Assembly (NCBI GenBank): GCA_016192455.1 | Contig: JACPUC010000019.1 | Span: 124,001 to 188,000 of the forward strand | DNA length: 64,000 nt | From: Candidatus Tectimicrobiota bacterium | Lineage (GTDB): Bacteria > JACPUC01 | Direction: 5' to 3' | Shown here: positions 1 through 64,000 of the stretch, piece by piece | Numbering within the stretch: the stretch's first letter is position 1 | Layout: every line of letters begins with the position of its first letter | The notes under the pieces: model-generated | Seen by the model: the letters and a program-made list of their open reading frames with translations, nothing else | What the model was told of the DNA's origin: nothing | Database searches by the model: none | Position numbers and translations under genes: made by a program

Positions 1-887
1 CTATCGCGGCGCAGGGGCGCAGGGGAGTGTTTGCGGCCCCCAACCCCCCTTGGCACGGCCGCCTGCCGCGCAGTGGATTCATCAGGGAACTCTCGGGACG
101 TACCACGAATTGAAGCTGCTCAGCATCTCGTAGGAGCGCTTGGCATCCTCGTAGGAGGCCTGCGCCACTCTACCCTGCTCTTTGTCTGTTTTCACCCTAC
201 GCTTGAGCAGGGCAGTGGACGCTGTGGTGGGCACCTTACCTCTTATCCTCTCTTCCGAGACCCTACGCGCCCGCCCTCCGGATTTCGGCCGGACCTTCCA
301 GGCTGCTCGTGGAGCAAGCGGCCAAGAAGGCGGCCCAGGAGGGGCGGCGCATGCAAGCCGCTCGTATCGCTCCCGCGGTCTGCCGCTCGCCGGTTTGGCG
401 GCATTGCCTTTTCCGCCCGCCGAGGAGGCGGTGGCGCACAAGGCTGCCTTTGCGGCGAGCCGTGGCGCACTTTGCTTTGGCGGGGGGCGAAGAGCGTGAT
501 ATAGTAGTCTCCTTCACAGTAACCGCCAGCACTCTTGTCGGGGCTCTCTGAACTTGCGGACTGAGGCCGCCGTGGGCAGCAGCCGGGATGCCCGGCGCCG
601 CTCTTCCTGGGTGGTTGGAGCCGCGCCGGTGGCGCCGAGTGCGCTGTTCACGCGCCGGCACTTGAGGTAGGATGGAGGCACAGCGATTCGAGCTCTGAGA
701 AACACGACACCCTGGAGCAGCCAGCCTTGTCCCCGTCGGTAACCTGGCCTCAATGCAACGGCACGACCGGGAGAGCAGGAGCCGGCTTCCAGATTTGTAA
801 GGAGGTGCAAGCAACCGGAACGTTGTTCAAACACGGTTGGAGGTGAAGGGGGAAGCTACGTTCTAAGGCAGAGGAGGAGAACTCAAG
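1..887. other. Window-start spacer, no supported gene
   Basis: No reading frame here looks like a known protein. Several overlapping GC-driven frames exist on both strands. The only stretch with a protein-like character is on the minus strand ending at 82: its last ~35 residues (from a GTG at 195) read as a charged helix ending in NSWYVPRVP, but it has no ribosome binding site and no recognisable family, so it is not called. A purine-rich AAGGAGG at about 796 has no sensible start behind it. The real ribosome binding site for the next gene is GAGGAGGAG at about 870-878. Confidence 0.5.
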
Positions 888-2084
888 ATGGCAAGAAATT
901 CTCAACGTCGCGCCTGGATAGTGTTCGTCATGGTAGCCATGGCCCTGAGCCTGCTGACGATCATGCCACGGCAAAGCGCCGCCATCGAAGGCCCCGAGAT
1001 CAAGATCGGCGTCTTGAAGCCCTACACGGGATGGGGGGCTGAGACGGCACAGTATGCCGAAATCGCCATGGACATGGCCCTGGACAAGATCAACAAGGCC
1101 GGCGGCATCAACGGCATCCCCATCCGGCTCATCAAGTACGACACGCGCAGCAAAGCGGAGGAGGCGATCCTGGCCGCCCGGCGGCTCCTGGAGCAGGACA
1201 AGGTGCTGGCCATCATGGGGCCTGAGCTGAGCGCCGAGGCGCAGGTCGTCTTCCCGGTCATCAATCGAGGCGGCGTGATGGCGGTCTCCTCGATGGCCTC
1301 GGCACCCGGCATTGCCGCCGCGAACCGCCCCTGGGCGTTCCGCAACATCATGACGAGCGAGAAGCTCCTTGAGCCGGCGTTGGCCAAGTTCTTGAGCAAG
1401 CATCCAGAGATCAAGAACGTGGTCATCGTGTATGACAATAAGGATTTCCTGTCGAAATCCGAAGGCACGAAACTCTTTCCGGAATTGTTGAAGCCGCACA
1501 ACATCAAGGTCGTGGACATGGTCGCCTTTCACACCGGCGATGTCGACTACGCGGCGCAGGTCACCAAGATCAAGAACACGAAGCACGATGGCATCATCCT
1601 TGCCGCCCTCTACTATGAAGGGGGGTACTTCGTGCGCGAGCTGCGGCGGCAAGGTGTGAAGAGTCCCGTGCTGGCCGGCATCGGCATCTCCAGCCCGGTG
1701 TTCATGCGCGCCGGAGGCGAAGCTACAGAAGGGGTTGTCAACGCGCAAGGGTTCTGGACGGGAAACCCGCGGCCCGAGGTGCAGGAGTTCGTGAAGGAGT
1801 TCCTGGAACGCGCCAAAGGGAAAGTCCAAGTGATTACGCCGCCGCAGTACACCGCCTCCAACTACGACTCGTTGATGATCACCGCCAAAATCATCAAGGA
1901 GTCGGGGGTGACGAACCGCTCCGAAGACCTCGCCAAGGACCGCGAGCGTATCCGCAACGGTTGGCAGAATCTGAAGGATTACCCGGGCATGCAGGGTAAG
2001 ACGAGCATCGGAGCGGACGGCGATGCCGTGAAGGACGTCTACATCATCGTGGTGAAGGGCGGCGATTTCGTGCCCTACGAGTAG
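888..2084 (+). CDS. ABC transporter substrate-binding protein, LivK/branched-chain amino acid family
   Basis: Predicted periplasmic binding protein of the Peripla_BP_6 (LivK, amide-binding) type, 398 residues, the usual length. The N-terminus has a basic start, a hydrophobic core (residues ~10-26) and an AxxA-like end before the mature part starting near IEGPEIKIGVLKPYTG, a signal peptide. The family signature of an opening beta strand (KIGVLKPYTG), then MDMALDKINKAGGI and a hinge region around IMGPELSAEAQVV, is clear. A strong Shine-Dalgarno (GAGGAGGAG) sits ~10 bases before ATG. The ligand cannot be read from sequence; neighbouring hydantoinase and amidase genes suggest an amide, ureide or amino-acid-like compound. 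The permease and ATPase partners are not in the window. Confidence 0.9.
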   Translation: MARNSQRRAWIVFVMVAMALSLLTIMPRQSAAIEGPEIKIGVLKPYTGWGAETAQYAEIAMDMALDKINKAGGINGIPIRLIKYDTRSKAEEAILAARRLLEQDKVLAIMGPELSAEAQVVFPVINRGGVMAVSSMASAPGIAAANRPWAFRNIMTSEKLLEPALAKFLSKHPEIKNVVIVYDNKDFLSKSEGTKLFPELLKPHNIKVVDMVAFHTGDVDYAAQVTKIKNTKHDGIILAALYYEGGYFVRELRRQGVKSPVLAGIGISSPVFMRAGGEATEGVVNAQGFWTGNPRPEVQEFVKEFLERAKGKVQVITPPQYTASNYDSLMITAKIIKESGVTNRSEDLAKDRERIRNGWQNLKDYPGMQGKTSIGADGDAVKDVYIIVVKGGDFVPYE

Positions 2085-2555
2085 CGCAGGGGTGCTAGGC
2101 CGCCTCAGCCTGCGGCGGAACTCAGTGGCAGCTCCCTGCCGGGGAGCTGCCACACGTCGCATTTCAGAAAGGGCGGCGCCGCAGCGGAACCTTGCCACGG
2201 GTGAGCGGCCGCATTCTGGTGCACCGTGGCGCGCGGCCGGAGTCTCGCCGCGGCCGGGGCGAGGCCGTCGCGGCTCCTGGGGGAGTCAGGAGCAGAAGCC
2301 CAACGTGGTGTAGCGCCAACGCCTTCCAGTCAAGCCGCACCTCTACGCCTTACCCCAAGCCGCGCCTCGGTCTCCTCTTTCGAGACGGGAGGCCCGTCGG
2401 CGGCGGGTCCGCCTTTCAACGGCCAATGGTGCGGACGGGCGCGGCGCAGGCTGGAAGCTGCCGGTTGGTAGCTCGAACTACGCGGTCGCCTCGCGGCGCC
2501 GATCAACACCATCGTTCCGAACGCTGAGCGCGTGCGTGAAGGAGGAAAGCACGGC
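2085..2555. other. Spacer between binding protein and hyuA
   Basis: About 470 bases with no credible gene. Apart from the 12-bp stem-loop at 2125-2153 I see no promoter with two good boxes. The ribosome binding site for hyuA (GAAGGAGG) is at 2538-2545. Confidence 0.5.
2125..2153 (+). terminator. Perfect 12-bp stem-loop after the binding-protein gene
   Basis: Bases 2125-2136 and 2142-2153 are exact reverse complements (GTGGCAGCTCCC arm) with a 5-base loop, 40 bases after the stop codon. There is no T-run behind it, so it may act as a 3'-end stabiliser or a U-less terminator. It would fit raised expression of the binding protein relative to the downstream enzymes. Confidence 0.5.
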
Positions 2556-4646
2556 GTGGCGCATATCATCGGCGTGGACAGCGGGGGGACATTCACGGAC
2601 TGCATCGCCATCAGCGATGACGATGAGGTGATCTGGGACAAGGCGCCGTCGACACCCAGCGATCTCACCCGCGGTGTGCTCGCCTCCGTCGAGAACGTGG
2701 CGCGCCTGCGCAACGTTGAGCTGGAAGAGCTGCTTGGGGCCACCACGAGTTTCGTCCACGGCACCACGGCGGCCATCAACGCCCTCATCACCCGGGCCGG
2801 CGCCAAGACCGGCCTGATCACCACCATGGGACACGAAGATTCAATCCTCATCGGCCGCGTCTACCAGAAGGTAGCCGGCTTGTGGGAGAAAGAGGTCACC
2901 CACGCGGTGAAGCTCGACAAGCCGCTGCCCCTGGTGCCGCGGCCGCTCATCCGTGGCGTCACGGAGCGCATTGACTATAAAGGTTCGGTGCTCGTGCCCC
3001 TGAACCAGCGCGACGTGGAGCAGGCCATCGAGAACTTCCTCGCCGCCGGGGTCGAGGCGGTCGCCGTCTCCCTCCTCTGGTCGTTCATGAACCCCAGCCA
3101 CGAGGAGGCGATCAAACGCCTGATCGAGGCGCGGGCGCCGCAGCTCTTCGTGACGCTGTCGAGCGACATCGCTCCGATCATGAAGGAGTACGAGCGCACC
3201 GCCACCACCGTGATCAACTCTTACCTCGGCCCGGTCACCCAGCGCTACATGATGTCGCTCCAGAAGCAGCTCGAGGCCCGCAAGCTGCGCAGCCCCCTGG
3301 CGGTCATGCAGTCAATGGGCGGCGTCATCTATGCCGAGGAGGCGCGACAGCACTCGGTGCACCTGCTCAACTCCGGGCCGGTCGGCGGCGTCATCGGCTC
3401 CTTGAAGCTCGCCTCCCTCCTTGGTCTGCGCAACGTCATCGCCACGGATGTGGGAGGCACCAGCTTCGACGTGGGGCTTGTGGTGGAGGGCGAAGCCTCC
3501 TATGCCCCGTCACCCATCTTCGGGCAGTACCACGTCCTGCTGCCGATGGTGGACATCGTCTCGATCGGCGCCGGCGGCGGCAGCATCGCCTCCCTCGAGC
3601 CGGAGACGAAGCTGCTGCGCGTCGGTCCGCAGAGCGCCGGCGCCTCCCCGGGACCGGTCTGCTACGATGCCGGCGGCGCCGAGCCGACGGTCACCGACGC
3701 CGATGTGATCCTCGGCCGCATCAACCCGGAGAACTTCTGGGGCGGGCGCCTGCGGCTCAACCGCGAGAAAGCGCTGCGCGCCATCGAGGAGCGCATCGCC
3801 CGGCCCCTGGGCATGGACACCATCGAAGCGGCGAAGGGCATCATCGACATCGCCGACGCCCACATGGCGGACCTCATCCGCAAGGTCACCATCGAGCGCG
3901 GCCACGACCCGCGCACCTTCGTCCTCTTCGCCTATGGCGGCGGCGGCCCCAGCCACGTCGGCGCCTACGCCAAGCAGGCGGGAATCAGCCAGGCGGTGGT
4001 CTCCCCGTATGCGCCGGTGTTCTCCGCCTTCGGCATCGCCTCCTCCAGCCACGTGCGCTTCTACGCCAAGTCCGAGCCGATGCTGGCCCCGTTCCATGCC
4101 GAGCGCTTCAACGCCATCTTCCGCCCTCTCGAAGAGGCGGCGCTGGCTGATCTCCAGCGCACCGGCCTGAGCTCGTACGCGCACACCCTGGCGCGCTTCG
4201 TTGACCTGAAGTTCCGGCGCCAGGTCAACGAGGTGCGCGTGCCGGCCCCCGTGGGGAGGGAGCTCGACGCGGCGGACATGCAGGCGCTCGTGCAGCGCTT
4301 CTGCGACATGTACGAGCAGCTCTACGGGGAGAACACCGCCTATGCCCAGGCGGGCATCGAGCTGACCACGTTCCGCGTCACCAGCACCGTGACCCTGCAG
4401 CCGCTGCAGCTCAAGCCGAAACCGCTCGGCCCCGCCGATCCGCGGCCGGCCCTGAAAGCACAGCGTCCGGTCTTTTTCAGCGGCGATTTCGAGCCGACGA
4501 ACGTCTACGACGCGCAACTTCTGCAACCCGGCAACGTGGTGCGCGGCCCCGCCGTCATCGAGAGCCCGGCCACCTCGCTGCCGATCCATCCCGGCCAGAC
4601 GGCGCGCTTCGATGAGTACCTGAACGCCCGGCTGGATCTCGGGTAA
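2556..4646 (+). CDS. hyuA: Hydantoinase/oxoprolinase family protein, subunit A (HyuA-like)
   Basis: ATP-dependent hydrolase subunit of the N-methylhydantoinase A / 5-oxoprolinase / acetone carboxylase beta family, 696 residues, normal for the family. The N-terminal Hydant_A_N domain opens with IIGVDSGGTFTD, the phosphate-1 loop of the actin-like ATPase fold; the second phosphate loop (TDVGGTSFDVGLV) is near residue 297. The GTG at 2556 is preferred over an upstream in-frame GTG at 2532 because GGAGG lies 10 bases before it. The stop is 19 bases before the HyuB gene, so the two are co-translated and probably form an A/B complex. Substrate unknown: N-methylhydantoin, hydantoin, oxoproline or a ketone are all possible for this family. 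Confidence 0.9.
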   Translation: MAHIIGVDSGGTFTDCIAISDDDEVIWDKAPSTPSDLTRGVLASVENVARLRNVELEELLGATTSFVHGTTAAINALITRAGAKTGLITTMGHEDSILIGRVYQKVAGLWEKEVTHAVKLDKPLPLVPRPLIRGVTERIDYKGSVLVPLNQRDVEQAIENFLAAGVEAVAVSLLWSFMNPSHEEAIKRLIEARAPQLFVTLSSDIAPIMKEYERTATTVINSYLGPVTQRYMMSLQKQLEARKLRSPLAVMQSMGGVIYAEEARQHSVHLLNSGPVGGVIGSLKLASLLGLRNVIATDVGGTSFDVGLVVEGEASYAPSPIFGQYHVLLPMVDIVSIGAGGGSIASLEPETKLLRVGPQSAGASPGPVCYDAGGAEPTVTDADVILGRINPENFWGGRLRLNREKALRAIEERIARPLGMDTIEAAKGIIDIADAHMADLIRKVTIERGHDPRTFVLFAYGGGGPSHVGAYAKQAGISQAVVSPYAPVFSAFGIASSSHVRFYAKSEPMLAPFHAERFNAIFRPLEEAALADLQRTGLSSYAHTLARFVDLKFRRQVNEVRVPAPVGRELDAADMQALVQRFCDMYEQLYGENTAYAQAGIELTTFRVTSTVTLQPLQLKPKPLGPADPRPALKAQRPVFFSGDFEPTNVYDAQLLQPGNVVRGPAVIESPATSLPIHPGQTARFDEYLNARLDLG

Positions 4647-4665
4647 GGTTAGAGAGGAAGCGACC

Positions 4666-6930
4666 ATGGCGCACAGCCCAGATATCTCCACCACCCCCAG
4701 CGATGAGCAGGGCGTCGCCCTCCTGCGGGGCAAGGTTGATCTCGTCACCTTCGAGGTCCTGCGGCATCGCCTCTGGGCCATCAACGACGAGGCGGCCGCC
4801 GTCCTGCGGCGCGTCTCGGGATCGCCCGTCGCCTTCGATGTCAATGACTTCAACACCACCCTCCTGGACGCCCAGGGCAACGCCTTCATTGTCGGCGTTT
4901 ACATGCTCTCCATCGCTATCGGCCAGGACATGGTGGCGAAGTACATCCTGGAGCACTACCAGGAGAACCCGGGGATCAATCCGGACGACATGTTCATCTG
5001 CAATGACCCGTACATCGGCTCGCCGCACCAGAACGAGGTGACCGTCGTGGCGCCGATCCACTGGCAGGGGGAGCTGGTCGCCTGGGCAACCGCCTCCATT
5101 CACCAGCAGGACGTGGGCGGGCCGACGAAGGGGAGCCAGGTGAGCGTCGGTGCGAAGTCGATCTTCGAAGAGGCGTTCCCCATGGCGCCCATGAAGATCA
5201 TCGAGGGCGGCGTAATGCGCAAGGACATCGAGGAGGAGTACCTGCGCCGCTCCCGCACCCGCGAGCTGAACGCCCTCGACCTGCGCGCCAAGATCGCCTC
5301 GAACCAGGTGCGCAAGCGGCGCATCCACCAGATCATCGAGCAGTACGGGGTCGATACCGTGAAGAGCGTCATCCAGGGCATGATCGACTACGCCGAGACC
5401 CGCTTCCGGGCGCGCCTGCGCGAGCTGCCCGATGGCACCTGGCGGCACACCACCTTCCTCGACCACTGCCTGGCCGACGGCTCCATCATCTACCCCATCA
5501 AGCTCGCCATGACGAAGCGAGGCGACCAGCTCCACTTCGACTTCACCGGCACCGCCAAGCAGGCCCCGGCGATCATCAACTGCGCGTACCAGGGCCTCAT
5601 CGCGGGGATCATCGGCGCCGTCTTCCCCTACCTCTGCTACGACCTGCCCTGGTCCCCCGCGGGGGTGCTGAAGGCGATCAACGTCACGGTCGAGCCGGCC
5701 ACCGTGGTCAATGCAAGCTGGCCGGCGGGCGTCTGCAAGGCGACGACGGCGGCGATCACCATGGTGAACACGGTGGCGAGCATCTGCGTGGCCAAGATGC
5801 TGGCCGCCAGCGACGCGTACCGCGACCACACCATGGCCTCCTGGATGTCCGTGGCGCCTGTGCAGGAGCTCTTCGGCACGAACCAGCGCGGCGAGACGTT
5901 CGGCGCCACCCTCCTCGATCAGCTCGCGGGCGGCGGCGGCGCGCGCAGCGACAAGGACGGCATCGACACCGGCAGCATCATCCGCTCGCTGCATCTGACG
6001 ATCTCCAACGTGGAGACCTACGAGTTCCTCTATCCTCTCCTCTACCTGGCGCGGCGGCAGCAGCCGGACAGCGGCGGCGCCGGCACCTTCCGCGGCGGGG
6101 TGGGCGTGAGCATCCTCTACACGCCGTATGACATCGACGAGATTCCGACCAACATCATGCACACCATCTGCTGCGAGCAGCCGGCCAGCGTGGGCATCTT
6201 CGGCGGCTACCCGGGCGCCACGAACCAATTCACCATCAAGCGCAACTCGAACATCTGGCGGCTCTTCGAGAAGAACCTCCTGCCCACCTCCCTCGACGAG
6301 GTCGAAGGGGAACTGGAGATCGAGCCGGGCATCAAGGAGTCGAACCTGCGGCTCGGCGATGTCTACCGCTGCGTCACCTCGGGCGGCGGCGGTTACGGCG
6401 ATCCCCTGCGGCGCGATCCGGCCCGCGTGCTGCGCGACGTGCAACAGTCCCTCGTCACCCCTGAGGCCGGCCGCAGCCTCTACGGTGTTGTCGTTGACGC
6501 AAGTGCAGGGCAGGTCGATGCGGCCCAGACGACGGCGCTGCGGGCCGCCATGCGGCGGCTTCAGGGCGGAGCCGCGGGCTCGCCTCCGCCGGCTCCAGCG
6601 GCAAAAAGAGCCGCCGCGGCTGCCAGCATTGGCGAGGCGACGTGGCGCCAAGTAGGGGCGAACCTCTTCCTCGAGGCGGCGGGGAGCGAGGCGGCCTGGC
6701 AGCGCTGCCGGTGTGGTCAAGCCCTTGGCGCGGTGGGCGAGAACTTCAAGGCGCACACCGTGGTCAATGAGCTGCCGCTACAGGCGGCGGGGCCGCACGT
6801 TGATCCTTACAACCTTGGCAAGGGCAAGTTCGTCTTCCGGCAGTTCCTCTGTCCGAGCTGCGCGGTGCTGCTGGAGACCGAGGTGGCGCTGAAGGGCACC
6901 CCGTTCGAGTGGGATATTGAGGTTCGCTGA
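4666..6930 (+). CDS. hyuB: Hydantoinase subunit B (HyuB-like) with C-terminal Cys4 domain resembling acetone carboxylase gamma
   Basis: 754 residues; residues ~15-570 are a Hydantoinase_B domain (IICNDPY-type segment MFICNDPYIGSPHQNE, later TSGGGGYGDPLRRDP). Ordinary HyuB proteins end soon after the GGGGYGDP segment. Here an Ala-rich linker (~615-650) leads to an extra ~100-residue domain with C681-x-C683 and C729-x2-C732, likely a zinc site. Its FRQFLCPSC and GTPFEWDIE segments resemble the gamma subunit of acetone/acetophenone carboxylases, which is normally a separate small protein. The Shine-Dalgarno AGAGAGGAAG precedes the ATG. The domain suggests a carboxylase-like three-part assembly rather than a plain hydantoinase, but this is inference from motif resemblance. 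Confidence 0.88.
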   Translation: MAHSPDISTTPSDEQGVALLRGKVDLVTFEVLRHRLWAINDEAAAVLRRVSGSPVAFDVNDFNTTLLDAQGNAFIVGVYMLSIAIGQDMVAKYILEHYQENPGINPDDMFICNDPYIGSPHQNEVTVVAPIHWQGELVAWATASIHQQDVGGPTKGSQVSVGAKSIFEEAFPMAPMKIIEGGVMRKDIEEEYLRRSRTRELNALDLRAKIASNQVRKRRIHQIIEQYGVDTVKSVIQGMIDYAETRFRARLRELPDGTWRHTTFLDHCLADGSIIYPIKLAMTKRGDQLHFDFTGTAKQAPAIINCAYQGLIAGIIGAVFPYLCYDLPWSPAGVLKAINVTVEPATVVNASWPAGVCKATTAAITMVNTVASICVAKMLAASDAYRDHTMASWMSVAPVQELFGTNQRGETFGATLLDQLAGGGGARSDKDGIDTGSIIRSLHLTISNVETYEFLYPLLYLARRQQPDSGGAGTFRGGVGVSILYTPYDIDEIPTNIMHTICCEQPASVGIFGGYPGATNQFTIKRNSNIWRLFEKNLLPTSLDEVEGELEIEPGIKESNLRLGDVYRCVTSGGGGYGDPLRRDPARVLRDVQQSLVTPEAGRSLYGVVVDASAGQVDAAQTTALRAAMRRLQGGAAGSPPPAPAAKRAAAAASIGEATWRQVGANLFLEAAGSEAAWQRCRCGQALGAVGENFKAHTVVNELPLQAAGPHVDPYNLGKGKFVFRQFLCPSCAVLLETEVALKGTPFEWDIEVR

Positions 6931-7061
6931 GGCGAGCAACGTCAGGCAAGAAGCCGGAGTTCAGGGATGCAGGTCCCCAGGCGGCGCGTCCACCGTGGCA
7001 GGTGGCGGCAAGCCGGCGGGGCGCCGCGGGCGTGCCGCCGTTCACAGAGGGAGGCGCAAGC

Positions 7062-7733
7062 GTGGAGACGAGAGGTGAGGAGCTGACCCTTCAACCTGAA
7101 GAAACGGCGCTCATCATTATCGACATGCAGAACGGCTACTGCTCTCCGAACGGTGGGCTGGCGCGCGGCGGCGCGGATGTGCGCAACCAAGCGAGGATTG
7201 TGCCCAACGTCGTGGCGCTGGCGCGCGCCTGCCGCGCCGCCGGCGTGACGATCATCTGGGTCACCCAGGAGCACTACCAGGAGGACGTCACCCGCAAGCG
7301 CCACCGCATCCCCTCGCACCTCGACAAGCGGGGCGTCTTCCCGGCCTTGCGCCGCACGCCTGATGCGGAGCTGGTCGCGGAGCTGCGGCCCGAAATGCTG
7401 ACGACCGATGAGCGCGTCATCAAGCACCGCATGTCGAGCTTCTACAGCACCACCCTCGATGCGAAGCTGCAGATGCTGGGGATCACCACCCTCATCATCT
7501 GCGGCGTCGCCACCAATGTCTGCGTCGAGTCCACGGTGCGGGACGCCTATTTCCGCGACTACGACATCATCGTCGTGCGCGACTGCGTGGCCTCCTCCTT
7601 CCCCGACCTGCACGCCGCCACCCTGAAGAATGTCGAAATCTACTTCGGGCGCGTCGTCTCGCTCAGCGAGCTGCAAGCGATGCTCTCCGCCTCCACCGCT
7701 GCGCAGGCCGCGCGCGTGGAGACCGCCTCGTAG
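7062..7733 (+). CDS. Isochorismatase-family cysteine hydrolase, N-carbamoylsarcosine amidase-like
   Basis: 223-residue isochorismatase-fold hydrolase. The catalytic triad is visible: D21 in IIIDMQNGY, K121 in VIKHRMSSFY and C154 in GVATNVCVESTVRDAYFRDY. The family includes nicotinamidase, N-carbamoylsarcosine amidase, ureidoacrylate and biuret amidohydrolases. GTG at 7062 is chosen because AGAGGGAGG lies ~7 bases upstream; a longer in-frame extension to 7002 has no ribosome site and is Ala/Arg-rich noise. The gene follows HyuA/HyuB on the same strand. In known creatinine catabolism N-methylhydantoinase (HyuAB) makes N-carbamoylsarcosine, which an enzyme of this fold then hydrolyses, so the gene order fits that chemistry. 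Exact substrate not provable here. Confidence 0.88.
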   Translation: METRGEELTLQPEETALIIIDMQNGYCSPNGGLARGGADVRNQARIVPNVVALARACRAAGVTIIWVTQEHYQEDVTRKRHRIPSHLDKRGVFPALRRTPDAELVAELRPEMLTTDERVIKHRMSSFYSTTLDAKLQMLGITTLIICGVATNVCVESTVRDAYFRDYDIIVVRDCVASSFPDLHAATLKNVEIYFGRVVSLSELQAMLSASTAAQAARVETAS

Positions 7734-7736
7734 TCC

Positions 7737-7752
7737 GCCCCGTCGGCGGGGC
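7737..7752. terminator. Short GC stem-loop at the convergent gene junction
   Basis: GCCCCG-TCGG-CGGGGC, a 6-bp stem with a 4-base loop, begins 4 bases after the amidase stop codon, between convergent genes. It has no T-run, so termination is only plausible. Confidence 0.3.
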
Positions 7753-7843
7753 AACAGCAGGGCATTCTCAGGAAGGTCGCCACGAGGAACCGCCACCGCA
7801 CCCTCGGTCCGCGTCGCCGTTTCTGCTCCTCGATCCCCCTTCC

Positions 7844-9409
7844 CTACCACCCCATCCTCTTGAGCACGGCCGGAATCGCCGCCAGCACGTCGCGGGCGAT
7901 GAGCGCCGCCTGACCGGTGGTTTCGGCGGCGAGGTCGCCCGCCAGGCCGTGCAGGAAAACAGCGGCGCGCGCCGCCCGGTAGGGCGGCAATCCCTGCGCC
8001 AGCAATGACCCAAGCATGCCGGAGAGGACATCCCCCATGCCGGCGCTGGCCATGCCGGCGTTGCCTGTGGGATTGATGGCGAGCGGAGAGGCGGGGGCGA
8101 CGACGAGCGACCTCGCCCCCTTGAGGATGAGCGTCTGGTTGAACCGCCGCAGCGCCGCGCGCGCCGCCTCGAGGCGATCGGCCTGAACCTGCGCCGCGCC
8201 GCAGCCGAGCAGCCGCGCCAGCTCGCCCGGATGCGGCGTGAGGACCAGCGGCGCGGCAGCGGCGGCAAACGCCTCGGGGTGGCCGGCAAGGGCGTTCAAG
8301 CCATCGGCGTCCACGACGCAGGGGCAGGCCAGCTCGCGCAGGATCTCCCGGCAGAGGCTCGTCGAATCGGGGTGGGTCGTGATCCCCGGCCCCAACACCA
8401 TGGCATTGATGCCGCGCTCACGGCTGAAGGCCGAGAGCTGCTTCAGCGCGTAGGGATGCAGGCTCCCCTCCTCGTTCTCGGCCAGCGGCAGGGTCATGAT
8501 CTCCATGAGGCCGGTGGAAGCGCGGCTCTGCAGACCTTGCGGCCAGGCGAGGGTGACGAGCCCGGCGCCGCTGCGCAGGGCGGCCAGGCTGCTCATCATG
8601 GCAGCGCCGGCCAGGCGCGGCGATCCCGCCACCACCAGGACGTGCCCGTAGCTCCCCTTGTGACCGTCGGGCGAGCGCGCCGGCAGCGCCGCGCGCACCT
8701 CCGCCTCCTCGATGAGTTCGACCGCGATCCCTTCCGCCTCGACGGCCGCGGGTGGTATGCCGATGTCGGCCACCACCAGCTCCCCCACCGCCGCGGCGGC
8801 GGGGTAGAGCAGCACCCCGAGCTTGGGGAGCGCGAAGGTAACCGTGAGCTGGGCGCGCGCGTGCTCGCCAGGAATGGCGCCGCTGTCCGCCTGCAGGCCG
8901 GAGGGGAGGTCCACCGCCACGATCGGCCCGGGCGCCTCGTTCATCCGGCGAATGACCTGGGCAAGGAAATCGCGGGCGGCGCTGGTGAGGCCGGTTCCCA
9001 GGAGAGCATCGATGATGAGGCCGGCTTGCGCTAGCTCCCTGGCGAGCTCATCGAGCGGAGCGCCCTCGGCAACGACGAGGCGCGGCACTCCCATGCCGAC
9101 CACCGCCTCATAGTTGACTCTGGCGTCACCTTGAAGCGTCGCGGGGTCGGCAACGAGAATCAGGCGCACAGCCACGCCGCGGTTGAAGAGGTGGCGCGCC
9201 AGGGCGCAGCCGTCGCCGCCGTTGTTGCCGCGCCCAGCCACGACGGCAATGCGCAAGGCGCGATACCGCGGGTAGCGCAGCTCGATCGCCGCCAGCACCT
9301 GCAGGGCGGCATTCTCCATGAGCACGATGCCGGGGATGCCGTAGACCTCGATGGCGCGGCGGTCAATCGCCCGCATCTGCGCAGCGGTTGCAACCTTCAT
9401 GGGAACCAT
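7844..9409 (-). CDS. nnr: Bifunctional NAD(P)HX epimerase / ADP-dependent NAD(P)HX dehydratase
   Basis: 521-residue metabolite-repair enzyme that restores hydrated NADH/NADPH. Residues ~5-215 are the YjeF_N epimerase domain (MENAALQVL, then GRGNNGGDG and the VAVDLPSGL segment). Residues ~235-515 are the carbohydrate-kinase-like dehydratase domain with HKGSYGHVLVVAGS and the hallmark NAGMASAGMGDVLSG. The length matches the two-domain form. ATG at 9409 is used; an ATG three codons later (9400) is also possible. In many bacteria this gene follows pdxJ-acpS; here a large secreted-protein gene on the other strand lies between pdxJ and nnr, and acpS is not present. Confidence 0.95.
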   Translation of the reverse strand: MVPMKVATAAQMRAIDRRAIEVYGIPGIVLMENAALQVLAAIELRYPRYRALRIAVVAGRGNNGGDGCALARHLFNRGVAVRLILVADPATLQGDARVNYEAVVGMGVPRLVVAEGAPLDELARELAQAGLIIDALLGTGLTSAARDFLAQVIRRMNEAPGPIVAVDLPSGLQADSGAIPGEHARAQLTVTFALPKLGVLLYPAAAAVGELVVADIGIPPAAVEAEGIAVELIEEAEVRAALPARSPDGHKGSYGHVLVVAGSPRLAGAAMMSSLAALRSGAGLVTLAWPQGLQSRASTGLMEIMTLPLAENEEGSLHPYALKQLSAFSRERGINAMVLGPGITTHPDSTSLCREILRELACPCVVDADGLNALAGHPEAFAAAAAPLVLTPHPGELARLLGCGAAQVQADRLEAARAALRRFNQTLILKGARSLVVAPASPLAINPTGNAGMASAGMGDVLSGMLGSLLAQGLPPYRAARAAVFLHGLAGDLAAETTGQAALIARDVLAAIPAVLKRMGW

Positions 9410-9878
9410 CTGCCTGAGGCGTTGAGGCGATAAACTTCAGATGCAGTGCGTGGGGCATCTCGTATCCCCAACCAATAGCATCGGAATCAGCTCGACCTTA
9501 GCCCAGAAATTTCGACATGGCAAGGAGATGCGCGCCTATCCCCTTGTCATGTAAAGAGTAAGGCTGGCAAGCTGGGTCGTGACCCGGGAATATTCGAGCG
9601 CTGAGAAAAGAACGGCACGCTTGCCAAGCAGGAGGTCAGCGATGGGGACGGAGCGGCAGTAGTCGGCGAAGTTCAAGACGGAGAACGGGCCAGAGTACAC
9701 TTTCTCTCCTGGGCTTGCCTTACTTCCAGACAATCCAGCTACAGTATTTTTGCGGCTTATTGTGCTCGCCGTACACAGCACTCTATAGTATGATTTGCAC
9801 TTCTTCCTTTGAGCGTGCTTGACTTCTGCGGACTTTCCGGTCCGTTCGCACCAGCGCTTACTTCGGGGGGATGAGTCG
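9410..9878. other. Spacer between divergent nnr and the large secreted protein
   Basis: About 470 bases, visibly less GC-rich than the surroundings. A minus-strand frame 9536-9781 (81 codons) reads in part as SVLNFADYCRSVPIADLLLG, protein-like but unmatched, possibly a gene remnant. A weak plus-strand promoter for the downstream gene may be TTGTGC (9760-9765), 18 bases, TATAGT (9784-9789): good -10, poor -35. Confidence 0.4.
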
Positions 9879-12800
9879 ATGCAGCACTACCTGGGCCGCC
9901 CCGCAGCCCTTGTTCGGTCGCTTCTGGTTGTTCTCGCTCTGGCGCCGCTCGGAGGCCTTTGGACCGCATTTCCGGCCTTAGGGCAGGGAACCCTCCAGTT
10001 GCGCGTCGAGCCGGAGGCGCCGCGCGCCGGCGAGACGGTGCGCTTCGAGGTGCAGGGAGCGCCCGCCAGCGGGGTGATCATCGCAGCTTCAACCGCCGGT
10101 AGCGGCCTGGGCGAGCTTTCCGGCCAAACGGTCCTGCTGGGGCCGGATGCGTTCATCCTCTTCAGTGGGAGCACCGAACCGAGCGGCATCTTCCGCGCCA
10201 CGATCGCCATCCCTCCCGGCATCGCCGGCGCCTTCTTCTTCCAGGCCGCCCTGGCGCTGTCGCCGGATTTTGCCAGGCTCCAGCTCTCCAACGGCGCCCA
10301 GGTCAGCATTACCGGGCTCCCCGCTGAACTCGACACGATCTTCCTTCCCCACAACGATGATGACGGCGACGGCATCCCCAACGCCGCAGAGGGGAACGGC
10401 GATGCCGACGGCGACGGCGTGCCGAACTTCCTTGATCCGGATAGTGACGGCGATGGAGTTCCCGACCGCCAATTCGCCCAGCCCGACGGAGTCCTCCTGG
10501 CCGACACGGATGGCGATGGCAGGCCTGATTTCCTCGATCTCGACGACGACGGCGACGGCATCCCGGACAGCAGCGACGAGGAACCTCTGACCCCCCTCGG
10601 CAGCAGCGACTTCCGAACCGCCGAGCGCCTCGTCATCCGTTCGGTCGAGACGCGCGTCTCGGGGCTCGCTCCGGTGCCGGCGGCCCGCGCTGGCGATCTC
10701 ATCGATATTATGGTTGAGACGAGCTTGGCCGGGGACAGCTTTTCGGTCCTGTTCCATGGCGAGGGAGGGGACGGGAGCAATCTGTCGGCGAGGCCGGACG
10801 CCGTGCGCTCGGAGCCGGCGCCTGCCGGCATGCCGCGGGAAGGAGCCCAGCCGTTCCTCCAGCGCCTCAGTGTGCGCGTCCCCGAGGGGGCCCGGACCGG
10901 GCGCGTCCAGGTGCGGCAGGGTTCCCTGCTCTCCGAGCGTGTGGCATTGCAGATCGTCCCCCCTAGCATCCCCCTTCTCATCGACCTCAAGCAATCGAAC
11001 CCTGAAGAACCGTTCGCGGGGTCGGTACCCCTCGACGCCACCTTCACCATCATTGGTGAGGGCTTCAACACCGCCAGGCCCGACACGGTGACGTTCGGAA
11101 GGGAGTCGGGGGGACAGTCCAGCACCGGCGCAAGCGTCAACGCGGACGGCACCGAGCTGACGGTGCGCCTGCTCAGCCGCGCCCTCGGCCCGGACCTGCG
11201 CCTGCTCTGGATCGAGCGCAACGGCCTGGAGAGCAATCGCCTGCTGCTCAATGTCACCCGCACCGTGAGCGGGCGCGTCGAGTTGCCCGCGGGGCTGACG
11301 GTCGAGCTCGGTGGGTTGCGGGTTGAGAGCGGCCTCCTGGCGGCAACCACCCTGGCTGCCGATGGCAGCTTCACGATCCCGGTGCGCGCCGGGGTGCGGC
11401 AGGGCCTCGAGGTGCTTGCCCCGGACGGGAATACCATCCTCTTGGCGTTGGCCGAGGCTGACGAGACGCAGGTGGCGATCACCCCGCTCAGCACCGTCAG
11501 CGCGCAGCTCGCCCGCGCGCTGCTGATCGAAACCTCCCTTGAGGCGGCAAGCGTGAGGGAGGGCCTCAGGATCATCACCGCGCTGCCGGAAGTTGCCGCG
11601 GCCGCGGCAGTGCTGGGACAACGCCTGGCGGCGAACCCCAGCGTCCTGAAGGACTTCGACGCGGACTACCGCAGTGCCTTCGCCGCTGCCTTGCAGGCCG
11701 CCGACAGCGCCCTGGTGGCGGCGCGGAACGCGGGCACCATCCGCATCAAAAGGCAGCGCGCGACGCATAAAGATGTGGCCACGGTGCTGCCGCAGCCGGA
11801 ACAGTTCGACATCATGATCTCAGAAACGCCGTCGAACCCCGGAAACCTGACCGCCGAGAACGATTCGCAGCTCTTCCTCAGTGTCAAGATGACCGCTCTG
11901 GAGAACGAGCAGGTCCTGCAACCTCACATCCTCACCCTCTTCGATCCCCGCATGGTGGAGCCCCAGGGGGCCGGCCTGCTGCTCATCGCCTCGACCGTGG
12001 CCTTCACGCAGCCGAAGAGCCGCAATGCTCTCGTAGAGGTGTTGACCGGCGGCCTCTTCGCCGGCCGGGAGTCGACGCCGCAGCAGCGCCGCGTCAACGC
12101 CACTCTCCGCCTGCGCTTCGCCCTCGAGCGTATGCTCACGCCGCTGGTCAACCTCATCCTCGATACCATCCTCATCAAGGATGTCGTCGTCCCCGGCTCC
12201 ACCCACACCGTTGCCGCCATCATCAACAACCACGGCAGCGACGTGATGAACGAGCTGCTCGACTTCGCCTTCGAGAACGACACCATCGTGGACCTCTTCC
12301 TCTTCGCCGCGGACCTGTTGCGCCGGGACGCTCTGCAACTCCCGCCCGGCCCGATCACCACGGCTCTCGTGACGTCGCTGCTGAAAGGGAAGAGCGGCGC
12401 CGCGCTCTCCGCCCTCGTCGGGAAGGTCTCCAGTCGCCTGGCATCGTACCTCTCCGGCCTTGAAGCGGTGCAGACCGGCTTCAGCATCGCCGATAGCGCC
12501 CTGGGGTTCGGGAAGGCGGTCACCGACGCGTTTACCACCCCGGCAATCATCGAGTTTGAGGTGAGTTTCGGTCAGCCTCGGGTGGAGTCAGTGGAGCCGG
12601 GCTGCGTGGTGGCCAACCAGACGGAGGTCCGCCTGCTAGCGCGGGGCAGCAACTTCCGCCTTGAAGGGACGGGAACGGACCCGCGGCTGGTCTTCATCTT
12701 CGACGTTGCCGCGCCTGGGGGAACGGCGCGGCGCGAGGTGACGACGAACGCCGGCGCCAACGGCCAGATCACCTTCATTGACCCGCAGGGGAATCTAGCC

Positions 12801-14234
12801 CTGGTGACGCTCCGCACCACCGCAGGCGAGCCGTTCGTCCGCGGCCCGATCCGGGCGCGTTTCGGTCCGACGGCGGAACCGGGGACGAGCTCCGCGGTGC
12901 TCGACGTCGTAGAGAATCCCACCCTCGGCGTCGTGGCGCCCGAGCGCGTGCGCCGGGGCGAGCTGGTGCGCCTCTCCGGCTGCGGGTTCTCCCCGGTGCT
13001 GGCGGAGAACGAGGCGACCTTCACCGATGCCGACGGCACCACGGCGAGCGTCAGGCCGACCCAGCTCAGCGAGGAAGGGACTTTCCTGACGGCGCGCGTC
13101 CCCGAGAACCTTGCCGCCGGGCCCGCCGAGGTGAGGGTGGCGCGCACGAGCGCCGGCGAGACGCGCACCTCGAACTCCTTGGGACTCCTCATCGATGCGA
13201 TCTCGTTCTTGCTGCAGCTCCCGGCCACGATCCAGCCCAGCCAAGGCTTTCGGATGACGGTGAGCGCCGTTGACAGCGCCCGCGAGCCGCTGACCGATTT
13301 CAACGAGTCGGTCACTCTCCAGCTCTCCAGCAGCCCTGACTACCCACCGCCAAGCGGCCGCTTGGCCGTCTCGGAGCTGGCGAGTGGCGGCTGGGTGAAT
13401 GGGGTGTTCACCATCGCCGCGCAGAGCTACGACGGGAATGAGGAATCGTATCCGTTGATCGTCACCGCGGTGCGCCGCCGCGACCCGCGGGACCGCGGCC
13501 AAGGGACGACGGCCATCAGCGGAGTGCAGCTCTTCATCGTCGGGCGTGGCAGTTTGGAGACGACCGACCGGGGCGCGAGCTACACCCTCATCGAGACCAG
13601 CAGCAGGACCTTGATCGAGCGCAATACTGACCTGGGCAGTCCCGCGCCGCTGCATCGCTCCTCCGCCGGTATCCTGCAGATCAGCGGCAGGCGCGACGTC
13701 CCGGCCCCCTTGCCAGCGGGAATTACGCGGCTCCTGTTCCGGGGGACTTTCCTGCGCTCCACCACCTGTGGCCTCGGCACGACCCAGGAGGGCCTGAGGG
13801 CGCGTATTGCCGCCATCACCGGGTCAGACACCACCCCTGAGGAGGCGGCCCCGCTCGTCTGCACCGCGCCGGTGCGGTTCATGGTCGATACGCACGGCTC
13901 ACGCCCCACCTCCACACCGCGGGGCAGCACCGCGGTGAGCGTCCCTGCGTTGCGCATCCGCGTGCCGGCGGATTTCCGAGAAGGCGCCGCCCAGTTCATC
14001 AGCGCCTCCCTGAGCGACCGCCAATTCAGGACCCTCCCCTTCATCGCACCGGTCGCGGTGCCGCCGTTGGACCAGAATGGTGAGCTGTTCGTCAGCATCT
14101 ATGCCGATCCGGCCACCTTCCCTGAGATCGACGCCCTCCCTTCCGCCCTTGGAACCCCTGCCCTCCCCTTCGTGGTCTTTCACGGTGTCAGCGCCAGCAT
14201 CGGGATTGACCTGGAAGTCATTGGCCTGAGATAA
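9879..14234 (+). CDS. Large secreted protein with thrombospondin-type-3-like calcium repeats and IPT/TIG-like domains
   Basis: 1451 residues from ATG 9879, chosen because GGGGGG lies 8 bases before it and a Sec signal peptide follows at once (hydrophobic residues ~12-30, cleavage near ALG-QG); an upstream TTG frame extension has neither. Residues ~157-237 hold repeated DxDGDGxPD units ([27 protein letters not shown]), as in calcium-binding thrombospondin type 3 repeats. Ig-like IPT/TIG segments follow near residues 385-420, 898-930 and 1012-1100 ([20 protein letters not shown]). The middle (~560-880) is helical and unrecognised. No sorting signal, autotransporter barrel or catalytic motif is visible. 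Likely exported to the periplasm or cell surface for adhesion or matrix. It stands alone on its strand between pdxJ and nnr. Confidence 0.8.
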
Positions 14235-14517
14235 CACCACAACGGAGAGCACCATCGAACCACCCGGCAGGTCCTCTCCCTGCTCGGCAGCGGGCCGGAA
14301 GACCCCACCTCCTCTTCGCGGGCGAGCGCTCGTGCTCATGCTGATCCCGACCGGCGCCGAGGCCCGATCATTCAAGGCGTGGCGAGGAGGAGCAGAGGAG
14401 CAGCGCAGGCAAGATTCACCTGAGCCGGGACTCGGAGGAGAGCCTGAGATAGGTATCTGGATGACTGCAACTTCGCTGGAGAACTACGACGCTGAAGTGA
14501 AGCTCTGCGGCCTGACA

Positions 14518-15264
14518 CTATGCGATGGCGGGTTCGGCGGGACAAGCGCGTTCGATGAGCTGGACCATCTCGGTGACGGCTCGTTCAAAGCCGACGAAGA
14601 TGGAGCGGGCGACGATGCTGTGGCCGATGTTGAGCTCCTCGATCCCCGGCAATGCGGCCACCGCGGAGACGTTCCGGTACGTTAAACCATGCCCGGCGTG
14701 CACGATGAGCCCCTCCCGATTGGCCATCTGCAGCGCTTCGGCGAGGAGGTCACGGCTGCGCCGCTGCTCCTCGGCGGTGGCGCTTTCGGCGTAGGCGGCG
14801 GTGTTGAGCTCGACCGCTTCGGCGCCCGTCTGCCGGGCGGCCTTGATCTGCTCGCTGCGCGGATCGATGAACAGGCTGACAAGGAGACCCGCCGCCTGGA
14901 GCCGCGCCACGGCGTTGCGGATGAGCGCTTCCTGGCCGGCGACATCGAGGCCGCCTTCCGTGGTCACCTCCTGGCGGCGCTCGGGCACCAACGTCCCCTG
15001 AGTTGGTCGCGTCGCCTCCGCCAGCTCCAACATCGCCGCGACAGGCGCCAGCTCCAGATTGAGCTTGATCTTGATGAGCTGGCGCAGGGTCAGGAGGTCG
15101 CGGTCCTGCACGTGGCGGCGATCCTCCCGCACGTGCAGGGTGATGCCGGCGACGCCCGGACAGAGCTCGGCGATCACGGCGGCATAGACGGGGTCGGGCT
15201 CAATGGCCCGGCGCGCCTGCCGCACGGTGGCGACGTGGTCGATGTTAACGCAGAGTTTTGCCAC
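14518..15264 (-). CDS. pdxJ: Pyridoxine 5'-phosphate synthase
   Basis: Condenses 1-deoxyxylulose 5-phosphate with 3-amino-2-oxopropyl phosphate to pyridoxine 5'-phosphate (DXP-dependent vitamin B6 route). 248 residues, family length ~240. Starts KLCVNIDHVATVRQARR, with the conserved glutamate/histidine segments (GITLHVREDRRHVQDRD, VSLFIDP, AVELNTAAYA, HAGHGLTYRNV, ELNIGHSIVARSIFVG). GTG at 15264 is chosen over a longer frame to 15348 because GGGAGGAG lies just before it and the protein begins at the family's first strand. The start overlaps the end of folP by 20 bases, so the two are translationally coupled. Confidence 0.95.
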   Translation of the reverse strand: MAKLCVNIDHVATVRQARRAIEPDPVYAAVIAELCPGVAGITLHVREDRRHVQDRDLLTLRQLIKIKLNLELAPVAAMLELAEATRPTQGTLVPERRQEVTTEGGLDVAGQEALIRNAVARLQAAGLLVSLFIDPRSEQIKAARQTGAEAVELNTAAYAESATAEEQRRSRDLLAEALQMANREGLIVHAGHGLTYRNVSAVAALPGIEELNIGHSIVARSIFVGFERAVTEMVQLIERACPAEPAIA

Positions 15265-16531
15265 CCCGCTCCTCCCGCGGCTTCGCAGGCGCCGGGGAAA
15301 GGCCGGCGTCGCCGGGACCCTCGGCGCTGCCGCGGCGGATCGCATCAACCACCCGCGCCGCCTGCTTCACCTCGCGCACGTCATGCACCCGCACGATCCG
15401 CGCGCCCTGCTGGATGCTCATGGCGACCGCCGCCAGCGTGCCGATCAGCCGCTCCTCCGCCGGCACCCCCAGGAGCTGCCCCAGGAACGCCTTGCGCGAC
15501 ACCCCGATAAGGATCGGCTTGCGCAGCACCTTCAAGATGTGCAGATGCTTGATGAGCTGCAGGTTGTGGTCCGTCGTCTTGCCGAAACCGATGCCTGGAT
15601 CGACGATCATCTGGCTCGGGGGAATGCCCCGCTCCGCCGCATCCTCGCAGCGGCCTCGCAGCTCCGCCATGACCTCGCCAAGGAGGTCCTCGTAGCAGGG
15701 GTTCTCCTGCATGGTCGTGGGGACGCCCCGGATGTGGCTGATGATGACACCGACATCGTAGCGCGCCACATCGGCGGCCAGGTGCGAGTCAAAGGAGAGG
15801 CCGCTGATATCGTTGATCAGGTCGACCCCGGCGTCCAGCACCTGCTTGGCCACCTCCGCCTTGTAGGTATCGACGGAGATCGGCACGGACGCCTCCTTGA
15901 CGAGGCGCTCCACAACCGGCAGGACGCGGCTGAGCTCCTCCTCGGTGCCGACGGGATCGGCGCCGGGCCGCGTTGACTCGCCCCCCACGTCGATGATGTC
16001 CGCTCCCTCGTCCTCCATGCGCAGCCCGGCCTCAACGGCGGCGCCTGGATCCAGGTAGCAGTTCCCCTGGTAGAAGGAGTCGGTGGTGACGTTAATGACC
16101 CCCATGATGTGGGTATGGCTGGCGAGGGAGAGGATGTGTCGGCCGCAGCGAATCTCCGCCGGCTCCCAAGCGTAGGCTTCAAGCGCCTCGCCCATCTGGG
16201 CTGCCAGCTTGCTCAGTTCGAAGGCGGTGTTCTTGCGGAGGCGTCCAACGAGCGCGTGAAGCTGGCGCGTAGTCCCCATGACAAGGACGTCGGAGCGCTC
16301 CACGGAGCAGTTCACCACCCCATCGGCCACGGCCACGTCGCCGCCGAGCGACAGCATCTCTTGTTTCATGATGTTCGCCGCCGGGCTGCGCACCCCGTGC
16401 AGCTTCACGCCCTGGAAGATGGCCTTCACGGCCAGGATCGGCAGGCCGCGCTGCTCCACGTTGATCTGGCGGAGGAGATCGAGGATCTCGGCCTCATCGT
16501 GAAGCTGATGAACGAGAGGGTTGAATGACAT
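15245..16531 (-). CDS. folP: Dihydropteroate synthase with N-terminal extension
   Basis: Joins p-aminobenzoate to dihydropterin pyrophosphate in folate synthesis. Total 428 residues; the TIM-barrel catalytic domain starts near residue 140 at THIMGVINVTTDSF (usual MGIxNxTPDSF) and carries DVGGESTRPGA, DTYKAEVA, NDISG and GVSRKAFLG. The preceding ~135 residues form an extra domain seen in some long bacterial DHPS proteins; its role is unknown. Note TTDSF in place of the usual TPDSF. ATG 16531 follows GGGGGAA by 4 bases; a GTG at 16543 is an alternative. Lies between ftsH and pdxJ, a common grouping. Confidence 0.94.
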   Translation of the reverse strand: MSFNPLVHQLHDEAEILDLLRQINVEQRGLPILAVKAIFQGVKLHGVRSPAANIMKQEMLSLGGDVAVADGVVNCSVERSDVLVMGTTRQLHALVGRLRKNTAFELSKLAAQMGEALEAYAWEPAEIRCGRHILSLASHTHIMGVINVTTDSFYQGNCYLDPGAAVEAGLRMEDEGADIIDVGGESTRPGADPVGTEEELSRVLPVVERLVKEASVPISVDTYKAEVAKQVLDAGVDLINDISGLSFDSHLAADVARYDVGVIISHIRGVPTTMQENPCYEDLLGEVMAELRGRCEDAAERGIPPSQMIVDPGIGFGKTTDHNLQLIKHLHILKVLRKPILIGVSRKAFLGQLLGVPAEERLIGTLAAVAMSIQQGARIVRVHDVREVKQAARVVDAIRRGSAEGPGDAGLSPAPAKPREERGGKTLR

Positions 16532-16773
16532 GCATTCCCCCACGCCGAGGAGGGCGCGAGATCGACAGCCCTTGCCGGCATCAGTCAGGAAAGCTGGAGA
16601 GCGTCACCCGCCACAGGGCAGACTCTGCGGTTTCAGGAGAGCACACGCATCGACCCAGGTCGTTCGAAATTTTGCCCCACGGCCTCTTGCGCGCCGGCCG
16701 CTGCTCCGGGAGCCTCGATCATCCCCGAGGCGCTGGCGCGAGCCGCGGGCAAAGTAGCACCCCCAAGCGCCGC

Positions 16774-18600
16774 TCAGGCAGAAAGGAGCTCCGCTTCCTT
16801 CGTCAGGCGGGGACCACTCTGCTCCACGATCTCGTCGATCTCCGAACCGTTCAGGATTTCCCGATCGAGCAGGGTCTTGGCGACAGTGTGCAAGGTGTCG
16901 AGGTTTTCCCGCAATAGATGCTTGGCGCGATGGTAATTCTCCAGCACCAGCTCCTTGATCTCGTTGTCGATGGAGACGGCCGTCTCCTCGCTGTAGTCCT
17001 GATGCCGGGACAGCTCGCGCCCCAAAAAGATCATCTCCTCGCGCTTGCCGAAGGCGAGGGGTCCCAAGCGCTCGCTCATGCCCCACTCGCAGACCATCTT
17101 GCGCGCCAGCTCGGTGGCCTTCTCGATGTCGTTGCCGGCGCCCGTGGTGAGCTGATTGAAGATGATCTCCTCGGCGGCGCGGCCGCCCATGAGGACGGCG
17201 ATGCTGTTGAGGAGGTGTTCGCGGTGCAGGTTGTGGCGCTCATCGATGGGGAGCTGCTGCGTCACCCCCATCGCCATGCCGCGCGGAATGATCGTCACCT
17301 TGTGAATCGGGTCGGTGCCCGGGATGAGCTTGGCGACGAGGGCGTGTCCGGCTTCGTGGTAGGCCGTAGTGCGCTTCTCCTCCTCGGTGATGATCATGCT
17401 GCGCCGCTCGGTCCCCATCATGACCTTGTCCTTGGAGGCCTCGAAGTCGTCCATCTCGACGAACTTCTTGTTCTGCCGCGCCGCCAACAGGGCCGCTTCG
17501 TTCACCAGGTTGGCGAGGTCGGCGCCCGCGAAGCCGGGGGTGCCGCGGGCAATCGTATGCAGGTCGACCGATTTGTCGAGCGGCACGTCGCGCACGTGCA
17601 CGTTGAGGATGCCCAGCCGGCCGGTGACGTCGGGCAGGGGCACCACCACCTGCCGGTCGAAGCGCCCCGGCCGCAGAAGGGCGGGATCAAGCACGTCGGG
17701 ACGGTTCGTGGCGGCGATCAGGATCACGCCCTCGTTCACCTCGAAGCCATCCATTTCGACGAGAAGCTGGTTCAGCGTCTGCTCGCGCTCGTCGTGCCCG
17801 CCACCCAGGCCGGCGCCTCGATAGCGCCCCACCGCGTCAATCTCATCCATGAAGATGATGCAAGGGGCGTGCTTCTTCCCCTGTTCGAAAAGGTCACGCA
17901 CGCGAGAGGCGCCCACCCCCACGAACATCTCCACGAAATCCGAGCCGCTGATGCTGAAGAAGGGCACATCCGCCTCTCCCGCGATGGCTCGCGCCAGGAG
18001 CGTTTTGCCCGTCCCCGGCGCCCCCACCAGCAGGCAGCCCTTGGGGATTTTCCCGCCCAGGCGTTTGAACTTCTGGGGGTCGCGGAGGTACTCGATGATC
18101 TCCTGCAGCTCCTCCTTCGCTTCGTCGATGCCGGCTACGTCCTTGAACGTCACCTTCTTCTTGTTCTCCGACTGGAGACGCGCCCTGCTCTTCCCAAACG
18201 ACAGGGCCTTGCTGCCGCCTGTTTGCATCTGGCGCATGAAGAAAATCCAGATTCCCAACAGCAGGAGCATCGGGAACCAGGAGAGGAGGAGGTTCATCAA
18301 CCAGGAGTTCTGCTCCGGCGGCTCGGCCTTGATCCGCACTCCGAACTTGCGCAGCGTGGGAATCAGCTCGGGGTCGGTGGGAGCGTAGGTCTTGAAGCGC
18401 TCCCCACTCTGATAGCTGCCATGAATCGACTCCCCCCGGATGGTGACGCTGCGCACCTGCTTGCTTTCGACCGCGGCGATGAACTCGCTGAAGTCGATCT
18501 CCCGCGAGGTGGGCTGGGTTCGATTGAAGAGGTTGAACAGCCCGATCATCACGAGCCCAATGACGATCCAGAGGGCCAGGTTTTTGTAGAACTGATTCAA
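16774..18600 (-). CDS. ftsH: ATP-dependent zinc metalloprotease FtsH
   Basis: Membrane-anchored AAA+ protease for damaged membrane proteins and for regulated targets; in E. coli it also controls LpxC levels. 608 residues. Two transmembrane segments (~9-26 and ~101-122) flank a periplasmic domain; Walker A GAPGTGKT at 193-200, Walker [12 protein letters not shown], second region of homology, and zinc site HEAGH at 415-419. The ribosome site AAGGAG is 10 bases before ATG and lies in the loop of a small GAGAC/GTCTC hairpin. A good promoter is found 106 bases upstream (18706-18734). Confidence 0.97.
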
Positions 18601-18705
18601 GGGAGACTCCTTGTCTCAGGGAGTTGGAGGGTCACCCCGGAGAAGCCTGGAAACAGACGAGGATGACGAATCCGTTAATGTTACTAAATGGTTACAGTTA
18701 TATCT

Positions 18706-18734
18706 AGTATAATCTTCTGGACCAGAGCTGACAA
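18706..18734 (-). promoter_or_regulatory. Sigma-70 type promoter for ftsH
   Basis: On the minus strand TTGTCA (18734-18729), 17-base spacer, TATACT (18711-18706): five of six consensus bases in each box. The start of transcription would fall near 18699, about 100 bases before the ftsH ATG. It sits in an AT-rich pocket between tilS and ftsH, giving ftsH-folP-pdxJ its own promoter. Confidence 0.65.
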
Positions 18735-18834
18735 CGTGAACGCCGCCGGCCGCCCGTCGTTGGGGACGTGGCGGGCGCGCCGCTCGGCAGAGTACACTCC
18801 CCCTTGCATCGCCGCGCCCCTCGCGCACCTCCCT

Positions 18835-20313
18835 TCACGTTAGATACCTCCGCGCTGGTGACGTTCCCCTTTCCTCCTCGCCCTCGGCGTCGAGATAGGA
18901 CAGGTTGATGGCCTGCTGGGTGCCTGGCGTGATGCGATAGGCATGGTGCAGACGACCGCCGACCACCCAGATGATCGTCTCGTCATCAATGACGAGGGGG
19001 ATGCGGTCGCGCGCATGGCGCGGCACTTTGTCGTTGATGAACAGCTCCTTGAGACTCACCGTCCCCTGCATGCCGAGGGGCTGGATGCGATCGCCGGGCC
19101 GCCGCGTGCGCACCCGCAGACCGCCCCGCACCTGCGCCTGATCAATCCACGCCTCGTGTCGGCCAGGCGGGACCGAGGAAAACTGGGGTCGCGGCTCGCG
19201 GCGAAAATCCACCAGCCGCGACTGCAGGCGGCCGTGCGGAAGCTCCACGGCGCCGGGAACCGGCAAGGGGCAGGGTTGAGCCGGCGCTCCCGCTGACGGC
19301 GCCGGCCGCCACCAGATATCCCCCGCGGCGCGCCAGACGCGCATCCCCCCCGGCAGATCGCAGCCCCCGCTCCAGCTCGCAGGCTCGGCGTTGATGAGCC
19401 GTCGCACCGCCTGCACATGCGCCGCGCCGCAGGACGCCTCGGGGGCCGATAACGAGGCGAAGCACCAGAGGATGACGCGGTTGAGGACAGCCAGCGGCAG
19501 GTGCCGCAGCGCCGCGACCGGCAAGGAGAGCCCCTGGCGTGGATCGCCGCGGACGAGCTGCTGGACCGCCGTCAGCGTGTGCCAGGAGAGGAACTCCTCG
19601 TCGATCTGGCTGATCTGGGCCAGCTCGAGCAGCCGCTGCCGCACTTTCGGCTGGTACTCCCGCTCGAGGAGGGGCAGGAGGTGGTGGCGGATGCGGTTGC
19701 GCAGGTAGTGCGGCAGCGCGTTGCTGGGGTCTTCGAGGAAGGGGATGCCGCGGGCCTGCAGGTAGGCGAGAATCGCCGCCCGACGCTCACCCAGGAGCGG
19801 ACGGATCAGACCGTCCTTGCCGCGTGGCTGCATGGCGCGCAGCCCGCGCAGCCCGGTGCCGCGCAACAGGCGAAGCAGCACCGTCTCCGCCTGATCATCG
19901 GCGTTGTGTCCCACCGCAAGCTTCTGCGCCTGGTAGAGCTTTTGGACGCCGCGCAGCGCCTGGTAGCGGAGGGTGCGCGCGGCCACCTGCGGCGAGCACC
20001 TGTGAATCCTGCGGAAGGCTGGGGCGTCCACGGTTTCGACCACGCAGGGTGCGCCGCAGCGGGCAGCGTGCTCCGCCACGAAGGTTGCTTCCCGCTCCGC
20101 CGCAGCAGGACGGAAGCCGTGTGTGACGTGCGCCACCACCAGGCGCAGATCGTACTCCTGGCGTAGGCCGGCGAGGAATTCGAGCAGGGCCATCGAGTCC
20201 GGCCCGCCGGAGACCGCCACGATCACCGTCTCGCCTGGGACGAGAAGGCGTTCAGCGCGCACCAGGGCTGTCGCTGCGGGGAGCGCTGGCAGGGACGAAG
20301 GGCGAGGCGCCAT
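18835..20313 (-). CDS. tilS: tRNA(Ile)-lysidine synthetase
   Basis: Modifies C34 of the CAU-anticodon tRNA-Ile2 to lysidine so that it reads AUA. PP-loop motif SGGPDS at residues 35-40, then HVTHGFR and VGHNADDQAETVLLRLLRG; C-terminal substrate-binding domain includes RTRRPGDRIQPLGM and KELFINDKVPRHARDRIPLV. 492 residues from ATG 20313, like full-length enzymes. A frame extension to GTG 20430 exists but lacks a ribosome site and is low-complexity; neither start has a clear Shine-Dalgarno. A CAU tRNA gene lies 150 bases upstream on the same strand. Confidence 0.93.
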   Translation of the reverse strand: MAPRPSSLPALPAATALVRAERLLVPGETVIVAVSGGPDSMALLEFLAGLRQEYDLRLVVAHVTHGFRPAAAEREATFVAEHAARCGAPCVVETVDAPAFRRIHRCSPQVAARTLRYQALRGVQKLYQAQKLAVGHNADDQAETVLLRLLRGTGLRGLRAMQPRGKDGLIRPLLGERRAAILAYLQARGIPFLEDPSNALPHYLRNRIRHHLLPLLEREYQPKVRQRLLELAQISQIDEEFLSWHTLTAVQQLVRGDPRQGLSLPVAALRHLPLAVLNRVILWCFASLSAPEASCGAAHVQAVRRLINAEPASWSGGCDLPGGMRVWRAAGDIWWRPAPSAGAPAQPCPLPVPGAVELPHGRLQSRLVDFRREPRPQFSSVPPGRHEAWIDQAQVRGGLRVRTRRPGDRIQPLGMQGTVSLKELFINDKVPRHARDRIPLVIDDETIIWVVGGRLHHAYRITPGTQQAINLSYLDAEGEEERGTSPARRYLT

Positions 20314-20462
20314 TTTAGGGGAACGCTTCGCTGCGGGGAGAGGACCGTGCAGGGGAGACCGAGCCTCGGCTTCCGCCCGGTCGCGGCCGGCGTGAACCGC
20401 CACGACCTGGAAGCGCGCACAGCGCCACACGACGAGGAGGGGTTTGCTTGAGCCGATGAACT

Positions 20463-20539
20463 TGGTGGCGGTGCAGGGACTCGAACCCCGGACACTGCGG
20501 ATATGAGCCGCATGCTCTAACCGACTGAGCTACACCGCC
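20463..20539 (-). tRNA. tRNA with CAU anticodon (elongator Met, or Ile2)
   Basis: 77 bases including an encoded 3' CCA (20465-20463). The acceptor GGCGGTG pairs perfectly with CACCGCC; anticodon stem TGCGG/CCGCA encloses loop CTCATAT, anticodon CAT; T-loop TTCGAGT. CAU tRNAs may be elongator Met or the lysidine-modified Ile2. The GGCGGTGTAG start resembles elongator tRNA-Met of several bacteria; the position beside tilS would fit Ile2. I cannot settle it from sequence alone. Confidence 0.93.
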
Positions 20540-20751
20540 ACGCCTGCCGTTGCGCTCCGCACCAGCCGCGACGGGTGCGGCGCCGGCGGACCCCTCCCCC
20601 CTTCCGCCGCGTCGCCAACGAGACACCGCGGTAGGGGCCGGCGCGCTGCCACCGCGCTTCTTCCCTTGCTGCCTCGCCGCAGCCATGGAGGAAGCCACCT
20701 GCTCCACCCGCCGCGCTTCAACCAACGCGGCGGAGAGGCGCGATCCTCTCA

Positions 20752-20910
20752 CTATGGCAGTTTCCAGGGTCGGAACATCGCGAGCAGGAACATTGCCGCC
20801 ATGAGGTAGAAGAAAGGCGCCAGTTGCTTGCTTGCCCAAGAGGCGCCAAGCCAGAGGGCGAGCGCACCGAGGAGAAGGTAGAGAACGATTTCAGCCACCC
20901 GGCGATGCAT
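20752..20910 (-). CDS. Small two-helix membrane protein, 52 residues
   Basis: An unrecognised short gene. ATG at 20910 is preceded by GGAG with a 5-base gap. The product starts MHRRVAEIVLYLLLGALALW and ends FRPWKLP; two hydrophobic stretches (about residues 7-24 and 30-46) are separated by a short polar turn (SWASKQ), so it should be a hairpin in the inner membrane with few charged residues outside the ends. It lies 183 bases after pnp and upstream of the CAU tRNA and tilS, on the same strand. No function is assigned. Confidence 0.6.
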   Translation of the reverse strand: MHRRVAEIVLYLLLGALALWLGASWASKQLAPFFYLMAAMFLLAMFRPWKLP

Positions 20911-21093
20911 GACGCTCCATGATCATTTCGTGCAATCGGCGTGGGGTCACGACACAGCACCGGGCGTTTACAACGTCCCCTCCCGCCTCGCGAAGAGGAT
21001 CGCGGACGGTCTGGCCGGAGCGCCGGCGTCGTCTTTCGGGCAGGCGCAGTGGCGCGGCCAGGCGCGCCACTCGGCGCTCTTCCCTGCCGGAGG

Positions 21094-23199
21094 CTAGGAC
21101 TCGGTGGGCGCGGCGGCCGCCATCTCGCGCAACGCTTCCTTGCGGCTGAGCTTGACGCGCCCGTGCGCATCCACATCGATGACCTTCACGTAGGTCTCAT
21201 CCCCTTCGTGCAGCTCGTCGGTGATGTTGCGCACGCGGTAATCAGCGATTTGTGAGATGTGGCACAAGCCATCGGTGCCCGGGAAGATTTCGATGAACGC
21301 CCCGAAGTCCACAATGCGCTTCACCTTCCCCTTGTAGAGCCTGCCGACCTCGGCCTCCTGGGTCAGCTCGCGGATCATGGCGACCGCCTGCTGGGCTCGC
21401 TCGTTGCTCGGGGTGGCGATGAGGATGGTGCCGTCATCGCTGATGTCGATGCTCGACTGCGTCGCCTCGGTGATGCTGCGAATCATCTTGCCGCCGGGGC
21501 CGATCACGTCCCGTATCTTGTCGGGGTTGATCTTGATCGTGAAGATGCGCGGCGCGTAGACGGAGATCTCCGCGCGCGGCGCCGCCAGGGTGGCGTTCAT
21601 CGTCGCCAGGATATGCAAGCGGCCCTGCCGCGCCTGCTCGAGGGCCGGCTCCAAGATGTCGCGGGTGACGCCGTGAATCTTGATGTCCATCTGAATGGCG
21701 GTGATGCCGCGCGCCGTGCCCGCCACTTTGAAATCCATGTCTCCCAGGTGGTCTTCCACGCCGAGGATATCGGAGAGGATGGAGACCTTCTGATCCTTGA
21801 TGAGGCCCATGGCGATGCCCGCCACCGGCGCCCGCAACGGCACGCCGGCGTCCATGAGGGCAAGGGAGCCAGCGCACACCGAGGCCATGGAGGATGAACC
21901 GTTCGACTCGAGCACCTCGGCGACGATGCGCATGGTGTAGGGGAACTCCGTGGCGGTCGGCAGCAGCGACTGCAGGGCGCGCTCCGCCAGGGCGCCATGG
22001 CCGATCTCGCGCCGGCCGACGCCGCGGATGGGATTTGCCTCACCCACGCTGAATCCCGGAAAGTTGTAGTGCAGGGTGAAGCGCTTCGAGGATTTCCCCA
22101 GCAGGCCGTCGGTGCGCTGCTCGTCCTCGGAGGTTCCCAGGGTGACGATGGCCAGCGCCTGGGTCTCGCCGCGCGTGAACAGGGCCGAGCCGTGCGGCCG
22201 CGGGAACAAGCCGGCGCGGCAGGAGACGGGGCGGATGTCCGTCAGCCCGCGTCCATCAGCCCGCAGCCCCTTCTCCGTGATCAGGGCGCGCAGCTCCTCC
22301 TTCTCGAAGGCGCGGTAAATGTCCCGCACGTCAAGCGCCCCCTCCGCGTCATCCTCCTGGATTTTCAGCAGGGTCTCCTCGAGGACCGCATCGAGCCGAT
22401 TCTGCCGCTCGTGCTTCTGCGCGATGACGAGCGCCTCCTTGATCTTCTCGTGGACCAGCCCACGCACCCGATTGACCAGGTCTGGGTCGAAGCTCTTCGG
22501 CTGCAGGGCCCGCTTTTCCACGCCGCCGCGCCGGACCAGCTCCTCTTGCATGGCGACGATTTTCTGGATCTCCTCGTGGGCCAGCATGAGGGCATCGATG
22601 ATGACGCTCTCGGGTTCCTCGCGCGCCTCTCCTTCCACCATCGAGATGGCGTCAGCGGTTCCCGCCACCACCAAGTTCAGCGTGCTGAGCGCCTGCTCGT
22701 CAATGGTAGGGTTGATGAGCAGCTCGCCGTCAACCCGCCCGACCCGCACACTGCCGACCGGACCAAGGTGGGGGATATCGGAGACGGCCAGCGCCGCCGA
22801 GGAGCCGATGATGCCGAGGGCCTCCGGGTCATTCTGCTGATCCGCCGAGAAGACCAGGGTGTGCACCAGCGTCTCGCACTTGAAGCCATCGGGGAAGAGA
22901 GGACGGACGGAGCGGTCGATGATCCGGCAGACGAGGGTTTCGCGATCACTCAGGCGCCCCTCGCGTTTGATGAAGCCGCCCGGGTAGCGGCCGGCGGCAT
23001 AGGGTTTCTCACGGTACTCAATGGTGAGGGGGAAGAACGAAAGACCTTCACGGCGGATTACCTTGTCGGCGACGGCAGCCGAGAGGAGCGTGGTTTCTCC
23101 GTACGTTACCAGTACTGCTCCGCTTGCTTGCCGGGCGAGCTCTCCCGTCTCCAACGTCAAGGTACGCCCGCCGATCATCGCACTAACCCTGTGTTTCAT
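21094..23199 (-). CDS. pnp: Polyribonucleotide nucleotidyltransferase (PNPase)
   Basis: Phosphorolytic 3'-5' exoribonuclease, trimeric, in RNA turnover. 701 residues: two RNase PH domains (first ~10-215, second ~310-545, with the GGGREIGHG-like segment RGVGRREIGHGALAERAL), an all-helical linker, a KH domain around 553-612 (VIGPGGKMIRSITE) and an S1 domain around 620-690 (GRLYKGKVKRIVDFGAFIEI). The ribosome site AGGAGA is 10 bases before ATG. Follows rpsO with a likely intrinsic terminator between them, the arrangement known from E. coli. Confidence 0.97.
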   Translation of the reverse strand: MKHRVSAMIGGRTLTLETGELARQASGAVLVTYGETTLLSAAVADKVIRREGLSFFPLTIEYREKPYAAGRYPGGFIKREGRLSDRETLVCRIIDRSVRPLFPDGFKCETLVHTLVFSADQQNDPEALGIIGSSAALAVSDIPHLGPVGSVRVGRVDGELLINPTIDEQALSTLNLVVAGTADAISMVEGEAREEPESVIIDALMLAHEEIQKIVAMQEELVRRGGVEKRALQPKSFDPDLVNRVRGLVHEKIKEALVIAQKHERQNRLDAVLEETLLKIQEDDAEGALDVRDIYRAFEKEELRALITEKGLRADGRGLTDIRPVSCRAGLFPRPHGSALFTRGETQALAIVTLGTSEDEQRTDGLLGKSSKRFTLHYNFPGFSVGEANPIRGVGRREIGHGALAERALQSLLPTATEFPYTMRIVAEVLESNGSSSMASVCAGSLALMDAGVPLRAPVAGIAMGLIKDQKVSILSDILGVEDHLGDMDFKVAGTARGITAIQMDIKIHGVTRDILEPALEQARQGRLHILATMNATLAAPRAEISVYAPRIFTIKINPDKIRDVIGPGGKMIRSITEATQSSIDISDDGTILIATPSNERAQQAVAMIRELTQEAEVGRLYKGKVKRIVDFGAFIEIFPGTDGLCHISQIADYRVRNITDELHEGDETYVKVIDVDAHGRVKLSRKEALREMAAAAPTES

Positions 23200-23264
23200 G
23201 AACTGGTCGTCTCCTATTCCCGATGCGAACTGGTGCAGCTACAGACCTAGATCTGATGCGGTTC

Positions 23265-23297
23265 AAAAAAATACCCCACAATAACCCCAAGGAGGGG
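23265..23297 (-). terminator. Intrinsic terminator/attenuator between rpsO and pnp
   Basis: Read on the minus strand: CCCC (23297-23294), five bases, GGGG (23288-23285), then GTGGGG (to 23274), TA and seven Ts (23271-23265), immediately after the rpsO stop. The C-run can pair with either G-run. The stem is short but the T-run is clear; partial read-through into pnp is likely. Confidence 0.45.
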
Positions 23298-23301
23298 AGG
23301 C

Positions 23302-23571
23302 TTACCGCCGCAGCCCGAGCCGTTGGATGAGGGTGGTGTAGGCCGCGGCATCTTCACGCCGCAGGTAATCAAGCAGGCGGCGCCGCTCATTGACCATGCG
23401 CAGCAAGCCGCGGCGCGAATGGTGATCCTTCGTATGCGTCTTGAAGTGTTCGGTAAGGTAGTTGATCTTCTCGGTCAACACGGCAACCTGCACTTCCGGA
23501 GAGCCCGTATCCGTGTCATGCCGCCGGAATGTGCTCTGCAACTCTTGTTTGCGCTCCTTCGTTAGTGCCAC
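23302..23571 (-). CDS. rpsO: 30S ribosomal protein S15
   Basis: Binds 16S rRNA early in 30S assembly. From GTG 23571 the product is exactly 89 residues, the family length, starting [14 protein letters not shown]; the signature [20 protein letters not shown] and HHSRRGLL are present, ending [15 protein letters not shown] lies 9 bases before this GTG; a TTG six codons upstream overlaps the ribosome site and is rejected. S15 often controls its own mRNA leader; the upstream leader here has inverted repeats. Confidence 0.97.
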
Positions 23572-23595
23572 GCTGAGGAACTCCTTCAAATTCCG

Positions 23596-23676
23596 TCATG
23601 TCATCGTATCCAAGGGGAGTCTTCCCACTCCCCCGCGGGGCTTCCACCGCGCTCTGTCAGCGAAAATATGACATGA
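23596..23676 (-). promoter_or_regulatory. Structured leader of rpsO with promoter
   Basis: A perfect 9-bp inverted repeat TCATGTCAT (23596-23604) / ATGACATGA (23668-23676) encloses a second stem GGGGAG (23614-23619) / CTCCCC (23628-23633). A possible promoter on the minus strand is TTTACA (23693-23688), 17 bases, CATATT (23670-23665). If transcription starts near 23658 the outer arm is not in the RNA, and the repeat would be a DNA operator; if it starts upstream, the leader folds. Confidence 0.4.
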
Positions 23677-23689
23677 TCTCCTGCCGTTG

Positions 23690-23717
23690 TAAAGCCCTGG
23701 GACTAAAGCCCCGGGAC
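23690..23717. repeat. Tandem 14-bp direct repeat
   Basis: TAAAGCCCTGGGAC (23690-23703) is followed at once by TAAAGCCCCGGGAC (23704-23717), 13 of 14 identical. It overlaps the putative rpsO -35 box, so it may be a protein-binding site or a dispersed intergenic repeat. Confidence 0.6.
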
Positions 23718-23772
23718 CGCGCCGGGCGAGGTCTGGAGGAAGGCGGCAGGCCGACCTGCAGCGAGGGACCTT

Positions 23773-24780
23773 CTACGCCTCGTCGCTTGCTCCCACCGGA
23801 ACGTCGTCCACCAGCACCCGTTTCGGCCGCACCGCCGCCGCGCCTAGCAAGGCGCCCTTGAGCTGGGCCGAGCTGAGCAACCCCTCGCCGATCGCCAGCA
23901 GGCGCCCTTCGCCGTCGCGCAGGCGCAGCATCGCTCCCTTCTCAAACCCAGCCGCGGGAAGGGAGACGAGCTGGTCGCCCGCCACCGACTGCCCGTGCCG
24001 AAGCTGGGCTTCCCCGCGCTCGGAGACCCGGCAGGGCGGCAGGAAGGAGAGGGCCGTATCGATGCTCACCATGGCGCGCTCCACCTCCCCCAGGCGCGCA
24101 AGCTCCTGCACCTCCTCCAGGCTGATGGCATCAGTCTCACGAAACGGCCCCAGGACGACGCGGCGGAGCTCCTTGAGGTGGGCGCCGCAGGCGAGCTCCT
24201 CGCCGAGGTCGTGGCAGAGGGTGCGCACGTAGGTCCCCGTCGAGCAGGTGACGGCGAAGCTCAGGTGCGTCCCATCGACGCGACGGAGCTCGAAGGCGTG
24301 GATCGTCACCTTGCGCAAGGGGCGATCCACGATGATCCCCTGGCGAGCCAGCCGGTAGAGCCGCCTGCCCTGGTGCTTCAGGGCTGAGTACATGGGTGGC
24401 TGCTGCAGAATCTCGCCGCGGTAGCGCGCCACAACCGCCTCGATCTCCTCGTCCGTAAAGAAAGGCACCGGACGCTCCGCCAGCACGCGTCCCTGCGCGT
24501 CCTGCGTGTCGGTGCTGCGCCCGAGCTCCATGACGCCGTGGTAGGTCTTCGGCGCCAACTGCAGGTACTGGACGATGCGGGTAGCCTTGCCGAAACAGAT
24601 GGGCAGGAGTCCTGCCGCATGCGTATCCAGGATGCCGACATGGCCCGCCTTGCGCCGACCGGTCAACCGGCGAACCTTGAGGAGCGCGGCGTTCGAGGTC
24701 ATCCCCGCCGGCTTCCAGAGGTTGAGCACGCCATCCTGCTGGCGTGGTTTGCACGCTACCGCTGCCTGCTCGTTCATCAT
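23773..24780 (-). CDS. truB: tRNA pseudouridine(55) synthase
   Basis: Makes pseudouridine 55 in the T-loop of tRNAs. 335 residues from ATG 24780. Catalytic aspartate is in GHVGILDTHAAGLLP; other family motifs are GVLNLWKPAGMTS, QQPPMYSALKHQGRRLY and STGTYVRTLCHDLGEELACGAHL. A C-terminal PUA-like domain follows from ~250. The start is uncertain: ATGs at 24780 and 24777 both fit; a frame extension to 24885 is Arg/Ala-rich and unlike the family. Part of the nusA-infB-rbfA-truB-rpsO operon. Confidence 0.95.
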   Translation of the reverse strand: MMNEQAAVACKPRQQDGVLNLWKPAGMTSNAALLKVRRLTGRRKAGHVGILDTHAAGLLPICFGKATRIVQYLQLAPKTYHGVMELGRSTDTQDAQGRVLAERPVPFFTDEEIEAVVARYRGEILQQPPMYSALKHQGRRLYRLARQGIIVDRPLRKVTIHAFELRRVDGTHLSFAVTCSTGTYVRTLCHDLGEELACGAHLKELRRVVLGPFRETDAISLEEVQELARLGEVERAMVSIDTALSFLPPCRVSERGEAQLRHGQSVAGDQLVSLPAAGFEKGAMLRLRDGEGRLLAIGEGLLSSAQLKGALLGAAAVRPKRVLVDDVPVGASDEA

Positions 24781-24971
24781 CGTCTCGTCAATCCGCTGCC
24801 TGGCCCGCGTCGCCTCCCGGCGCGCCGCGCCGCCGCGCTCATTCAGGGAGCGGCTCCCGGCCTGCTCCTGGCGGCTGGCCACCACGGGTTTTCCGACCGG
24901 TCGGCTGGGGCGGAACCCGGGAGAGAACCCGCGACAGGCGGCTGGGGCACGCGGCGGAAGTGGCCGGTGCT

Positions 24972-25400
24972 TCAGTCGGTGGCTTCCGCATCCTCGTCAA
25001 CAGTCTCGTCGTCCGGCGGGGTATCCGGCGAGTCGGACTGGCTCGCGGCCTCGCCATGCAGCTCATGGAGCACGTGCGTCAGGTGGGCCGCCCGCTCAAT
25101 TGAATCGTCAAGCACGAACTGCAGCACCGGGATGTTCCGCAGCCGCAGCTCCTTGGCAAGGACGCCGCGAATGAAGCCGGCGGCGCTGTTGAGACCCCGC
25201 AGGGTCTGTTCCTTCTGTTCCTCCGAGCCGAGCACGCTCACCTGCACGCGGGCGTGGCGGAGGTCCTTGCTCGTCTCCACGTGGGTGAGCGAGGCGAAGC
25301 CGATGCGCGGGTCCTTCACCTCGCGCAGCAGGATGCGGGCAATCTCGCTCACCAGGAGCTCGTTGACGCGCTCCATGCGGCTGTGCATCGTCCGCGGCAC
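24972..25400 (-). CDS. rbfA: Ribosome-binding factor A
   Basis: KH-fold 30S maturation factor. 142 residues: the core (1-~115) has RMERVNELLVSEIARILLREVKDPR and the LTHVETSKDLRHARVQVSV strand, followed by the IPVLQFVLDDSIERAAHL end; the last ~25 residues are an acidic tail (DSPDTPPDDETVDEDAEATD). Start GTG 25400; ATG 25388 is an alternative. Begins 10 bases after the DUF503 gene. Confidence 0.95.
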   Translation of the reverse strand: MPRTMHSRMERVNELLVSEIARILLREVKDPRIGFASLTHVETSKDLRHARVQVSVLGSEEQKEQTLRGLNSAAGFIRGVLAKELRLRNIPVLQFVLDDSIERAAHLTHVLHELHGEAASQSDSPDTPPDDETVDEDAEATD

Positions 25401-25410
25401 CCCCGCGCCC

Positions 25411-25728
25411 TCATAGGCTCCTGATCGAGTAGTCGACGATCTCAGCCAGATAGAGCTTGTCGATGAAATCCACCACGGTGCTCAGCGAGCTGTCGCAGAA
25501 GCGCCGGTCATTACTGACGACGGCGATCCCCACCACGGCCATCTGCCAGCTATCGTTCTCGCCGATCTCGGCGATCGAGACGTTGAACTTCTGCTTCACG
25601 CGCTCGATGATCTTCCGCAGCACCTGGCGCTTTCCCTTCAGCGAGCGGTTGCCCGGCAGGCGCAGGCGTAGGATGCAGTAGCTTAAGGCCAGAGAATAAT
25701 CCACCGGGCTCTCGGCTTGGAACCGCAT
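25411..25728 (-). CDS. DUF503 (YlxP-like) family protein
   Basis: 105-residue small ferredoxin-like-fold family protein, often encoded between infB and rbfA. Seen here: LRLPGNRSLKGKRQVLRKIIERVKQKFNVSIAEIGENDSWQ, where SLKxKRxVLxxxxxRxxxxFNVSxAE is the family signature (quoted in part). ATG 25728 is chosen from family length; a frame extension to 25983 overlaps infB and is Ser/Arg-rich noise. Biochemical role unproven; position suggests ribosome assembly or translation. Confidence 0.9.
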   Translation of the reverse strand: MRFQAESPVDYSLALSYCILRLRLPGNRSLKGKRQVLRKIIERVKQKFNVSIAEIGENDSWQMAVVGIAVVSNDRRFCDSSLSTVVDFIDKLYLAEIVDYSIRSL

Positions 25729-25786
25729 GCGCCAGCCGCCTTTCTCCTGCCGTGGTCGCCCCCCCGGATGGAGCCGGCGCCAGCCG

Positions 25787-28540
25787 CTACAGGGTGCGCG
25801 CCTCCTCCTCAACGCGGTAGAACTCCAGGATATCGTTCTGCTTGATGTCGTTGAACTTTTCGATGCTGACGCCGCACTCGAAGCCGCTGCCCACCTCGCG
25901 CACGTCCTCCTTGAAGCGGCGCAGCGACCCGACCTTGCCGGTGTAGACGAGAACGTTATCGCGGTAGATGCGCGCCAGGGCATCGCGGCGCACCAGTCCC
26001 TCGTGCAGGTAACAGCCGGCGACCGCGCCGACTTTTTGGATCGTGAAGACCTCGCGCACCTCGGCGCGCCCGAGCGGAACCTCCTTCTGGCGCGGCGCCA
26101 ACATTCCTTCCAGCGCCGACTTCACGTGGTTCAGCGCGTCGTAGATGACGGAGTAGAGGTTGATCTCCACCTTCTCGCGCGCCGCGAGCTCCTCCGCGCT
26201 CGGCATCGGACGGACGTTGAAGCCGATGATCACGGCGTTGGACGCCGAGGCGAGGAGCACGTCGGAGTCGTTAATCCCGCCCACCGAGGAGTGGATGATG
26301 CGCACGCGCACCTCCTCGTTGCCGAGCTTCTCGAAGGAGGCGCCGAGCACCTCGGCGGAGCCCTGCACATCGGCCTTGAGCACCAGGTTGAGCTCCTTCA
26401 CCTCCCCCTGCTTGATCTTTTCGTAGAGGTCCTCCAGATTGACGCGGGCGCTCTTCGCCAGGCCTGCCTCACGCCGCCGGCTGGCCCGCGCGCTGGCGAT
26501 CTGGCGGGCGCGCTTCTCGTCCTGCATGACGACGAAGAGGTCGCCGGCATTGGGCACCCCGCCGAGGCCGAGCACTTCCACCGGCATGGACGGCGGCGCC
26601 AACTCAACGCGCTTGCCGCGATCATCGAGCAGCGCCCGCACCCGACCGGTGTGCACGCCGCACACGAAGGCATCGCCCACGCGCAGGCTGCCATGCTGGA
26701 TGAGCACCGTCGCCACCGGCCCTTTCGAGCGATCGAGCTTCGCCTCGATGACGACGCCTTTCGCCGTGCGCTGCGGGTTCGCCTTCAGCTCCAAAATCTC
26801 GGCTTGCAGCAAGAGCATCTCTAAGAGGCGATCGGTGCCGAGCTGCTCTTTGGCCGAGACTTCACAAAAGATTGTATCGCCGCCCCACTCTTCGGGCAGC
26901 AGGCCCAGTTCGGTGAGTTCGTGGCGCACGCGTTCCGGGTTGGCGTTCTCCTTGTCGATCTTGTTGATCGCCACCACGATCGGCACCTGCGCGGCGCGCG
27001 CGTGGGCCACCGCCTCGCGCGTCTGCGGCATGACGCCGTCGTCAGCCGCCACCACCAGGATGACGACATCCGTGACCTGGGCGCCGCGCGCCCGCATGGC
27101 GGTGAACGCCTCATGCCCCGGGGTGTCGAGGAAGGTGACGGCGCCGCGCGGCGTCTTCACCAGGTAAGCGCCGATGTGCTGGGTAATGCCGCCGTGCTCG
27201 CTCTCCATCACGTTGGAATTGCGGATGGCATCGAGCAGCTTCGTCTTGCCGTGGTCAACGTGGCCCATCACCGTCACCACCGGCGGCCGCGGCTGCCATT
27301 CCGCGGTCTCCTCCTCGATCTCGGCGAGGACCTCATCCTCCTCCACCGAGACCACTTCCGCCTCGATCTCGAACTTCTTGGCGACCTGCACGGCCGCATC
27401 CGTCTCCACGATCTGGTTGATCGTGGAGATGATCCCCATTTCAAGCAGGTGCCGAATCACCTCGGCGCTCTTCACCTTGAGGAGCTCGGCCAGCTCTTTC
27501 ACGGTGACGGCCTCGCCGATGCGCACTTTCTTCGGAGCGGCTTCAGTGACCTCCGCCGGCGCTGGAGGAGCCTCGCCGGCAGGCGCCGCGGCCGCCGCCG
27601 GGATCGGCGACACCGGCTTGCTCCTCGGCGGTTTGGGTGGCGCGGGCATCCTCTCCCTCGGCGCTCGGCGTGTCGGGGGCGCGGCGTGCCTGGGGGGCAC
27701 TGGTCTCGGCTTCGGCGGCGCGGGCCACACCGGCGCCCGCGGCACCTCCACCTCGGGGAGAGGCGCCGCAATTGTCTCGGCAGCCCCCCCAAGGGGTTCC
27801 TCGACGACGATCTGCCTCGGCTGCTCGGGTATCGGGGCCACGGGCGGGGCTTCGATTGGCATAGTCAGGTCCCTAACGGCAGCCGCTTCTTCTCGTTCCT
27901 CGGCTTCCTCTTTCACCTCGGCCGGAGCGACCACGGCTCCAACGTGAGGTGGGAGTTCCTCTTCTTCGCGCCTGTGCGCGGCGGCTTCTTCCGCAACCTC
28001 AGGCTGCGGGATCACTGCGGCTCCCGCGCGCGCCCTTTCCACCACGTCAGCATAGCCGGGCGCTCGGGACTCCACCCCCTCCTCCTCAGCCGCAGGGGGC
28101 CAGGCCACACCCGGCTTGGCCGGCACCGGCACCTTGGCCTTCGGCGCTTTCGGCAGCACCGCCGCGGCGCCGATGCCGCGTCCCTCTTTCCGGGGCGGCA
28201 ATCCCTTGCTGGGCTCAGCGCGCAGCGGCTGTTTCTTGGGGATGACGAAGGCGCGCGGCGTTGCCTGTGGCGCCGCTTTCTTCATGGGGGTCGCCGGGGG
28301 CGCGGCGGGGGGAGCCGCCACCGCGGTGGCGCCGGCGGCGCGCTCGCCGGCAGGGCTCTGGCGCGCGCCCGAGGACACACCGCCGCGGTTGTAGTAGGCG
28401 CGCAGCTCGCCTGCTACGGACGCGTCGATGGCGTTCATGTGCGTCGTCACGTCGACCCCGCGCTTCTTCAGCTCTGCCATCAACTGCTTGCTATCAATTT
28501 CAAGCTCTTTAGCAAGCTGGTACACCCGAATATTTGCCAT
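25787..28540 (-). CDS. infB: Translation initiation factor IF-2
   Basis: GTPase that brings fMet-tRNA to the 30S subunit. 917 residues. IF2_N motif at 1-50 (VYQLAKELEIDSKQLMAEL), a long Pro/Ala/Glu-rich linker (~60-335), a second IF2_N segment (~345-395), G domain from ~418 (VTVMGHVDHGKTKLLDAIR; NKIDKENANP), then beta-barrel and C-terminal domains. Ribosome site GGGGAGAGG just before ATG. No ylxR gene lies between nusA and infB. Confidence 0.97.
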   Translation of the reverse strand: MANIRVYQLAKELEIDSKQLMAELKKRGVDVTTHMNAIDASVAGELRAYYNRGGVSSGARQSPAGERAAGATAVAAPPAAPPATPMKKAAPQATPRAFVIPKKQPLRAEPSKGLPPRKEGRGIGAAAVLPKAPKAKVPVPAKPGVAWPPAAEEEGVESRAPGYADVVERARAGAAVIPQPEVAEEAAAHRREEEELPPHVGAVVAPAEVKEEAEEREEAAAVRDLTMPIEAPPVAPIPEQPRQIVVEEPLGGAAETIAAPLPEVEVPRAPVWPAPPKPRPVPPRHAAPPTRRAPRERMPAPPKPPRSKPVSPIPAAAAAPAGEAPPAPAEVTEAAPKKVRIGEAVTVKELAELLKVKSAEVIRHLLEMGIISTINQIVETDAAVQVAKKFEIEAEVVSVEEDEVLAEIEEETAEWQPRPPVVTVMGHVDHGKTKLLDAIRNSNVMESEHGGITQHIGAYLVKTPRGAVTFLDTPGHEAFTAMRARGAQVTDVVILVVAADDGVMPQTREAVAHARAAQVPIVVAINKIDKENANPERVRHELTELGLLPEEWGGDTIFCEVSAKEQLGTDRLLEMLLLQAEILELKANPQRTAKGVVIEAKLDRSKGPVATVLIQHGSLRVGDAFVCGVHTGRVRALLDDRGKRVELAPPSMPVEVLGLGGVPNAGDLFVVMQDEKRARQIASARASRRREAGLAKSARVNLEDLYEKIKQGEVKELNLVLKADVQGSAEVLGASFEKLGNEEVRVRIIHSSVGGINDSDVLLASASNAVIIGFNVRPMPSAEELAAREKVEINLYSVIYDALNHVKSALEGMLAPRQKEVPLGRAEVREVFTIQKVGAVAGCYLHEGLVRRDALARIYRDNVLVYTGKVGSLRRFKEDVREVGSGFECGVSIEKFNDIKQNDILEFYRVEEEARTL

Positions 28541-28627
28541 TGCCTCTCCCCAGTTCCCCGCGTCGCCCGAGCCTCGTTAGCTCGGCACGGACTAAGAATC
28601 CCTCCGCCTCGGCCCGGCGGGCGCAGC

Positions 28628-30322
28628 TTACGGCGCTCGCGGCTCGGGGGAAGCGTCGGCGGCTCCCCCTTCCGGCACAAGGCTCGCGTCAGGTTCCTGA
28701 GCGTCCTCCCCGCCAGGCAGGCCCGCGGCTGGGCTGCGGGGCTCCTGGCTCTCCTCGGATGCCGCAGCCTCGGCGGGCGGTGGCGCGGCCGCCGGCGGCT
28801 CACTTTCGTCCTGGGGCGCCTCAGCGTCGCCCGCGTCGCGCAGTTCCGCCGCCGGCTCCGTGTCGGGTTGGGGCTCGCCGGCGAGGTCCGCCACGGCCGC
28901 AGGCGTCTCCGGGATCTGCTCCTCCTGCGGCTGGGGCGCGGCAGCCGCCGGTTCCGCAACCGCCGCTGCCGATGGCGCCGCCCCCGGGAACTGCAGACGT
29001 TTCTCCAGGCCGCCTCCCAGGGCCGCCGCCAGCAACTGCGCCTGGTGGGCCTTGCGCGCCGCCAGGCAGGCCGCAACCTGCTCCCGCAGGAAGGGAAGGT
29101 ATTCCTCGGTCATGCCGGGAACCTTCAGCAGCTCCTCATCAGTCGCATCACGAATGGCCTGCACCTTCTCGAACCCAGCTTCGCGGAGCTGGGGGAGGAA
29201 CTCCGGGTTGACGCCGGTCAGCGCCTCAAGGGGCACCGGCGCGTCACCGGAGAGCGCCTCGCGGGCAATGCCCAAAGCCGCCGCGGCCACCTCGCTTTCG
29301 CCCCTGACGCTAATCTTCCAGCCGGTGATCCGGGCGGCCAGCCTGACGTTTTGCCCCTTCTTGCCGATGGCCAGGGAGAGCTGATCGTCCGGGATGACGA
29401 CCTCCATCGTTCCCTCCGCATCCTTCTGAATGATCTTCACCGGCTTGGCGGGAGCCAGGGCATTGCGCACGAAGCTCTTCGCGTCTCGATCCCAGGCAAC
29501 GATGTCGATCTTCTCGCCGTGCAGCTCCTGGACGATGGCCTGGACGCGCGAGCCGCGGGTGCCGACGCAGGCGCCGACAGGGTCCACATCCCGATCGTGG
29601 GAGTAGACGGCGATCTTCGAACGCCCGGTCGGCTCGCGCACCGTTCCCTTGATCTCGACGATCCCCTCGGCGATCTCCGGCACTTCCAGCTCGAAGAGCT
29701 TCTCGAGGAGCTTCGGATTCGTGCGCGAGACGATGATCTGCGGTCCGCGCGACTCCTTGCGCACCTCGAGGACGTACACCCGCAGCCGCTCGCCACGCCG
29801 GAAGGTCTCGCGGAAATTCTGCTCGCGCCGCGGCAGCACGGCTTCCGCCTTGCCAAGGTCGATGATGAGGTCGCCGCGTTCGTGGCGCTGGGCCATGCCG
29901 CTCACCAGGTCGCCCTGCCGCTTGTGGTACTCCTCGTAGACCATCTCGCGCTCGGCTTCGCGCACGCGCTGCACGATCACCTGCTTGGCCGTCTGGGCCG
30001 CGATGCGTCCAAACTCCTCGACATCGAGGGAGGTGGTGATGAGGTCGCCGATCTGGGCTTCGGGGTTGATGCGCTTCGCCTGCTCGAGGGTGATCTCGCG
30101 GCCGGGGGAGATGACGCGCTCCACCACCTGCTGGTTGTGAACGAGCTCGATCTGTCCAATCGCCATATCCAGGTGGGCGGTGATATCGGCGTTATGCCCG
30201 TAACGCTTCCGGGCGGCGGTGAGGAGAGCGGCCTTCATCGCCTCGACCATCACCTCTTTCTCAAGCCCCTTTTCGCGGCTGAGCTGGTCGATCATGAAGA
30301 CGAGTTCCTGGTTTACCGACAT
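28628..30322 (-). CDS. nusA: Transcription termination/antitermination protein NusA
   Basis: RNA polymerase-binding elongation factor. 564 residues from ATG 30322, which has AAGGAGATCCG directly before it; an upstream in-frame start at 30358 is less likely. N-terminal domain (MSVNQELVFMIDQLSREKGL), S1 domain (~135-200), two KH domains (~230-345, with GACVGTRGSRVQAI), a helix-hairpin-helix region (~355-420, EALTGVNPEFLPQLREAGFE) and an acidic Pro/Ala/Glu-rich tail of ~120 residues. First gene of the operon; rimP, often in front of nusA, is missing here. Confidence 0.96.
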   Translation of the reverse strand: MSVNQELVFMIDQLSREKGLEKEVMVEAMKAALLTAARKRYGHNADITAHLDMAIGQIELVHNQQVVERVISPGREITLEQAKRINPEAQIGDLITTSLDVEEFGRIAAQTAKQVIVQRVREAEREMVYEEYHKRQGDLVSGMAQRHERGDLIIDLGKAEAVLPRREQNFRETFRRGERLRVYVLEVRKESRGPQIIVSRTNPKLLEKLFELEVPEIAEGIVEIKGTVREPTGRSKIAVYSHDRDVDPVGACVGTRGSRVQAIVQELHGEKIDIVAWDRDAKSFVRNALAPAKPVKIIQKDAEGTMEVVIPDDQLSLAIGKKGQNVRLAARITGWKISVRGESEVAAAALGIAREALSGDAPVPLEALTGVNPEFLPQLREAGFEKVQAIRDATDEELLKVPGMTEEYLPFLREQVAACLAARKAHQAQLLAAALGGGLEKRLQFPGAAPSAAAVAEPAAAAPQPQEEQIPETPAAVADLAGEPQPDTEPAAELRDAGDAEAPQDESEPPAAAPPPAEAAASEESQEPRSPAAGLPGGEDAQEPDASLVPEGGAADASPEPRAP

Positions 30323-30478
30323 CGGATCTCCTTCGCGGCGGCTGTCGGGCGCTCCCACTTTCTACTTAGAAGGAGAAGACGCTCCGGCGCACGGGCAATC
30401 CCCGGCGCTGCGGCTGCGAGCAGGCGCTCCGCGGGGCAACCCAGCCCTGCGCCCGGTATCGCTCAGCCCCGGCTCAAC

Positions 30479-30515
30479 AAAAAATGGGCCATAGGGCCCA
30501 CTCCAACACTTGGAG
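30479..30515 (-). terminator. Intrinsic terminator in the nusA leader (or end of the rseP operon)
   Basis: On the minus strand a first hairpin CTCCAA-GTG-TTGGAG (30515-30501) is followed directly by TGGGCC-CTAT-GGCCCA (30500-30485) and six Ts (30484-30479): a complete rho-independent terminator. It lies 157 bases before nusA and downstream of rseP, and also just after a promoter-like sequence. Confidence 0.7.
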
Positions 30516-30528
30516 ATTGCTTAGCTAA

Positions 30529-30557
30529 AATATAGCTCACGGGAGCGCAAAGTTCAA
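30529..30557 (-). promoter_or_regulatory. Probable sigma-70 promoter of the nusA-infB operon
   Basis: Minus strand: TTGAAC (30557-30552), 17-base spacer, TATATT (30534-30529). Four and five of six consensus bases, optimal spacing, in a local AT-rich stretch. Transcription from ~30522 would meet the terminator at 30500-30479 within 45 bases. Confidence 0.5.
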
Positions 30558-30766
30558 CATAAAAACGCTGCTTCAACATCTCTATCAACCAGCCAGGAAT
30601 AGGGTAGTTCGCAGCCGCACCAGGGTTGCCCGGCATTGCCGTCCAGCCAGCGAACCTCGGCTCGCCACTCTGCCGCGCATGGCGGCGGGGCGATCGCGCC
30701 CCTGCCGGCGTTCCTCGCCACGCCAGGCCCGAGGTCATCCCAGCTCTCTTCCCGGTTCCAGCGCGG

Positions 30767-31879
30767 TTACTGGATCATGCGCGATATATCATTAAAGACG
30801 GCAAAGAGCATGAGGAGGATGAGGAATGCCAAGCCGACCTGCTGGGCGATCTCGCGCTTACGCACGCTGACGGGGCGTCCGGTGAGCGCCTCGATGGAGA
30901 AGAAGAAGATGTGGCCGCCATCAAGCAGAGGGATCGGCAGCAGGTTCAAGATGCCAAGGTTGATGGAGATGAGGGCCACGAACTGCGCGTACGGCAACAG
31001 CCCCATTTCGGCCACCTTGCCGGCGGTGGTGAAGATGAGGATGGGGCCGCCGATCGACTTCGCCGGAATCACTCCTTGCACGATCTTGACAATGGCCGTG
31101 ATGGTAAGGCTGATGATCTTCCAGGTCTCGGCAAACCCCTTCCCGATCGCGGCAATAGGGTTGTAGCGCTGGGTGAAGTAGTCGCCGCCGGCCACGATGC
31201 CGACGATGCCCACCTCTTCTTTCTCGCCGAAGAGGTTCGTGTCGGTGCGCGAGGTGGGCGTGATGGTCAGGTCAAAGATGCGGTTCTCGCGCTGGATGGT
31301 GAACTTCACCGGCACGTTCGCTTTCTGGCGCACCACCGCGGTGAGTTCATCCCAGCTCTTCACCTCCCGGCCTTCCAGCGCCACGATCAGGTCGCCGGGC
31401 TGCACGCCGGCGGCGGCCGCCGGCATGTCCTGCCGCACCTCGCCGACGCTCGGTTTCAACACCGGCACGCCGATCAGGTAGACGACCACGAACACGAACA
31501 CCGCCAGGAAAAAGTTGAAGAACGGCCCCGCCGCGACGACGCTCAGCCGCTTGCCCACCGACTGCGTGGAGAAGGCCCGGGCCGGGTCGATCGGCGGCGC
31601 TCCCTGGGGTTGCTGCCCGGCAGCGTCCGCCTCTTTGGCGGCCGCTTCGAGCGAGCCCGGCTCTTCCCCATACATCTTCACGTACCCGCCCAGGGGAACC
31701 GCGGAGAGCACGTATTCGGTCTCGCCGAAGCGCCGGCGGAGGAGCTTGGGCCCAAAGCCGAGCGAGAAGGTTTCGACGAGGATTCCCACGCGCTTCGCGA
31801 CCAGGAAGTGACCCAGCTCATGGACGAAGATGAGCACGCCGAGCGCCACGACTGCGGAAAGGATGTACGAGATGGACAC
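30767..31879 (-). CDS. rseP: Site-2 protease RseP (RIP metalloprotease)
   Basis: Intramembrane zinc protease that cleaves anti-sigma factors and signal peptide remnants. 370 residues: HELGH at 20-24 in the first transmembrane helix, one PDZ domain (~140-215, VRQDMPAAAAGVQPGDLIVAL), and NLLPIPLLDGGH at 312-323 with the third zinc ligand; C-terminal helix ~345-368. The length suits the one-PDZ form rather than the two-PDZ E. coli protein. Downstream of lolA on the same strand; bamA and dxr, common neighbours, are absent. Confidence 0.95.
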   Translation of the reverse strand: MSISYILSAVVALGVLIFVHELGHFLVAKRVGILVETFSLGFGPKLLRRRFGETEYVLSAVPLGGYVKMYGEEPGSLEAAAKEADAAGQQPQGAPPIDPARAFSTQSVGKRLSVVAAGPFFNFFLAVFVFVVVYLIGVPVLKPSVGEVRQDMPAAAAGVQPGDLIVALEGREVKSWDELTAVVRQKANVPVKFTIQRENRIFDLTITPTSRTDTNLFGEKEEVGIVGIVAGGDYFTQRYNPIAAIGKGFAETWKIISLTITAIVKIVQGVIPAKSIGGPILIFTTAGKVAEMGLLPYAQFVALISINLGILNLLPIPLLDGGHIFFFSIEALTGRPVSVRKREIAQQVGLAFLILLMLFAVFNDISRMIQ

Positions 31880-32025
31880 GCTTCAGCATCTCCACGCATG
31901 AACTTTGGAACACGGGGTACTGCCAGGCTTCCTACTCGGCAGGAGCCCCGGAGAACCGCAGTAGGGAAGAAGAACCATCCACCCTGCTCGAACCACGCAA
32001 GCCACACCATCCCTCTCCGCAGAGA

Positions 32026-32787
32026 CTAGCGCCCCGGCCGAGGAGCAGCGGGGGAGGTGATGATCTCCACCCCCGCTAGAGGTTGAAAGGTAAACGTCCC
32101 CGCCTCGACGTCTCCGTTCACCTCGAGGTTGGAGAGGAAGAGCGTGGTGGTGTTGCCGAGGATGTCAAAGGTCGTAACCCGCTTCACCAGGAGGCCCTGC
32201 CGATCCACGAAGAGCAACATCCTCGTAACGGTAGTATGGGGAACTTTCGGTCGCAGTTGCAAGCCATATTCATCGGCCTGCGTTTGGCTGGAATCCTCCA
32301 CCTTCTCGAGGTCAAAATCCTGCCGCAGTCTCCCCTCGCCGGACAAGAAAGCCCGCACAAAATCATCCTGACCGGCCGCCGCCTCGATCATCACCTGGTT
32401 GCTGGCCGGAAAGTAGAGCCAGAGTGTGGTGCCGTCGGAGATAATGAGCCGCTTATCCGGCTGCGCGTACTCCCAGCGCATCTTGCCGGGTTTCACGATG
32501 ACGACACGACCCACGGCCGTGCGGGTTCGCCCCAGAGCTTTGTTGTAGGCCTCCTGCCGAAAATCGGCGCGCAAGGACTCTGTACCTTGGTAGCGCGCCT
32601 GCACGAGGTCGGCTATCTCCTGCAGAGAGGGGGTCCCTTCCCCGGCCTGTTGCGCCAGGGGGACTTGGGCCAGACTGACTGGTGCCAGGAGAACTGGAGC
32701 CAGGGCGAGGAGCCCGAGGAGCATGGCGAGGAGTTGAGGTAAAAGCAGACCTGGGACCCTCCGGGGATATGCTGGTGTACGACGCAT
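32026..32787 (-). CDS. lolA: Outer-membrane lipoprotein carrier protein LolA-like
   Basis: Periplasmic shuttle for lipoproteins between LolCDE and the outer membrane. 253 residues; long Leu-rich signal peptide (~12-45), then the LolA fold: IADLVQARYQGTESLRADFRQE, VVIVKPGKMRWEYAQPDKRL, ISDGTTLWLYFP and a final FTFQPLAGVEIIT. ATG 32787 is used. Sequence match is to the broad LolA/DUF outer-membrane carrier family, so LolA is the best but not the only reading. Lies between purN and rseP. Confidence 0.85.
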   Translation of the reverse strand: MRRTPAYPRRVPGLLLPQLLAMLLGLLALAPVLLAPVSLAQVPLAQQAGEGTPSLQEIADLVQARYQGTESLRADFRQEAYNKALGRTRTAVGRVVIVKPGKMRWEYAQPDKRLIISDGTTLWLYFPASNQVMIEAAAGQDDFVRAFLSGEGRLRQDFDLEKVEDSSQTQADEYGLQLRPKVPHTTVTRMLLFVDRQGLLVKRVTTFDILGNTTTLFLSNLEVNGDVEAGTFTFQPLAGVEIITSPAAPRPGR

Positions 32788-32968
32788 CAATGGTCTTGGC
32801 CACGCCGCGGCAGATGACCCTGCACGGACTGCAGCAGCGCAGGAGTTGCAACGCGGCGGGCGCGAAGACGCCCCCCGTCGCTGGGATCAAGCGCTCACTC
32901 CGGCGCCTGGCCTCGCCGGCGCGCCGCCGGGCGGCGCTGCACCGCGCTCGCGCGAGGCGCCGCGGCGC

Positions 32969-33613
32969 TCAGCCCTCCTTGACAGCCATGGAGGGCGAAA
33001 CAGGCCCGGGCTGGCCGCCGAGCACGCGCCGCCCCTGACGTCGCAGTCGGTTTTCGGCGACAAGCTGGATGGCCCGTGGGTAGATCTCGTGCTCGCGTTC
33101 GAGGATGCGGGCCGCCAGGGTCTCGGCGTCGTCCTCATCGTAGACCGGCACGGCCGCCTGCAGGATGATGGGGCCGGTGTCCACGCCTTCGTCCACGAAG
33201 TGCACCGTACAGCCGCTCACCTTGGCGCCGTGCTCGAGCGCCGCCCGCTGCGCCTCGAGGCCCGGAAACGCCGGCAGAAGCGAGGGATGGATGTTCAGGA
33301 TGCGTTGCGGATACGCCGCCAGCAGGCGCTTGCCGAGGATGCGCATGTAGCCCGCCAGGCAGACGAGATCCACCTCGTGCGCCTGCAGAACTTCCAGCAG
33401 CCGGGCGTCATACTCCTCGCGGCGCTCCCCTTTTCGCGCTGGCACGCAGACGGCGGGAACGCCGGCGCGTCGCGCCCGCTCCAGCCCGTAGGCGTCCGCC
33501 ACATTGCTCAGCACCACCGCCACCTGCGCCGCGCACGTTCCCGCGGCGCAGGCGTCGAGGATGGCCTGCAGGTTGGTCCCACGCCCTGAAATGAGGACAC
33601 CGAGGTTCAGCAT
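32969..33613 (-). CDS. purN: Phosphoribosylglycinamide formyltransferase
   Basis: Transfers formyl from 10-formyl-THF to GAR in purine synthesis. 214 residues from ATG 33613 (LNLGVLISGRGTNLQAILDA). Catalytic Asn and His lie in RILNIHPSLLPAFPGLEAQ, with the conserved CTVHFVDEGVDTGPIILQ. An in-frame GTG at 33625 is possible. The frame continues upstream to 33664 without support. No other purine gene is nearby. Confidence 0.94.
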   Translation of the reverse strand: MLNLGVLISGRGTNLQAILDACAAGTCAAQVAVVLSNVADAYGLERARRAGVPAVCVPARKGERREEYDARLLEVLQAHEVDLVCLAGYMRILGKRLLAAYPQRILNIHPSLLPAFPGLEAQRAALEHGAKVSGCTVHFVDEGVDTGPIILQAAVPVYDEDDAETLAARILEREHEIYPRAIQLVAENRLRRQGRRVLGGQPGPVSPSMAVKEG

Positions 33614-33739
33614 GTCGTTCAGCACGCCGGCGGACTCTCGCCCCCAAGGGCGGAACCGACGCACGCCGCACCGCTTCCGAGGTCGCCGGCCACCGGCGGC
33701 GCCGCTTCGGCGGAGGTGGTGTGACGCTCGCCCGGCTTT

Positions 33740-35902
33740 TCAGGCCGCTTTGATCTTGTGGAGGAGCGCGGCGTTTTCGGTGTGTCCGGTCATCCGCGCC
33801 ACGATCTTGCCGCGCACCGGCCGCCCGAGGAGGTAGAAGTCGCCGATGATGTCGAGAATCTTGTGGCGGACGAGCTCGTTCGGATAGCGCAATTCGGTGT
33901 TGATCACCCTGCCGTCATCAATGAGGATCACATTATCAAGCCGGCCGCCACCGGCCAACCCTTGGCTGCCGAGGACCTCGAAATCCTTCACGAAGCCAAA
34001 GGTGCGTGCCGGGGCAATCTCCTGGCGGAAGGACTGCGGCCCTTCGTAGACGAACTCGTGCGTCTGCCTGCCGAGGGGCGGCGGATACTCCAGGGTATAC
34101 TCTACCCGGAACGTATCGGATGGTTCAATGGTGATGCGCTTCCCGGCCGCCCCATTGCCGTCAACGGAAAAGGTGTCGGTGATGACGATCTCCTCGAACG
34201 GCGCGTCCTGCTCCTCGATGCCGCCATCCTCGATAAGCTGACAGAAATCAATGGCCGAGCCATCCATGATCGGCACCTCGTCGTTCATCTTCACGAGCAG
34301 GTTGGTGATCTGATACATGTGGAGGACGGCCATGAGGTGCTCCACCGTGCGCGCCACCGCGGTGCCGTTCTGCAGGCAAGTGGCGTAGAGGGAGGAGCTG
34401 ACGTAGGAGAGGTGGGCCGGGATGAGCTCGCCGGAGGAGATGGAGCCGAAGTTGATGCCGCTGTTCGGTGGCAGCGGCAGGAGGATGAGCCCGGTTTTCA
34501 AGCCGGAGTGCAGGCCCTGCCCGCAGAGCACCACGCTCCGCTTCAGGGTCCGCTGACGTCGCCCATAGGGGCTGGCGCTGAGGCTGCCGCGCAAGCCGTA
34601 CGAGCGGACCTTGCGCTCCAGGCGATGCGCATCCATCCGCAGGCGCTCTGCCACGCTCTTCAGCTCCCAGTTGTTCTTCTTCAGGTGATAGCTGATGAAC
34701 TCACGCTCCCAGGCGCGTCGGGCTTCGTCGAGGGATTGGAAGCCCTCGAAGCCGATGGTGGGGCGGATCGCTTCGCAGCGCAGCGGGTACGGGAGATCGG
34801 CGAGGTGAATGCACCTCGTCGGCGTCGCCAGGACGACGCGCTCGATGGTCGTCTTCAGCTCCTTGACGTTGCCCGGCCAGGAGTAGTTCACCAGCGCCGC
34901 CAGCGCTTCGTCATCGATCTCTCGCGCCGGGCGACCCGTGAGGTTGGCGAAATACGTGATGAAGTATTGCAGGAAGAGCGGCAGATCGCTGCGGCAGTCA
35001 CGCAAGGCGGGGATGCGGCACGGCTCGTCGGCGAAGAACTCGGACCGCAGCAGGCCGCCCTCCTCCGAGAGCTGCACGGGGTTCGTTGCTGAAACGAGGA
35101 GGCGGAACCCCGCCGCCTCCTCCTGCCAAGCTGAGCGGAGCAGCTCGAGCAGGTGGGTCTGCCCCTCGAGCAAGAGCTGATCCACATTGTCGAGGAACAG
35201 GCTGCCGCCGTTGAAGGCGGCAAGCGGAGCTTTCCCGTTCGTTGCCGCAGGTTCGGGGTGGCACGCCGCCAGCAGGTCCTCGCTGCGCAGGCGGTGCGGC
35301 AGCGTGCTGCACAACACCTTATAGAAGGGCCCCTCGCGGAAACGACTCTCGGCGTGCACGAACCGCGCCGCAAACTCCTTCCCCGCGCCCACCTCGCCGA
35401 CGATGAGCAGGGGTGTGTCGCCCTGGGCCTCTTGGAGGAGGCGTCGGCGCACGGCCCGCAGCTTGGCGCTGCGCCCGAGCCACGGCTGCCGGTCCGCCTC
35501 GACCTCCAGGTGGCGCACCCTGATCCTGGCCAGCTTGTGGTGCTCGAGGGCCTTGTTGACGGTAACCAGGACCTCGTTGATGGAGAACGGTTTCTCGATG
35601 TAATCGAAGGCGCCAAGCTTGGTCGCCTTGACCGCGGTGTCGATGTTGCCGTGGCCGGACATCATGATGACCTGCACCTCGGCGCAGACCTGCCGGATTG
35701 CCTGCAAGGTCTCGAGACCGTCCATGCCGGGGAGCCAGATGTCGAGCAGGACGAGGTCGGGAGGGTCGTTATGCACCACCGCGAGCGCCGTCTGGCCGTC
35801 GCCGACCTGACGGACCTCGAACCCCTCGTCGCTGAGGATGCCGGCAAGGCTCGTTTGAATGCTCGGTTCATCGTCCACAATGAGAATCTGGGCGCGTTGC
35901 AC
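33740..35902 (-). CDS. lpxC: Fusion: NtrX/NtrC-type response regulator + LpxC (UDP-3-O-acyl-GlcNAc deacetylase)
   Basis: A single 720-residue frame. Residues 1-120: receiver domain with DD at 10-11, phospho-acceptor D54 (LVLLDIWLPG) and K104. Residues ~140-375: AAA+ domain with Walker A GEVGAGKE (169-176); Walker B reads FLDN so the usual glutamate is N239, and the GAFTGA loop expected near 205-225 is replaced by unrelated sequence. Residues ~395-437: Fis-type HTH. Residues 449-720: complete LpxC starting RQRTLKRSVVLCGQGLHSG, with zinc ligands H522, H680, D684 and catalytic E521, K681, D688, H707. LpxC performs the committed step of lipid A synthesis. GTG 35902 has GGAGGAA before it. No stop or frame slip separates the halves. 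Downstream of the NtrY-like kinase by 139 bases. Sigma-54 activation is unlikely; LpxC activity likely. Confidence 0.93.
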   Translation of the reverse strand: MQRAQILIVDDEPSIQTSLAGILSDEGFEVRQVGDGQTALAVVHNDPPDLVLLDIWLPGMDGLETLQAIRQVCAEVQVIMMSGHGNIDTAVKATKLGAFDYIEKPFSINEVLVTVNKALEHHKLARIRVRHLEVEADRQPWLGRSAKLRAVRRRLLQEAQGDTPLLIVGEVGAGKEFAARFVHAESRFREGPFYKVLCSTLPHRLRSEDLLAACHPEPAATNGKAPLAAFNGGSLFLDNVDQLLLEGQTHLLELLRSAWQEEAAGFRLLVSATNPVQLSEEGGLLRSEFFADEPCRIPALRDCRSDLPLFLQYFITYFANLTGRPAREIDDEALAALVNYSWPGNVKELKTTIERVVLATPTRCIHLADLPYPLRCEAIRPTIGFEGFQSLDEARRAWEREFISYHLKKNNWELKSVAERLRMDAHRLERKVRSYGLRGSLSASPYGRRQRTLKRSVVLCGQGLHSGLKTGLILLPLPPNSGINFGSISSGELIPAHLSYVSSSLYATCLQNGTAVARTVEHLMAVLHMYQITNLLVKMNDEVPIMDGSAIDFCQLIEDGGIEEQDAPFEEIVITDTFSVDGNGAAGKRITIEPSDTFRVEYTLEYPPPLGRQTHEFVYEGPQSFRQEIAPARTFGFVKDFEVLGSQGLAGGGRLDNVILIDDGRVINTELRYPNELVRHKILDIIGDFYLLGRPVRGKIVARMTGHTENAALLHKIKAA

Positions 35903-36041
35903 GCAGGATTTCCTCCGCAGCGAGGCAGTCTCGATATCAGGGAGAACGCGGCGAAACCGGCACGATCACGGCGGACGGCCGGCGGCTGAGGCGGGCGACC
36001 TGGCGCCGGCGGCGGCGCTGCACGGGCCGCCCCGCCCGCGG

Positions 36042-38336
36042 CTACGCCACCGAGCCCAAGTGCGGCAGCGCTCGCCGATTGGGCGCCGAACGCGGCAGCT
36101 CGATGACGAACGTCGCGCCCTCGTGCTCGTTCGGTTTGGCGCAGATCGACCCACCGTGGTCCGCGATGATGCGGTTCACGATCGCCAGCCCAAGGCCGGT
36201 GCCGCGTTTCTTGGTTGAGAAGTAGGGCAGGAAGAGGCGCTCCAGGTCGTCGGCGCCGATGCCCCTGCCGTTGTCCCGCACCTCGATGCGCACGTGGTCC
36301 TCGGCGTCGAGGAGCTCGGTGCGGATGTCGACGCGTCCGCCGCTGCCGTTCATCGCTTCGATGGCGTTCTCGATCAGGTTGATGAAGACGCGCCGCATCT
36401 GCTCTCCATCGAGGCTCATGGTCGAAATCCGCGGGTCGTGGTGCGCCTCGATGCTGACGTAGCGGTGCGAGCTTTGGTAGAGGAGGACGACATCGTCGAT
36501 GATCTGGCGCAGCTCGTTGGGACGCGGCTTGGCCTCCGGCATGCGGGCAAACTTCGAGAACTCGTTCACCAGGGCTTTCAACCCTTCCACCTGTTCGATG
36601 ATGGTGCCCGTGCACTGCGCCAGGAGCTCGCCGAAATCGCCGCCGTTGCTGCGATACTGCCGCCGCAGCCGCTGCGCCGAGAGCTGGATCGGCGTCAGCG
36701 GGTTCTTGATCTCGTGGGCCAGGCCCCGTGCCACCTCGCGCCACGCCGCCACCTTCTGCGCCTTGATGAGCTCGGTGAGGTCATCGAACACCACCACCAT
36801 GCCACGGTAGGCGCCGGAGGCTTCGCAGAGCACGGCGACGCTCGTGAGCAAGGTGACGAGGCCGCGCTCGGTCTGCACGGTGATCTGATCCTCGATGCTC
36901 GGCCGCCGCTGCTCGTGCATGCGTCGGATGAGGTTGCGGATGAGGTTCAGCTCGCTGGCGTGAAAGACCTCCCGGTAGTGGCGCCCGCGCAGCGCTTCCG
37001 GGCGGCGCCCCAGGATGCGGGCGGCGGACTTGTTGATCGTTGAGATGCGCCCCGTGCTGTCGATCGAGATAACGCCGGTGGCGATGCTCTCCAGGACGGT
37101 CTCCATGTAAGTGCGGCGCTCGTCCAACTCGAGGTTGGACTGCTTCAGCTCGAGGTTGGCGCGATGCAGCTCCTGGCGGCTCTTGCGCAGGTCGTCCGTC
37201 ATCTGATTGAAGGCGCGCACCAGGGTCCCGACCTCATCATCGACCTGCACGTCGATGTGCACGTCGAGGTTGCCGGCGGCCACCCGCCGCGTCCCTTCGG
37301 CCAGCTCCTCGATGGGGATGGTGATGCGCTTGGCCAGGTAGAAGGCCAGCCAGGTCCCGGAGAAGACCAGAGCCAGGGTGATCATGAGGAAGGTCATGAT
37401 CTGCACCGAGGTGACCGGCTTGCGCAGAAGTTTCAGTTGTCGGTACTCCTCGAAGGTGCGGTTGATCGCCCCCATCCGGGCGACGAGGCTGCGAGGTACG
37501 TAGTACGATACGACAACCAGTCCGAGCGAGGGTTCCGCCGCGCTCTTGCGAATCGGCTGGATGCCGCGAATCACGTCACCCACCCCGACCGAGGCCACCT
37601 CGGTTGTCGCCTTGCCTTTCAAAGCCTGTTGCAAGACACCCTTGTCGACGCTCAGGAGGATATCGGGTTCGACGCTGGCCCGCTGCACGCCGTGCACCTG
37701 CTGGAGCTTCAAATCGAACACCTGCAGCGCGTCAAGGGGGTGATCACGGACCTCCGTGTCGAGCACCTTGGCGAGCTGCGAGTCATTCTCCTGCTCGAGG
37801 AGGTTGCCCTCCAGCACCTGCCGCATGACGCGCTCGGCGTAGAAGAGGGCCTGGCGTTCGGAGTTGCGGTAGTATTGCTGGGCCACGCTCAAGGAGTCGG
37901 AGAGCGCTTTCTCGACCTGGACGGTGAACCACCCTTCAATACTGCTGCGCACCAGACCGCTGGCAACGAGGAAGAGGAGGATCGAGGGAATCAGCGATAA
38001 GCCCACAAACGCCATGATGAGCTTGGAGCGAAAGCTCCCCCAGGCCTGGCGCCGGCGCTCCTCGAGGACAAATTTCACGAGGTTGCGCAGGATGAGGAGG
38101 ATCAGGAGACTGAGCAGGATGATGTAGAGGTGCTCGAGGGCGAAGACGACAATGTTATTCGCGAGGGACGTGGAGACCCGCAAGCCCTGCAGGTAGATGC
38201 GCACGGCGGTGAGCGCCAGCGCCAGAAGCGTCAAGGAGATGAGGAGGGTGCGGTAGCGCCGTCGCCGCAATTCAGGCAGCTCGCGCCCGGCGGGCGCGGC
38301 GGCGGGCGCGACGACCTTGGCATCAGCCTCTCTCAT
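36042..38336 (-). CDS. NtrY-like membrane sensor histidine kinase
   Basis: 764 residues. N-terminal transmembrane helices (~28-50, ~58-85, ~102-124), a periplasmic segment, another helix (~310-335), HAMP (TIPIEELAEGTRRVAAGNLD), a coiled linker, PAS (~400-510, ESIATGVISIDSTGRI), HisKA with the phospho-His in AHEIKNPLTPIQLSAQRL near residue 540, and HATPase_c (NLIENAIEAM, DNGRGIGADDL, GTGLGLAIV). The multi-helix head and NPLTPIQLSAQRL box are typical of NtrY. ATG 38336 overlaps the stop of the DUF4390 gene (ATGA), so they are coupled. Its partner is most likely the regulator-LpxC fusion just downstream. Confidence 0.93.
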   Translation of the reverse strand: MREADAKVVAPAAAPAGRELPELRRRRYRTLLISLTLLALALTAVRIYLQGLRVSTSLANNIVVFALEHLYIILLSLLILLILRNLVKFVLEERRRQAWGSFRSKLIMAFVGLSLIPSILLFLVASGLVRSSIEGWFTVQVEKALSDSLSVAQQYYRNSERQALFYAERVMRQVLEGNLLEQENDSQLAKVLDTEVRDHPLDALQVFDLKLQQVHGVQRASVEPDILLSVDKGVLQQALKGKATTEVASVGVGDVIRGIQPIRKSAAEPSLGLVVVSYYVPRSLVARMGAINRTFEEYRQLKLLRKPVTSVQIMTFLMITLALVFSGTWLAFYLAKRITIPIEELAEGTRRVAAGNLDVHIDVQVDDEVGTLVRAFNQMTDDLRKSRQELHRANLELKQSNLELDERRTYMETVLESIATGVISIDSTGRISTINKSAARILGRRPEALRGRHYREVFHASELNLIRNLIRRMHEQRRPSIEDQITVQTERGLVTLLTSVAVLCEASGAYRGMVVVFDDLTELIKAQKVAAWREVARGLAHEIKNPLTPIQLSAQRLRRQYRSNGGDFGELLAQCTGTIIEQVEGLKALVNEFSKFARMPEAKPRPNELRQIIDDVVLLYQSSHRYVSIEAHHDPRISTMSLDGEQMRRVFINLIENAIEAMNGSGGRVDIRTELLDAEDHVRIEVRDNGRGIGADDLERLFLPYFSTKKRGTGLGLAIVNRIIADHGGSICAKPNEHEGATFVIELPRSAPNRRALPHLGSVA

Positions 38337-39034
38337 AGCTCAGCTTCCCCTTTGGGGATCGTTGCCAGGGTGAACCGCGGCGAACTCTGCCAGTTCGTAT
38401 CAACATCCCAAAGCGAAACAAAGAAGAGCAGGTATTTGAGCGGGAAGATCAACTTGATGGACTTGATCTCGACCTTCGTGCGCACGTAGTACGTTCCCTC
38501 CTGCTTCAGGCGCGCCGGCGGCATGAGGGCCACGCGGTCAAGCCCCTGCAGGAGCTGCTTCACCTTGCTGAAATCTTTCTCGATGGTCTGCGTCGTCACG
38601 CCGCTCGCATCGGTGGTGAAGAGGTACTCCTTCTTGAGCGCATCGTACTTCACCGTCTGACGCACCGCCGTCTGAAAGTCGGTGGCATCGATGCGGAAAC
38701 GCCGGTGCCGGCGGAGCTGGATCAGGTAGGTGAAGGTCGTCGGAATACCGCTGTGAATGGCCTCCTTGATCTCCTCTGTAATTCCTCCCTCCATATTGGC
38801 ATAGACGTGCAGATGGGCTGGCGAGTTCGACACCCGCACCGACGTCAGCGAGGCGCCCTCGGCCCCCCCCAGGACGACCGCGCTGAGGAACAGACCGCCA
38901 AGGAGGATGAGGACACGCCGCCACGACGCCCCCTCGCGGCACCGCCATCCTCTCCCATCCCAGAGGTTTCGCCGCATCTCGGCGGAGGCTGCCCCGCAAC
39001 CACCTGGGGAGAATTGAGCAGAAGACGCCAGCAC
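38333..39034 (-). CDS. DUF4390 domain protein
   Basis: 233 residues with a hydrophobic segment at ~40-60 (VLILLGGLFLSAVVLGG), a likely export signal after an unusually long basic head, then a DUF4390-like domain (VSNSPAHLHVYANMEGGIT, EEIKEAIHSGIPTTFTYLI, FPLKYLLFFVSLWDVDTNW). Function unknown; the family is usually next to NtrY/NtrX genes, as here. GTG 39034 has GAGGAGG 6 bases upstream; ATG 38977 would give a normal signal peptide but lacks a ribosome site. An 8-bp stem (39045-39052 / 39059-39066) abuts the ribosome site. Confidence 0.85.
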   Translation of the reverse strand: MLASSAQFSPGGCGAASAEMRRNLWDGRGWRCREGASWRRVLILLGGLFLSAVVLGGAEGASLTSVRVSNSPAHLHVYANMEGGITEEIKEAIHSGIPTTFTYLIQLRRHRRFRIDATDFQTAVRQTVKYDALKKEYLFTTDASGVTTQTIEKDFSKVKQLLQGLDRVALMPPARLKQEGTYYVRTKVEIKSIKLIFPLKYLLFFVSLWDVDTNWQSSPRFTLATIPKGEAEL

Positions 39035-39501
39035 AATCTACCTCCTCGCGCCGGGGACGGCGCGAGCTACTGCGGGGGCTAGAACCTTAAGTACTTTCTT
39101 AAGACTTGTAAATCAAAGTCCCAAAAAAAACAAGCAGTAATTCTATCCCTCTGGCTCGCTCTCCGAACCGCCGAACGCCGCCCGCGGTTGGCGCCACCTG
39201 GCATGCGGCCTTCATTTGGACGCCTCAGGAGCGAGCGGCAAGCCAAGGGGGCATCGGCCAGCCGTGAGGACCAAGGAGAGGCGTCGAGCCCCGCCCGCAG
39301 GCCAACGCAAGCGGCGGCCGGCAAAACCGCTCCTCCCGTTGACCACGGCTGCTCGGTTGCACCGCGCGTTTCTCACCCCTACCTGCTGATCCAAACGGCA
39401 CGCACCAGGCACCCATTCCCCGCCACGAGGCTCCCTCACCCATCGGAACGGTGCATCCTCTTGAAGGATAACCGGCTGCGGGGACGAGATCGACCGGCGC
39501 C
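39035..39501. other. Spacer between galE-like gene and DUF4390
   Basis: 467 bases with no gene. The part next to DUF4390 has the 8-bp hairpin at 39045-39066 and an AT-rich patch (39088-39150) which may hold the promoter for the DUF4390-NtrY-LpxC unit; a weak candidate on the minus strand is TTGATT-17-TACTTA. The rest is GC-rich and featureless. Confidence 0.4.
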
Positions 39502-40431
39502 TCAGCGTTTTGCTTGACTCTGAAAGTAGGCCAGCGTGGCCCGGATGCCCTCGGGCAAGGAGACGCGCGGCTCCCAGCCGGTGAGGTGCCGCAGGCGCGC
39601 GGGGGAGACGGAGCTGTGGCGCTGCTCCCCCTCCTTCGCCGGGCCATGCTGGGGCACCCAGGCGCGCCCGGCGGCCTCGCCGATCATCCGGTGGATGTCG
39701 AGGATCGACGTCTCGCGGCCAGTGCCGACGTTGTAGATGCCGTCAAGGGGATGCGCCAGGAGCGCCAGGGCAGCCCGGCAGACATCCTCGACGTAGACGA
39801 AGTCGCGGCTCTGCTTGCCGTCCCCATTGATGACGGCGCGCCGCTGCTCCAGGACGGCCTTCGCAAAGATCGCCACCACGCCGGCTTCGCCGTACGGGTC
39901 CTGGCGCGGCCCGTAGACGTTCCCCAGCCGCAGGGCCTGCCAGCGCATGCCGTGGGTCTCTCCGTAGGCGCTCAGGTAGCGCTCCACAATCAGCTTGTGG
40001 ATGCCGTAAGGACAGGCGGGTTCAGTCACCGCCTCCTCCGTCGTCGGCAAGACCTCCTGCTCGCCATAGACGGCGCCGCCGGATGAGGCGAAGAGACAGC
40101 GCGGCACCCCCGCCTCGACGGCTGCCTGGAGCATCGTGATGGAGCCATCGACGTTGATCGCGGCATCTTCGATGGGATGCTCCACCGAGATGCGCACGCT
40201 GACTTGGGCGGCGAAATGCAGGATCGCATCAATCGTGGAACGGTTGAAGACCGAGCGCCAGACCTGGGCCTCGCGGATATCCCCGGCCGCGAAGTGAGCC
40301 TTGGGGTGAAGGAATTCCGCCTTGCCGGTGCTCAGGTTATCGAGCACCGTCACCTGGTGCCCCGCGGTCAGCAGGTGATCGACAAGATGGGAGCCGACGA
40401 AACCGGCACCGCCGCTAACGAGGAGATGCAT
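39502..40431 (-). CDS. NAD-dependent nucleotide-sugar epimerase (GalE-like extended SDR)
   Basis: 309-residue extended short-chain dehydrogenase. Rossmann motif GGAGFVGSHL near the start, DNLSTGKAEFL, HFAAQVSV, ASSGGAVYG with the catalytic Ser, and YGIHK with catalytic Tyr/Lys; the substrate end has RLGNVYGPRQDPYGEAGVVAIF. This profile fits UDP-glucose 4-epimerase-type enzymes for cell-surface glycans. ATG 40431 is used; a GTG at 40440 would add three residues. Lies 67 bases after mutS on the same strand; the link with mutS seems only positional. Confidence 0.9.
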   Translation of the reverse strand: MHLLVSGGAGFVGSHLVDHLLTAGHQVTVLDNLSTGKAEFLHPKAHFAAGDIREAQVWRSVFNRSTIDAILHFAAQVSVRISVEHPIEDAAINVDGSITMLQAAVEAGVPRCLFASSGGAVYGEQEVLPTTEEAVTEPACPYGIHKLIVERYLSAYGETHGMRWQALRLGNVYGPRQDPYGEAGVVAIFAKAVLEQRRAVINGDGKQSRDFVYVEDVCRAALALLAHPLDGIYNVGTGRETSILDIHRMIGEAAGRAWVPQHGPAKEGEQRHSSVSPARLRHLTGWEPRVSLPEGIRATLAYFQSQAKR

Positions 40432-40498
40432 GCTGGTCACTCATCCTGCCGCCCGCGCCTCGGCGCCCGACACACCGCCGCCGCGACGAACGGCGGCC

Positions 40499-43156
40499 TC
40501 AGCTCGGAGGCTCAAGCAGGCGCCGCAGCTCTTCGAGCAGGTTGAGCGCCTGCAGGGGAGTCAGGTGCTCGATGCTCAAGTCGCGCAGCCGCTGCAGCGC
40601 CGGGTGCTCCGGCTGGCCCGCGAAGAGACGCATCTGGTTCCCGATGCCCGCCGCGCCGCGCTGCGCAGCCCCGCGCGAGGCAAGGCGCTCGGCCTCGCCC
40701 CAGGCCTGGCGCTCGAGCTCCCCCAGACGCTCCTTGGCGCGCTCCACCACCCCTCGCGGCAACCCGGCCAGGCGGCCCACCTGGATACCATAGCTGCGAT
40801 CGGCGCCGCCGTCGAGGATTTTGTACAGGAAGATGATCTCGTCCCTCCACTCGCGCACCGCCACGTGGGCGTTCTGGATGCGCTCGTAGAGCGCCGCCAG
40901 CTCGGTGAGCTCGAAGTAGTGGGTGGCGAAGAGGGTCTTGCAGCGCAGGTGCGGCGCCTCGTGGAGGTGCTCGGCAACGCTCCAGGCGATGCTCACCCCG
41001 TCAAAGGTGCTCGTTCCCCGGCCGATCTCGTCGAGGATCACGAAACTGCGCGGCGTGGCGTTGTTCAGGATATTCGCCGTCTCCTGCATCTCGAGCATGA
41101 AGGTGCTTTGGCCGCGCACCAGGTTATCCTGCGCCCCGACGCGCGTGAAGATGCGGTCCACGAGGCAGATTTCCGCCTCCTCGGCGGGCACGAAGCTGCC
41201 CATGTGGGCCATCAGGACGATGAGGGCCACCTGCCGGATGTAGGTGGATTTGCCGGCCATGTTGGGACCGGTGAGGATGATGAGCTGGCGCTCCTCCTGG
41301 TCCAGGTGGCAGTCGTTCGGCACAAAGCGATCGAACCCCTGGAGCTGCTCGAGAACCGGATGCCGACCGCCCACGATGCGCAGCGCGCTCCCCTCGGTGA
41401 TGGTGGGTGCCACGTAGCGGTTGCGGTGTGCCACCTCGGCGAGGCTGCAGAGGACGTCGAGAGTGGCGATCGTCGCGGCGGCCTGCTGGATGCGCGCTCC
41501 CTGCCGGGCGACGCGCTGCAGCAGCGCCGCGAAGAGGTGGTGCTCGAGCTCGTTGGCGTGCTCCTGCGCGGTCAGAACCTTCTCCTCGTACTCCTTCAGC
41601 TCCGGCGTGACGTAACGTTCCGCGTTCACCAACGTCTGCTTGCGCTGGTAGTCCGCCGGCACGCGGTGCTGCTGCGCCTTCGTCACCTCCAGGTAGTAGC
41701 CGAACACCTTCGTGAAGCCGACACGCAGGGTGGGGATGCCGGTGCGCTGGCGCTCGCGCTGCTCGAGTTCCGCGATCCAGGTGCGATTGCTGCTGCCGAT
41801 GGTTCGCAGCTCATCGAGCTCGGCGTGGTACCCCGGCTTGATGAGGCCCCCCTCGCGCACCACGGCGGGGGGATCGTCGACGAGGGCGCGTTCGATCTCC
41901 TCGGCCTCCTCCGCGACGTTGTCCCAGCGCGCCGCCATCTCCGTGGCGAGCGCCGCCCGCAGGCCGCGCACGCAGGTCTCCAGGCTGGGCAGGGCGCGCA
42001 GGCCGCGTTGCACCGCCAGGAGGTCGCGCGGCGCCGCGGTCCCCAGGATGATGCGCGAGATGCTGCGTTCCAGGTCGGCGATCGGCTTCAGGTGCGTCCG
42101 CAGGTGCTCCCGGGCGCTGAGGTCCTCGACAAGCTCGCCAACCGCCGCGAGGCGTTGCCGGATGGCGGCGGCGTCGGCCAGCGGCTGCAGAATCCAGTGG
42201 CGCAGGAGGCGGGCGCCCATGGGCGTGAGGGTGGCGTCGAGGACGCCGAGGAGGCTGCCGCGCCGGCTCCCCTCGGACCACGACTGCACCAGCTCGAGGT
42301 TGCGCTGCGTGGCGGCGTCGAGGTAGAGGCAGTCCTCGGGCCGCTGGCGTCTGAGATGGCGCAGGTTGGCCAGGCTGCTCTTTTGCGTGTCCTGGAGGAA
42401 GAGGAGAAGGGCGCCGGCGGCGCCGATGCCGGCATCCGCGTCGGCGCAGCCGAAGCCTTCCAGGGAGGCGATCCTGAAGTGCTCGCACAGCAGGCGCTCG
42501 GCGCGCGCCCGCTGGAAGTGCCAGCTCGGCCGCTCGGTGCGCACGAGGTCGAGCTCGCGGCAGAGAACCGCCGCGACGGCGTTTCCCGCCGCCTCCCCCA
42601 GCCGTTCCCCGCCGGCATCCTTCGGGCAGAGGAGCTCGCGCGCCCCGAGGCGCACCAGCTCGTCGCGCAGGCGTCCGGCGCGGTCGGCGCCATGCAGCTC
42701 CGTGAGGAAGAAGGCGCCGGTCGAGAGATCGGCCGCGGCCAGGCCGAAGCAGTCCGTTCTCGGCGCCAGGCTTGCGAGGTAGTTGTTCGCGTCCTGCCGC
42801 AGCACCTCCGGGCTCGTCGCCGTGCCGGGGGTGACGACGCGCACCACGTCGCGGCGCACCAGACCCTTCGCCGTGCGCGGGTCCTCCACCTGCTCGCAGA
42901 TCGCCACGCTGCGCCCCGCCGTCACCAGCTTCGCGAGGTACCCCTCGACGGCATGGTAGGGCACGCCGCACATCGGGATGCGCTCGTTTTCCCCCTTCTG
43001 TCGCGAAGTCAGGGCGATGTCGAGGAGCGGCGCTGCTACCTCGGCGTCCTCGTAGAACATCTCATAGAAATCACCCATCCTGAAGAAGAGGATGCACTGG
43101 GGATGGCGCTCCTTCATCTCTTGGAACTGCCGCATCATCGGCGTGGGCTCGGACAT
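40499..43156 (-). CDS. mutS: DNA mismatch repair protein MutS
   Basis: 885 residues. Mismatch-recognition motif F30-Y-E32 ([13 protein letters not shown]), connector, lever and clamp domains, ATPase with Walker [10 protein letters not shown] near residue 630, and [14 protein letters not shown]-terminal dimerisation helix region ([14 protein letters not shown]) ends the protein. The ribosome site GGAGGAA precedes ATG. mutL is not in the window. Confidence 0.97.
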
Positions 43157-43223
43157 GCCCGTTCCTCCGGCGCGCTCTGCGCGGCCGCATCCTCCTCTCT
43201 TCCTGGCGGGCGCTGCGGCGACG

Positions 43224-44366
43224 TTACGGGTGCGGCGCGGGGCCTGGGAGGGACGCGCGGCTGTTCAGCAGAGGCTGGGGAATGCGCACCACCGACTCGC
43301 GCCGGAAGGCGAAGCTTACCTCCGCGCCGATGGCGAGGTCCAGCTCCCGCACCGCCTGCGCCGGCAGCTCGACCGCGAAGCGCACCCCGTCCCCCAGCTC
43401 GCGCAGCTCCAGGGTGGCGAAGGGTCCCTTCTGGATGATCGTGCCCACGCTGCCGCGATAGGCGTTCTCCCGCAGCGAGGCATGGATCGGCTGCCGCGGT
43501 CGCAGCACCTTGATCTCTTCAGGGCGAATGCTCACCTGCAGCTTCTGGCCGACGCCGCACGGCTCGTCCACCCAGGTCACGACGCGCAGCTCTGTCCCTT
43601 CGAGGACAAGGTCGGCGGTGCCCCGCTCCTGCCGCCGCACCTCCGCCAGGAAGATGTTCTTCGCCCCGAACGCCCGGGCCACCACGCGCGAGCGCGGCCG
43701 GTAGAAGACCTCCTCGCGATTGCCGATCTGCTCCACCTGCCCCTCGTGGAGGACGAGGATCTTCTCCCCCAGCATCAAGGCATCCTCGATATCGTGGGTG
43801 ACGAGCACGATGGTCATGCCGTAGCGCTGGTGGATCACCTGGAGATCGGCGCGCAGCCGCTCGCGACGCGGGTAATCGAGGGCGGCAAACGGCTCGTCCA
43901 GGAGGAGGACGAGGGGCTCGACCATCATCGCCCTGGCGATCGCCACGCGCTGCCGCTGACCGCCGGAGATTTGGTGCGGGTAGTGCTCGCTCAGGCCGCG
44001 CAGGCGCAAGGTCTGCAGGATCGCCTCGACGCGCGGCTTCGCCGCGGAGCGCTGCCGCCGCGGGATGCCGTAGGCGGCGTTTTCGAAGACCGTCATATGG
44101 GGGAAGAGGGCGTAGTCCTGGATGACGTAGCCGACGCGCCGCCGGTTGATGGGCAGGTTGATCTTCGCCTGGCTGTCGAAATAGACCACCTCGTCAACGC
44201 GGATGCGCCCGGCATCGGGGCGTAAAAGCCCGGCGATGCACTGCAAGGTGAGGGACTTGCCGGCCCCGGAGGAGCCAAAAAGGACCAGGAGCTCGCGCTG
44301 CGTCGTCACTTCCACATCGAGGCGGAAGTTCCCCAGCCGGGTATGGAGCGCCAGCTCAAGGGCCAT
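43224..44366 (-). CDS. ABC transporter ATP-binding protein with TOBE domain (ModC/CysA/PotA-like)
   Basis: 380 residues: ATPase 1-235 with Walker A GSSGAGKS (31-38), signature ISGGQRQR (133-140) and [12 protein letters not shown]-terminal TOBE-like domain ~290-365. The N-terminal segment ([18 protein letters not shown]) resembles ModC, the molybdate importer ATPase, but members of the sulfate and spermidine groups are alike, so the substrate is open. No permease or binding protein lies nearby. Ribosome site GGGAGA precedes ATG. Follows the cytochrome genes on the same strand. Confidence 0.9.
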
Positions 44367-44502
44367 GCAGGTCTCCCACCTTGGGGGCGGCGCGTCAATT
44401 CACGCCTACCGCCGTTGACGCCGCCGTATGAGCCTCGCCATCGAGGTGGGCGAGGAAAGGCAGAAATGCCGGCGGCGGCGGCGTGACGGCGGGGAGAGGG
44501 TC

Positions 44503-46596
44503 TTACTTGCCGCGGTGCAGCGTGCGTATGAAGGCCACCACGTCCCAGATCTGCGCGTCGTTGAGCGACCCTCCCCAGCCCGGCATCAGGGGCGACTTGC
44601 CCACCGACGCTCCGCCCCCCTTCACCACCTTGAAGAGGTCCTCGTCGCTGCGCTGCGACATGGTGGCATTATCCGCGTGGTTGGCCGGCTTCGGGTTCAG
44701 CGCCGCGGCCGCCGCGCCGTCACCCTTGCCGCCCGCGCCGTGGCAGCTCGCGCAGTACGTCTGGTAAGAGACGCGGCCCTTCTCGGCGTCGCCGCCACTC
44801 GCCGGCGCGGCGGGCGCGGCTGCTGCCGGGGAGACCGCCGCCCGGATTGCCCCAGCCTGGGCAGCCGCGACCTCGGGAGCTGGAGGAGCCGCAGCCTGAA
44901 GAGCTGGAGGAGCCGCCGTCACTGCGACAGCCTTCTGCGCCTCGGCCGCCGCGGCGGCTGGCGCGGGGCTCGGCGGGGCGGCGCCCGTGGGAGCCGCGGC
45001 TTTGGCCGCCTGGCCGCCGTGCAGCGTGCGCATGAAAGCCACCACGTCCCAGATCTGCGCGTCGTTCAGCGACCCTCCCCAGCCCGGCATCAGGGGTGAC
45101 TTGCCCACCGACGCTCCGCCCCCCTTCACCACCTTGAAAAGGTCCTCGTCGCTGCGCTGCGACATGGTGGCATTATCCGCGTGGTTGGCCGGCTTCGGGT
45201 TCAGCGCCGCGGCCGCCGCGCCGTCCCCCTTGCCGCCCGCGCCGTGGCAGCTCGCACAGTACGTCTGGTAAGAGACACGGCCCTTCTCGGCGTCGCCGCG
45301 ACTCGCCGGCGTTGCGGGTGCTGCCGCGGCCTGGGGAGCTGGCGGAGCCGCGGGAGCCGCGGCGGATTGGGCCGCCGCCGGCGCGGCGGCGCCCGTGGGA
45401 GCCGCGGCTTTGGCCGCCTGCCCGCCGTGCAGCGTGCGCATGAAGGCGACGACGTCGCGAATCTGCTGATCGTTCAGGCTCGCCCCCCAGCCCGGCATCA
45501 GGGGCGATTTACCCACCGCCGGACCACCCCCCTTCACCACCTTGAAGAGGTCCTCGTCGCTGCGCTGCGACATGGTGGCATTATCCGCGTGGTTGGCCGG
45601 CTTTGGGTTCAGCGCCGCGGCCGCCGCGCCGTCACCCTTGCCGCTGACGCCGTGGCAGCTCGCGCAGTACGTCTGGTAGTGCTGCCCCCCCTTGATGGGG
45701 TCGGCTCCCGCGGCTCCCGCGGCTGTGGGGGCCGCCGCCGCGGCGATCTGCTGCGGCTTCTCACGCGGGATCGTGAATTTCGGCAGCTTGAACTCCTCGT
45801 CGCGCAGACTCAGGAGATAGGTGACGAGCTGGCGCGCTTGCTCGTTCGTGAAACCGAAGGCGGGCATCACCGAGTTCGGATCGTTCGCTTTCGGCTGCAA
45901 GAGGGACTCCAGCAGGTAGCCGAAGCGCACATGTTTGAACTGCTCGGTCACGCCCCCGGCGTTGTAAAACTTTGTTCCCGCCTCGGTGAGCTCCGGACCG
46001 ATCTTGCCACCCCGATCCCCGACGGTATGGCAGCCCAGGCAGCCCTTCTCCTGGAAGAGCTTGGCGCCCGCCATGATCGTGGGAGCTTCTTTCAGGGTCT
46101 CCGCCTCATGGCACCGTCCACAGGAGGACTCGACGTACTCGATGGGCAGCATCGGCCATTCCCAACCCAGCCGCTTGATCTCACGCTCCGTGACGGCGTC
46201 GTTCAGCTTCTCCATGAAATGGGCGTCGAGCCTTGTCGTCGCCCGACCCTGCCCTTGATGACAGACGGTGCAGCCGAACTGGCTGAAACGGTGGCGGTCG
46301 GCGTTCTTGTGGGTGGTGAATGGCTGGGGGGCGTCTTTAAAGCTTGTGTTCTCCACTCCCAGATGACATGTCATACAGCGATCAGCCACATTCCACTCCG
46401 GAATCCAGACCTGCTGCACGAGGAGCGGTTGATTCATGATGGAAGCGCGCGTTGCGTCATCCTGGTTCACGTTCAGCAGGCGCTGGTTGTACTCACGCTG
46501 GTACTTCTTCCACTCCGGGTCGAAGTCGCGCATCACGGTGAGGCCGAGGAGGATGAGCATGACCAGGTTCAGGATGGCAAACAGCCGCATCATCAT
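44503..46596 (-). CDS. Membrane-anchored heptaheme cytochrome c with triplicated C-terminal domain
   Basis: 697 residues from ATG 46596. An N-terminal anchor (~3-22) is followed by four CxxCH sites at 74, 109, 159 and 186, then three copies of a ~85-residue class I cytochrome c domain with CASCH at 311, 447 and 615 and Met ligands in MPGW at 368, 504 and 671. Ala/Pro-rich linkers join the copies. The repeats share QTYCASCHG, AALNPKPANHADNATMSQRS and SLNDxQI. It is the last gene of the Rieske/cytochrome b set, so it probably accepts electrons from the quinol oxidase complex and passes them on in the periplasm. ATGs at 46593 and 46590 are also possible. A frame extension to 46722 is unsupported. 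Confidence 0.93.
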   Translation of the reverse strand: MMMRLFAILNLVMLILLGLTVMRDFDPEWKKYQREYNQRLLNVNQDDATRASIMNQPLLVQQVWIPEWNVADRCMTCHLGVENTSFKDAPQPFTTHKNADRHRFSQFGCTVCHQGQGRATTRLDAHFMEKLNDAVTEREIKRLGWEWPMLPIEYVESSCGRCHEAETLKEAPTIMAGAKLFQEKGCLGCHTVGDRGGKIGPELTEAGTKFYNAGGVTEQFKHVRFGYLLESLLQPKANDPNSVMPAFGFTNEQARQLVTYLLSLRDEEFKLPKFTIPREKPQQIAAAAAPTAAGAAGADPIKGGQHYQTYCASCHGVSGKGDGAAAAALNPKPANHADNATMSQRSDEDLFKVVKGGGPAVGKSPLMPGWGASLNDQQIRDVVAFMRTLHGGQAAKAAAPTGAAAPAAAQSAAAPAAPPAPQAAAAPATPASRGDAEKGRVSYQTYCASCHGAGGKGDGAAAAALNPKPANHADNATMSQRSDEDLFKVVKGGGASVGKSPLMPGWGGSLNDAQIWDVVAFMRTLHGGQAAKAAAPTGAAPPSPAPAAAAAEAQKAVAVTAAPPALQAAAPPAPEVAAAQAGAIRAAVSPAAAAPAAPASGGDAEKGRVSYQTYCASCHGAGGKGDGAAAAALNPKPANHADNATMSQRSDEDLFKVVKGGGASVGKSPLMPGWGGSLNDAQIWDVVAFIRTLHRGK
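44518..44807. repeat. Cytochrome c repeat unit A (last copy in the protein)
   Basis: 290-base unit encoding the third class I cytochrome domain. By eye about ten mismatches with unit B over the full length, including several silent ones. Confidence 0.85.
45022..45311. repeat. Cytochrome c repeat unit B (middle copy)
   Basis: 290 bases, 504 bases from unit A. Near-identical DNA, far closer than protein constraint requires, points to recent duplication or gene conversion. Confidence 0.85.
45430..45679. repeat. Cytochrome c repeat unit C (first copy)
   Basis: About 250 bases, 408 bases from unit B. Diverged in the part coding for the C-terminal helix but nearly identical over the heme and Met-loop part. 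Confidence 0.8.
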
Positions 46597-46949
46597 GGCG
46601 CTACGACCTTTCGAAAAGCTGGCGGTCCTCAGGCAAGCGTCGATCGAGACAATCGTCAGCGTGGCATCTCTCGCGCCCCCGGCTCGCTCCCGTGGGGTGG
46701 GCGCCCCCTCCCACGCCGGCATCCAGGGGGGATCGGCGCGTGACGGCGGTCTTCGCAGCGCCGGAGCGCCCTCGGGCCCCTCCGCCAGCCCATGGGGAAA
46801 CTTCGGCAGGCGCCGCGGGCAGGCCAGTCGGCGGCCATCCCCCCAGCCGCGCCTGCCGACGCCCCTCGCAGGGCCGCCCCATCCTCATCCTCTTCCTGCC
46901 TGAGAGGCGCGCCCCGGGTGCTCGGCTCAGCCGTCAGCGGGCGGACCCG
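46597..46949. other. Spacer between cytochrome c and cytochrome b C-terminal genes
   Basis: 353 bases in the middle of a co-directional gene set. I see no gene, terminator with T-run or clear promoter. A ribosome-like AAAGG lies ~10 bases before the cytochrome c start. Confidence 0.45.
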
Positions 46950-48089
46950 TCAGATGTTGAACCAGGGCGTCCGCAGCACGTACTTGATGTCGAAGAAGAG
47001 CCGCGCCACGACCTTCCCCCCAACGCCGAGCATCAAGAGCAGGAGGATCACGTCGATGGTGTAGCGGATGGGCCCCCGGCGTGTGTAGAACTTCGGCCAG
47101 GCCAGGGCCGGCACGATGAGACCCAGGACGAAGTAGCCAATCACCAGCGGCCAGCCGTAACGCGGATCGAGGTCGAAGACATCGGGGGGCGGCGGCTTGT
47201 GAACGTCGAAACTCTCCCAGGGCATGTAGAAGGCCCAACTCGGCCCGCGCATGTAGTTGCCGATAATGATGAGCACAAACCACATGACGATGCCGATGGT
47301 GAACACGGTCCAGGCAAAGGGGCGGTCCTTGACCGTGTAGTAGCCGGTGTTCTGCGGGTTACGGTCGAGGTAGGGGATGAGCATCAGGCCGACGATGATG
47401 ATCGTGGGCAACATGACCCCGGCAATCCAGGGATCGAAGTAGACCAGGAGCTCTTGCAGGCCCAGGAAGTACCAGGGCGCCTTGGAGGGGTTGGGGGTGC
47501 GGTTGGGGTTGGCGATTTCCTCCAGCGGCGATTGCCAGTAGAGGGAGACGATCCACAAGATGACGCCCAGGGCGAAGCAGCAGAGCACCTCGCGGAAGAC
47601 GAGGTTGGGCCACACCGTCTGCCACTCTTCCTCCTCTTTCGGTTTCTGGCGGGCGCGGATGGTGGCGGCATGCACGGGTCGGGCGCCGGCGCGGGCCGCG
47701 GTCTCGGCGGTGGCCTTGCCGCGCTCGTACTTCGGAGGCGCCTTCGCCGCCGCGGCCTTGGCGGCCGCGGCTCCATCGCCGGCCTGTTTCTTGGCGGCCG
47801 CGGCCTTCTTGGCGGCCGCGGCGTTCGCCGCCGCCGCCACCTTCGCGGCACGATCCTCCGCAGGAGCCGCCGCGGCGGCGGGAACCTCAGCGGCTGGCGG
47901 GGGCGCGGCAGCGGCGCCTTCGGCGGCCGAAGGCCGCGCCGCAGCGGCTGCCGGAGCCGCAGCAGGCGGTGCGCCGCCAGCCTGCCTGGCGCGCTGCTCT
48001 TTCAGGGCCTTCGCCGCCGCAATCTTCTCTTCTTTGGTGAGCGGCCGGGCCCCCGGAATCTTCCTTGCATCGGACTTCTCATCTGCCAT
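46950..48089 (-). CDS. Cytochrome b C-terminal part (subunit IV-like) with long Ala-rich N-terminal extension
   Basis: 379 residues from ATG 48089 (GGAG 7 bases before; ATG 48095 overlaps the ribosome site). Residues ~155-379 match the cytochrome b C-terminal domain: NPSKAPWYFLGLQELLVYF is the quinol-site hallmark with four hydrophobic helices. Residues 1-~153 are a low-complexity Ala/Lys/Pro segment with no helix break, unlike normal subunit IV (about 160-220 residues in total). It would lie on the cytoplasmic side before the first helix. Works with the neighbouring cytochrome b N-terminal part and Rieske protein as a quinol:cytochrome c oxidoreductase. Confidence 0.92.
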   Translation of the reverse strand: MADEKSDARKIPGARPLTKEEKIAAAKALKEQRARQAGGAPPAAAPAAAAARPSAAEGAAAAPPPAAEVPAAAAAPAEDRAAKVAAAANAAAAKKAAAAKKQAGDGAAAAKAAAAKAPPKYERGKATAETAARAGARPVHAATIRARQKPKEEEEWQTVWPNLVFREVLCCFALGVILWIVSLYWQSPLEEIANPNRTPNPSKAPWYFLGLQELLVYFDPWIAGVMLPTIIIVGLMLIPYLDRNPQNTGYYTVKDRPFAWTVFTIGIVMWFVLIIIGNYMRGPSWAFYMPWESFDVHKPPPPDVFDLDPRYGWPLVIGYFVLGLIVPALAWPKFYTRRGPIRYTIDVILLLLMLGVGGKVVARLFFDIKYVLRTPWFNI

Positions 48090-48182
48090 GCGCATCTCCG
48101 CGTGCGTTACCGCCTAGGAACGTCTCACGACCCTTCCCCCCACGGCTGCGGAACAGGATGCCGAACCCGGCCTCGTCCGCAC

Positions 48183-48950
48183 CTAGAGGTTGCCCGAAAA
48201 CCCATCCTTCCGAATACGCCAGAAGTGGATGGACAGGAAGACCACGAGGATCAGCGGAAACCCTACACAGTGCCAGACGTAGAAGCGCAGCAGGGCGCTT
48301 TGGCTGACGATGGTTCCCCCCAGGAGGACGAAGCGGGCGTCGTTGTTGATGGCCATTCCCAGCACATTCGCGAACGGCCCTTCGTGCCCCAGAAAGGGGG
48401 TGGCGCGGGCCATGTTCGTGCCCACCGTCACCGCCCACATCGAGAGCTGATCCCAGGGCAGCAGGTAGCCGCTGAAGCTGAGCAACAGGGTGAACACCAA
48501 GAGGATGACGCCGACCACCCAGTTGAACTCCCGCGGCGGCTTGTAGGAGCCGGTGTAGAAGACCCGCGCCATGTGGGCGATGACGGAGAGCACCATGGCA
48601 TGGGCCCCCCAGCGGTGCAGGTTGCGCAGGACGCTGCCGAACGGCACCACGAAGGTGAGGTCCTTCATATCATCGTAGGCGCGGCGGGAATCCGGCACGT
48701 AGTAGAACATCAGCAGCAGCCCCGTCACCGTCAGCACCAGGAAGAGGAAGAAGCTGATCCCTCCCATGCACCAGGTGAAGCGCACCTGGTAGGCGCGCTC
48801 CTTGATCTTCGTGGGGTGGAGGTGCAGGAAGACATTGGTGGAGACCGCCAGCATCTTGTTGCGGCGGGTATCCGGGTAGCCGTGCCGGAAGACCGAGCGC
48901 CAAATGAAGGATTCCGAGATGACGCGCTTCCAATCCTTCACCCGATTCAT
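48183..48950 (-). CDS. Cytochrome b N-terminal part (b6-like)
   Basis: 255 residues from ATG 48950 (AAGGA 9 bases before; ATG 48968 possible). Four transmembrane helices carry the two heme pairs: H112 and H126 ([16 protein letters not shown], spacing 14) and H227 and H242 (spacing 15), as in cytochrome b6. SGYLLPWDQ is the conserved helix C motif. Forms the diheme core of the complex. The gene lies between Rieske and the C-terminal part, the b6f-like split order. Confidence 0.95.
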
Positions 48951-49205
48951 GACTCTGTTCCTTATCACGGCGGCGGCAAGCGCCGGGCGCCGCCCCAGCC
49001 GCGCCTCACGTGGACCTTTTTCACTCCCACCCTCGGCGCACTCGCGAGCGCCGGCGGCACTTCACCGCGGCCGGGAAGCCGCGCGGCCCTCCTCCCACCC
49101 TCTGCCCCGGCCAGGGCCCCCGCCTCCTCCCGCGCCCGACCCGCGGACCGACCTAGCGCTCACTCCCACGCGCCCAGCCGCGGCAACCGAGATGTCGGCC
49201 ACCCC

Positions 49206-49712
49206 CTACACCTTGAGGACGAAAGGCGCCTCATCACGCTGCGGCGGCCGATTCGCGGTGATCGCCTTATCGACCTGAATCTTCCCGTCCGCGGCAAGGG
49301 TGATCTTGGCGCGGAAGAGCGGCTGCGGCGCCGGCCCGGCAATCACGTCCCCCTCGAGGGTGAAGTTGCTGCCGTGGCACGGGCACTGGAAGCGGTTGTT
49401 TTCGAGGAACCAGTTCGGCGTGCAACCCAGGTGGGTGCAGATGGCGATGAGGGAATAGATGCCCTTCTCGGTGTGGATCATCCACACCCGCTGCGCCTTC
49501 TTCAGGGACTCGTTCACTATTCCCTTGGGATAATCATCCGGGACACCGGCGCGGAATTTCTGCGACGGTTCGTAGAGGATCTTGGGGTAGAAAAAACGCG
49601 TCAGCACCGCCCCCAGGGCCAGCATGTAGGCGGTAAACGCTCCCCAGGCAATAGCCGAGAAGAACCCTCGGCGGCTGAGACGCTTTGTCCCGGTCAACAG
49701 GTCTTCGCTCAT
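49206..49712 (-). CDS. Rieske iron-sulfur protein of the cytochrome bc complex
   Basis: 168 residues from ATG 49712 (GGGAGAG 9 bases before). A twin-arginine signal ([12 protein letters not shown]) and hydrophobic anchor (~17-38) precede the Rieske domain with C92-T-H94-x2-C97 and C110-P-C112-H113 (CTHLGC / CPCHGS), the [2Fe-2S] ligands and disulfide. A longer frame to 49862 is not needed. First gene of the set; an inverted repeat in the leader overlaps its ribosome site. Confidence 0.95.
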
Positions 49713-49863
49713 AGTGTTAGCTCTCCCGTGATGCGCGCGGTACGGGATTACGACGAGATGAGGAGTGCTGGGTGGAAGAGCAGGACAGCGTGTGCCAGGA
49801 TGCGAGGTGGTTCGGGCAGCACCCCGAGGGCACGCCCCTGGGGATGTCCCGGGAGCTAACACT
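49713..49863 (-). promoter_or_regulatory. Inverted repeat in the Rieske gene leader
   Basis: Arms at 49713-49728 and 49850-49863 are complementary over 14 bp (CGGGAGCTAACACT type) with a 2-base bulge (AG) in the arm next to the gene. That arm contains the GGGAGAG ribosome site. If transcribed from upstream of 49863, pairing would hide the ribosome site. Confidence 0.45.
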
Positions 49864-50164
49864 CATCGTGGCAGGCCGCAATCGTGTACCTGAACCTCTC
49901 AATCAACCCACACCCAGGAACCTGCCCCTAAACCACAAGAGTGTGATTTTGCTCTAGGAAGGCGCCGCTTGTCAACCAGGATGGGCGAGACCGCCGCAGC
50001 TCGCGGACATTTCTCGCTCTCCGGCGCGCCCACACCTCCGGCGCTGCACCAGCCGTGATCCTGCCGGAAGGGGGCGGAACGCGCCATCCTGCCAGCCAAT
50101 GCCTCGCGGCACGGCACCCTTGCGGTGGCCACGCCGCCCGGTTACCAGCCGCGCCTCGCTTGCG
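49729..50164. other. Spacer upstream of the Rieske gene
   Basis: Besides the distal inverted-repeat arm at 49850-49863 there is a slightly AT-richer strip at 49885-49960 which may hold the operon promoter; I cannot pick two convincing boxes. No gene seen. Confidence 0.4.
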
Positions 50165-50872
50165 TCACCGGGAGGTCGCGGGAGCGCCTCCTTCCCGTGG
50201 CCTCTGCTCCCCTCCCTCCGGCGCCCCGTGGTTCCGCAGGTGGCAGGTATCGTTCAGACGCACCACCGAGATGAAGTCCCCCTGGAAGCGCAGGATGTTC
50301 ACCGCGGACGGCTCCTGCGCCAAGCGGCGATAGCTCGCGATGGGGATGCCCAGGGCCTTGCAGAGCACGGCCAGGTTCAGCATCTGGTGCCCCACCACCA
50401 CCACCTTGCCTTCGGAGTACTGCCGGATCACCCCCAGCAACGCCTCCCAGGCCCGCTCCTGCACCTCTTCCAGCGACTCCCCCCGGGGCAGCCGCATCCC
50501 CGCCGGGTTCTGGAACCAGCGCTCCAGGAAGTCGCCGTGGCTGGCGCGAATCTCATCCGGGCGCAGCCCCTCGAAGGCCCCGTGGTTCAGCTCCCTGAGC
50601 GCCTCGAGACGGACCACCTCGAGGTCGTGCGGCGCGGCGATGATCTCCGCCGTGCGCCAGGATCGCTGCAGGGTGCTCGCATACACCGCCCGCAACCTCT
50701 CGCGCGCCAGCGAGCGGGCCAGCGCGCGCGCCTGGGAACAGCCGACCTCGTCGAGTTCGATGTCGCTGAATCCCTGACACCTGCGAAGCTGGTTCCAAGC
50801 CGTTTGGCCGTGCCGAGCCAAGAGCAGATCAACCGCGGCGCCCTGGGACTGTGGAAACGATGCCCGAGTCAT
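50165..50872 (-). CDS. Histidine phosphatase family protein (phosphoglycerate mutase-like)
   Basis: 235 residues from ATG 50872. The RHG motif (LLLARHGQTAWN, near residues 20-22) holds the phospho-accepting His; the second His is in VVVVGHQMLNLAVLC; ELNHGAFEG is the acid/His segment. Family members include cofactor-dependent phosphoglycerate mutases, alpha-ribazole phosphatase (CobC) and nonspecific phosphatases; substrate not defined. A TTG at 50896 would extend it by eight residues; neither start has a strong ribosome site. The C-terminal ~20 residues are Gly/Arg-rich and probably disordered. Confidence 0.88.
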   Translation of the reverse strand: MTRASFPQSQGAAVDLLLARHGQTAWNQLRRCQGFSDIELDEVGCSQARALARSLARERLRAVYASTLQRSWRTAEIIAAPHDLEVVRLEALRELNHGAFEGLRPDEIRASHGDFLERWFQNPAGMRLPRGESLEEVQERAWEALLGVIRQYSEGKVVVVGHQMLNLAVLCKALGIPIASYRRLAQEPSAVNILRFQGDFISVVRLNDTCHLRNHGAPEGGEQRPREGGAPATSR

Positions 50873-51127
50873 GCGTTGAATAGATAGTTCGGCCAACCGA
50901 GAATGTCAATTTCCGTCCGCCGCGGGAAAAGGCATGTTCCAGAAGCACGGGTCTCCTTGCCCCCGCATCCGGCTGCGGCAGCCCGCGCTCCTCCGGCCTG
51001 GTCTGGAAGCGATGCGGCGCACACTCCTTCGGCACTGCGGGAAGCCCTCGCCGAGCACCCAGCGGAGAGCCGCGCTCAATCTCGGAAGGGAGACGGAAAC
51101 GAGAGGGAACGAAGACGCCGGCGGAAA

Positions 51128-51203
51128 TGGTAGCCCCAAGGGGACTCGAACCCCTGTCTCCGCCGTGAGAGGGCGGCATCCTAGGCCGCTAGACGATGGG
51201 GCC
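51128..51203 (-). tRNA. tRNA-Glu (CTC)
   Basis: 76 bases including encoded CCA (51130-51128). Acceptor GGCCCCA/TGGGGCT with a G-U first pair, D-arm TCGTCTAGCGGCCTAGGA, anticodon stem CCGCC/GGCGG around CTCTCAC (anticodon CTC), T-arm CAGGGGTTCGAGTCCCCT. The D-arm and anticodon arm match bacterial tRNA-Glu closely. Confidence 0.95.
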
Positions 51204-51252
51204 ACACACCCGCGCTGCACCGCAAAGCCCACGGCAGCTTTGTAGAAAACTT

Positions 51253-51281
51253 ACTCTAGCGCGGGGCGCCGCGGATTGCAA
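51253..51281 (-). promoter_or_regulatory. Possible promoter for tRNA-Glu
   Basis: Minus strand TTGCAA (51281-51276), 17 bases, TAGAGT (51258-51253), four of six in each box, about 50 bases before the tRNA. Confidence 0.3.
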
Positions 51282-51307
51282 GGAGACTTTCCGGGTCGAC
51301 CGTTCAG

Positions 51308-52624
51308 TTAGGGGGCGGCGACACTGCCCGGCAGCCTCTCCGGCCCCTTCGTGAAGCGAAGCGGCTGCTCAGGCCGCCAGCGGAAGGCCGGGGTCACGCT
51401 CAATGCCAGGAGGATTCCCGCCACGCCGACGAAGCAGGCGGTGTACGCGCCCCAGGCGAACGAGCCGGTGAGATCGCGGATGCGCCCCGTCACCGGCGGC
51501 GCCACCAGCGAGGCCATGAAGTTGATGGTGTTGATGAAGCCGAAGGCGGTGCCGATGGCGCGCTTCGGGAAGAGCTCGGCGACCAGCGCGTAGTAAGGAG
51601 CGAAGATCGACCACATGAGAATACCGGCGACGATGATGAGGGCGACCAGCGGCCCCACGCTCCAGCGTTGCTCCAGGGCCACGCCGAGGAGATACATGAC
51701 GATGACCATGGCGCCGATCTCCGCCGCCATCGTCCCCTTGCGCCCCAGGCCGCGCGCCGCCAGCTTGTCGCTGAGCATGCCGCTCAGCAGCAAGCCGGGC
51801 ACCCCGGCAAGGCCAATGAGGCTGGCATAGACCGAGCTCTGCGTCAGGCCGGTGACGCCGATCTCGGCGAACATGGCCGGCGCCCAGGTGCTGAGCACCC
51901 AGAAGAGGTACATCGAGCAGAACCCGGCCAACGCCAGGCGCCACACCACCCCGCTCGTCAGCACCTTGAGGTAGGAGAAGGCCGCCTCGTCCGCCGCCTG
52001 CCCGCCGCCTCCCCCCGGCGCCCTGGCGGACCCTCCAGCGCCGCTCTCCGCATCGTAGCGGGGCGGCTCGCGCAGGAAGAACCAGATGAAGAACCCCGCC
52101 GCCAGCACTGGCAGCGCGTAGAGCGCGTAGACCAGCCGCCAGCCGAGCGCCGCCGCCAGGGTGCCCGTCAAGGCGATGCCCAGGCCCATGCCCAGCGCCA
52201 TGCCGCAGGTGGTGATCCCCTGCCCCATGCCCATCTTCTCAACCGGCGTGAAATGGCTCGTGATGGGACGATCATTCCCAAAGTAGGTGCCGGTGAAGAG
52301 GCCGCAGAAAAACCGCGCCAAAAAGAGCGTCGCAAACGTGTGCGCCACGCCGGTGAGCACCGAGGTGACGGCAATTCCCGCGGTACCCAGGAGCAGCAGT
52401 CGCTTGCGACCGAAGCGGTCGCCAAGATACCCCGACGGGAGCTGGGCGAAGGTGTAGGCAAAGAAATACGCCGAGGCCAGCCAGCCGGCCATCCAGTAAT
52501 CGAGGTGCAGCTCCTGCTTGATGGACATGAGGAGCGGCGAAATCCCCATGCGCACGATGTAGGCCCACACCCAGGTGAAGACGACAACGCTCCAGACGGT
52601 GTGGTAGTGCCGCCAGCGTGACAT
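51308..52624 (-). CDS. Major facilitator superfamily transporter
   Basis: 438 residues, 12 predicted helices in two halves joined by a Gly/Ala-rich loop (~195-215, GGSARAPGGGGG). The MFS motif between helices 2 and 3 is GYLGDRFGRKRLLLLG; RWRHYHTVWSVV starts the protein. It resembles the anion:cation symporter / sugar-acid transporter groups (organic acid uptake), but the substrate cannot be read. GAGGAAG lies before ATG. It stands alone between two tRNA genes. Confidence 0.9.
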   Translation of the reverse strand: MSRWRHYHTVWSVVVFTWVWAYIVRMGISPLLMSIKQELHLDYWMAGWLASAYFFAYTFAQLPSGYLGDRFGRKRLLLLGTAGIAVTSVLTGVAHTFATLFLARFFCGLFTGTYFGNDRPITSHFTPVEKMGMGQGITTCGMALGMGLGIALTGTLAAALGWRLVYALYALPVLAAGFFIWFFLREPPRYDAESGAGGSARAPGGGGGQAADEAAFSYLKVLTSGVVWRLALAGFCSMYLFWVLSTWAPAMFAEIGVTGLTQSSVYASLIGLAGVPGLLLSGMLSDKLAARGLGRKGTMAAEIGAMVIVMYLLGVALEQRWSVGPLVALIIVAGILMWSIFAPYYALVAELFPKRAIGTAFGFINTINFMASLVAPPVTGRIRDLTGSFAWGAYTACFVGVAGILLALSVTPAFRWRPEQPLRFTKGPERLPGSVAAP

Positions 52625-53177
52625 ACGACCTGCTTCCTCCCCGACAGAGGGTCACGTCACGGAGCCGCGGAAGCTGCACGGCTGGCTCGAGCCTCGTCGA
52701 CACCCGGCGTGGTCTTGGGAGATGCCTGAGTGAGGAGCGCGAGATGAGCGGGCGGCGCTCCTCCTCCCTGCCACTCTACCATACCATGCGGCAAGGACAA
52801 ATTCCCAACACCGCACGCAGTCTGGAGTAACCTGCGCAAGTCATGCAGCGCCAACCTCACGGCGCCCTGCCTTGCATATCTGGGAACGAGGCGAAGCTAT
52901 GGGGGTCTCCGTGCCGCGGGAGTTCATGGATCGCCTCAAACAGGGGCAACTCGCCCGCGGCGCGCCCACTTGCAAGGTCCGCGGTCAACGTCCATGGACG
53001 GCGTGTGGGCTGAGCCAGGAGGCACGCGCTGGCGGGGCGTAGGTTAAAGCTGTGGTTTAGAGCTAAAGAAAAACATCAAGATTCTATTTTCAAGTAATTG
53101 ATTTTCATCCAAGAAATGATACGATTGGAAAGTTCTCAGGAACCTTAGGAGAGGTCGGGGAGGAGGTGAAGAGCGCG
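52625..53177. other. Spacer between MFS gene and tRNA-Gln
   Basis: About 550 bases with no gene. Bases ~53042-53140 form a striking AT-rich island (TTTTCAAGTAATTGATTTTC region) directly behind the 3' end of tRNA-Gln. No integrase or repeat of the tRNA end is visible, so it is not called an attachment site. Confidence 0.45.
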
Positions 53178-53251
53178 TGGCTGAGGAGGGAGGATTCGAA
53201 CCTCCGTAGCCAGATCCAGAGTCTGGTGTCCTGCCGCTAGACGACTCCTCA
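53178..53251 (-). tRNA. tRNA-Gln (CTG)
   Basis: 74 bases including encoded CCA (53180-53178). Acceptor TGAGGAG/CTCCTCA pairs fully with U1-A72 as is usual for tRNA-Gln; anticodon stem CCAGA/TCTGG around CTCTGGA gives anticodon CTG; T-arm GGAGGTTCGAATCCTCC; discriminator G. Confidence 0.94.
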
Positions 53252-53266
53252 GCAGCGCAGGTATGA

Positions 53267-53295
53267 CGTATACCGCTCCCGCAGCGGGCTGTCAA
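53267..53295 (-). promoter_or_regulatory. Sigma-70 promoter for tRNA-Gln
   Basis: Minus strand: perfect TTGACA (53295-53290), 17-base spacer, TATACG (53272-53267). The start point would be about 8 bases before the tRNA. Confidence 0.65.
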
Positions 53296-53472
53296 GGCAG
53301 GCCCGGGGCGGGGCCGAGGTGCCGGCTGCGGCGCCGCATGCTATGCTGCACGTGGGCCGCCGCGCGGTGTCGCCGGGCATCCGCGGCGGCGCGTTTCCGT
53401 CAGCGCGGCGCCGGCCGCCCGGCCGCGGCCTGCCGTCGGACCAGGCGGCGGGGGAGAGAGGAGAGGCGCCCC

Positions 53473-54150
53473 ATGAAGGGCACCATGGTGAACATGCTCG
53501 CGGTCGTCGTGGGCAGCCTGCTCGGCCTGGCCGTCGGCAGCAAGCTCCCCGAGCGCCTGCGCCGGCTCCTCCTGCAGGTGCTTGGGCTCGGCACCCTTTT
53601 CCTCGGCTTCGATATGGGGACGAAGACCCAGCATTTCATGATCGTGCTCGGCTCGCTGCTCTGCGGCGGCATCGTCGGCGAGATCCTGAACTTCGAGCGC
53701 CGCCTCGAAGCTCTCGGGCAGTGGCTGCAGGCGCGCACCGGCTCCAGCTCCGGCACCTTTGTGGCCGGCTTCGTCACCGCCAGCCTGGTGTACTGCATCG
53801 GCGCCCTCACCATCGTCGGCTCCATCCAGGAAGGCATCAGCGGCGACCCTACCCTGCTCTACACGAAATCGCTCCTCGACGGCGCCGCCTCCGTGGCCTT
53901 CGCGGCCAGCCTTGGGCTTGGGGTCGCCTTCGCCGCCCTGACGGTTCTGGTGGTGCAGGGGCTGCTGACGCTGCTGGGAGCGCAGCTCCAATTCCTCCTC
54001 AACCCCGCCGTCCTAAACGAGCTGACCGCCACCGGCGGTCTCATGGTCGTGGGGGTCGGCCTTCTCCTTCTCGACGTCGTGCGCATCCCCGTTGCTAATC
54101 TCCTGCCGGCGCTGGTCTTCGCCGTCGTTTTCACCCTGCTCTTCACCTGA
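53473..54150 (+). CDS. DUF554 family membrane protein
   Basis: 225-residue integral membrane protein, the DUF554 (YdfK/YqgA) family, with about seven hydrophobic segments and hallmarks GSLLGLAVGSKLPERL, LGSLLCGGIVGEILNFE and VGSIQEGISGDPTLLYTKSLLDG. Function not known; a transport or channel role is likely. ATG 53473 follows GGAGAGG by ~7 bases; the longer frame from 53263 overlaps the tRNA-Gln promoter and is rejected. Stands alone; divergent from tRNA-Gln. Confidence 0.9.
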   Translation: MKGTMVNMLAVVVGSLLGLAVGSKLPERLRRLLLQVLGLGTLFLGFDMGTKTQHFMIVLGSLLCGGIVGEILNFERRLEALGQWLQARTGSSSGTFVAGFVTASLVYCIGALTIVGSIQEGISGDPTLLYTKSLLDGAASVAFAASLGLGVAFAALTVLVVQGLLTLLGAQLQFLLNPAVLNELTATGGLMVVGVGLLLLDVVRIPVANLLPALVFAVVFTLLFT

Positions 54151-54315
54151 CCATCGCCTGCCGACGACGAGGGACGTTCCTGCTGGGCCTTGTTTCCTCG
54201 CCTGCGCGACAGCGTAATTCGGCGCCGCGGCCGCCTTCTTGCGGCCTCTACCCTGTCCCCTTGCCTGCCGGGCGCCTCAACGAAGCAGCGACCGCCCCTC
54301 CAGCGGTGAAGAAAC

Positions 54316-54343
54316 TTGACTGAGCTGGGGGGGCTCCTATACT
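54316..54343 (+). promoter_or_regulatory. Sigma-70 promoter for the acetyltransferase-glycosyltransferase cluster
   Basis: TTGACT (54316-54321), 16-base spacer, TATACT (54338-54343): five of six in each box. It lies ~105 bases before the first gene of the 54.4-58.5 kb cluster and in the right direction. Confidence 0.65.
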
Positions 54344-54448
54344 TGTGACGGAGCTTCAGCGATCACGCAGCAGCCATGCTCCTGCGCGACTGTTGCACGG
54401 CAAACGAGAGAGGACTCTATTTAGAGACTTCACATCCGGTCGCCCTTC

Positions 54449-55012
54449 ATGAACGTTCCCATGCGGCGATTTCTGTTTTCGCGTGTGCGCTTGGTGCTCT
54501 ATGATGTTGACCTGGCCACGCCACCAAAGCTCCAGGAGGCGCGCCTCGAGGCGCGTTACGATATCCTCAGTGCCGCCACGCCGGAAAAGCATGCCGACCT
54601 CCTCGGCTACCTTGCCGCGCGAACAGTTGAGCAGCGCTTCGAGCGCGGCGAAGACTGTTACGTCGCCCATGTCCACGACAAGGTGGCAGCCTATGGATGG
54701 GTGAGCTACCGCGAAGCCGAGATCGGCGAGCTCAACAAGACGATGGTGGTAAAGCCGCGGGAGGCGTACCTCTACGATTTCGTCACGCGCCCGGAGTTTC
54801 GCGGCCAGAATTTCTATCCAGCGCTCTTGGGACGCATCCTGAAAGACCTGGAGAGACGCCGGTATCGCCGCGTGTACATCTTCGTCCTGCGCGAGAATGC
54901 AGCCTCGCGGCGTGGCGTGAGCAAGGCTGGTTTCCGCCAATTCCAGGTCGTCACCTGCCTGAAGATTCTGGGGTTCCGGTTCTACCTTGGCATGCCTGCG
55001 TTCTTTCGCTAG
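54449..55012 (+). CDS. GNAT-fold acetyltransferase-like protein
   Basis: 187 residues. The core resembles GNAT enzymes: YVAHVHDKVAAYGWVSY strand pair, then YLYDFVTRPEFRGQNFYPALL, which corresponds to the acetyl-CoA-binding R/Q-x-x-G-x-G/A loop (here RGQNFYP, not canonical), and ENAASRRGVSKAGF, the beta6-beta7 region. The substrate is not known. ATG 54449 or 54461 could be the start; neither has a strong ribosome site. First gene downstream of the promoter at 54316-54343 and of a set with a second GNAT, a glycosyltransferase and a deacetylase. Confidence 0.75.
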   Translation: MNVPMRRFLFSRVRLVLYDVDLATPPKLQEARLEARYDILSAATPEKHADLLGYLAARTVEQRFERGEDCYVAHVHDKVAAYGWVSYREAEIGELNKTMVVKPREAYLYDFVTRPEFRGQNFYPALLGRILKDLERRRYRRVYIFVLRENAASRRGVSKAGFRQFQVVTCLKILGFRFYLGMPAFFR

Positions 55013-55197
55013 CCACTGCTTGCATGGAGTTTTCCCCTGCTCGTCACAGCGCCTCAGGAAGGCGGGTAGAGAGCCGTCGCCCGGAGGTGCTGCTAGCGGC
55101 CGTCTCGACCCTTGCCGAGGGTGCAGGGGGGGACGGCCTGCGGGCTGCGTGCGGCGCAGCGGCGGGCGGCGCCTTCTCGTGGATCGCGGATGCTCCG

Positions 55198-56223
55198 ATG
55201 AACCTCCAGCTCCTGCGCAGCGAAGAAGAGTTCGTCGCCCTTCGCGAGGAGTGGAACGCACTCGCCCAGCAGGCCGCCACGCGCTCGGTTTTCCTCTCCT
55301 GGGAATGGCAGCACCTCTGGTGGCGGCATTTCGGCTCCGGCGCGCAACTTTGCCTGGTGGGAGCGCGGGACGCGGGCGGGCGTCTGCGCGGCCTGGCGCC
55401 GCTGCAGCAACGGCAGGGGGCCGACGGGCGCGCCGCGCTGCGCTTGCTGGGCGATAACGACATCTCCGATTACCTCGACCTCCTGGTGCGACCCGAGGAT
55501 GCGGCAGCCTTCGCCGAGGCCCTGCTTCCCTACCTGCTGCGAGAGCTCGGCGGCTGGCAGACGCTTGAGCTCGGCTGCCTGCCCGAGGGGGCCAGCGCCC
55601 GGCGGCTGCTGGGGCAGGCCGGGCGCAGCGAGGGGCTGAAGGGCGATGAGGCCGTCGAGACAACGAGCCCGATGCTCTCCCTGCCGGAGAGCTGGGAGGA
55701 GTACCTCGCCGCCCTGCCCTCCAAGACGCGCCACGAGCTGCGCCGCAAGCTGCGCAAGGCCGAGCGCGAGGGGCGCGCGAGCCTGCGCCTCATCCGCGAG
55801 CCCGCGGAGATGCCCCAGGCGCTCGACACCTTCTTCCTCCTCATGCAGAGGAGCCGCCCGGATAAAGCAGCCTTTCTCAATGAGCGCATGCAGCGGTTCT
55901 TCCGCGAAGCGGCGCTCACCCTGTGCGAGCGCGGCTGGCTTGAGCTGGTGGAGCTGCACTCCGGGTCGCTGCCGGTGGCGTCGCTCTATGTCTTCGATTT
56001 CGCCGGCACGCTGCACCTCTATAACTCGGGGTTCGAGCCGGCGCTGACGTCCCTCAGCCCTGGATTGGTCGTCATTGCCTACCACCTGCGCTCGGGCATT
56101 GAACGGGGACGCACCGGCTACGACTTCATGCGCGGCGATGAAGAGTACAAGTACCGCTTCGGCGCCACCGATACCCCGCTTTACCGCGTCTGCCTGGAAC
56201 GGTTGGGCAATCCCTCTCCGTAA
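55198..56223 (+). CDS. GNAT_6 (CelD/BcsL, FemAB-like) acyltransferase
   Basis: 341 residues, two GNAT-like halves as in the CelD/BcsL group. Seen: FLSWEWQHLWWRHFG near the start, LPSKTRHELRRKLRKAEREG in the centre, and GTLHLYNSGFEPALTSLSPG and RGDEEYKYRFGA near the end, the standard family landmarks. Such proteins modify polysaccharides or transfer amino acids or acyl groups to carbohydrate or peptide. ATG 55198 is chosen because similarity starts there (NLQLLRSEEEFVALREEW); the frame stays open upstream to 54697 across the preceding gene. Confidence 0.85.
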   Translation: MNLQLLRSEEEFVALREEWNALAQQAATRSVFLSWEWQHLWWRHFGSGAQLCLVGARDAGGRLRGLAPLQQRQGADGRAALRLLGDNDISDYLDLLVRPEDAAAFAEALLPYLLRELGGWQTLELGCLPEGASARRLLGQAGRSEGLKGDEAVETTSPMLSLPESWEEYLAALPSKTRHELRRKLRKAEREGRASLRLIREPAEMPQALDTFFLLMQRSRPDKAAFLNERMQRFFREAALTLCERGWLELVELHSGSLPVASLYVFDFAGTLHLYNSGFEPALTSLSPGLVVIAYHLRSGIERGRTGYDFMRGDEEYKYRFGATDTPLYRVCLERLGNPSP

Positions 56224-56333
56224 CCCGTCACCGACCGGGGGCCGGCGGCGGCGGCGCGATGGCGCGGCGCGGTGGCCGCGGCCTCCCCTTCACCGGGGCT
56301 GGCCCTCACTGTGGAACCTGGAGAGCGTCGGCC

Positions 56334-57629
56334 ATGAAGCGTGTGGCAATGCTCAGCCTGCACACCTCCCCGCTCGCCCCCCTGGGCGGGCGTGAGACAG
56401 GGGGGATGAACGTCTACGTGCGGGAGATCAGCCGCGAGCTCGGCCGACGCGGCTACGCCGTGGACATCTTCACCCGCCTGCAGGACTCCGCCACGCCGCG
56501 CATCCAGGCAGTATCAGAACTTGTGCGGGTGGTGAACCTGGAAGCCGGGCCGCGGCGCCGCTGCGCCAAGGAGCATCTGCGCCGCTACGTCGAGCCATTC
56601 ACCGAGGAGGTGCTGCGCTTTAGCGAGCGACATGCCCTCAGCTATCACCTGGTGCACGGGCATTACTGGCTTTCCGGCCTTGTCGGCCAGGTGCTCAGCG
56701 ACACCTGGCATGTCCCCTTCGTGCAGATGTTCCACACCCTGGCCGCCTTGAAGAATCACGTCGCCCGGGCGACCGGAGAGCGAGAGCCGCAGGAGCGCGA
56801 CCTCGGCGAGCGCCAGGTGATGGCCAGGGCCGATCGCATCGTCGCCGCCACCTATGCCGAAAAGGCCCAGCTCTCGTGGTTCTACGGCGTGCCCGCCGAG
56901 CGCGTCCGCGTCATCCCCTGCGGCGTCGACACGACGCGGTTCAGCCGCGCCGGCATCGCGGCGCAACCGCCGGTGCGCCTGCCGGGAAAGCAGAACCTCC
57001 TGTTTGTCGGGCGGATCGAGCGGATCAAGGGGCTGGAGGTGCTGCTGCGCGCGCTCGCCGAGCTGACCACCCGGCGCGCCGCGGAGCAGGGTGGGGAGGT
57101 GGCGTCTCCCGTGCACCTCGTGCTCATCGGCGGGGAGAGCCAGGCAGGGCCGGGGACAGACTCAGGAGGGCGGATTGCCGAGAAGAGCCGCCTCCTCAGG
57201 TTGGCCTCCTGCCTGGGCATCGCTCATCAGGTGAGCTTCCTTGGACCACAACCGCAGCACCGCTTGCCGGCATACTATGCGGCCGCCGATGTGGTGGTCA
57301 TGCCGTCGTACTACGAATCGTTCGGCCTGGTCGCCCTGGAAGCGCTGGCGTGTGGGACGCCGGTGGTCGCCTCAAAAGTGGGAGGCCTGCCGCATGCCAT
57401 CGAGGATGGCGCCACCGGCTACCTCGTGCCGCCGGGAAATGTGGCGCAGTTGCGCGCCCGGCTCGAGAAACTCCTCGATGATCAGCGGCTGCGGCGGTGC
57501 TTCGGCCTGCGCGGCGCCATGGCGGTCCGCAAGTTCGCCTGGCCGCGCATCGCCCAGCAGGTGCAGGCAACCTACGCCGAACTCGTGGAAGGCCGCAGCG
57601 CGGTCAGCCGCGAATGGACGGTTCCGTAA
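56334..57629 (+). CDS. Family 4 glycosyltransferase, MshA-like
   Basis: 432-residue GT-B enzyme. The N-terminus MLSLHTSPLAPLGG and GGMNVYVREISRELGRRG, then HGHYWLSGLVGQVLSD and HTLAALKNH are close to MshA (N-acetylglucosaminyl-inositol-phosphate synthase of mycothiol synthesis) and to sucrose synthase-like enzymes. The C-terminal EX7E motif is ESFGLVALE. GGAGAG lies ~9 bases before ATG 56334. It is followed on the same strand by a PIG-L deacetylase, which parallels MshA/MshB and BshA/BshB pairs. The acceptor sugar or polyol is not known, and an exopolysaccharide role is an alternative. Confidence 0.88.
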   Translation: MKRVAMLSLHTSPLAPLGGRETGGMNVYVREISRELGRRGYAVDIFTRLQDSATPRIQAVSELVRVVNLEAGPRRRCAKEHLRRYVEPFTEEVLRFSERHALSYHLVHGHYWLSGLVGQVLSDTWHVPFVQMFHTLAALKNHVARATGEREPQERDLGERQVMARADRIVAATYAEKAQLSWFYGVPAERVRVIPCGVDTTRFSRAGIAAQPPVRLPGKQNLLFVGRIERIKGLEVLLRALAELTTRRAAEQGGEVASPVHLVLIGGESQAGPGTDSGGRIAEKSRLLRLASCLGIAHQVSFLGPQPQHRLPAYYAAADVVVMPSYYESFGLVALEALACGTPVVASKVGGLPHAIEDGATGYLVPPGNVAQLRARLEKLLDDQRLRRCFGLRGAMAVRKFAWPRIAQQVQATYAELVEGRSAVSREWTVP

Positions 57630-57766
57630 GCCCTCCCGCAATGCCACCCCCATCTTCAGGCGCCTGGCGGTTCCAGCGTCGAAGCCGTAGAGGCAACGGC
57701 CGCACGGCAGGTCGCTGACCGCGGCGCCATGCCCAGGGATCACGACAAGTGAGTACGAGGGATTTT

Positions 57767-58459
57767 ATGAGTCAGTTTCCTGACATCGCACGCGCCATGC
57801 TGGTATTCGCCCATCCCGACGATGCTGATCTCTCGGCGGGCGGCACGGTGGCCAAGTGGACGAGAGCCGGCGTCGAGGTCGCCTACGTGATCTGCACCAG
57901 CGGCCAGCGCGGCAGCAAGGACCCCACCATGACCCCCTCGCGCCTGGCTGAGATTCGTGAGGCCGAACAGCTCGATGTGGCCCGGTACCTGGGGGTGAAG
58001 AAAACGATCTTCTTGCGCCATATGGATGGCGAGCTCGAGGCGACGAAGGCGTTCCGGGGCGAGATCGCCATGCTCATCCGCCGCTACACGCCGGATGTGA
58101 TCGTCACCCACGATCCCTGGATGCTCTACCAGCTCCACCCCGACCATCGCGCCGTCGGCATCACCACCGTGGATGCCGTGGTGGCGGCGCGGGATCACCT
58201 CTACCTGCTCGATCAGGCGGAGATCGGTCTGCCGCCCCATCAACCCAAGGAGCTGCTGTTGGCCCGCGCCGAAAAGCCTGATTACGTGGTGGATATCAGC
58301 GATACGATGGAGCTGAAGATCGAGGCGGTGTCGCGCCACCACAGCCAGCTCGACCATGTGCCAGGCTGGCGGGAGCGCGTGCGGGAGCTGGCGGCCAGCC
58401 GCGGCAGCGCCGAAGGGTTTACCTACGCCGAGACGTACAAGCGCATTCAGTTTCGCTGA
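57767..58459 (+). CDS. PIG-L (LmbE-like) zinc deacetylase
   Basis: 230 residues. Metal ligands of the PIG-L fold: AHPDD at 15-19 (H16, D19) and HPDH (H127). Removes N-acetyl groups from GlcNAc conjugates in known members (MshB, BshB, PIG-L). ATG 57767 is 5 bases after GAGGG; the GTG at 57749 precedes the ribosome site and is rejected. It lies 137 bases after the MshA-like gene. Together they could make and deacetylate a GlcNAc-polyol or GlcNAc-acid conjugate. Confidence 0.92.
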   Translation: MSQFPDIARAMLVFAHPDDADLSAGGTVAKWTRAGVEVAYVICTSGQRGSKDPTMTPSRLAEIREAEQLDVARYLGVKKTIFLRHMDGELEATKAFRGEIAMLIRRYTPDVIVTHDPWMLYQLHPDHRAVGITTVDAVVAARDHLYLLDQAEIGLPPHQPKELLLARAEKPDYVVDISDTMELKIEAVSRHHSQLDHVPGWRERVRELAASRGSAEGFTYAETYKRIQFR

Positions 58460-58818
58460 GGAGTGCTCTTCCCCCTCCCGCCGCCGGGGGAGCACAGGAC
58501 GGCGCGGCGGCTCCGACGCGGCGGGGCGCCAGGGAGCCTCGCGGCAGATGGGGTGAAGCGGTTCGCAGCCTGCGGCTGGTTGAGGGATGCGGCGCGCCGC
58601 GGCCGCGGTTCGGGGTGGAGAAAATGCGGCGCCTTCCTTCAACACGCAAGGGGAGCTGAGGACCTCAGCACCCCTCGACGCTACCCCGCTGACGTGACGG
58701 CGGGCGCCGGCGCGGCGCCAAGGCAGCGCGGCGCCTCGCGGTGGGCTGAGGTCCCGCGACCTCTGCGCTCACCCGCGGCCCGGCAGGCAAGCCGGCCGGC
58801 AGAATCAGTCCCACCTGC
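58460..58818. other. Spacer between convergent PIG-L and flgM genes
   Basis: 359 GC-rich bases between converging genes. No gene, no T-run terminator and no repeat that I can support. Confidence 0.5.
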
Positions 58819-59157
58819 TCAGACTGGCGGTTCGTCCGGCGGCAGGTGAAGCTCTTCGGCCAGGAGCTTTTCAGCCACCTTGCGGCTGTCGACCGCGTAG
58901 GTGCCTGCCTTGATCCTGGCCTTCAGCTCCGCCACCTTCTCGTCGCGCACGTCCGGTGCTGCCAGCGCCAGTTCCCGAACCTGCTGGATCTGCCGTGCCT
59001 GCCCGGAGATCGCCACCGAGTCCCCTTGCGGCGGCACGCCCTCGGTCGGGGGCTTGGACTGTGCCGCTTTCCCCACGTCAACGGTTCGCGAAGCGGCGCT
59101 GGCCAGCCGTGCTGCATCCTTCCTGAAGTCGTTGCCTTCAAGTCCAGAGACACGCAT
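58819..59157 (-). CDS. flgM: Anti-sigma-28 factor FlgM
   Basis: 112-residue FlgM: the C-terminal sigma-binding part reads DSVAISGQARQIQ, then APDVRDEKVAELKARIKAG and TYAVDSRKVAEKLL, the family signature. FlgM holds FliA inactive until the hook-basal body is complete. N-terminal ~45 residues are polar and likely disordered. A promoter with a FliA pattern lies 70 bases upstream, so it is probably auto-controlled. No other flagellar gene is in the window, but FlgM implies flagellar motility in this organism. Confidence 0.92.
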   Translation of the reverse strand: MRVSGLEGNDFRKDAARLASAASRTVDVGKAAQSKPPTEGVPPQGDSVAISGQARQIQQVRELALAAPDVRDEKVAELKARIKAGTYAVDSRKVAEKLLAEELHLPPDEPPV

Positions 59158-59223
59158 CGAGCGTCATCTCCCCTGTCGCATCACCTGCGACGACAGCGAT
59201 CCATACTCTTCCCGTCACCAATC

Positions 59224-59250
59224 ATATCGGACGGCCGCGCCGATACTTTA
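59224..59250 (-). promoter_or_regulatory. FliA (sigma-28)-type promoter of flgM
   Basis: Minus strand TAAA (59250-59247), 15-base spacer, TCCGATAT (59231-59224); the sigma-28 consensus is TAAA-N15-GCCGATAA, six of eight in the second box. Confidence 0.6.
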
Positions 59251-59607
59251 GCATAAAGTGCGGCTTTCTTGACAGTACCGGGAGACACAGCAAGAGTCGC
59301 GCACGATGTCGCACTGCCTGCCCCTGGTCGATCCCGGCAGGGCGAGCACGTGGTGCGATGCGGCGCCGCGCTCGAGACCTCCGGCGTGGCAGACGAGCGC
59401 ATGCCGGGCCGCCGAACCCGAAAGCCGGCTGGCGGCTCCCTTCACTTACTGAGGCAGCAATTGTCGTACCAACCTCGCCACTCGGCCAGCGACAACCGAC
59501 TATTCGCCCCCTTGCCCCATCACGCTGAGGCGAGCCCCGGAGCCGCACCTGCAGCGGATGCCCCCGCGGACGCCTGGCCAGAAGGCCGCGCCGGCCGCGT
59601 TGCCGCG

Positions 59608-59636
59608 TTGACATCTCCCCGCGACTGCCCTAAGGT
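59608..59636 (+). promoter_or_regulatory. Possible sigma-70 promoter for the zinc-ribbon gene
   Basis: Perfect TTGACA (59608-59613), 17-base spacer, TAAGGT (59631-59636; only three of six). About 145 bases before the start. Confidence 0.4.
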
Positions 59637-59781
59637 TCTCTATGCAGAGGGGAAAAAGGTGCGGGCACGAACTTTGCTCGCCGAAGGTGGAGTGGCGGAG
59701 GCGTGTCCGACCGCGGCGACGGGCAGGAGGTTTTTGCCCGCGCTGTTATGAAACCACCGTACTCCTGGGCATGCGCGCACC

Positions 59782-61074
59782 ATGAAGTGTCCGAAATGCG
59801 GCTATGTGAGCTTCAACTATCTCGATGCGTGCAAGAAGTGTGGCACGGATTTAGTCAGCTTCAAGCATGAGAAGCACCTCGACCTGCCGGCTCCTAGACA
59901 CCTGAACATCGTGCTCGGTCCCGGCGGCCTGAACGGCGCGCGGCTGCACATGGACCAGGAGGATGCCGAGAGCCTCCTGACAGCCGACGAGGTGCTCGAG
60001 GATGAGGCGGAGGCCGCGCCGGCAGCAGACGCGGAGGGGGAGGAACACGAAATCGGCGCTGCCCCGCCCAGCGCGCCCTCTGGAAGAGGCCCTGCCGTTG
60101 AGGACGAGATCGATCTGCCTCTGCGGCCCGCTCCCGAGCCGCCGGAGGCGGCCGAGCAGGCGGAGCTTGAGGAGGCCCTGCGAATACCCCCATTTGCGGC
60201 AGAGGAGGAACCGCTGCTCGAACCGGTCGAGCTTCCACCGTCGCTCGACCGGCGAGGCAGGCCGGTAACGGACGAGCCGGAGCCTACTGGTGAACCCCTG
60301 GGACGCGCCGAGGGCGCCCTGGCCGAAGAGGAGGCCTTGGAAGAGATTGAGTTCGAACCCGCCCATTCGGCCGTGGATGAGACCTCCATCACGCAAACCC
60401 CGGAACCTCCGCCGATGCAGTCCGACCCGCGCCTGGTGGAGGAGCTCGACTTTGATCTGACGGGGATGACCAACCTTGCGGAGTCCGACCGGCGCGGGGC
60501 TGCCGAGGCCCCCCCCTCACCGCTGACCGAGAGCGGCGAACTGGAAGAGATCACCTTCGAGTCGAGCGCGGGATTAGGACGCGGTGCGGAAAAAGTTGCC
60601 TCACCACCCCCCGCGCCACCCGAGCCTCGGGTTCCCGGCTCCCGGAGCGAAGACGCTGCGAGGGAGCGTCCTGCGCAGAGCGGACGCCGCGCCCCGGCGG
60701 GTGTCGGCAAAGCCAGCAAAGGTGAGAAGGGCGCCGCCCCGTTCGCCGCCCCTGCTCTCCCGCCGCCACCGGCGCGGGATCGGTTGCGCCAGGCAGAGCG
60801 TGCGCACCCCCCCGCCGCGGATGAAGAGGTCGTCCTCGACACCGACATCGAGCCGCCGCACGGCGGCGACGCACCACGCCCTGCAACGTCCGAAGAAGAT
60901 GAGGCCCCGCTTGATGCCGACCTGGAGCTGCAATTCCTCCCCGACGAGATGGGTGCCTCCGAGTCCGGCGCGGAGGCAGGGCGGCGAGCGGCCGGGGGCG
61001 AGAGCAAAGTGGACGAGCCTGAGAAGCTGCTGGAGGAGTTTGACCTATCATTTGAGGACGAGGAGGAACGCTAG
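59782..61074 (+). CDS. Zinc-ribbon protein with long acidic disordered tail
   Basis: 430 residues. Residues 1-25 form a zinc ribbon with two CxxC pairs (MKCPKCGYVSFNYLDACKKC), and the remaining ~380 are Glu/Pro/Ala-rich with no predicted fold. Short recurring acidic boxes such as LEEIEFEPA, LEEITFESS, VEELDFDLT and LEEFDLSFE suggest repeated binding motifs for one partner. Function unknown; such proteins recur in uncultured GC-rich lineages. Divergent from flgM and first of a set ending in rimI and the GGDEF gene. Confidence 0.8.
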   Translation: MKCPKCGYVSFNYLDACKKCGTDLVSFKHEKHLDLPAPRHLNIVLGPGGLNGARLHMDQEDAESLLTADEVLEDEAEAAPAADAEGEEHEIGAAPPSAPSGRGPAVEDEIDLPLRPAPEPPEAAEQAELEEALRIPPFAAEEEPLLEPVELPPSLDRRGRPVTDEPEPTGEPLGRAEGALAEEEALEEIEFEPAHSAVDETSITQTPEPPPMQSDPRLVEELDFDLTGMTNLAESDRRGAAEAPPSPLTESGELEEITFESSAGLGRGAEKVASPPPAPPEPRVPGSRSEDAARERPAQSGRRAPAGVGKASKGEKGAAPFAAPALPPPPARDRLRQAERAHPPAADEEVVLDTDIEPPHGGDAPRPATSEEDEAPLDADLELQFLPDEMGASESGAEAGRRAAGGESKVDEPEKLLEEFDLSFEDEEER

Positions 61075-61354
61075 GTTGCGCCGGGCACACCTCTCGGCGG
61101 GCGCCGGGTTGCCTGCGCCCCCCCTGCGCGGGGGTGCTGCCCGGGTAATGGGAGGCGAGGGTTCCGCTCGCAAGAGAGAGTGGGTTCCGGAAGGTGGGGA
61201 CTACCCTGAGGCGGCCGCGCTCTCACAACGCAACGTGCCAAAAGGAGTCAGTAGGGAGTGCGGAGTTTTCCTTTGCCGCGCTCAGCAAGCTATGGTAGAG
61301 TTCGGGAGGAAGCCAACCTCTTCGGCTCCAGAGTTTTCGAAAGGAACGTACGGC

Positions 61355-61723
61355 GTGAATAATAAGCTTTCTCCCAAGGATTTCGAGAAGCTGTCGGAGG
61401 TGGTCACGAAAGCGATTGCCGAATCCCCCCAGGTTCGACGGGTGCTCCGCCGGCTGAAGAAGGACGCCGACTTTGATTTCGACCGTTGCCTCGCCATCGT
61501 GCTGAAAGTCCAGCCGAAGGAGTCAGCCAAGAAGAGCACGAGCAAGAACCCCAGGTCGACTCGGAAGCGCGGCTCCCAGGCACAGCAGCGGCATGCCCCG
61601 TTGCAGTACATCGACGGCTGCCGCTTGACTGAGAACGAGGTCAACTTCGAGGAGTACTGCCGCGAGCGATTCGATTCAAAGCACTGGCTGCGCACTCACG
61701 GGATGCGCCTCGAGCCAGAGTAG
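61355..61723 (+). CDS. Small hypothetical protein, 122 residues
   Basis: Not recognised. GTG 61355 has AAAGGAA ~9 bases before it; an in-frame ATG at 61292 has none. The N-terminal half is helical (KLSPKDFEKLSEVVTKAIAE, VRRVLRRLKKDADFDFDRCL), the middle is Lys/Ser/Arg-rich (KESAKKSTSKNPRSTRKRGS), and the end (VNFEEYCRERFDSKHWLR) is again structured. Basic linker suggests nucleic-acid contact, but nothing proves it. Same strand as neighbours. Confidence 0.65.
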   Translation: MNNKLSPKDFEKLSEVVTKAIAESPQVRRVLRRLKKDADFDFDRCLAIVLKVQPKESAKKSTSKNPRSTRKRGSQAQQRHAPLQYIDGCRLTENEVNFEEYCRERFDSKHWLRTHGMRLEPE

Positions 61724-61848
61724 GCGCCGCTGCTCCGGGGGCGTGCGCCCCGTGTCCCGTGTTGGGTCTCGCGGTGGGAGGTCGGCGCAGAACCCTGAGG
61801 AAGGAGTCCCTGCGAACCCGCCATCGCGCCTTGGCGGAGAGGTTCGTG

Positions 61849-62142
61849 GTGAAGCTGAGCAAGTCAAACGCGCCGGCGATCCTGACGGAGCTTGAGGAGT
61901 TGGCGGCAAAGCTGTGCATCACCGTCCGCTATGTCACCTTTCAGAAGGGCGACGTTCCAGTGCGCAGCGGCTCCTGCCGCGTGCGCAGCGAACCCTTCAT
62001 CATCATTGACCGCAAGCTCAGCCCTGTGGAGCGCGCCGAAGTGCTGGTGGTCGAGCTGGCGAAGTATCCCCTGGAGAGCCACTACCTCCCACCCCGCTGT
62101 CGCACGCTCCTGGAGAGCACCCGACCTCTCCAGCCAGCCTAA
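61849..62142 (+). CDS. Small conserved-looking hypothetical protein, 97 residues
   Basis: Not recognised as a named family. From GTG 61849 (GGAGAGG 6 bases before) the product has a helix (APAILTELEELAAKL), two strands (ITVRYVTFQKGDV, CRVRSEPFIIIDRKL), a helix (SPVERAEVLVVELAKYPL) and the end YLPPRCRTLLE. The compact alpha/beta layout and the IIIDRKLSPVERAEVL segment look conserved. GTG 61846 is an alternative; the frame is open up to 61759. Lies 68 bases before rimI. Confidence 0.65.
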   Translation: MKLSKSNAPAILTELEELAAKLCITVRYVTFQKGDVPVRSGSCRVRSEPFIIIDRKLSPVERAEVLVVELAKYPLESHYLPPRCRTLLESTRPLQPA

Positions 62143-62210
62143 GTAATCGCCGTGGACGTGGGTGCCGCTTGCCGCAGCCTCCCGCGACGGGTTGCTGAAG
62201 GTGGTGGGTA

Positions 62211-62798
62211 GTGCTGCCGATTTCCATCTCCGATATGCGCGAGAGTGATCTCGATGAGGTCCTCCGCATCGAATGGTCCGTCTTCCCTGAACCCTGGTCG
62301 CGCGCCTCGTTCCTGCACGAACTTCGCGAGCACGGGGCGGCGCATCTCTATGTGGCGCGCAGTCTGGCCGCAGGCGGGGCCGAGTCGGCGGGTTCGGCGC
62401 GTATCGTCGGCTATGCCGGCATGTGGCTGGTGGTGGACGAGGCGCACATCACCACCCTCGCCACTCATCCCGATTACCGGCGTTGTGGGGTCGCGACGCG
62501 TCTGCTCTGGCACCTCTTCACGGTGGCGCGGCAGTGCCGCTGCGTGCGCGCCACGCTCGAGGTGCGTCCCTCCAATGTTGCGGCTCGCCGGCTCTACGAG
62601 ATCTTCGGCTTCCTGGCTGTCGGGCGACGAAAACGCTACTATGCGAGCAGTGGCGAGGATGCGCTCATCTTGTCGCGGGAGGGCCTGGCGGAATCGAACC
62701 CGCAGGTCGCGGCAGGCGGCTTCCTTGAGAAGTCACGGGGCGGCTGCCGAGCCTCCTTCGCCCCTAACCCCGAACCGATCTTGAGAGAGCTAGACTGA
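62211..62798 (+). CDS. rimI: Ribosomal protein S18-alanine N-acetyltransferase (RimI-like)
   Basis: GNAT enzyme, 195 residues. Seen: ESDLDEVLRIEWSVFPEPWS, the RimI start, ITTLATHPDYRRCGVATRLL, where RRCGVA is the acetyl-CoA loop, and LEVRPSNVAARRLYEIFGF. Core ends near residue 155; the last ~40 residues are an extra tail without clear fold. GTG 62211 is taken; ATG 62235 is less likely since it would cut the first strand. Probable partner gene tsaB is not in the window. Confidence 0.85.
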   Translation: MLPISISDMRESDLDEVLRIEWSVFPEPWSRASFLHELREHGAAHLYVARSLAAGGAESAGSARIVGYAGMWLVVDEAHITTLATHPDYRRCGVATRLLWHLFTVARQCRCVRATLEVRPSNVAARRLYEIFGFLAVGRRKRYYASSGEDALILSREGLAESNPQVAAGGFLEKSRGGCRASFAPNPEPILRELD

Positions 62799-62802
62799 TC
62801 TT

Positions 62803-63936
62803 ATGCGGCGGTCGACCAGCGCGCACGCGCGCCAGCTTGCACGCGATCTCGAACGGATGACGCTGCTCCTGGAGCTGCACGTCGAGGTGTCGCAGCTCCT
62901 CATGGCCTCCGAGGGTCTTGAGAGTATCTTCGCGAAGGTGCTTGAAAAGGTCACGCTGGCTCTGGGTGGCGAGCGGGCGCGCTTCCTTCGCTATGATCCG
63001 TCGCACGCCAGCATGGTGACCATCGGAGCCACCGAGGGAACCATGCCGGTGCATGAGCGGGTTGCCCCCCTGCGCTGGCTCGAAAACTCAGCCCACGAGC
63101 CCCCTCCCATCGAGCTCTTCCAGGTTCTCCCCGCCGACGGCGGCAGCGGCGGGACGGTGCGGCTCACCCTGAAGCCGGGCCTGAGCTGCGAGATCAACCT
63201 GGGGGGAGCCGACGGCGAGGAGCGCGCCGTCTTTCTCCTTGCCGCCCATCAGCACCTCTACGGCATGATCGTTGTGCATGGCATCGATACCTCGATCACC
63301 TCCCCGCTGGACGTCAAGTACTTCGATGTCCTGGCGAACCTGCTCGCCCTGGGGCTGCGCAACGCCATGACCCTCGAGGAGACGGAGCGCCTAGCCACCC
63401 GCGACGGCTTGACCGGGGTGTTCAACCATCTTTACTTCCAGGAGTTCCTCGACTGGGCGTTGCATCGCTCCAGCCGTGAACGGCATCCGCTCGTCCTGGT
63501 GATGCTCGATATCGACGACTTCAAGAAAGTCAACGACCGCTTTGGCCACCCGACCGGCGATGAGGTGCTCTGCCGGCTGGCGGAGAGCTTGCAGAACGGG
63601 CTGCGGAAAAGCGACATGGTGGCGCGGTACGGCGGCGAGGAGTTCGTCGTGGTGCTGCCCGCAACGACGGCAAAGCGTGCCCAGCAGCTCATGGATCGCA
63701 TCGCCAAAACGGTCCGACATGGGGTGGAGTTCGAGGAGGCGCCGGACTACGTCATCACTGTCTCCTGCGGCATCGCCGAGTGGGAGGCCCAGGAGCCGAT
63801 CTCGAAGCGCGAGCTCATCGCCCGCGCCGATCAGGCCATGTACTACGGCAAGCGCCACGGCAAGAACTGCACCATCATCTGGACCCCAGTGCTCATGGCC
63901 GGAATGGAGACCGAGCAGCGCACGAGTGAGGCGTGA
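62803..63936 (+). CDS. GAF-GGDEF diguanylate cyclase
   Basis: 377 residues. Helix ~10-35, GAF-like sensor domain (~35-190), then a GGDEF domain (~195-365) with active site GGEEF at 277-281, the metal site DIDDFKKVND and inhibitory RxxD site (RKSD, 268-271) five residues before it. So it should make c-di-GMP from GTP with product inhibition. No membrane segment, so a soluble sensor. ATG 62803 is 4 bases after the rimI stop. c-di-GMP often governs flagellar motility, in keeping with flgM nearby. Confidence 0.93.
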   Translation: MRRSTSAHARQLARDLERMTLLLELHVEVSQLLMASEGLESIFAKVLEKVTLALGGERARFLRYDPSHASMVTIGATEGTMPVHERVAPLRWLENSAHEPPPIELFQVLPADGGSGGTVRLTLKPGLSCEINLGGADGEERAVFLLAAHQHLYGMIVVHGIDTSITSPLDVKYFDVLANLLALGLRNAMTLEETERLATRDGLTGVFNHLYFQEFLDWALHRSSRERHPLVLVMLDIDDFKKVNDRFGHPTGDEVLCRLAESLQNGLRKSDMVARYGGEEFVVVLPATTAKRAQQLMDRIAKTVRHGVEFEEAPDYVITVSCGIAEWEAQEPISKRELIARADQAMYYGKRHGKNCTIIWTPVLMAGMETEQRTSEA

Positions 63937-64000
63937 GAAGGCCTCGCGGCCAATGGGGAAGGAGTAAGGAGGGCAAGGAAGAGCTGGGGAGAAAACCTCC

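Follow-up and report, generated by a model that had tools for sequence, protein, structure and literature searches.

An NtrX-like receiver fused to LpxC in several bacterial phyla: a probable response regulator with a lipid A enzyme as its output

LpxC catalyzes the committed step in the synthesis of outer-membrane lipopolysaccharide (lipid A). In the window, by which we mean the whole stretch of 64,000 nucleotides analysed here, LpxC is encoded as the C-terminal part of a single 720-residue protein that begins with an NtrX-like receiver domain. Judging from sequence comparison across the genomes that share this architecture, we consider it probable that the protein is a response regulator with LpxC as its output, and that phosphorylation acts directly on the enzyme in some form.

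The fusion protein and its locus

The fusion gene, its domains and the neighboring genes lie on the minus strand of the window:

33740..35902, minus strand: fusion gene (NtrX-like receiver, degenerate AAA+, weak HTH, LpxC), 720 residues, GTG start
35561..35887, minus strand: receiver domain, residues 6-114 (Pfam PF00072, E 3e-32)
34778..35476, minus strand: sigma-54-type AAA+ domain and lid, residues 143-375 (GxxGxGK present, Walker B reading DN and not DE, GAFTGA absent)
34583..34720, minus strand: Fis-type HTH remnant, about residues 395-440 (HTH_8, E 0.023, sub-threshold)
33749..34555, minus strand: complete LpxC domain, residues 450-718 (Pfam PF03331, E 1.3e-79; TIGR00325, 243.8 bits)
36042..38336, minus strand: NtrY-like membrane histidine kinase, 764 residues (HAMP, PAS, HisKA and HATPase; profile matches, orthologues in fusion genomes)
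38333-39034, minus strand: DUF4390-like protein (our own naming; no NCBIfam match)
32969..33664, minus strand: purN, conserved downstream neighbor
32026..32790, minus strand: lolA (outer-membrane lipoprotein carrier), conserved neighbor
30767..31879, minus strand: RseP/site-2-protease-like gene (named from sequence; conserved position)

The original prediction, made from this DNA alone, held that a regulator runs in frame into a complete LpxC, and this is what we find. No stop or frameshift was found inside the frame at 33740-35902, and a GGAGG ribosome-binding-like motif lies just 5' of the GTG start; a sigma-70 promoter scan gave no match. The HTH-like segment ends near residue 437 and LpxC begins near residues 448-450, which agrees with the predicted linker of about 10 residues. 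The LpxC profile match spans the whole domain and exceeds both curated cut-offs (267.9 bits against 27 for PF03331 and 243.8 against 187.25 for TIGR00325). The key residues of the domain are E521, H522, D547, T634, H680, K681, D684 and H707, and alignment to solved LpxC structures identified the zinc ligands and catalytic residues among them (H522, H680, D684, E521, T634, K681, H707). The fused enzyme shares these residues, the full domain and the status of sole copy with the free LpxC of E. coli, Pseudomonas and Aquifex, but differs from it in the receiver placed ahead, in a short C-terminal tail and in several residues that mark the fused clade. A single-sequence AlphaFold2 model of the 720-residue protein had a mean pLDDT of 33 and was discarded.

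The N-terminal 436 residues match Brucella NtrX (PDB 5m7n) with an E-value of 3e-64, a likeness that takes in the receiver, AAA and HTH regions and extends to the adjacent NtrY-like kinase. Unlike NtrX, the window protein is fused to LpxC, has degenerate ATP-hydrolysis residues in its AAA domain and stays far below the NtrX cut-off (283.3 bits for NCBIfam NF051870, where 600 are required); by these matches its N-terminal part is a homologue of NtrX and not an equivalog. In a tree of receivers, a short domain of modest resolution, the fused receivers cluster with Brucella NtrX and with the NtrX encoded beside lpxC-ntrY, apart from paralogues (support 96/93). The window receiver carries the acidic pair D10/D11, the phosphoacceptor D54, S82 and K104, as expected of a phosphorylatable response regulator. 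The middle of the protein, which Pfam divides into a sigma-54-type AAA domain (residues 143-257) and an AAA lid (301-375), lacks both the GAFTGA loop and the Walker B DE by which sigma-54 activators (bEBPs) are recognized. The earlier description of a receiver-AAA-HTH regulator was accordingly right about the receiver and overstated the middle, where the AAA domain is without GAFTGA and the Walker B glutamate and the HTH is sub-threshold.

The NtrY-like kinase that had been placed just upstream is indeed encoded there, at 36042-38336 on the same strand and 139 bases away, and is the probable cognate kinase of the fused receiver. An NtrY orthologue is present in 19 of 20 fusion genomes tested, the exception being a 91%-complete metagenome-assembled genome (MAG), and it adjoins the fusion in the window, in the phylum of genome G042, in G031, G195, f65, f67 and G059. 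In other families of the Nitrospinota-like phylum described below, ntrY ends a mutS-galE-DUF4390-ntrY cluster with no neighboring receiver gene and the fusion heads a purN-lolA-rseP cluster; the window keeps both halves joined. The DUF4390-like gene is found repeatedly just upstream of ntrY in this order, and its product may be part of an NtrY sensing module. ARAGORN reported a 94-nucleotide tRNA-Cys at 32564-32657 (minus strand) within the lolA-like frame, which is probably a false call.

Distribution and origin of the fusion

In a sampling of one genome per family across Bacteria, the same long LpxC frame was found in G005, G031 and G042, with 43-50% identity to the window protein over full-length alignments. 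The phylum of G005, whose name we infer to be very probably Nitrospinota, was sampled with 77 genomes from nine families and 24 genera. LpxC was found in 65 of them, as 56 frames of at least 670 residues, 4 genuine shorter receiver-LpxC proteins and 5 short frames cut by contig ends (G098, G102, G108, G113 and G122). All four sampled genomes in the phylum of G042 carry the fusion (4/4), while the window's phylum and that of G031 are represented by one genome each. In the phylum of G008, where LpxC was found in 40 of 45 genomes, we read 29 other loci: 27 encode receiver-LpxC proteins of about 435-496 residues, the sole fused form there, and the other 2 run off the end of a contig. Loci L153 and L159 are also contig-end-cut short frames. 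One further case, G195, lies outside those phyla according to exhaustive phylum lists. The fused genes that were read directly number 89 (61 + 27 + 1) and come from about six phyla. The search for the same fusion in other lineages, proposed with the original prediction, has thus returned it from many independent genomes of several phyla.

The source genome (G000, a MAG that is 88% complete) has one LpxC, the fused one, and the proposed search for a second, free copy found none. Each fusion genome examined contains one LpxC, and whole phyla have the fused form as their only LpxC. None of the contrary findings named in advance (a stop, a frameshift, a second lpxC, lost active-site residues) was encountered. 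All 20 fusion genomes checked for LpxB have it (20/20), which indicates that lipid A synthesis is intact; the fused LpxC, which has no second copy beside it in these LpxB-containing genomes, is a predicted deacetylase. In the LpxC tree all fused enzymes fall into a single clade (support 100/99), and therefore one fusion event followed by mostly vertical descent or few transfers is the simplest history. No description of a receiver-LpxC fusion was found in open-access papers; protein databases may list the architecture already.

Some other LpxC loci deserve mention. Genome G355 has two LpxC matches on separate contigs, with frames of 315 and 274 residues. Long LpxC frames of 626-757 residues with an additional N-terminal part of 190-320 residues (L180, L181, L182 and L183, in G191, G221, G293 and G314) were rejected as fusions of the present type, since that part is not a receiver. 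L180, L181 and L183 were scanned and are LpxC-FabZ proteins whose N-terminal part has no Pfam match. LpxC-FabZ likewise places LpxC within a multidomain protein, but the partner there is a C-terminal metabolic enzyme and not an N-terminal regulatory receiver.

Conservation, decay and deletion along the fusion

The two ends of the protein are conserved and its middle is not. Receiver residues D11, D54, S82 and K104 are invariant in 61 of 61 fusions, with D or E at position 10, and the same quintet is found in 29/29 sequences of a second alignment, dominated by the receiver-LpxC proteins of the G008 phylum. The LpxC catalytic residues are intact in all 60 readable fusions and in all 29 sequences of the second alignment. 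A GAFTGA-like motif occurs in 0 of 61 fusions. The Walker B signature hhhDE survives in 2 of 61, whereas all nine free NtrC-type paralogues taken from these genomes have it (9/9). When fusions are compared pairwise, mean identity reaches 70% in the receiver and 71% in LpxC, versus 41% for AAA and 47% for HTH where present; the order is reversed in the nine free regulators (receiver 42%, AAA 59%), which serve as a comparison set of paralogues and not of strict orthologues. The unfused NtrX beside lpxC-ntrY in G056 retains both GAFTGA and DE. Walker A is present in 56 of the 61 fusions, which suggests some remaining use of the AAA fold, perhaps in nucleotide binding or oligomerization, and HTH-like sequence is still found in many members, so that residual DNA binding is possible. 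In the explanation that fits these patterns best, AAA and HTH in the window's lineage would be relics or a spacer. The fused LpxC also has clade-specific residues (K538, which is Glu in 21 of 29 free LpxC, Y530, C554 and G471); these, K538 above all, are candidate contact sites or may simply reflect ancestry.

The AAA domain is wholly missing in 5 of 61 fusions, in which 43-115 residues separate the receiver from LpxC. Four of these proteins consist only of a receiver, a linker of 43-61 residues and LpxC (G126, 466 residues; G125, 460; G081, 494; G008, 430), and the fifth (G059, 514 residues) has receiver, HTH and LpxC without AAA. Fusions without AAA, including the phylum with receiver-LpxC only, are spread over three or more separate positions in the LpxC tree, which implies no fewer than three deletions of the domain. 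NtrY and receiver-LpxC have overlapping reading frames in G125 and G126, and therefore these loci amount to a two-component system with LpxC as its sole visible output. The linker of the receiver-LpxC proteins varies between 35 and 57 residues, a variability that speaks against a rigid relay. The repeated deletion of AAA is our strongest argument that the link between receiver and LpxC, and not regulation of DNA, is what selection keeps.

Possible modes of control of LpxC

Relations between NtrYX and lpxC are also found outside the fusion. An unfused lpxC lies directly before ntrY-ntrX in G056, G037 and G303, which belong to two lineages (G056; G037 and G303). These clusters encode a GAFTGA-type NtrX and are likely a forerunner or a parallel of the fusion:

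L114:6071-10779: unfused lpxC-ntrY-ntrX cluster
L119:4733-9293: unfused lpxC-ntrY-ntrX cluster
L199:2578-7099: unfused lpxC-ntrY-ntrX cluster

Loss of NtrYX in R. sphaeroides raises lpxC mRNA 8.8-fold and increases LPS, and no NtrX site was found upstream of lpxC in that organism (PMC7240162); Caulobacter has a similar link between NtrYX and lpxC/LPS (PMC12444477). For the response regulator DVU2934 of Desulfovibrio vulgaris, lpxC is the single target mapped, and Syntrophobacter has its lpxC beside the operon orthologous to that of DVU2934 (PMC3333781). Pseudomonas LpxC is activated by direct binding of MurA (PMC9995270), and therefore a protein partner can tune this enzyme. The R. sphaeroides and Caulobacter systems tie the same kinase/regulator family to LpxC and to the amount of LPS, but their control is transcriptional and pleiotropic, while the link in the window is covalent. 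DVU2934, which we would guess to be an NtrX orthologue, is likewise a two-component regulator with lpxC as target, but there the proteins are separate and the regulation acts through DNA binding. Response regulators with an enzymatic output include CheB, PleD/GGDEF, EAL and HD-GYP proteins, in which the receiver is directly coupled to an enzyme as it is in receiver-LpxC. In the literature searched, we found no response regulator that has LpxC or any other enzyme of lipid A synthesis as its output.

The original prediction proposed direct control of LPS synthesis through receiver phosphorylation, and the comparison favors it clearly over the other readings, through the invariant phosphorylation and catalytic residues, the decaying middle and the retention of NtrY in nearly all fusion genomes. 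In such a system, the membrane kinase NtrY would sense an envelope or redox-type signal and phosphorylate Asp54 of the receiver. Phosphorylation would then alter the packing of the receiver on the tethered LpxC, its dimerization with it or the release of the enzyme, and the state of the receiver would set deacetylase activity, stability or membrane localization without a transcriptional step. Phosphotransfer from NtrY, its effect on LpxC and the direction of that effect are what we infer, as distinct from the fusion and its conservation, which are observed. By analogy with alphaproteobacteria, where NtrYX lowers LPS, signaling is slightly more likely to inhibit LpxC than to activate it. E. coli LpxC has a longer C-terminal degron tail, and the enzyme is under proteolytic control in enterobacteria. 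In fusions the tail after the last catalytic His has 13-23 residues, so that a degron for FtsH of the E. coli type is unlikely. Of 18 fusion genomes tested, 17 have a LapB zinc ribbon. The idea that the fusion arose because a LapB-type regulator had been lost is therefore unsupported, and LapB-type control of LpxC may coexist with the fusion.

The receiver could instead govern mainly the location or lifetime of LpxC, for instance by docking it on NtrY or by making it accessible to a protease, and hardly alter its catalytic rate. We regard this as possible but rather unlikely. NtrY is a membrane protein, Neisseria LpxC localizes to the inner membrane by way of Ght, a LapB homologue (PMC12444477), the variable linker would suit tethering, and proteolysis of enterobacterial LpxC sets a precedent for control of lifetime; yet strictly invariant phosphorylation residues exceed the needs of simple docking, and the short tail speaks against an FtsH degron of the E. 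coli type. It is improbable that the protein is still an NtrX-type transcription factor that carries LpxC as a passenger for co-expression or feedback (a trigger enzyme). Such a role would accord with the NtrX-like match over the full length of the regulator, with the control of envelope genes by NtrX in alphaproteobacteria (PMC7240162) and with the HTH-like segment in the window and many other members, but GAFTGA is absent, Walker B is lost in nearly all fusions, and AAA has been lost repeatedly while receiver and LpxC were kept, to the point that one whole phylum has receiver-LpxC only.

Two further readings concern the gene product itself. An internal start could yield free LpxC and leave the long protein a minor product; in the window, the boundary region offers a TTG in frame at residue 437 along with further start-like codons. 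Across 48 fusions, however, no in-frame ATG close to the boundary is accompanied by a Shine-Dalgarno-like motif (0/48), and only 8 have an ATG or GTG with such a motif, which makes this reading very improbable. That the source genome is a MAG raises the thought of a chimeric assembly or annotation join, to which we assign a negligible probability: the frame is open, the two parts meet at the same domain boundary in numerous independent genomes from several phyla, and assembly error is excluded because orthologous fusions are the sole LpxC in whole phyla.

Direct control of LpxC by its own receiver, our preferred reading, bears on two matters. The link between NtrYX and LPS has so far been puzzling, and many bacteria outside the enterobacteria have an LpxC without an FtsH degron; a covalent receiver-LpxC addresses how LpxC is controlled there, and natural versions without any DNA-regulating part make this question tractable in one protein. 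It is an evenly balanced possibility that the fusion represents a class of LPS control that is widespread but so far undescribed, in which LpxC is the phosphorylated output of a dedicated NtrY to receiver-LpxC system, the first direct phosphorelay switch of lipid A synthesis. If so, the older role of NtrYX would be in envelope and LPS control rather than in nitrogen. Since whole phyla have no LpxC other than the fusion, such a switch would be the normal means by which those organisms, very probably including marine nitrite oxidizers (Nitrospinota), balance their outer membrane.
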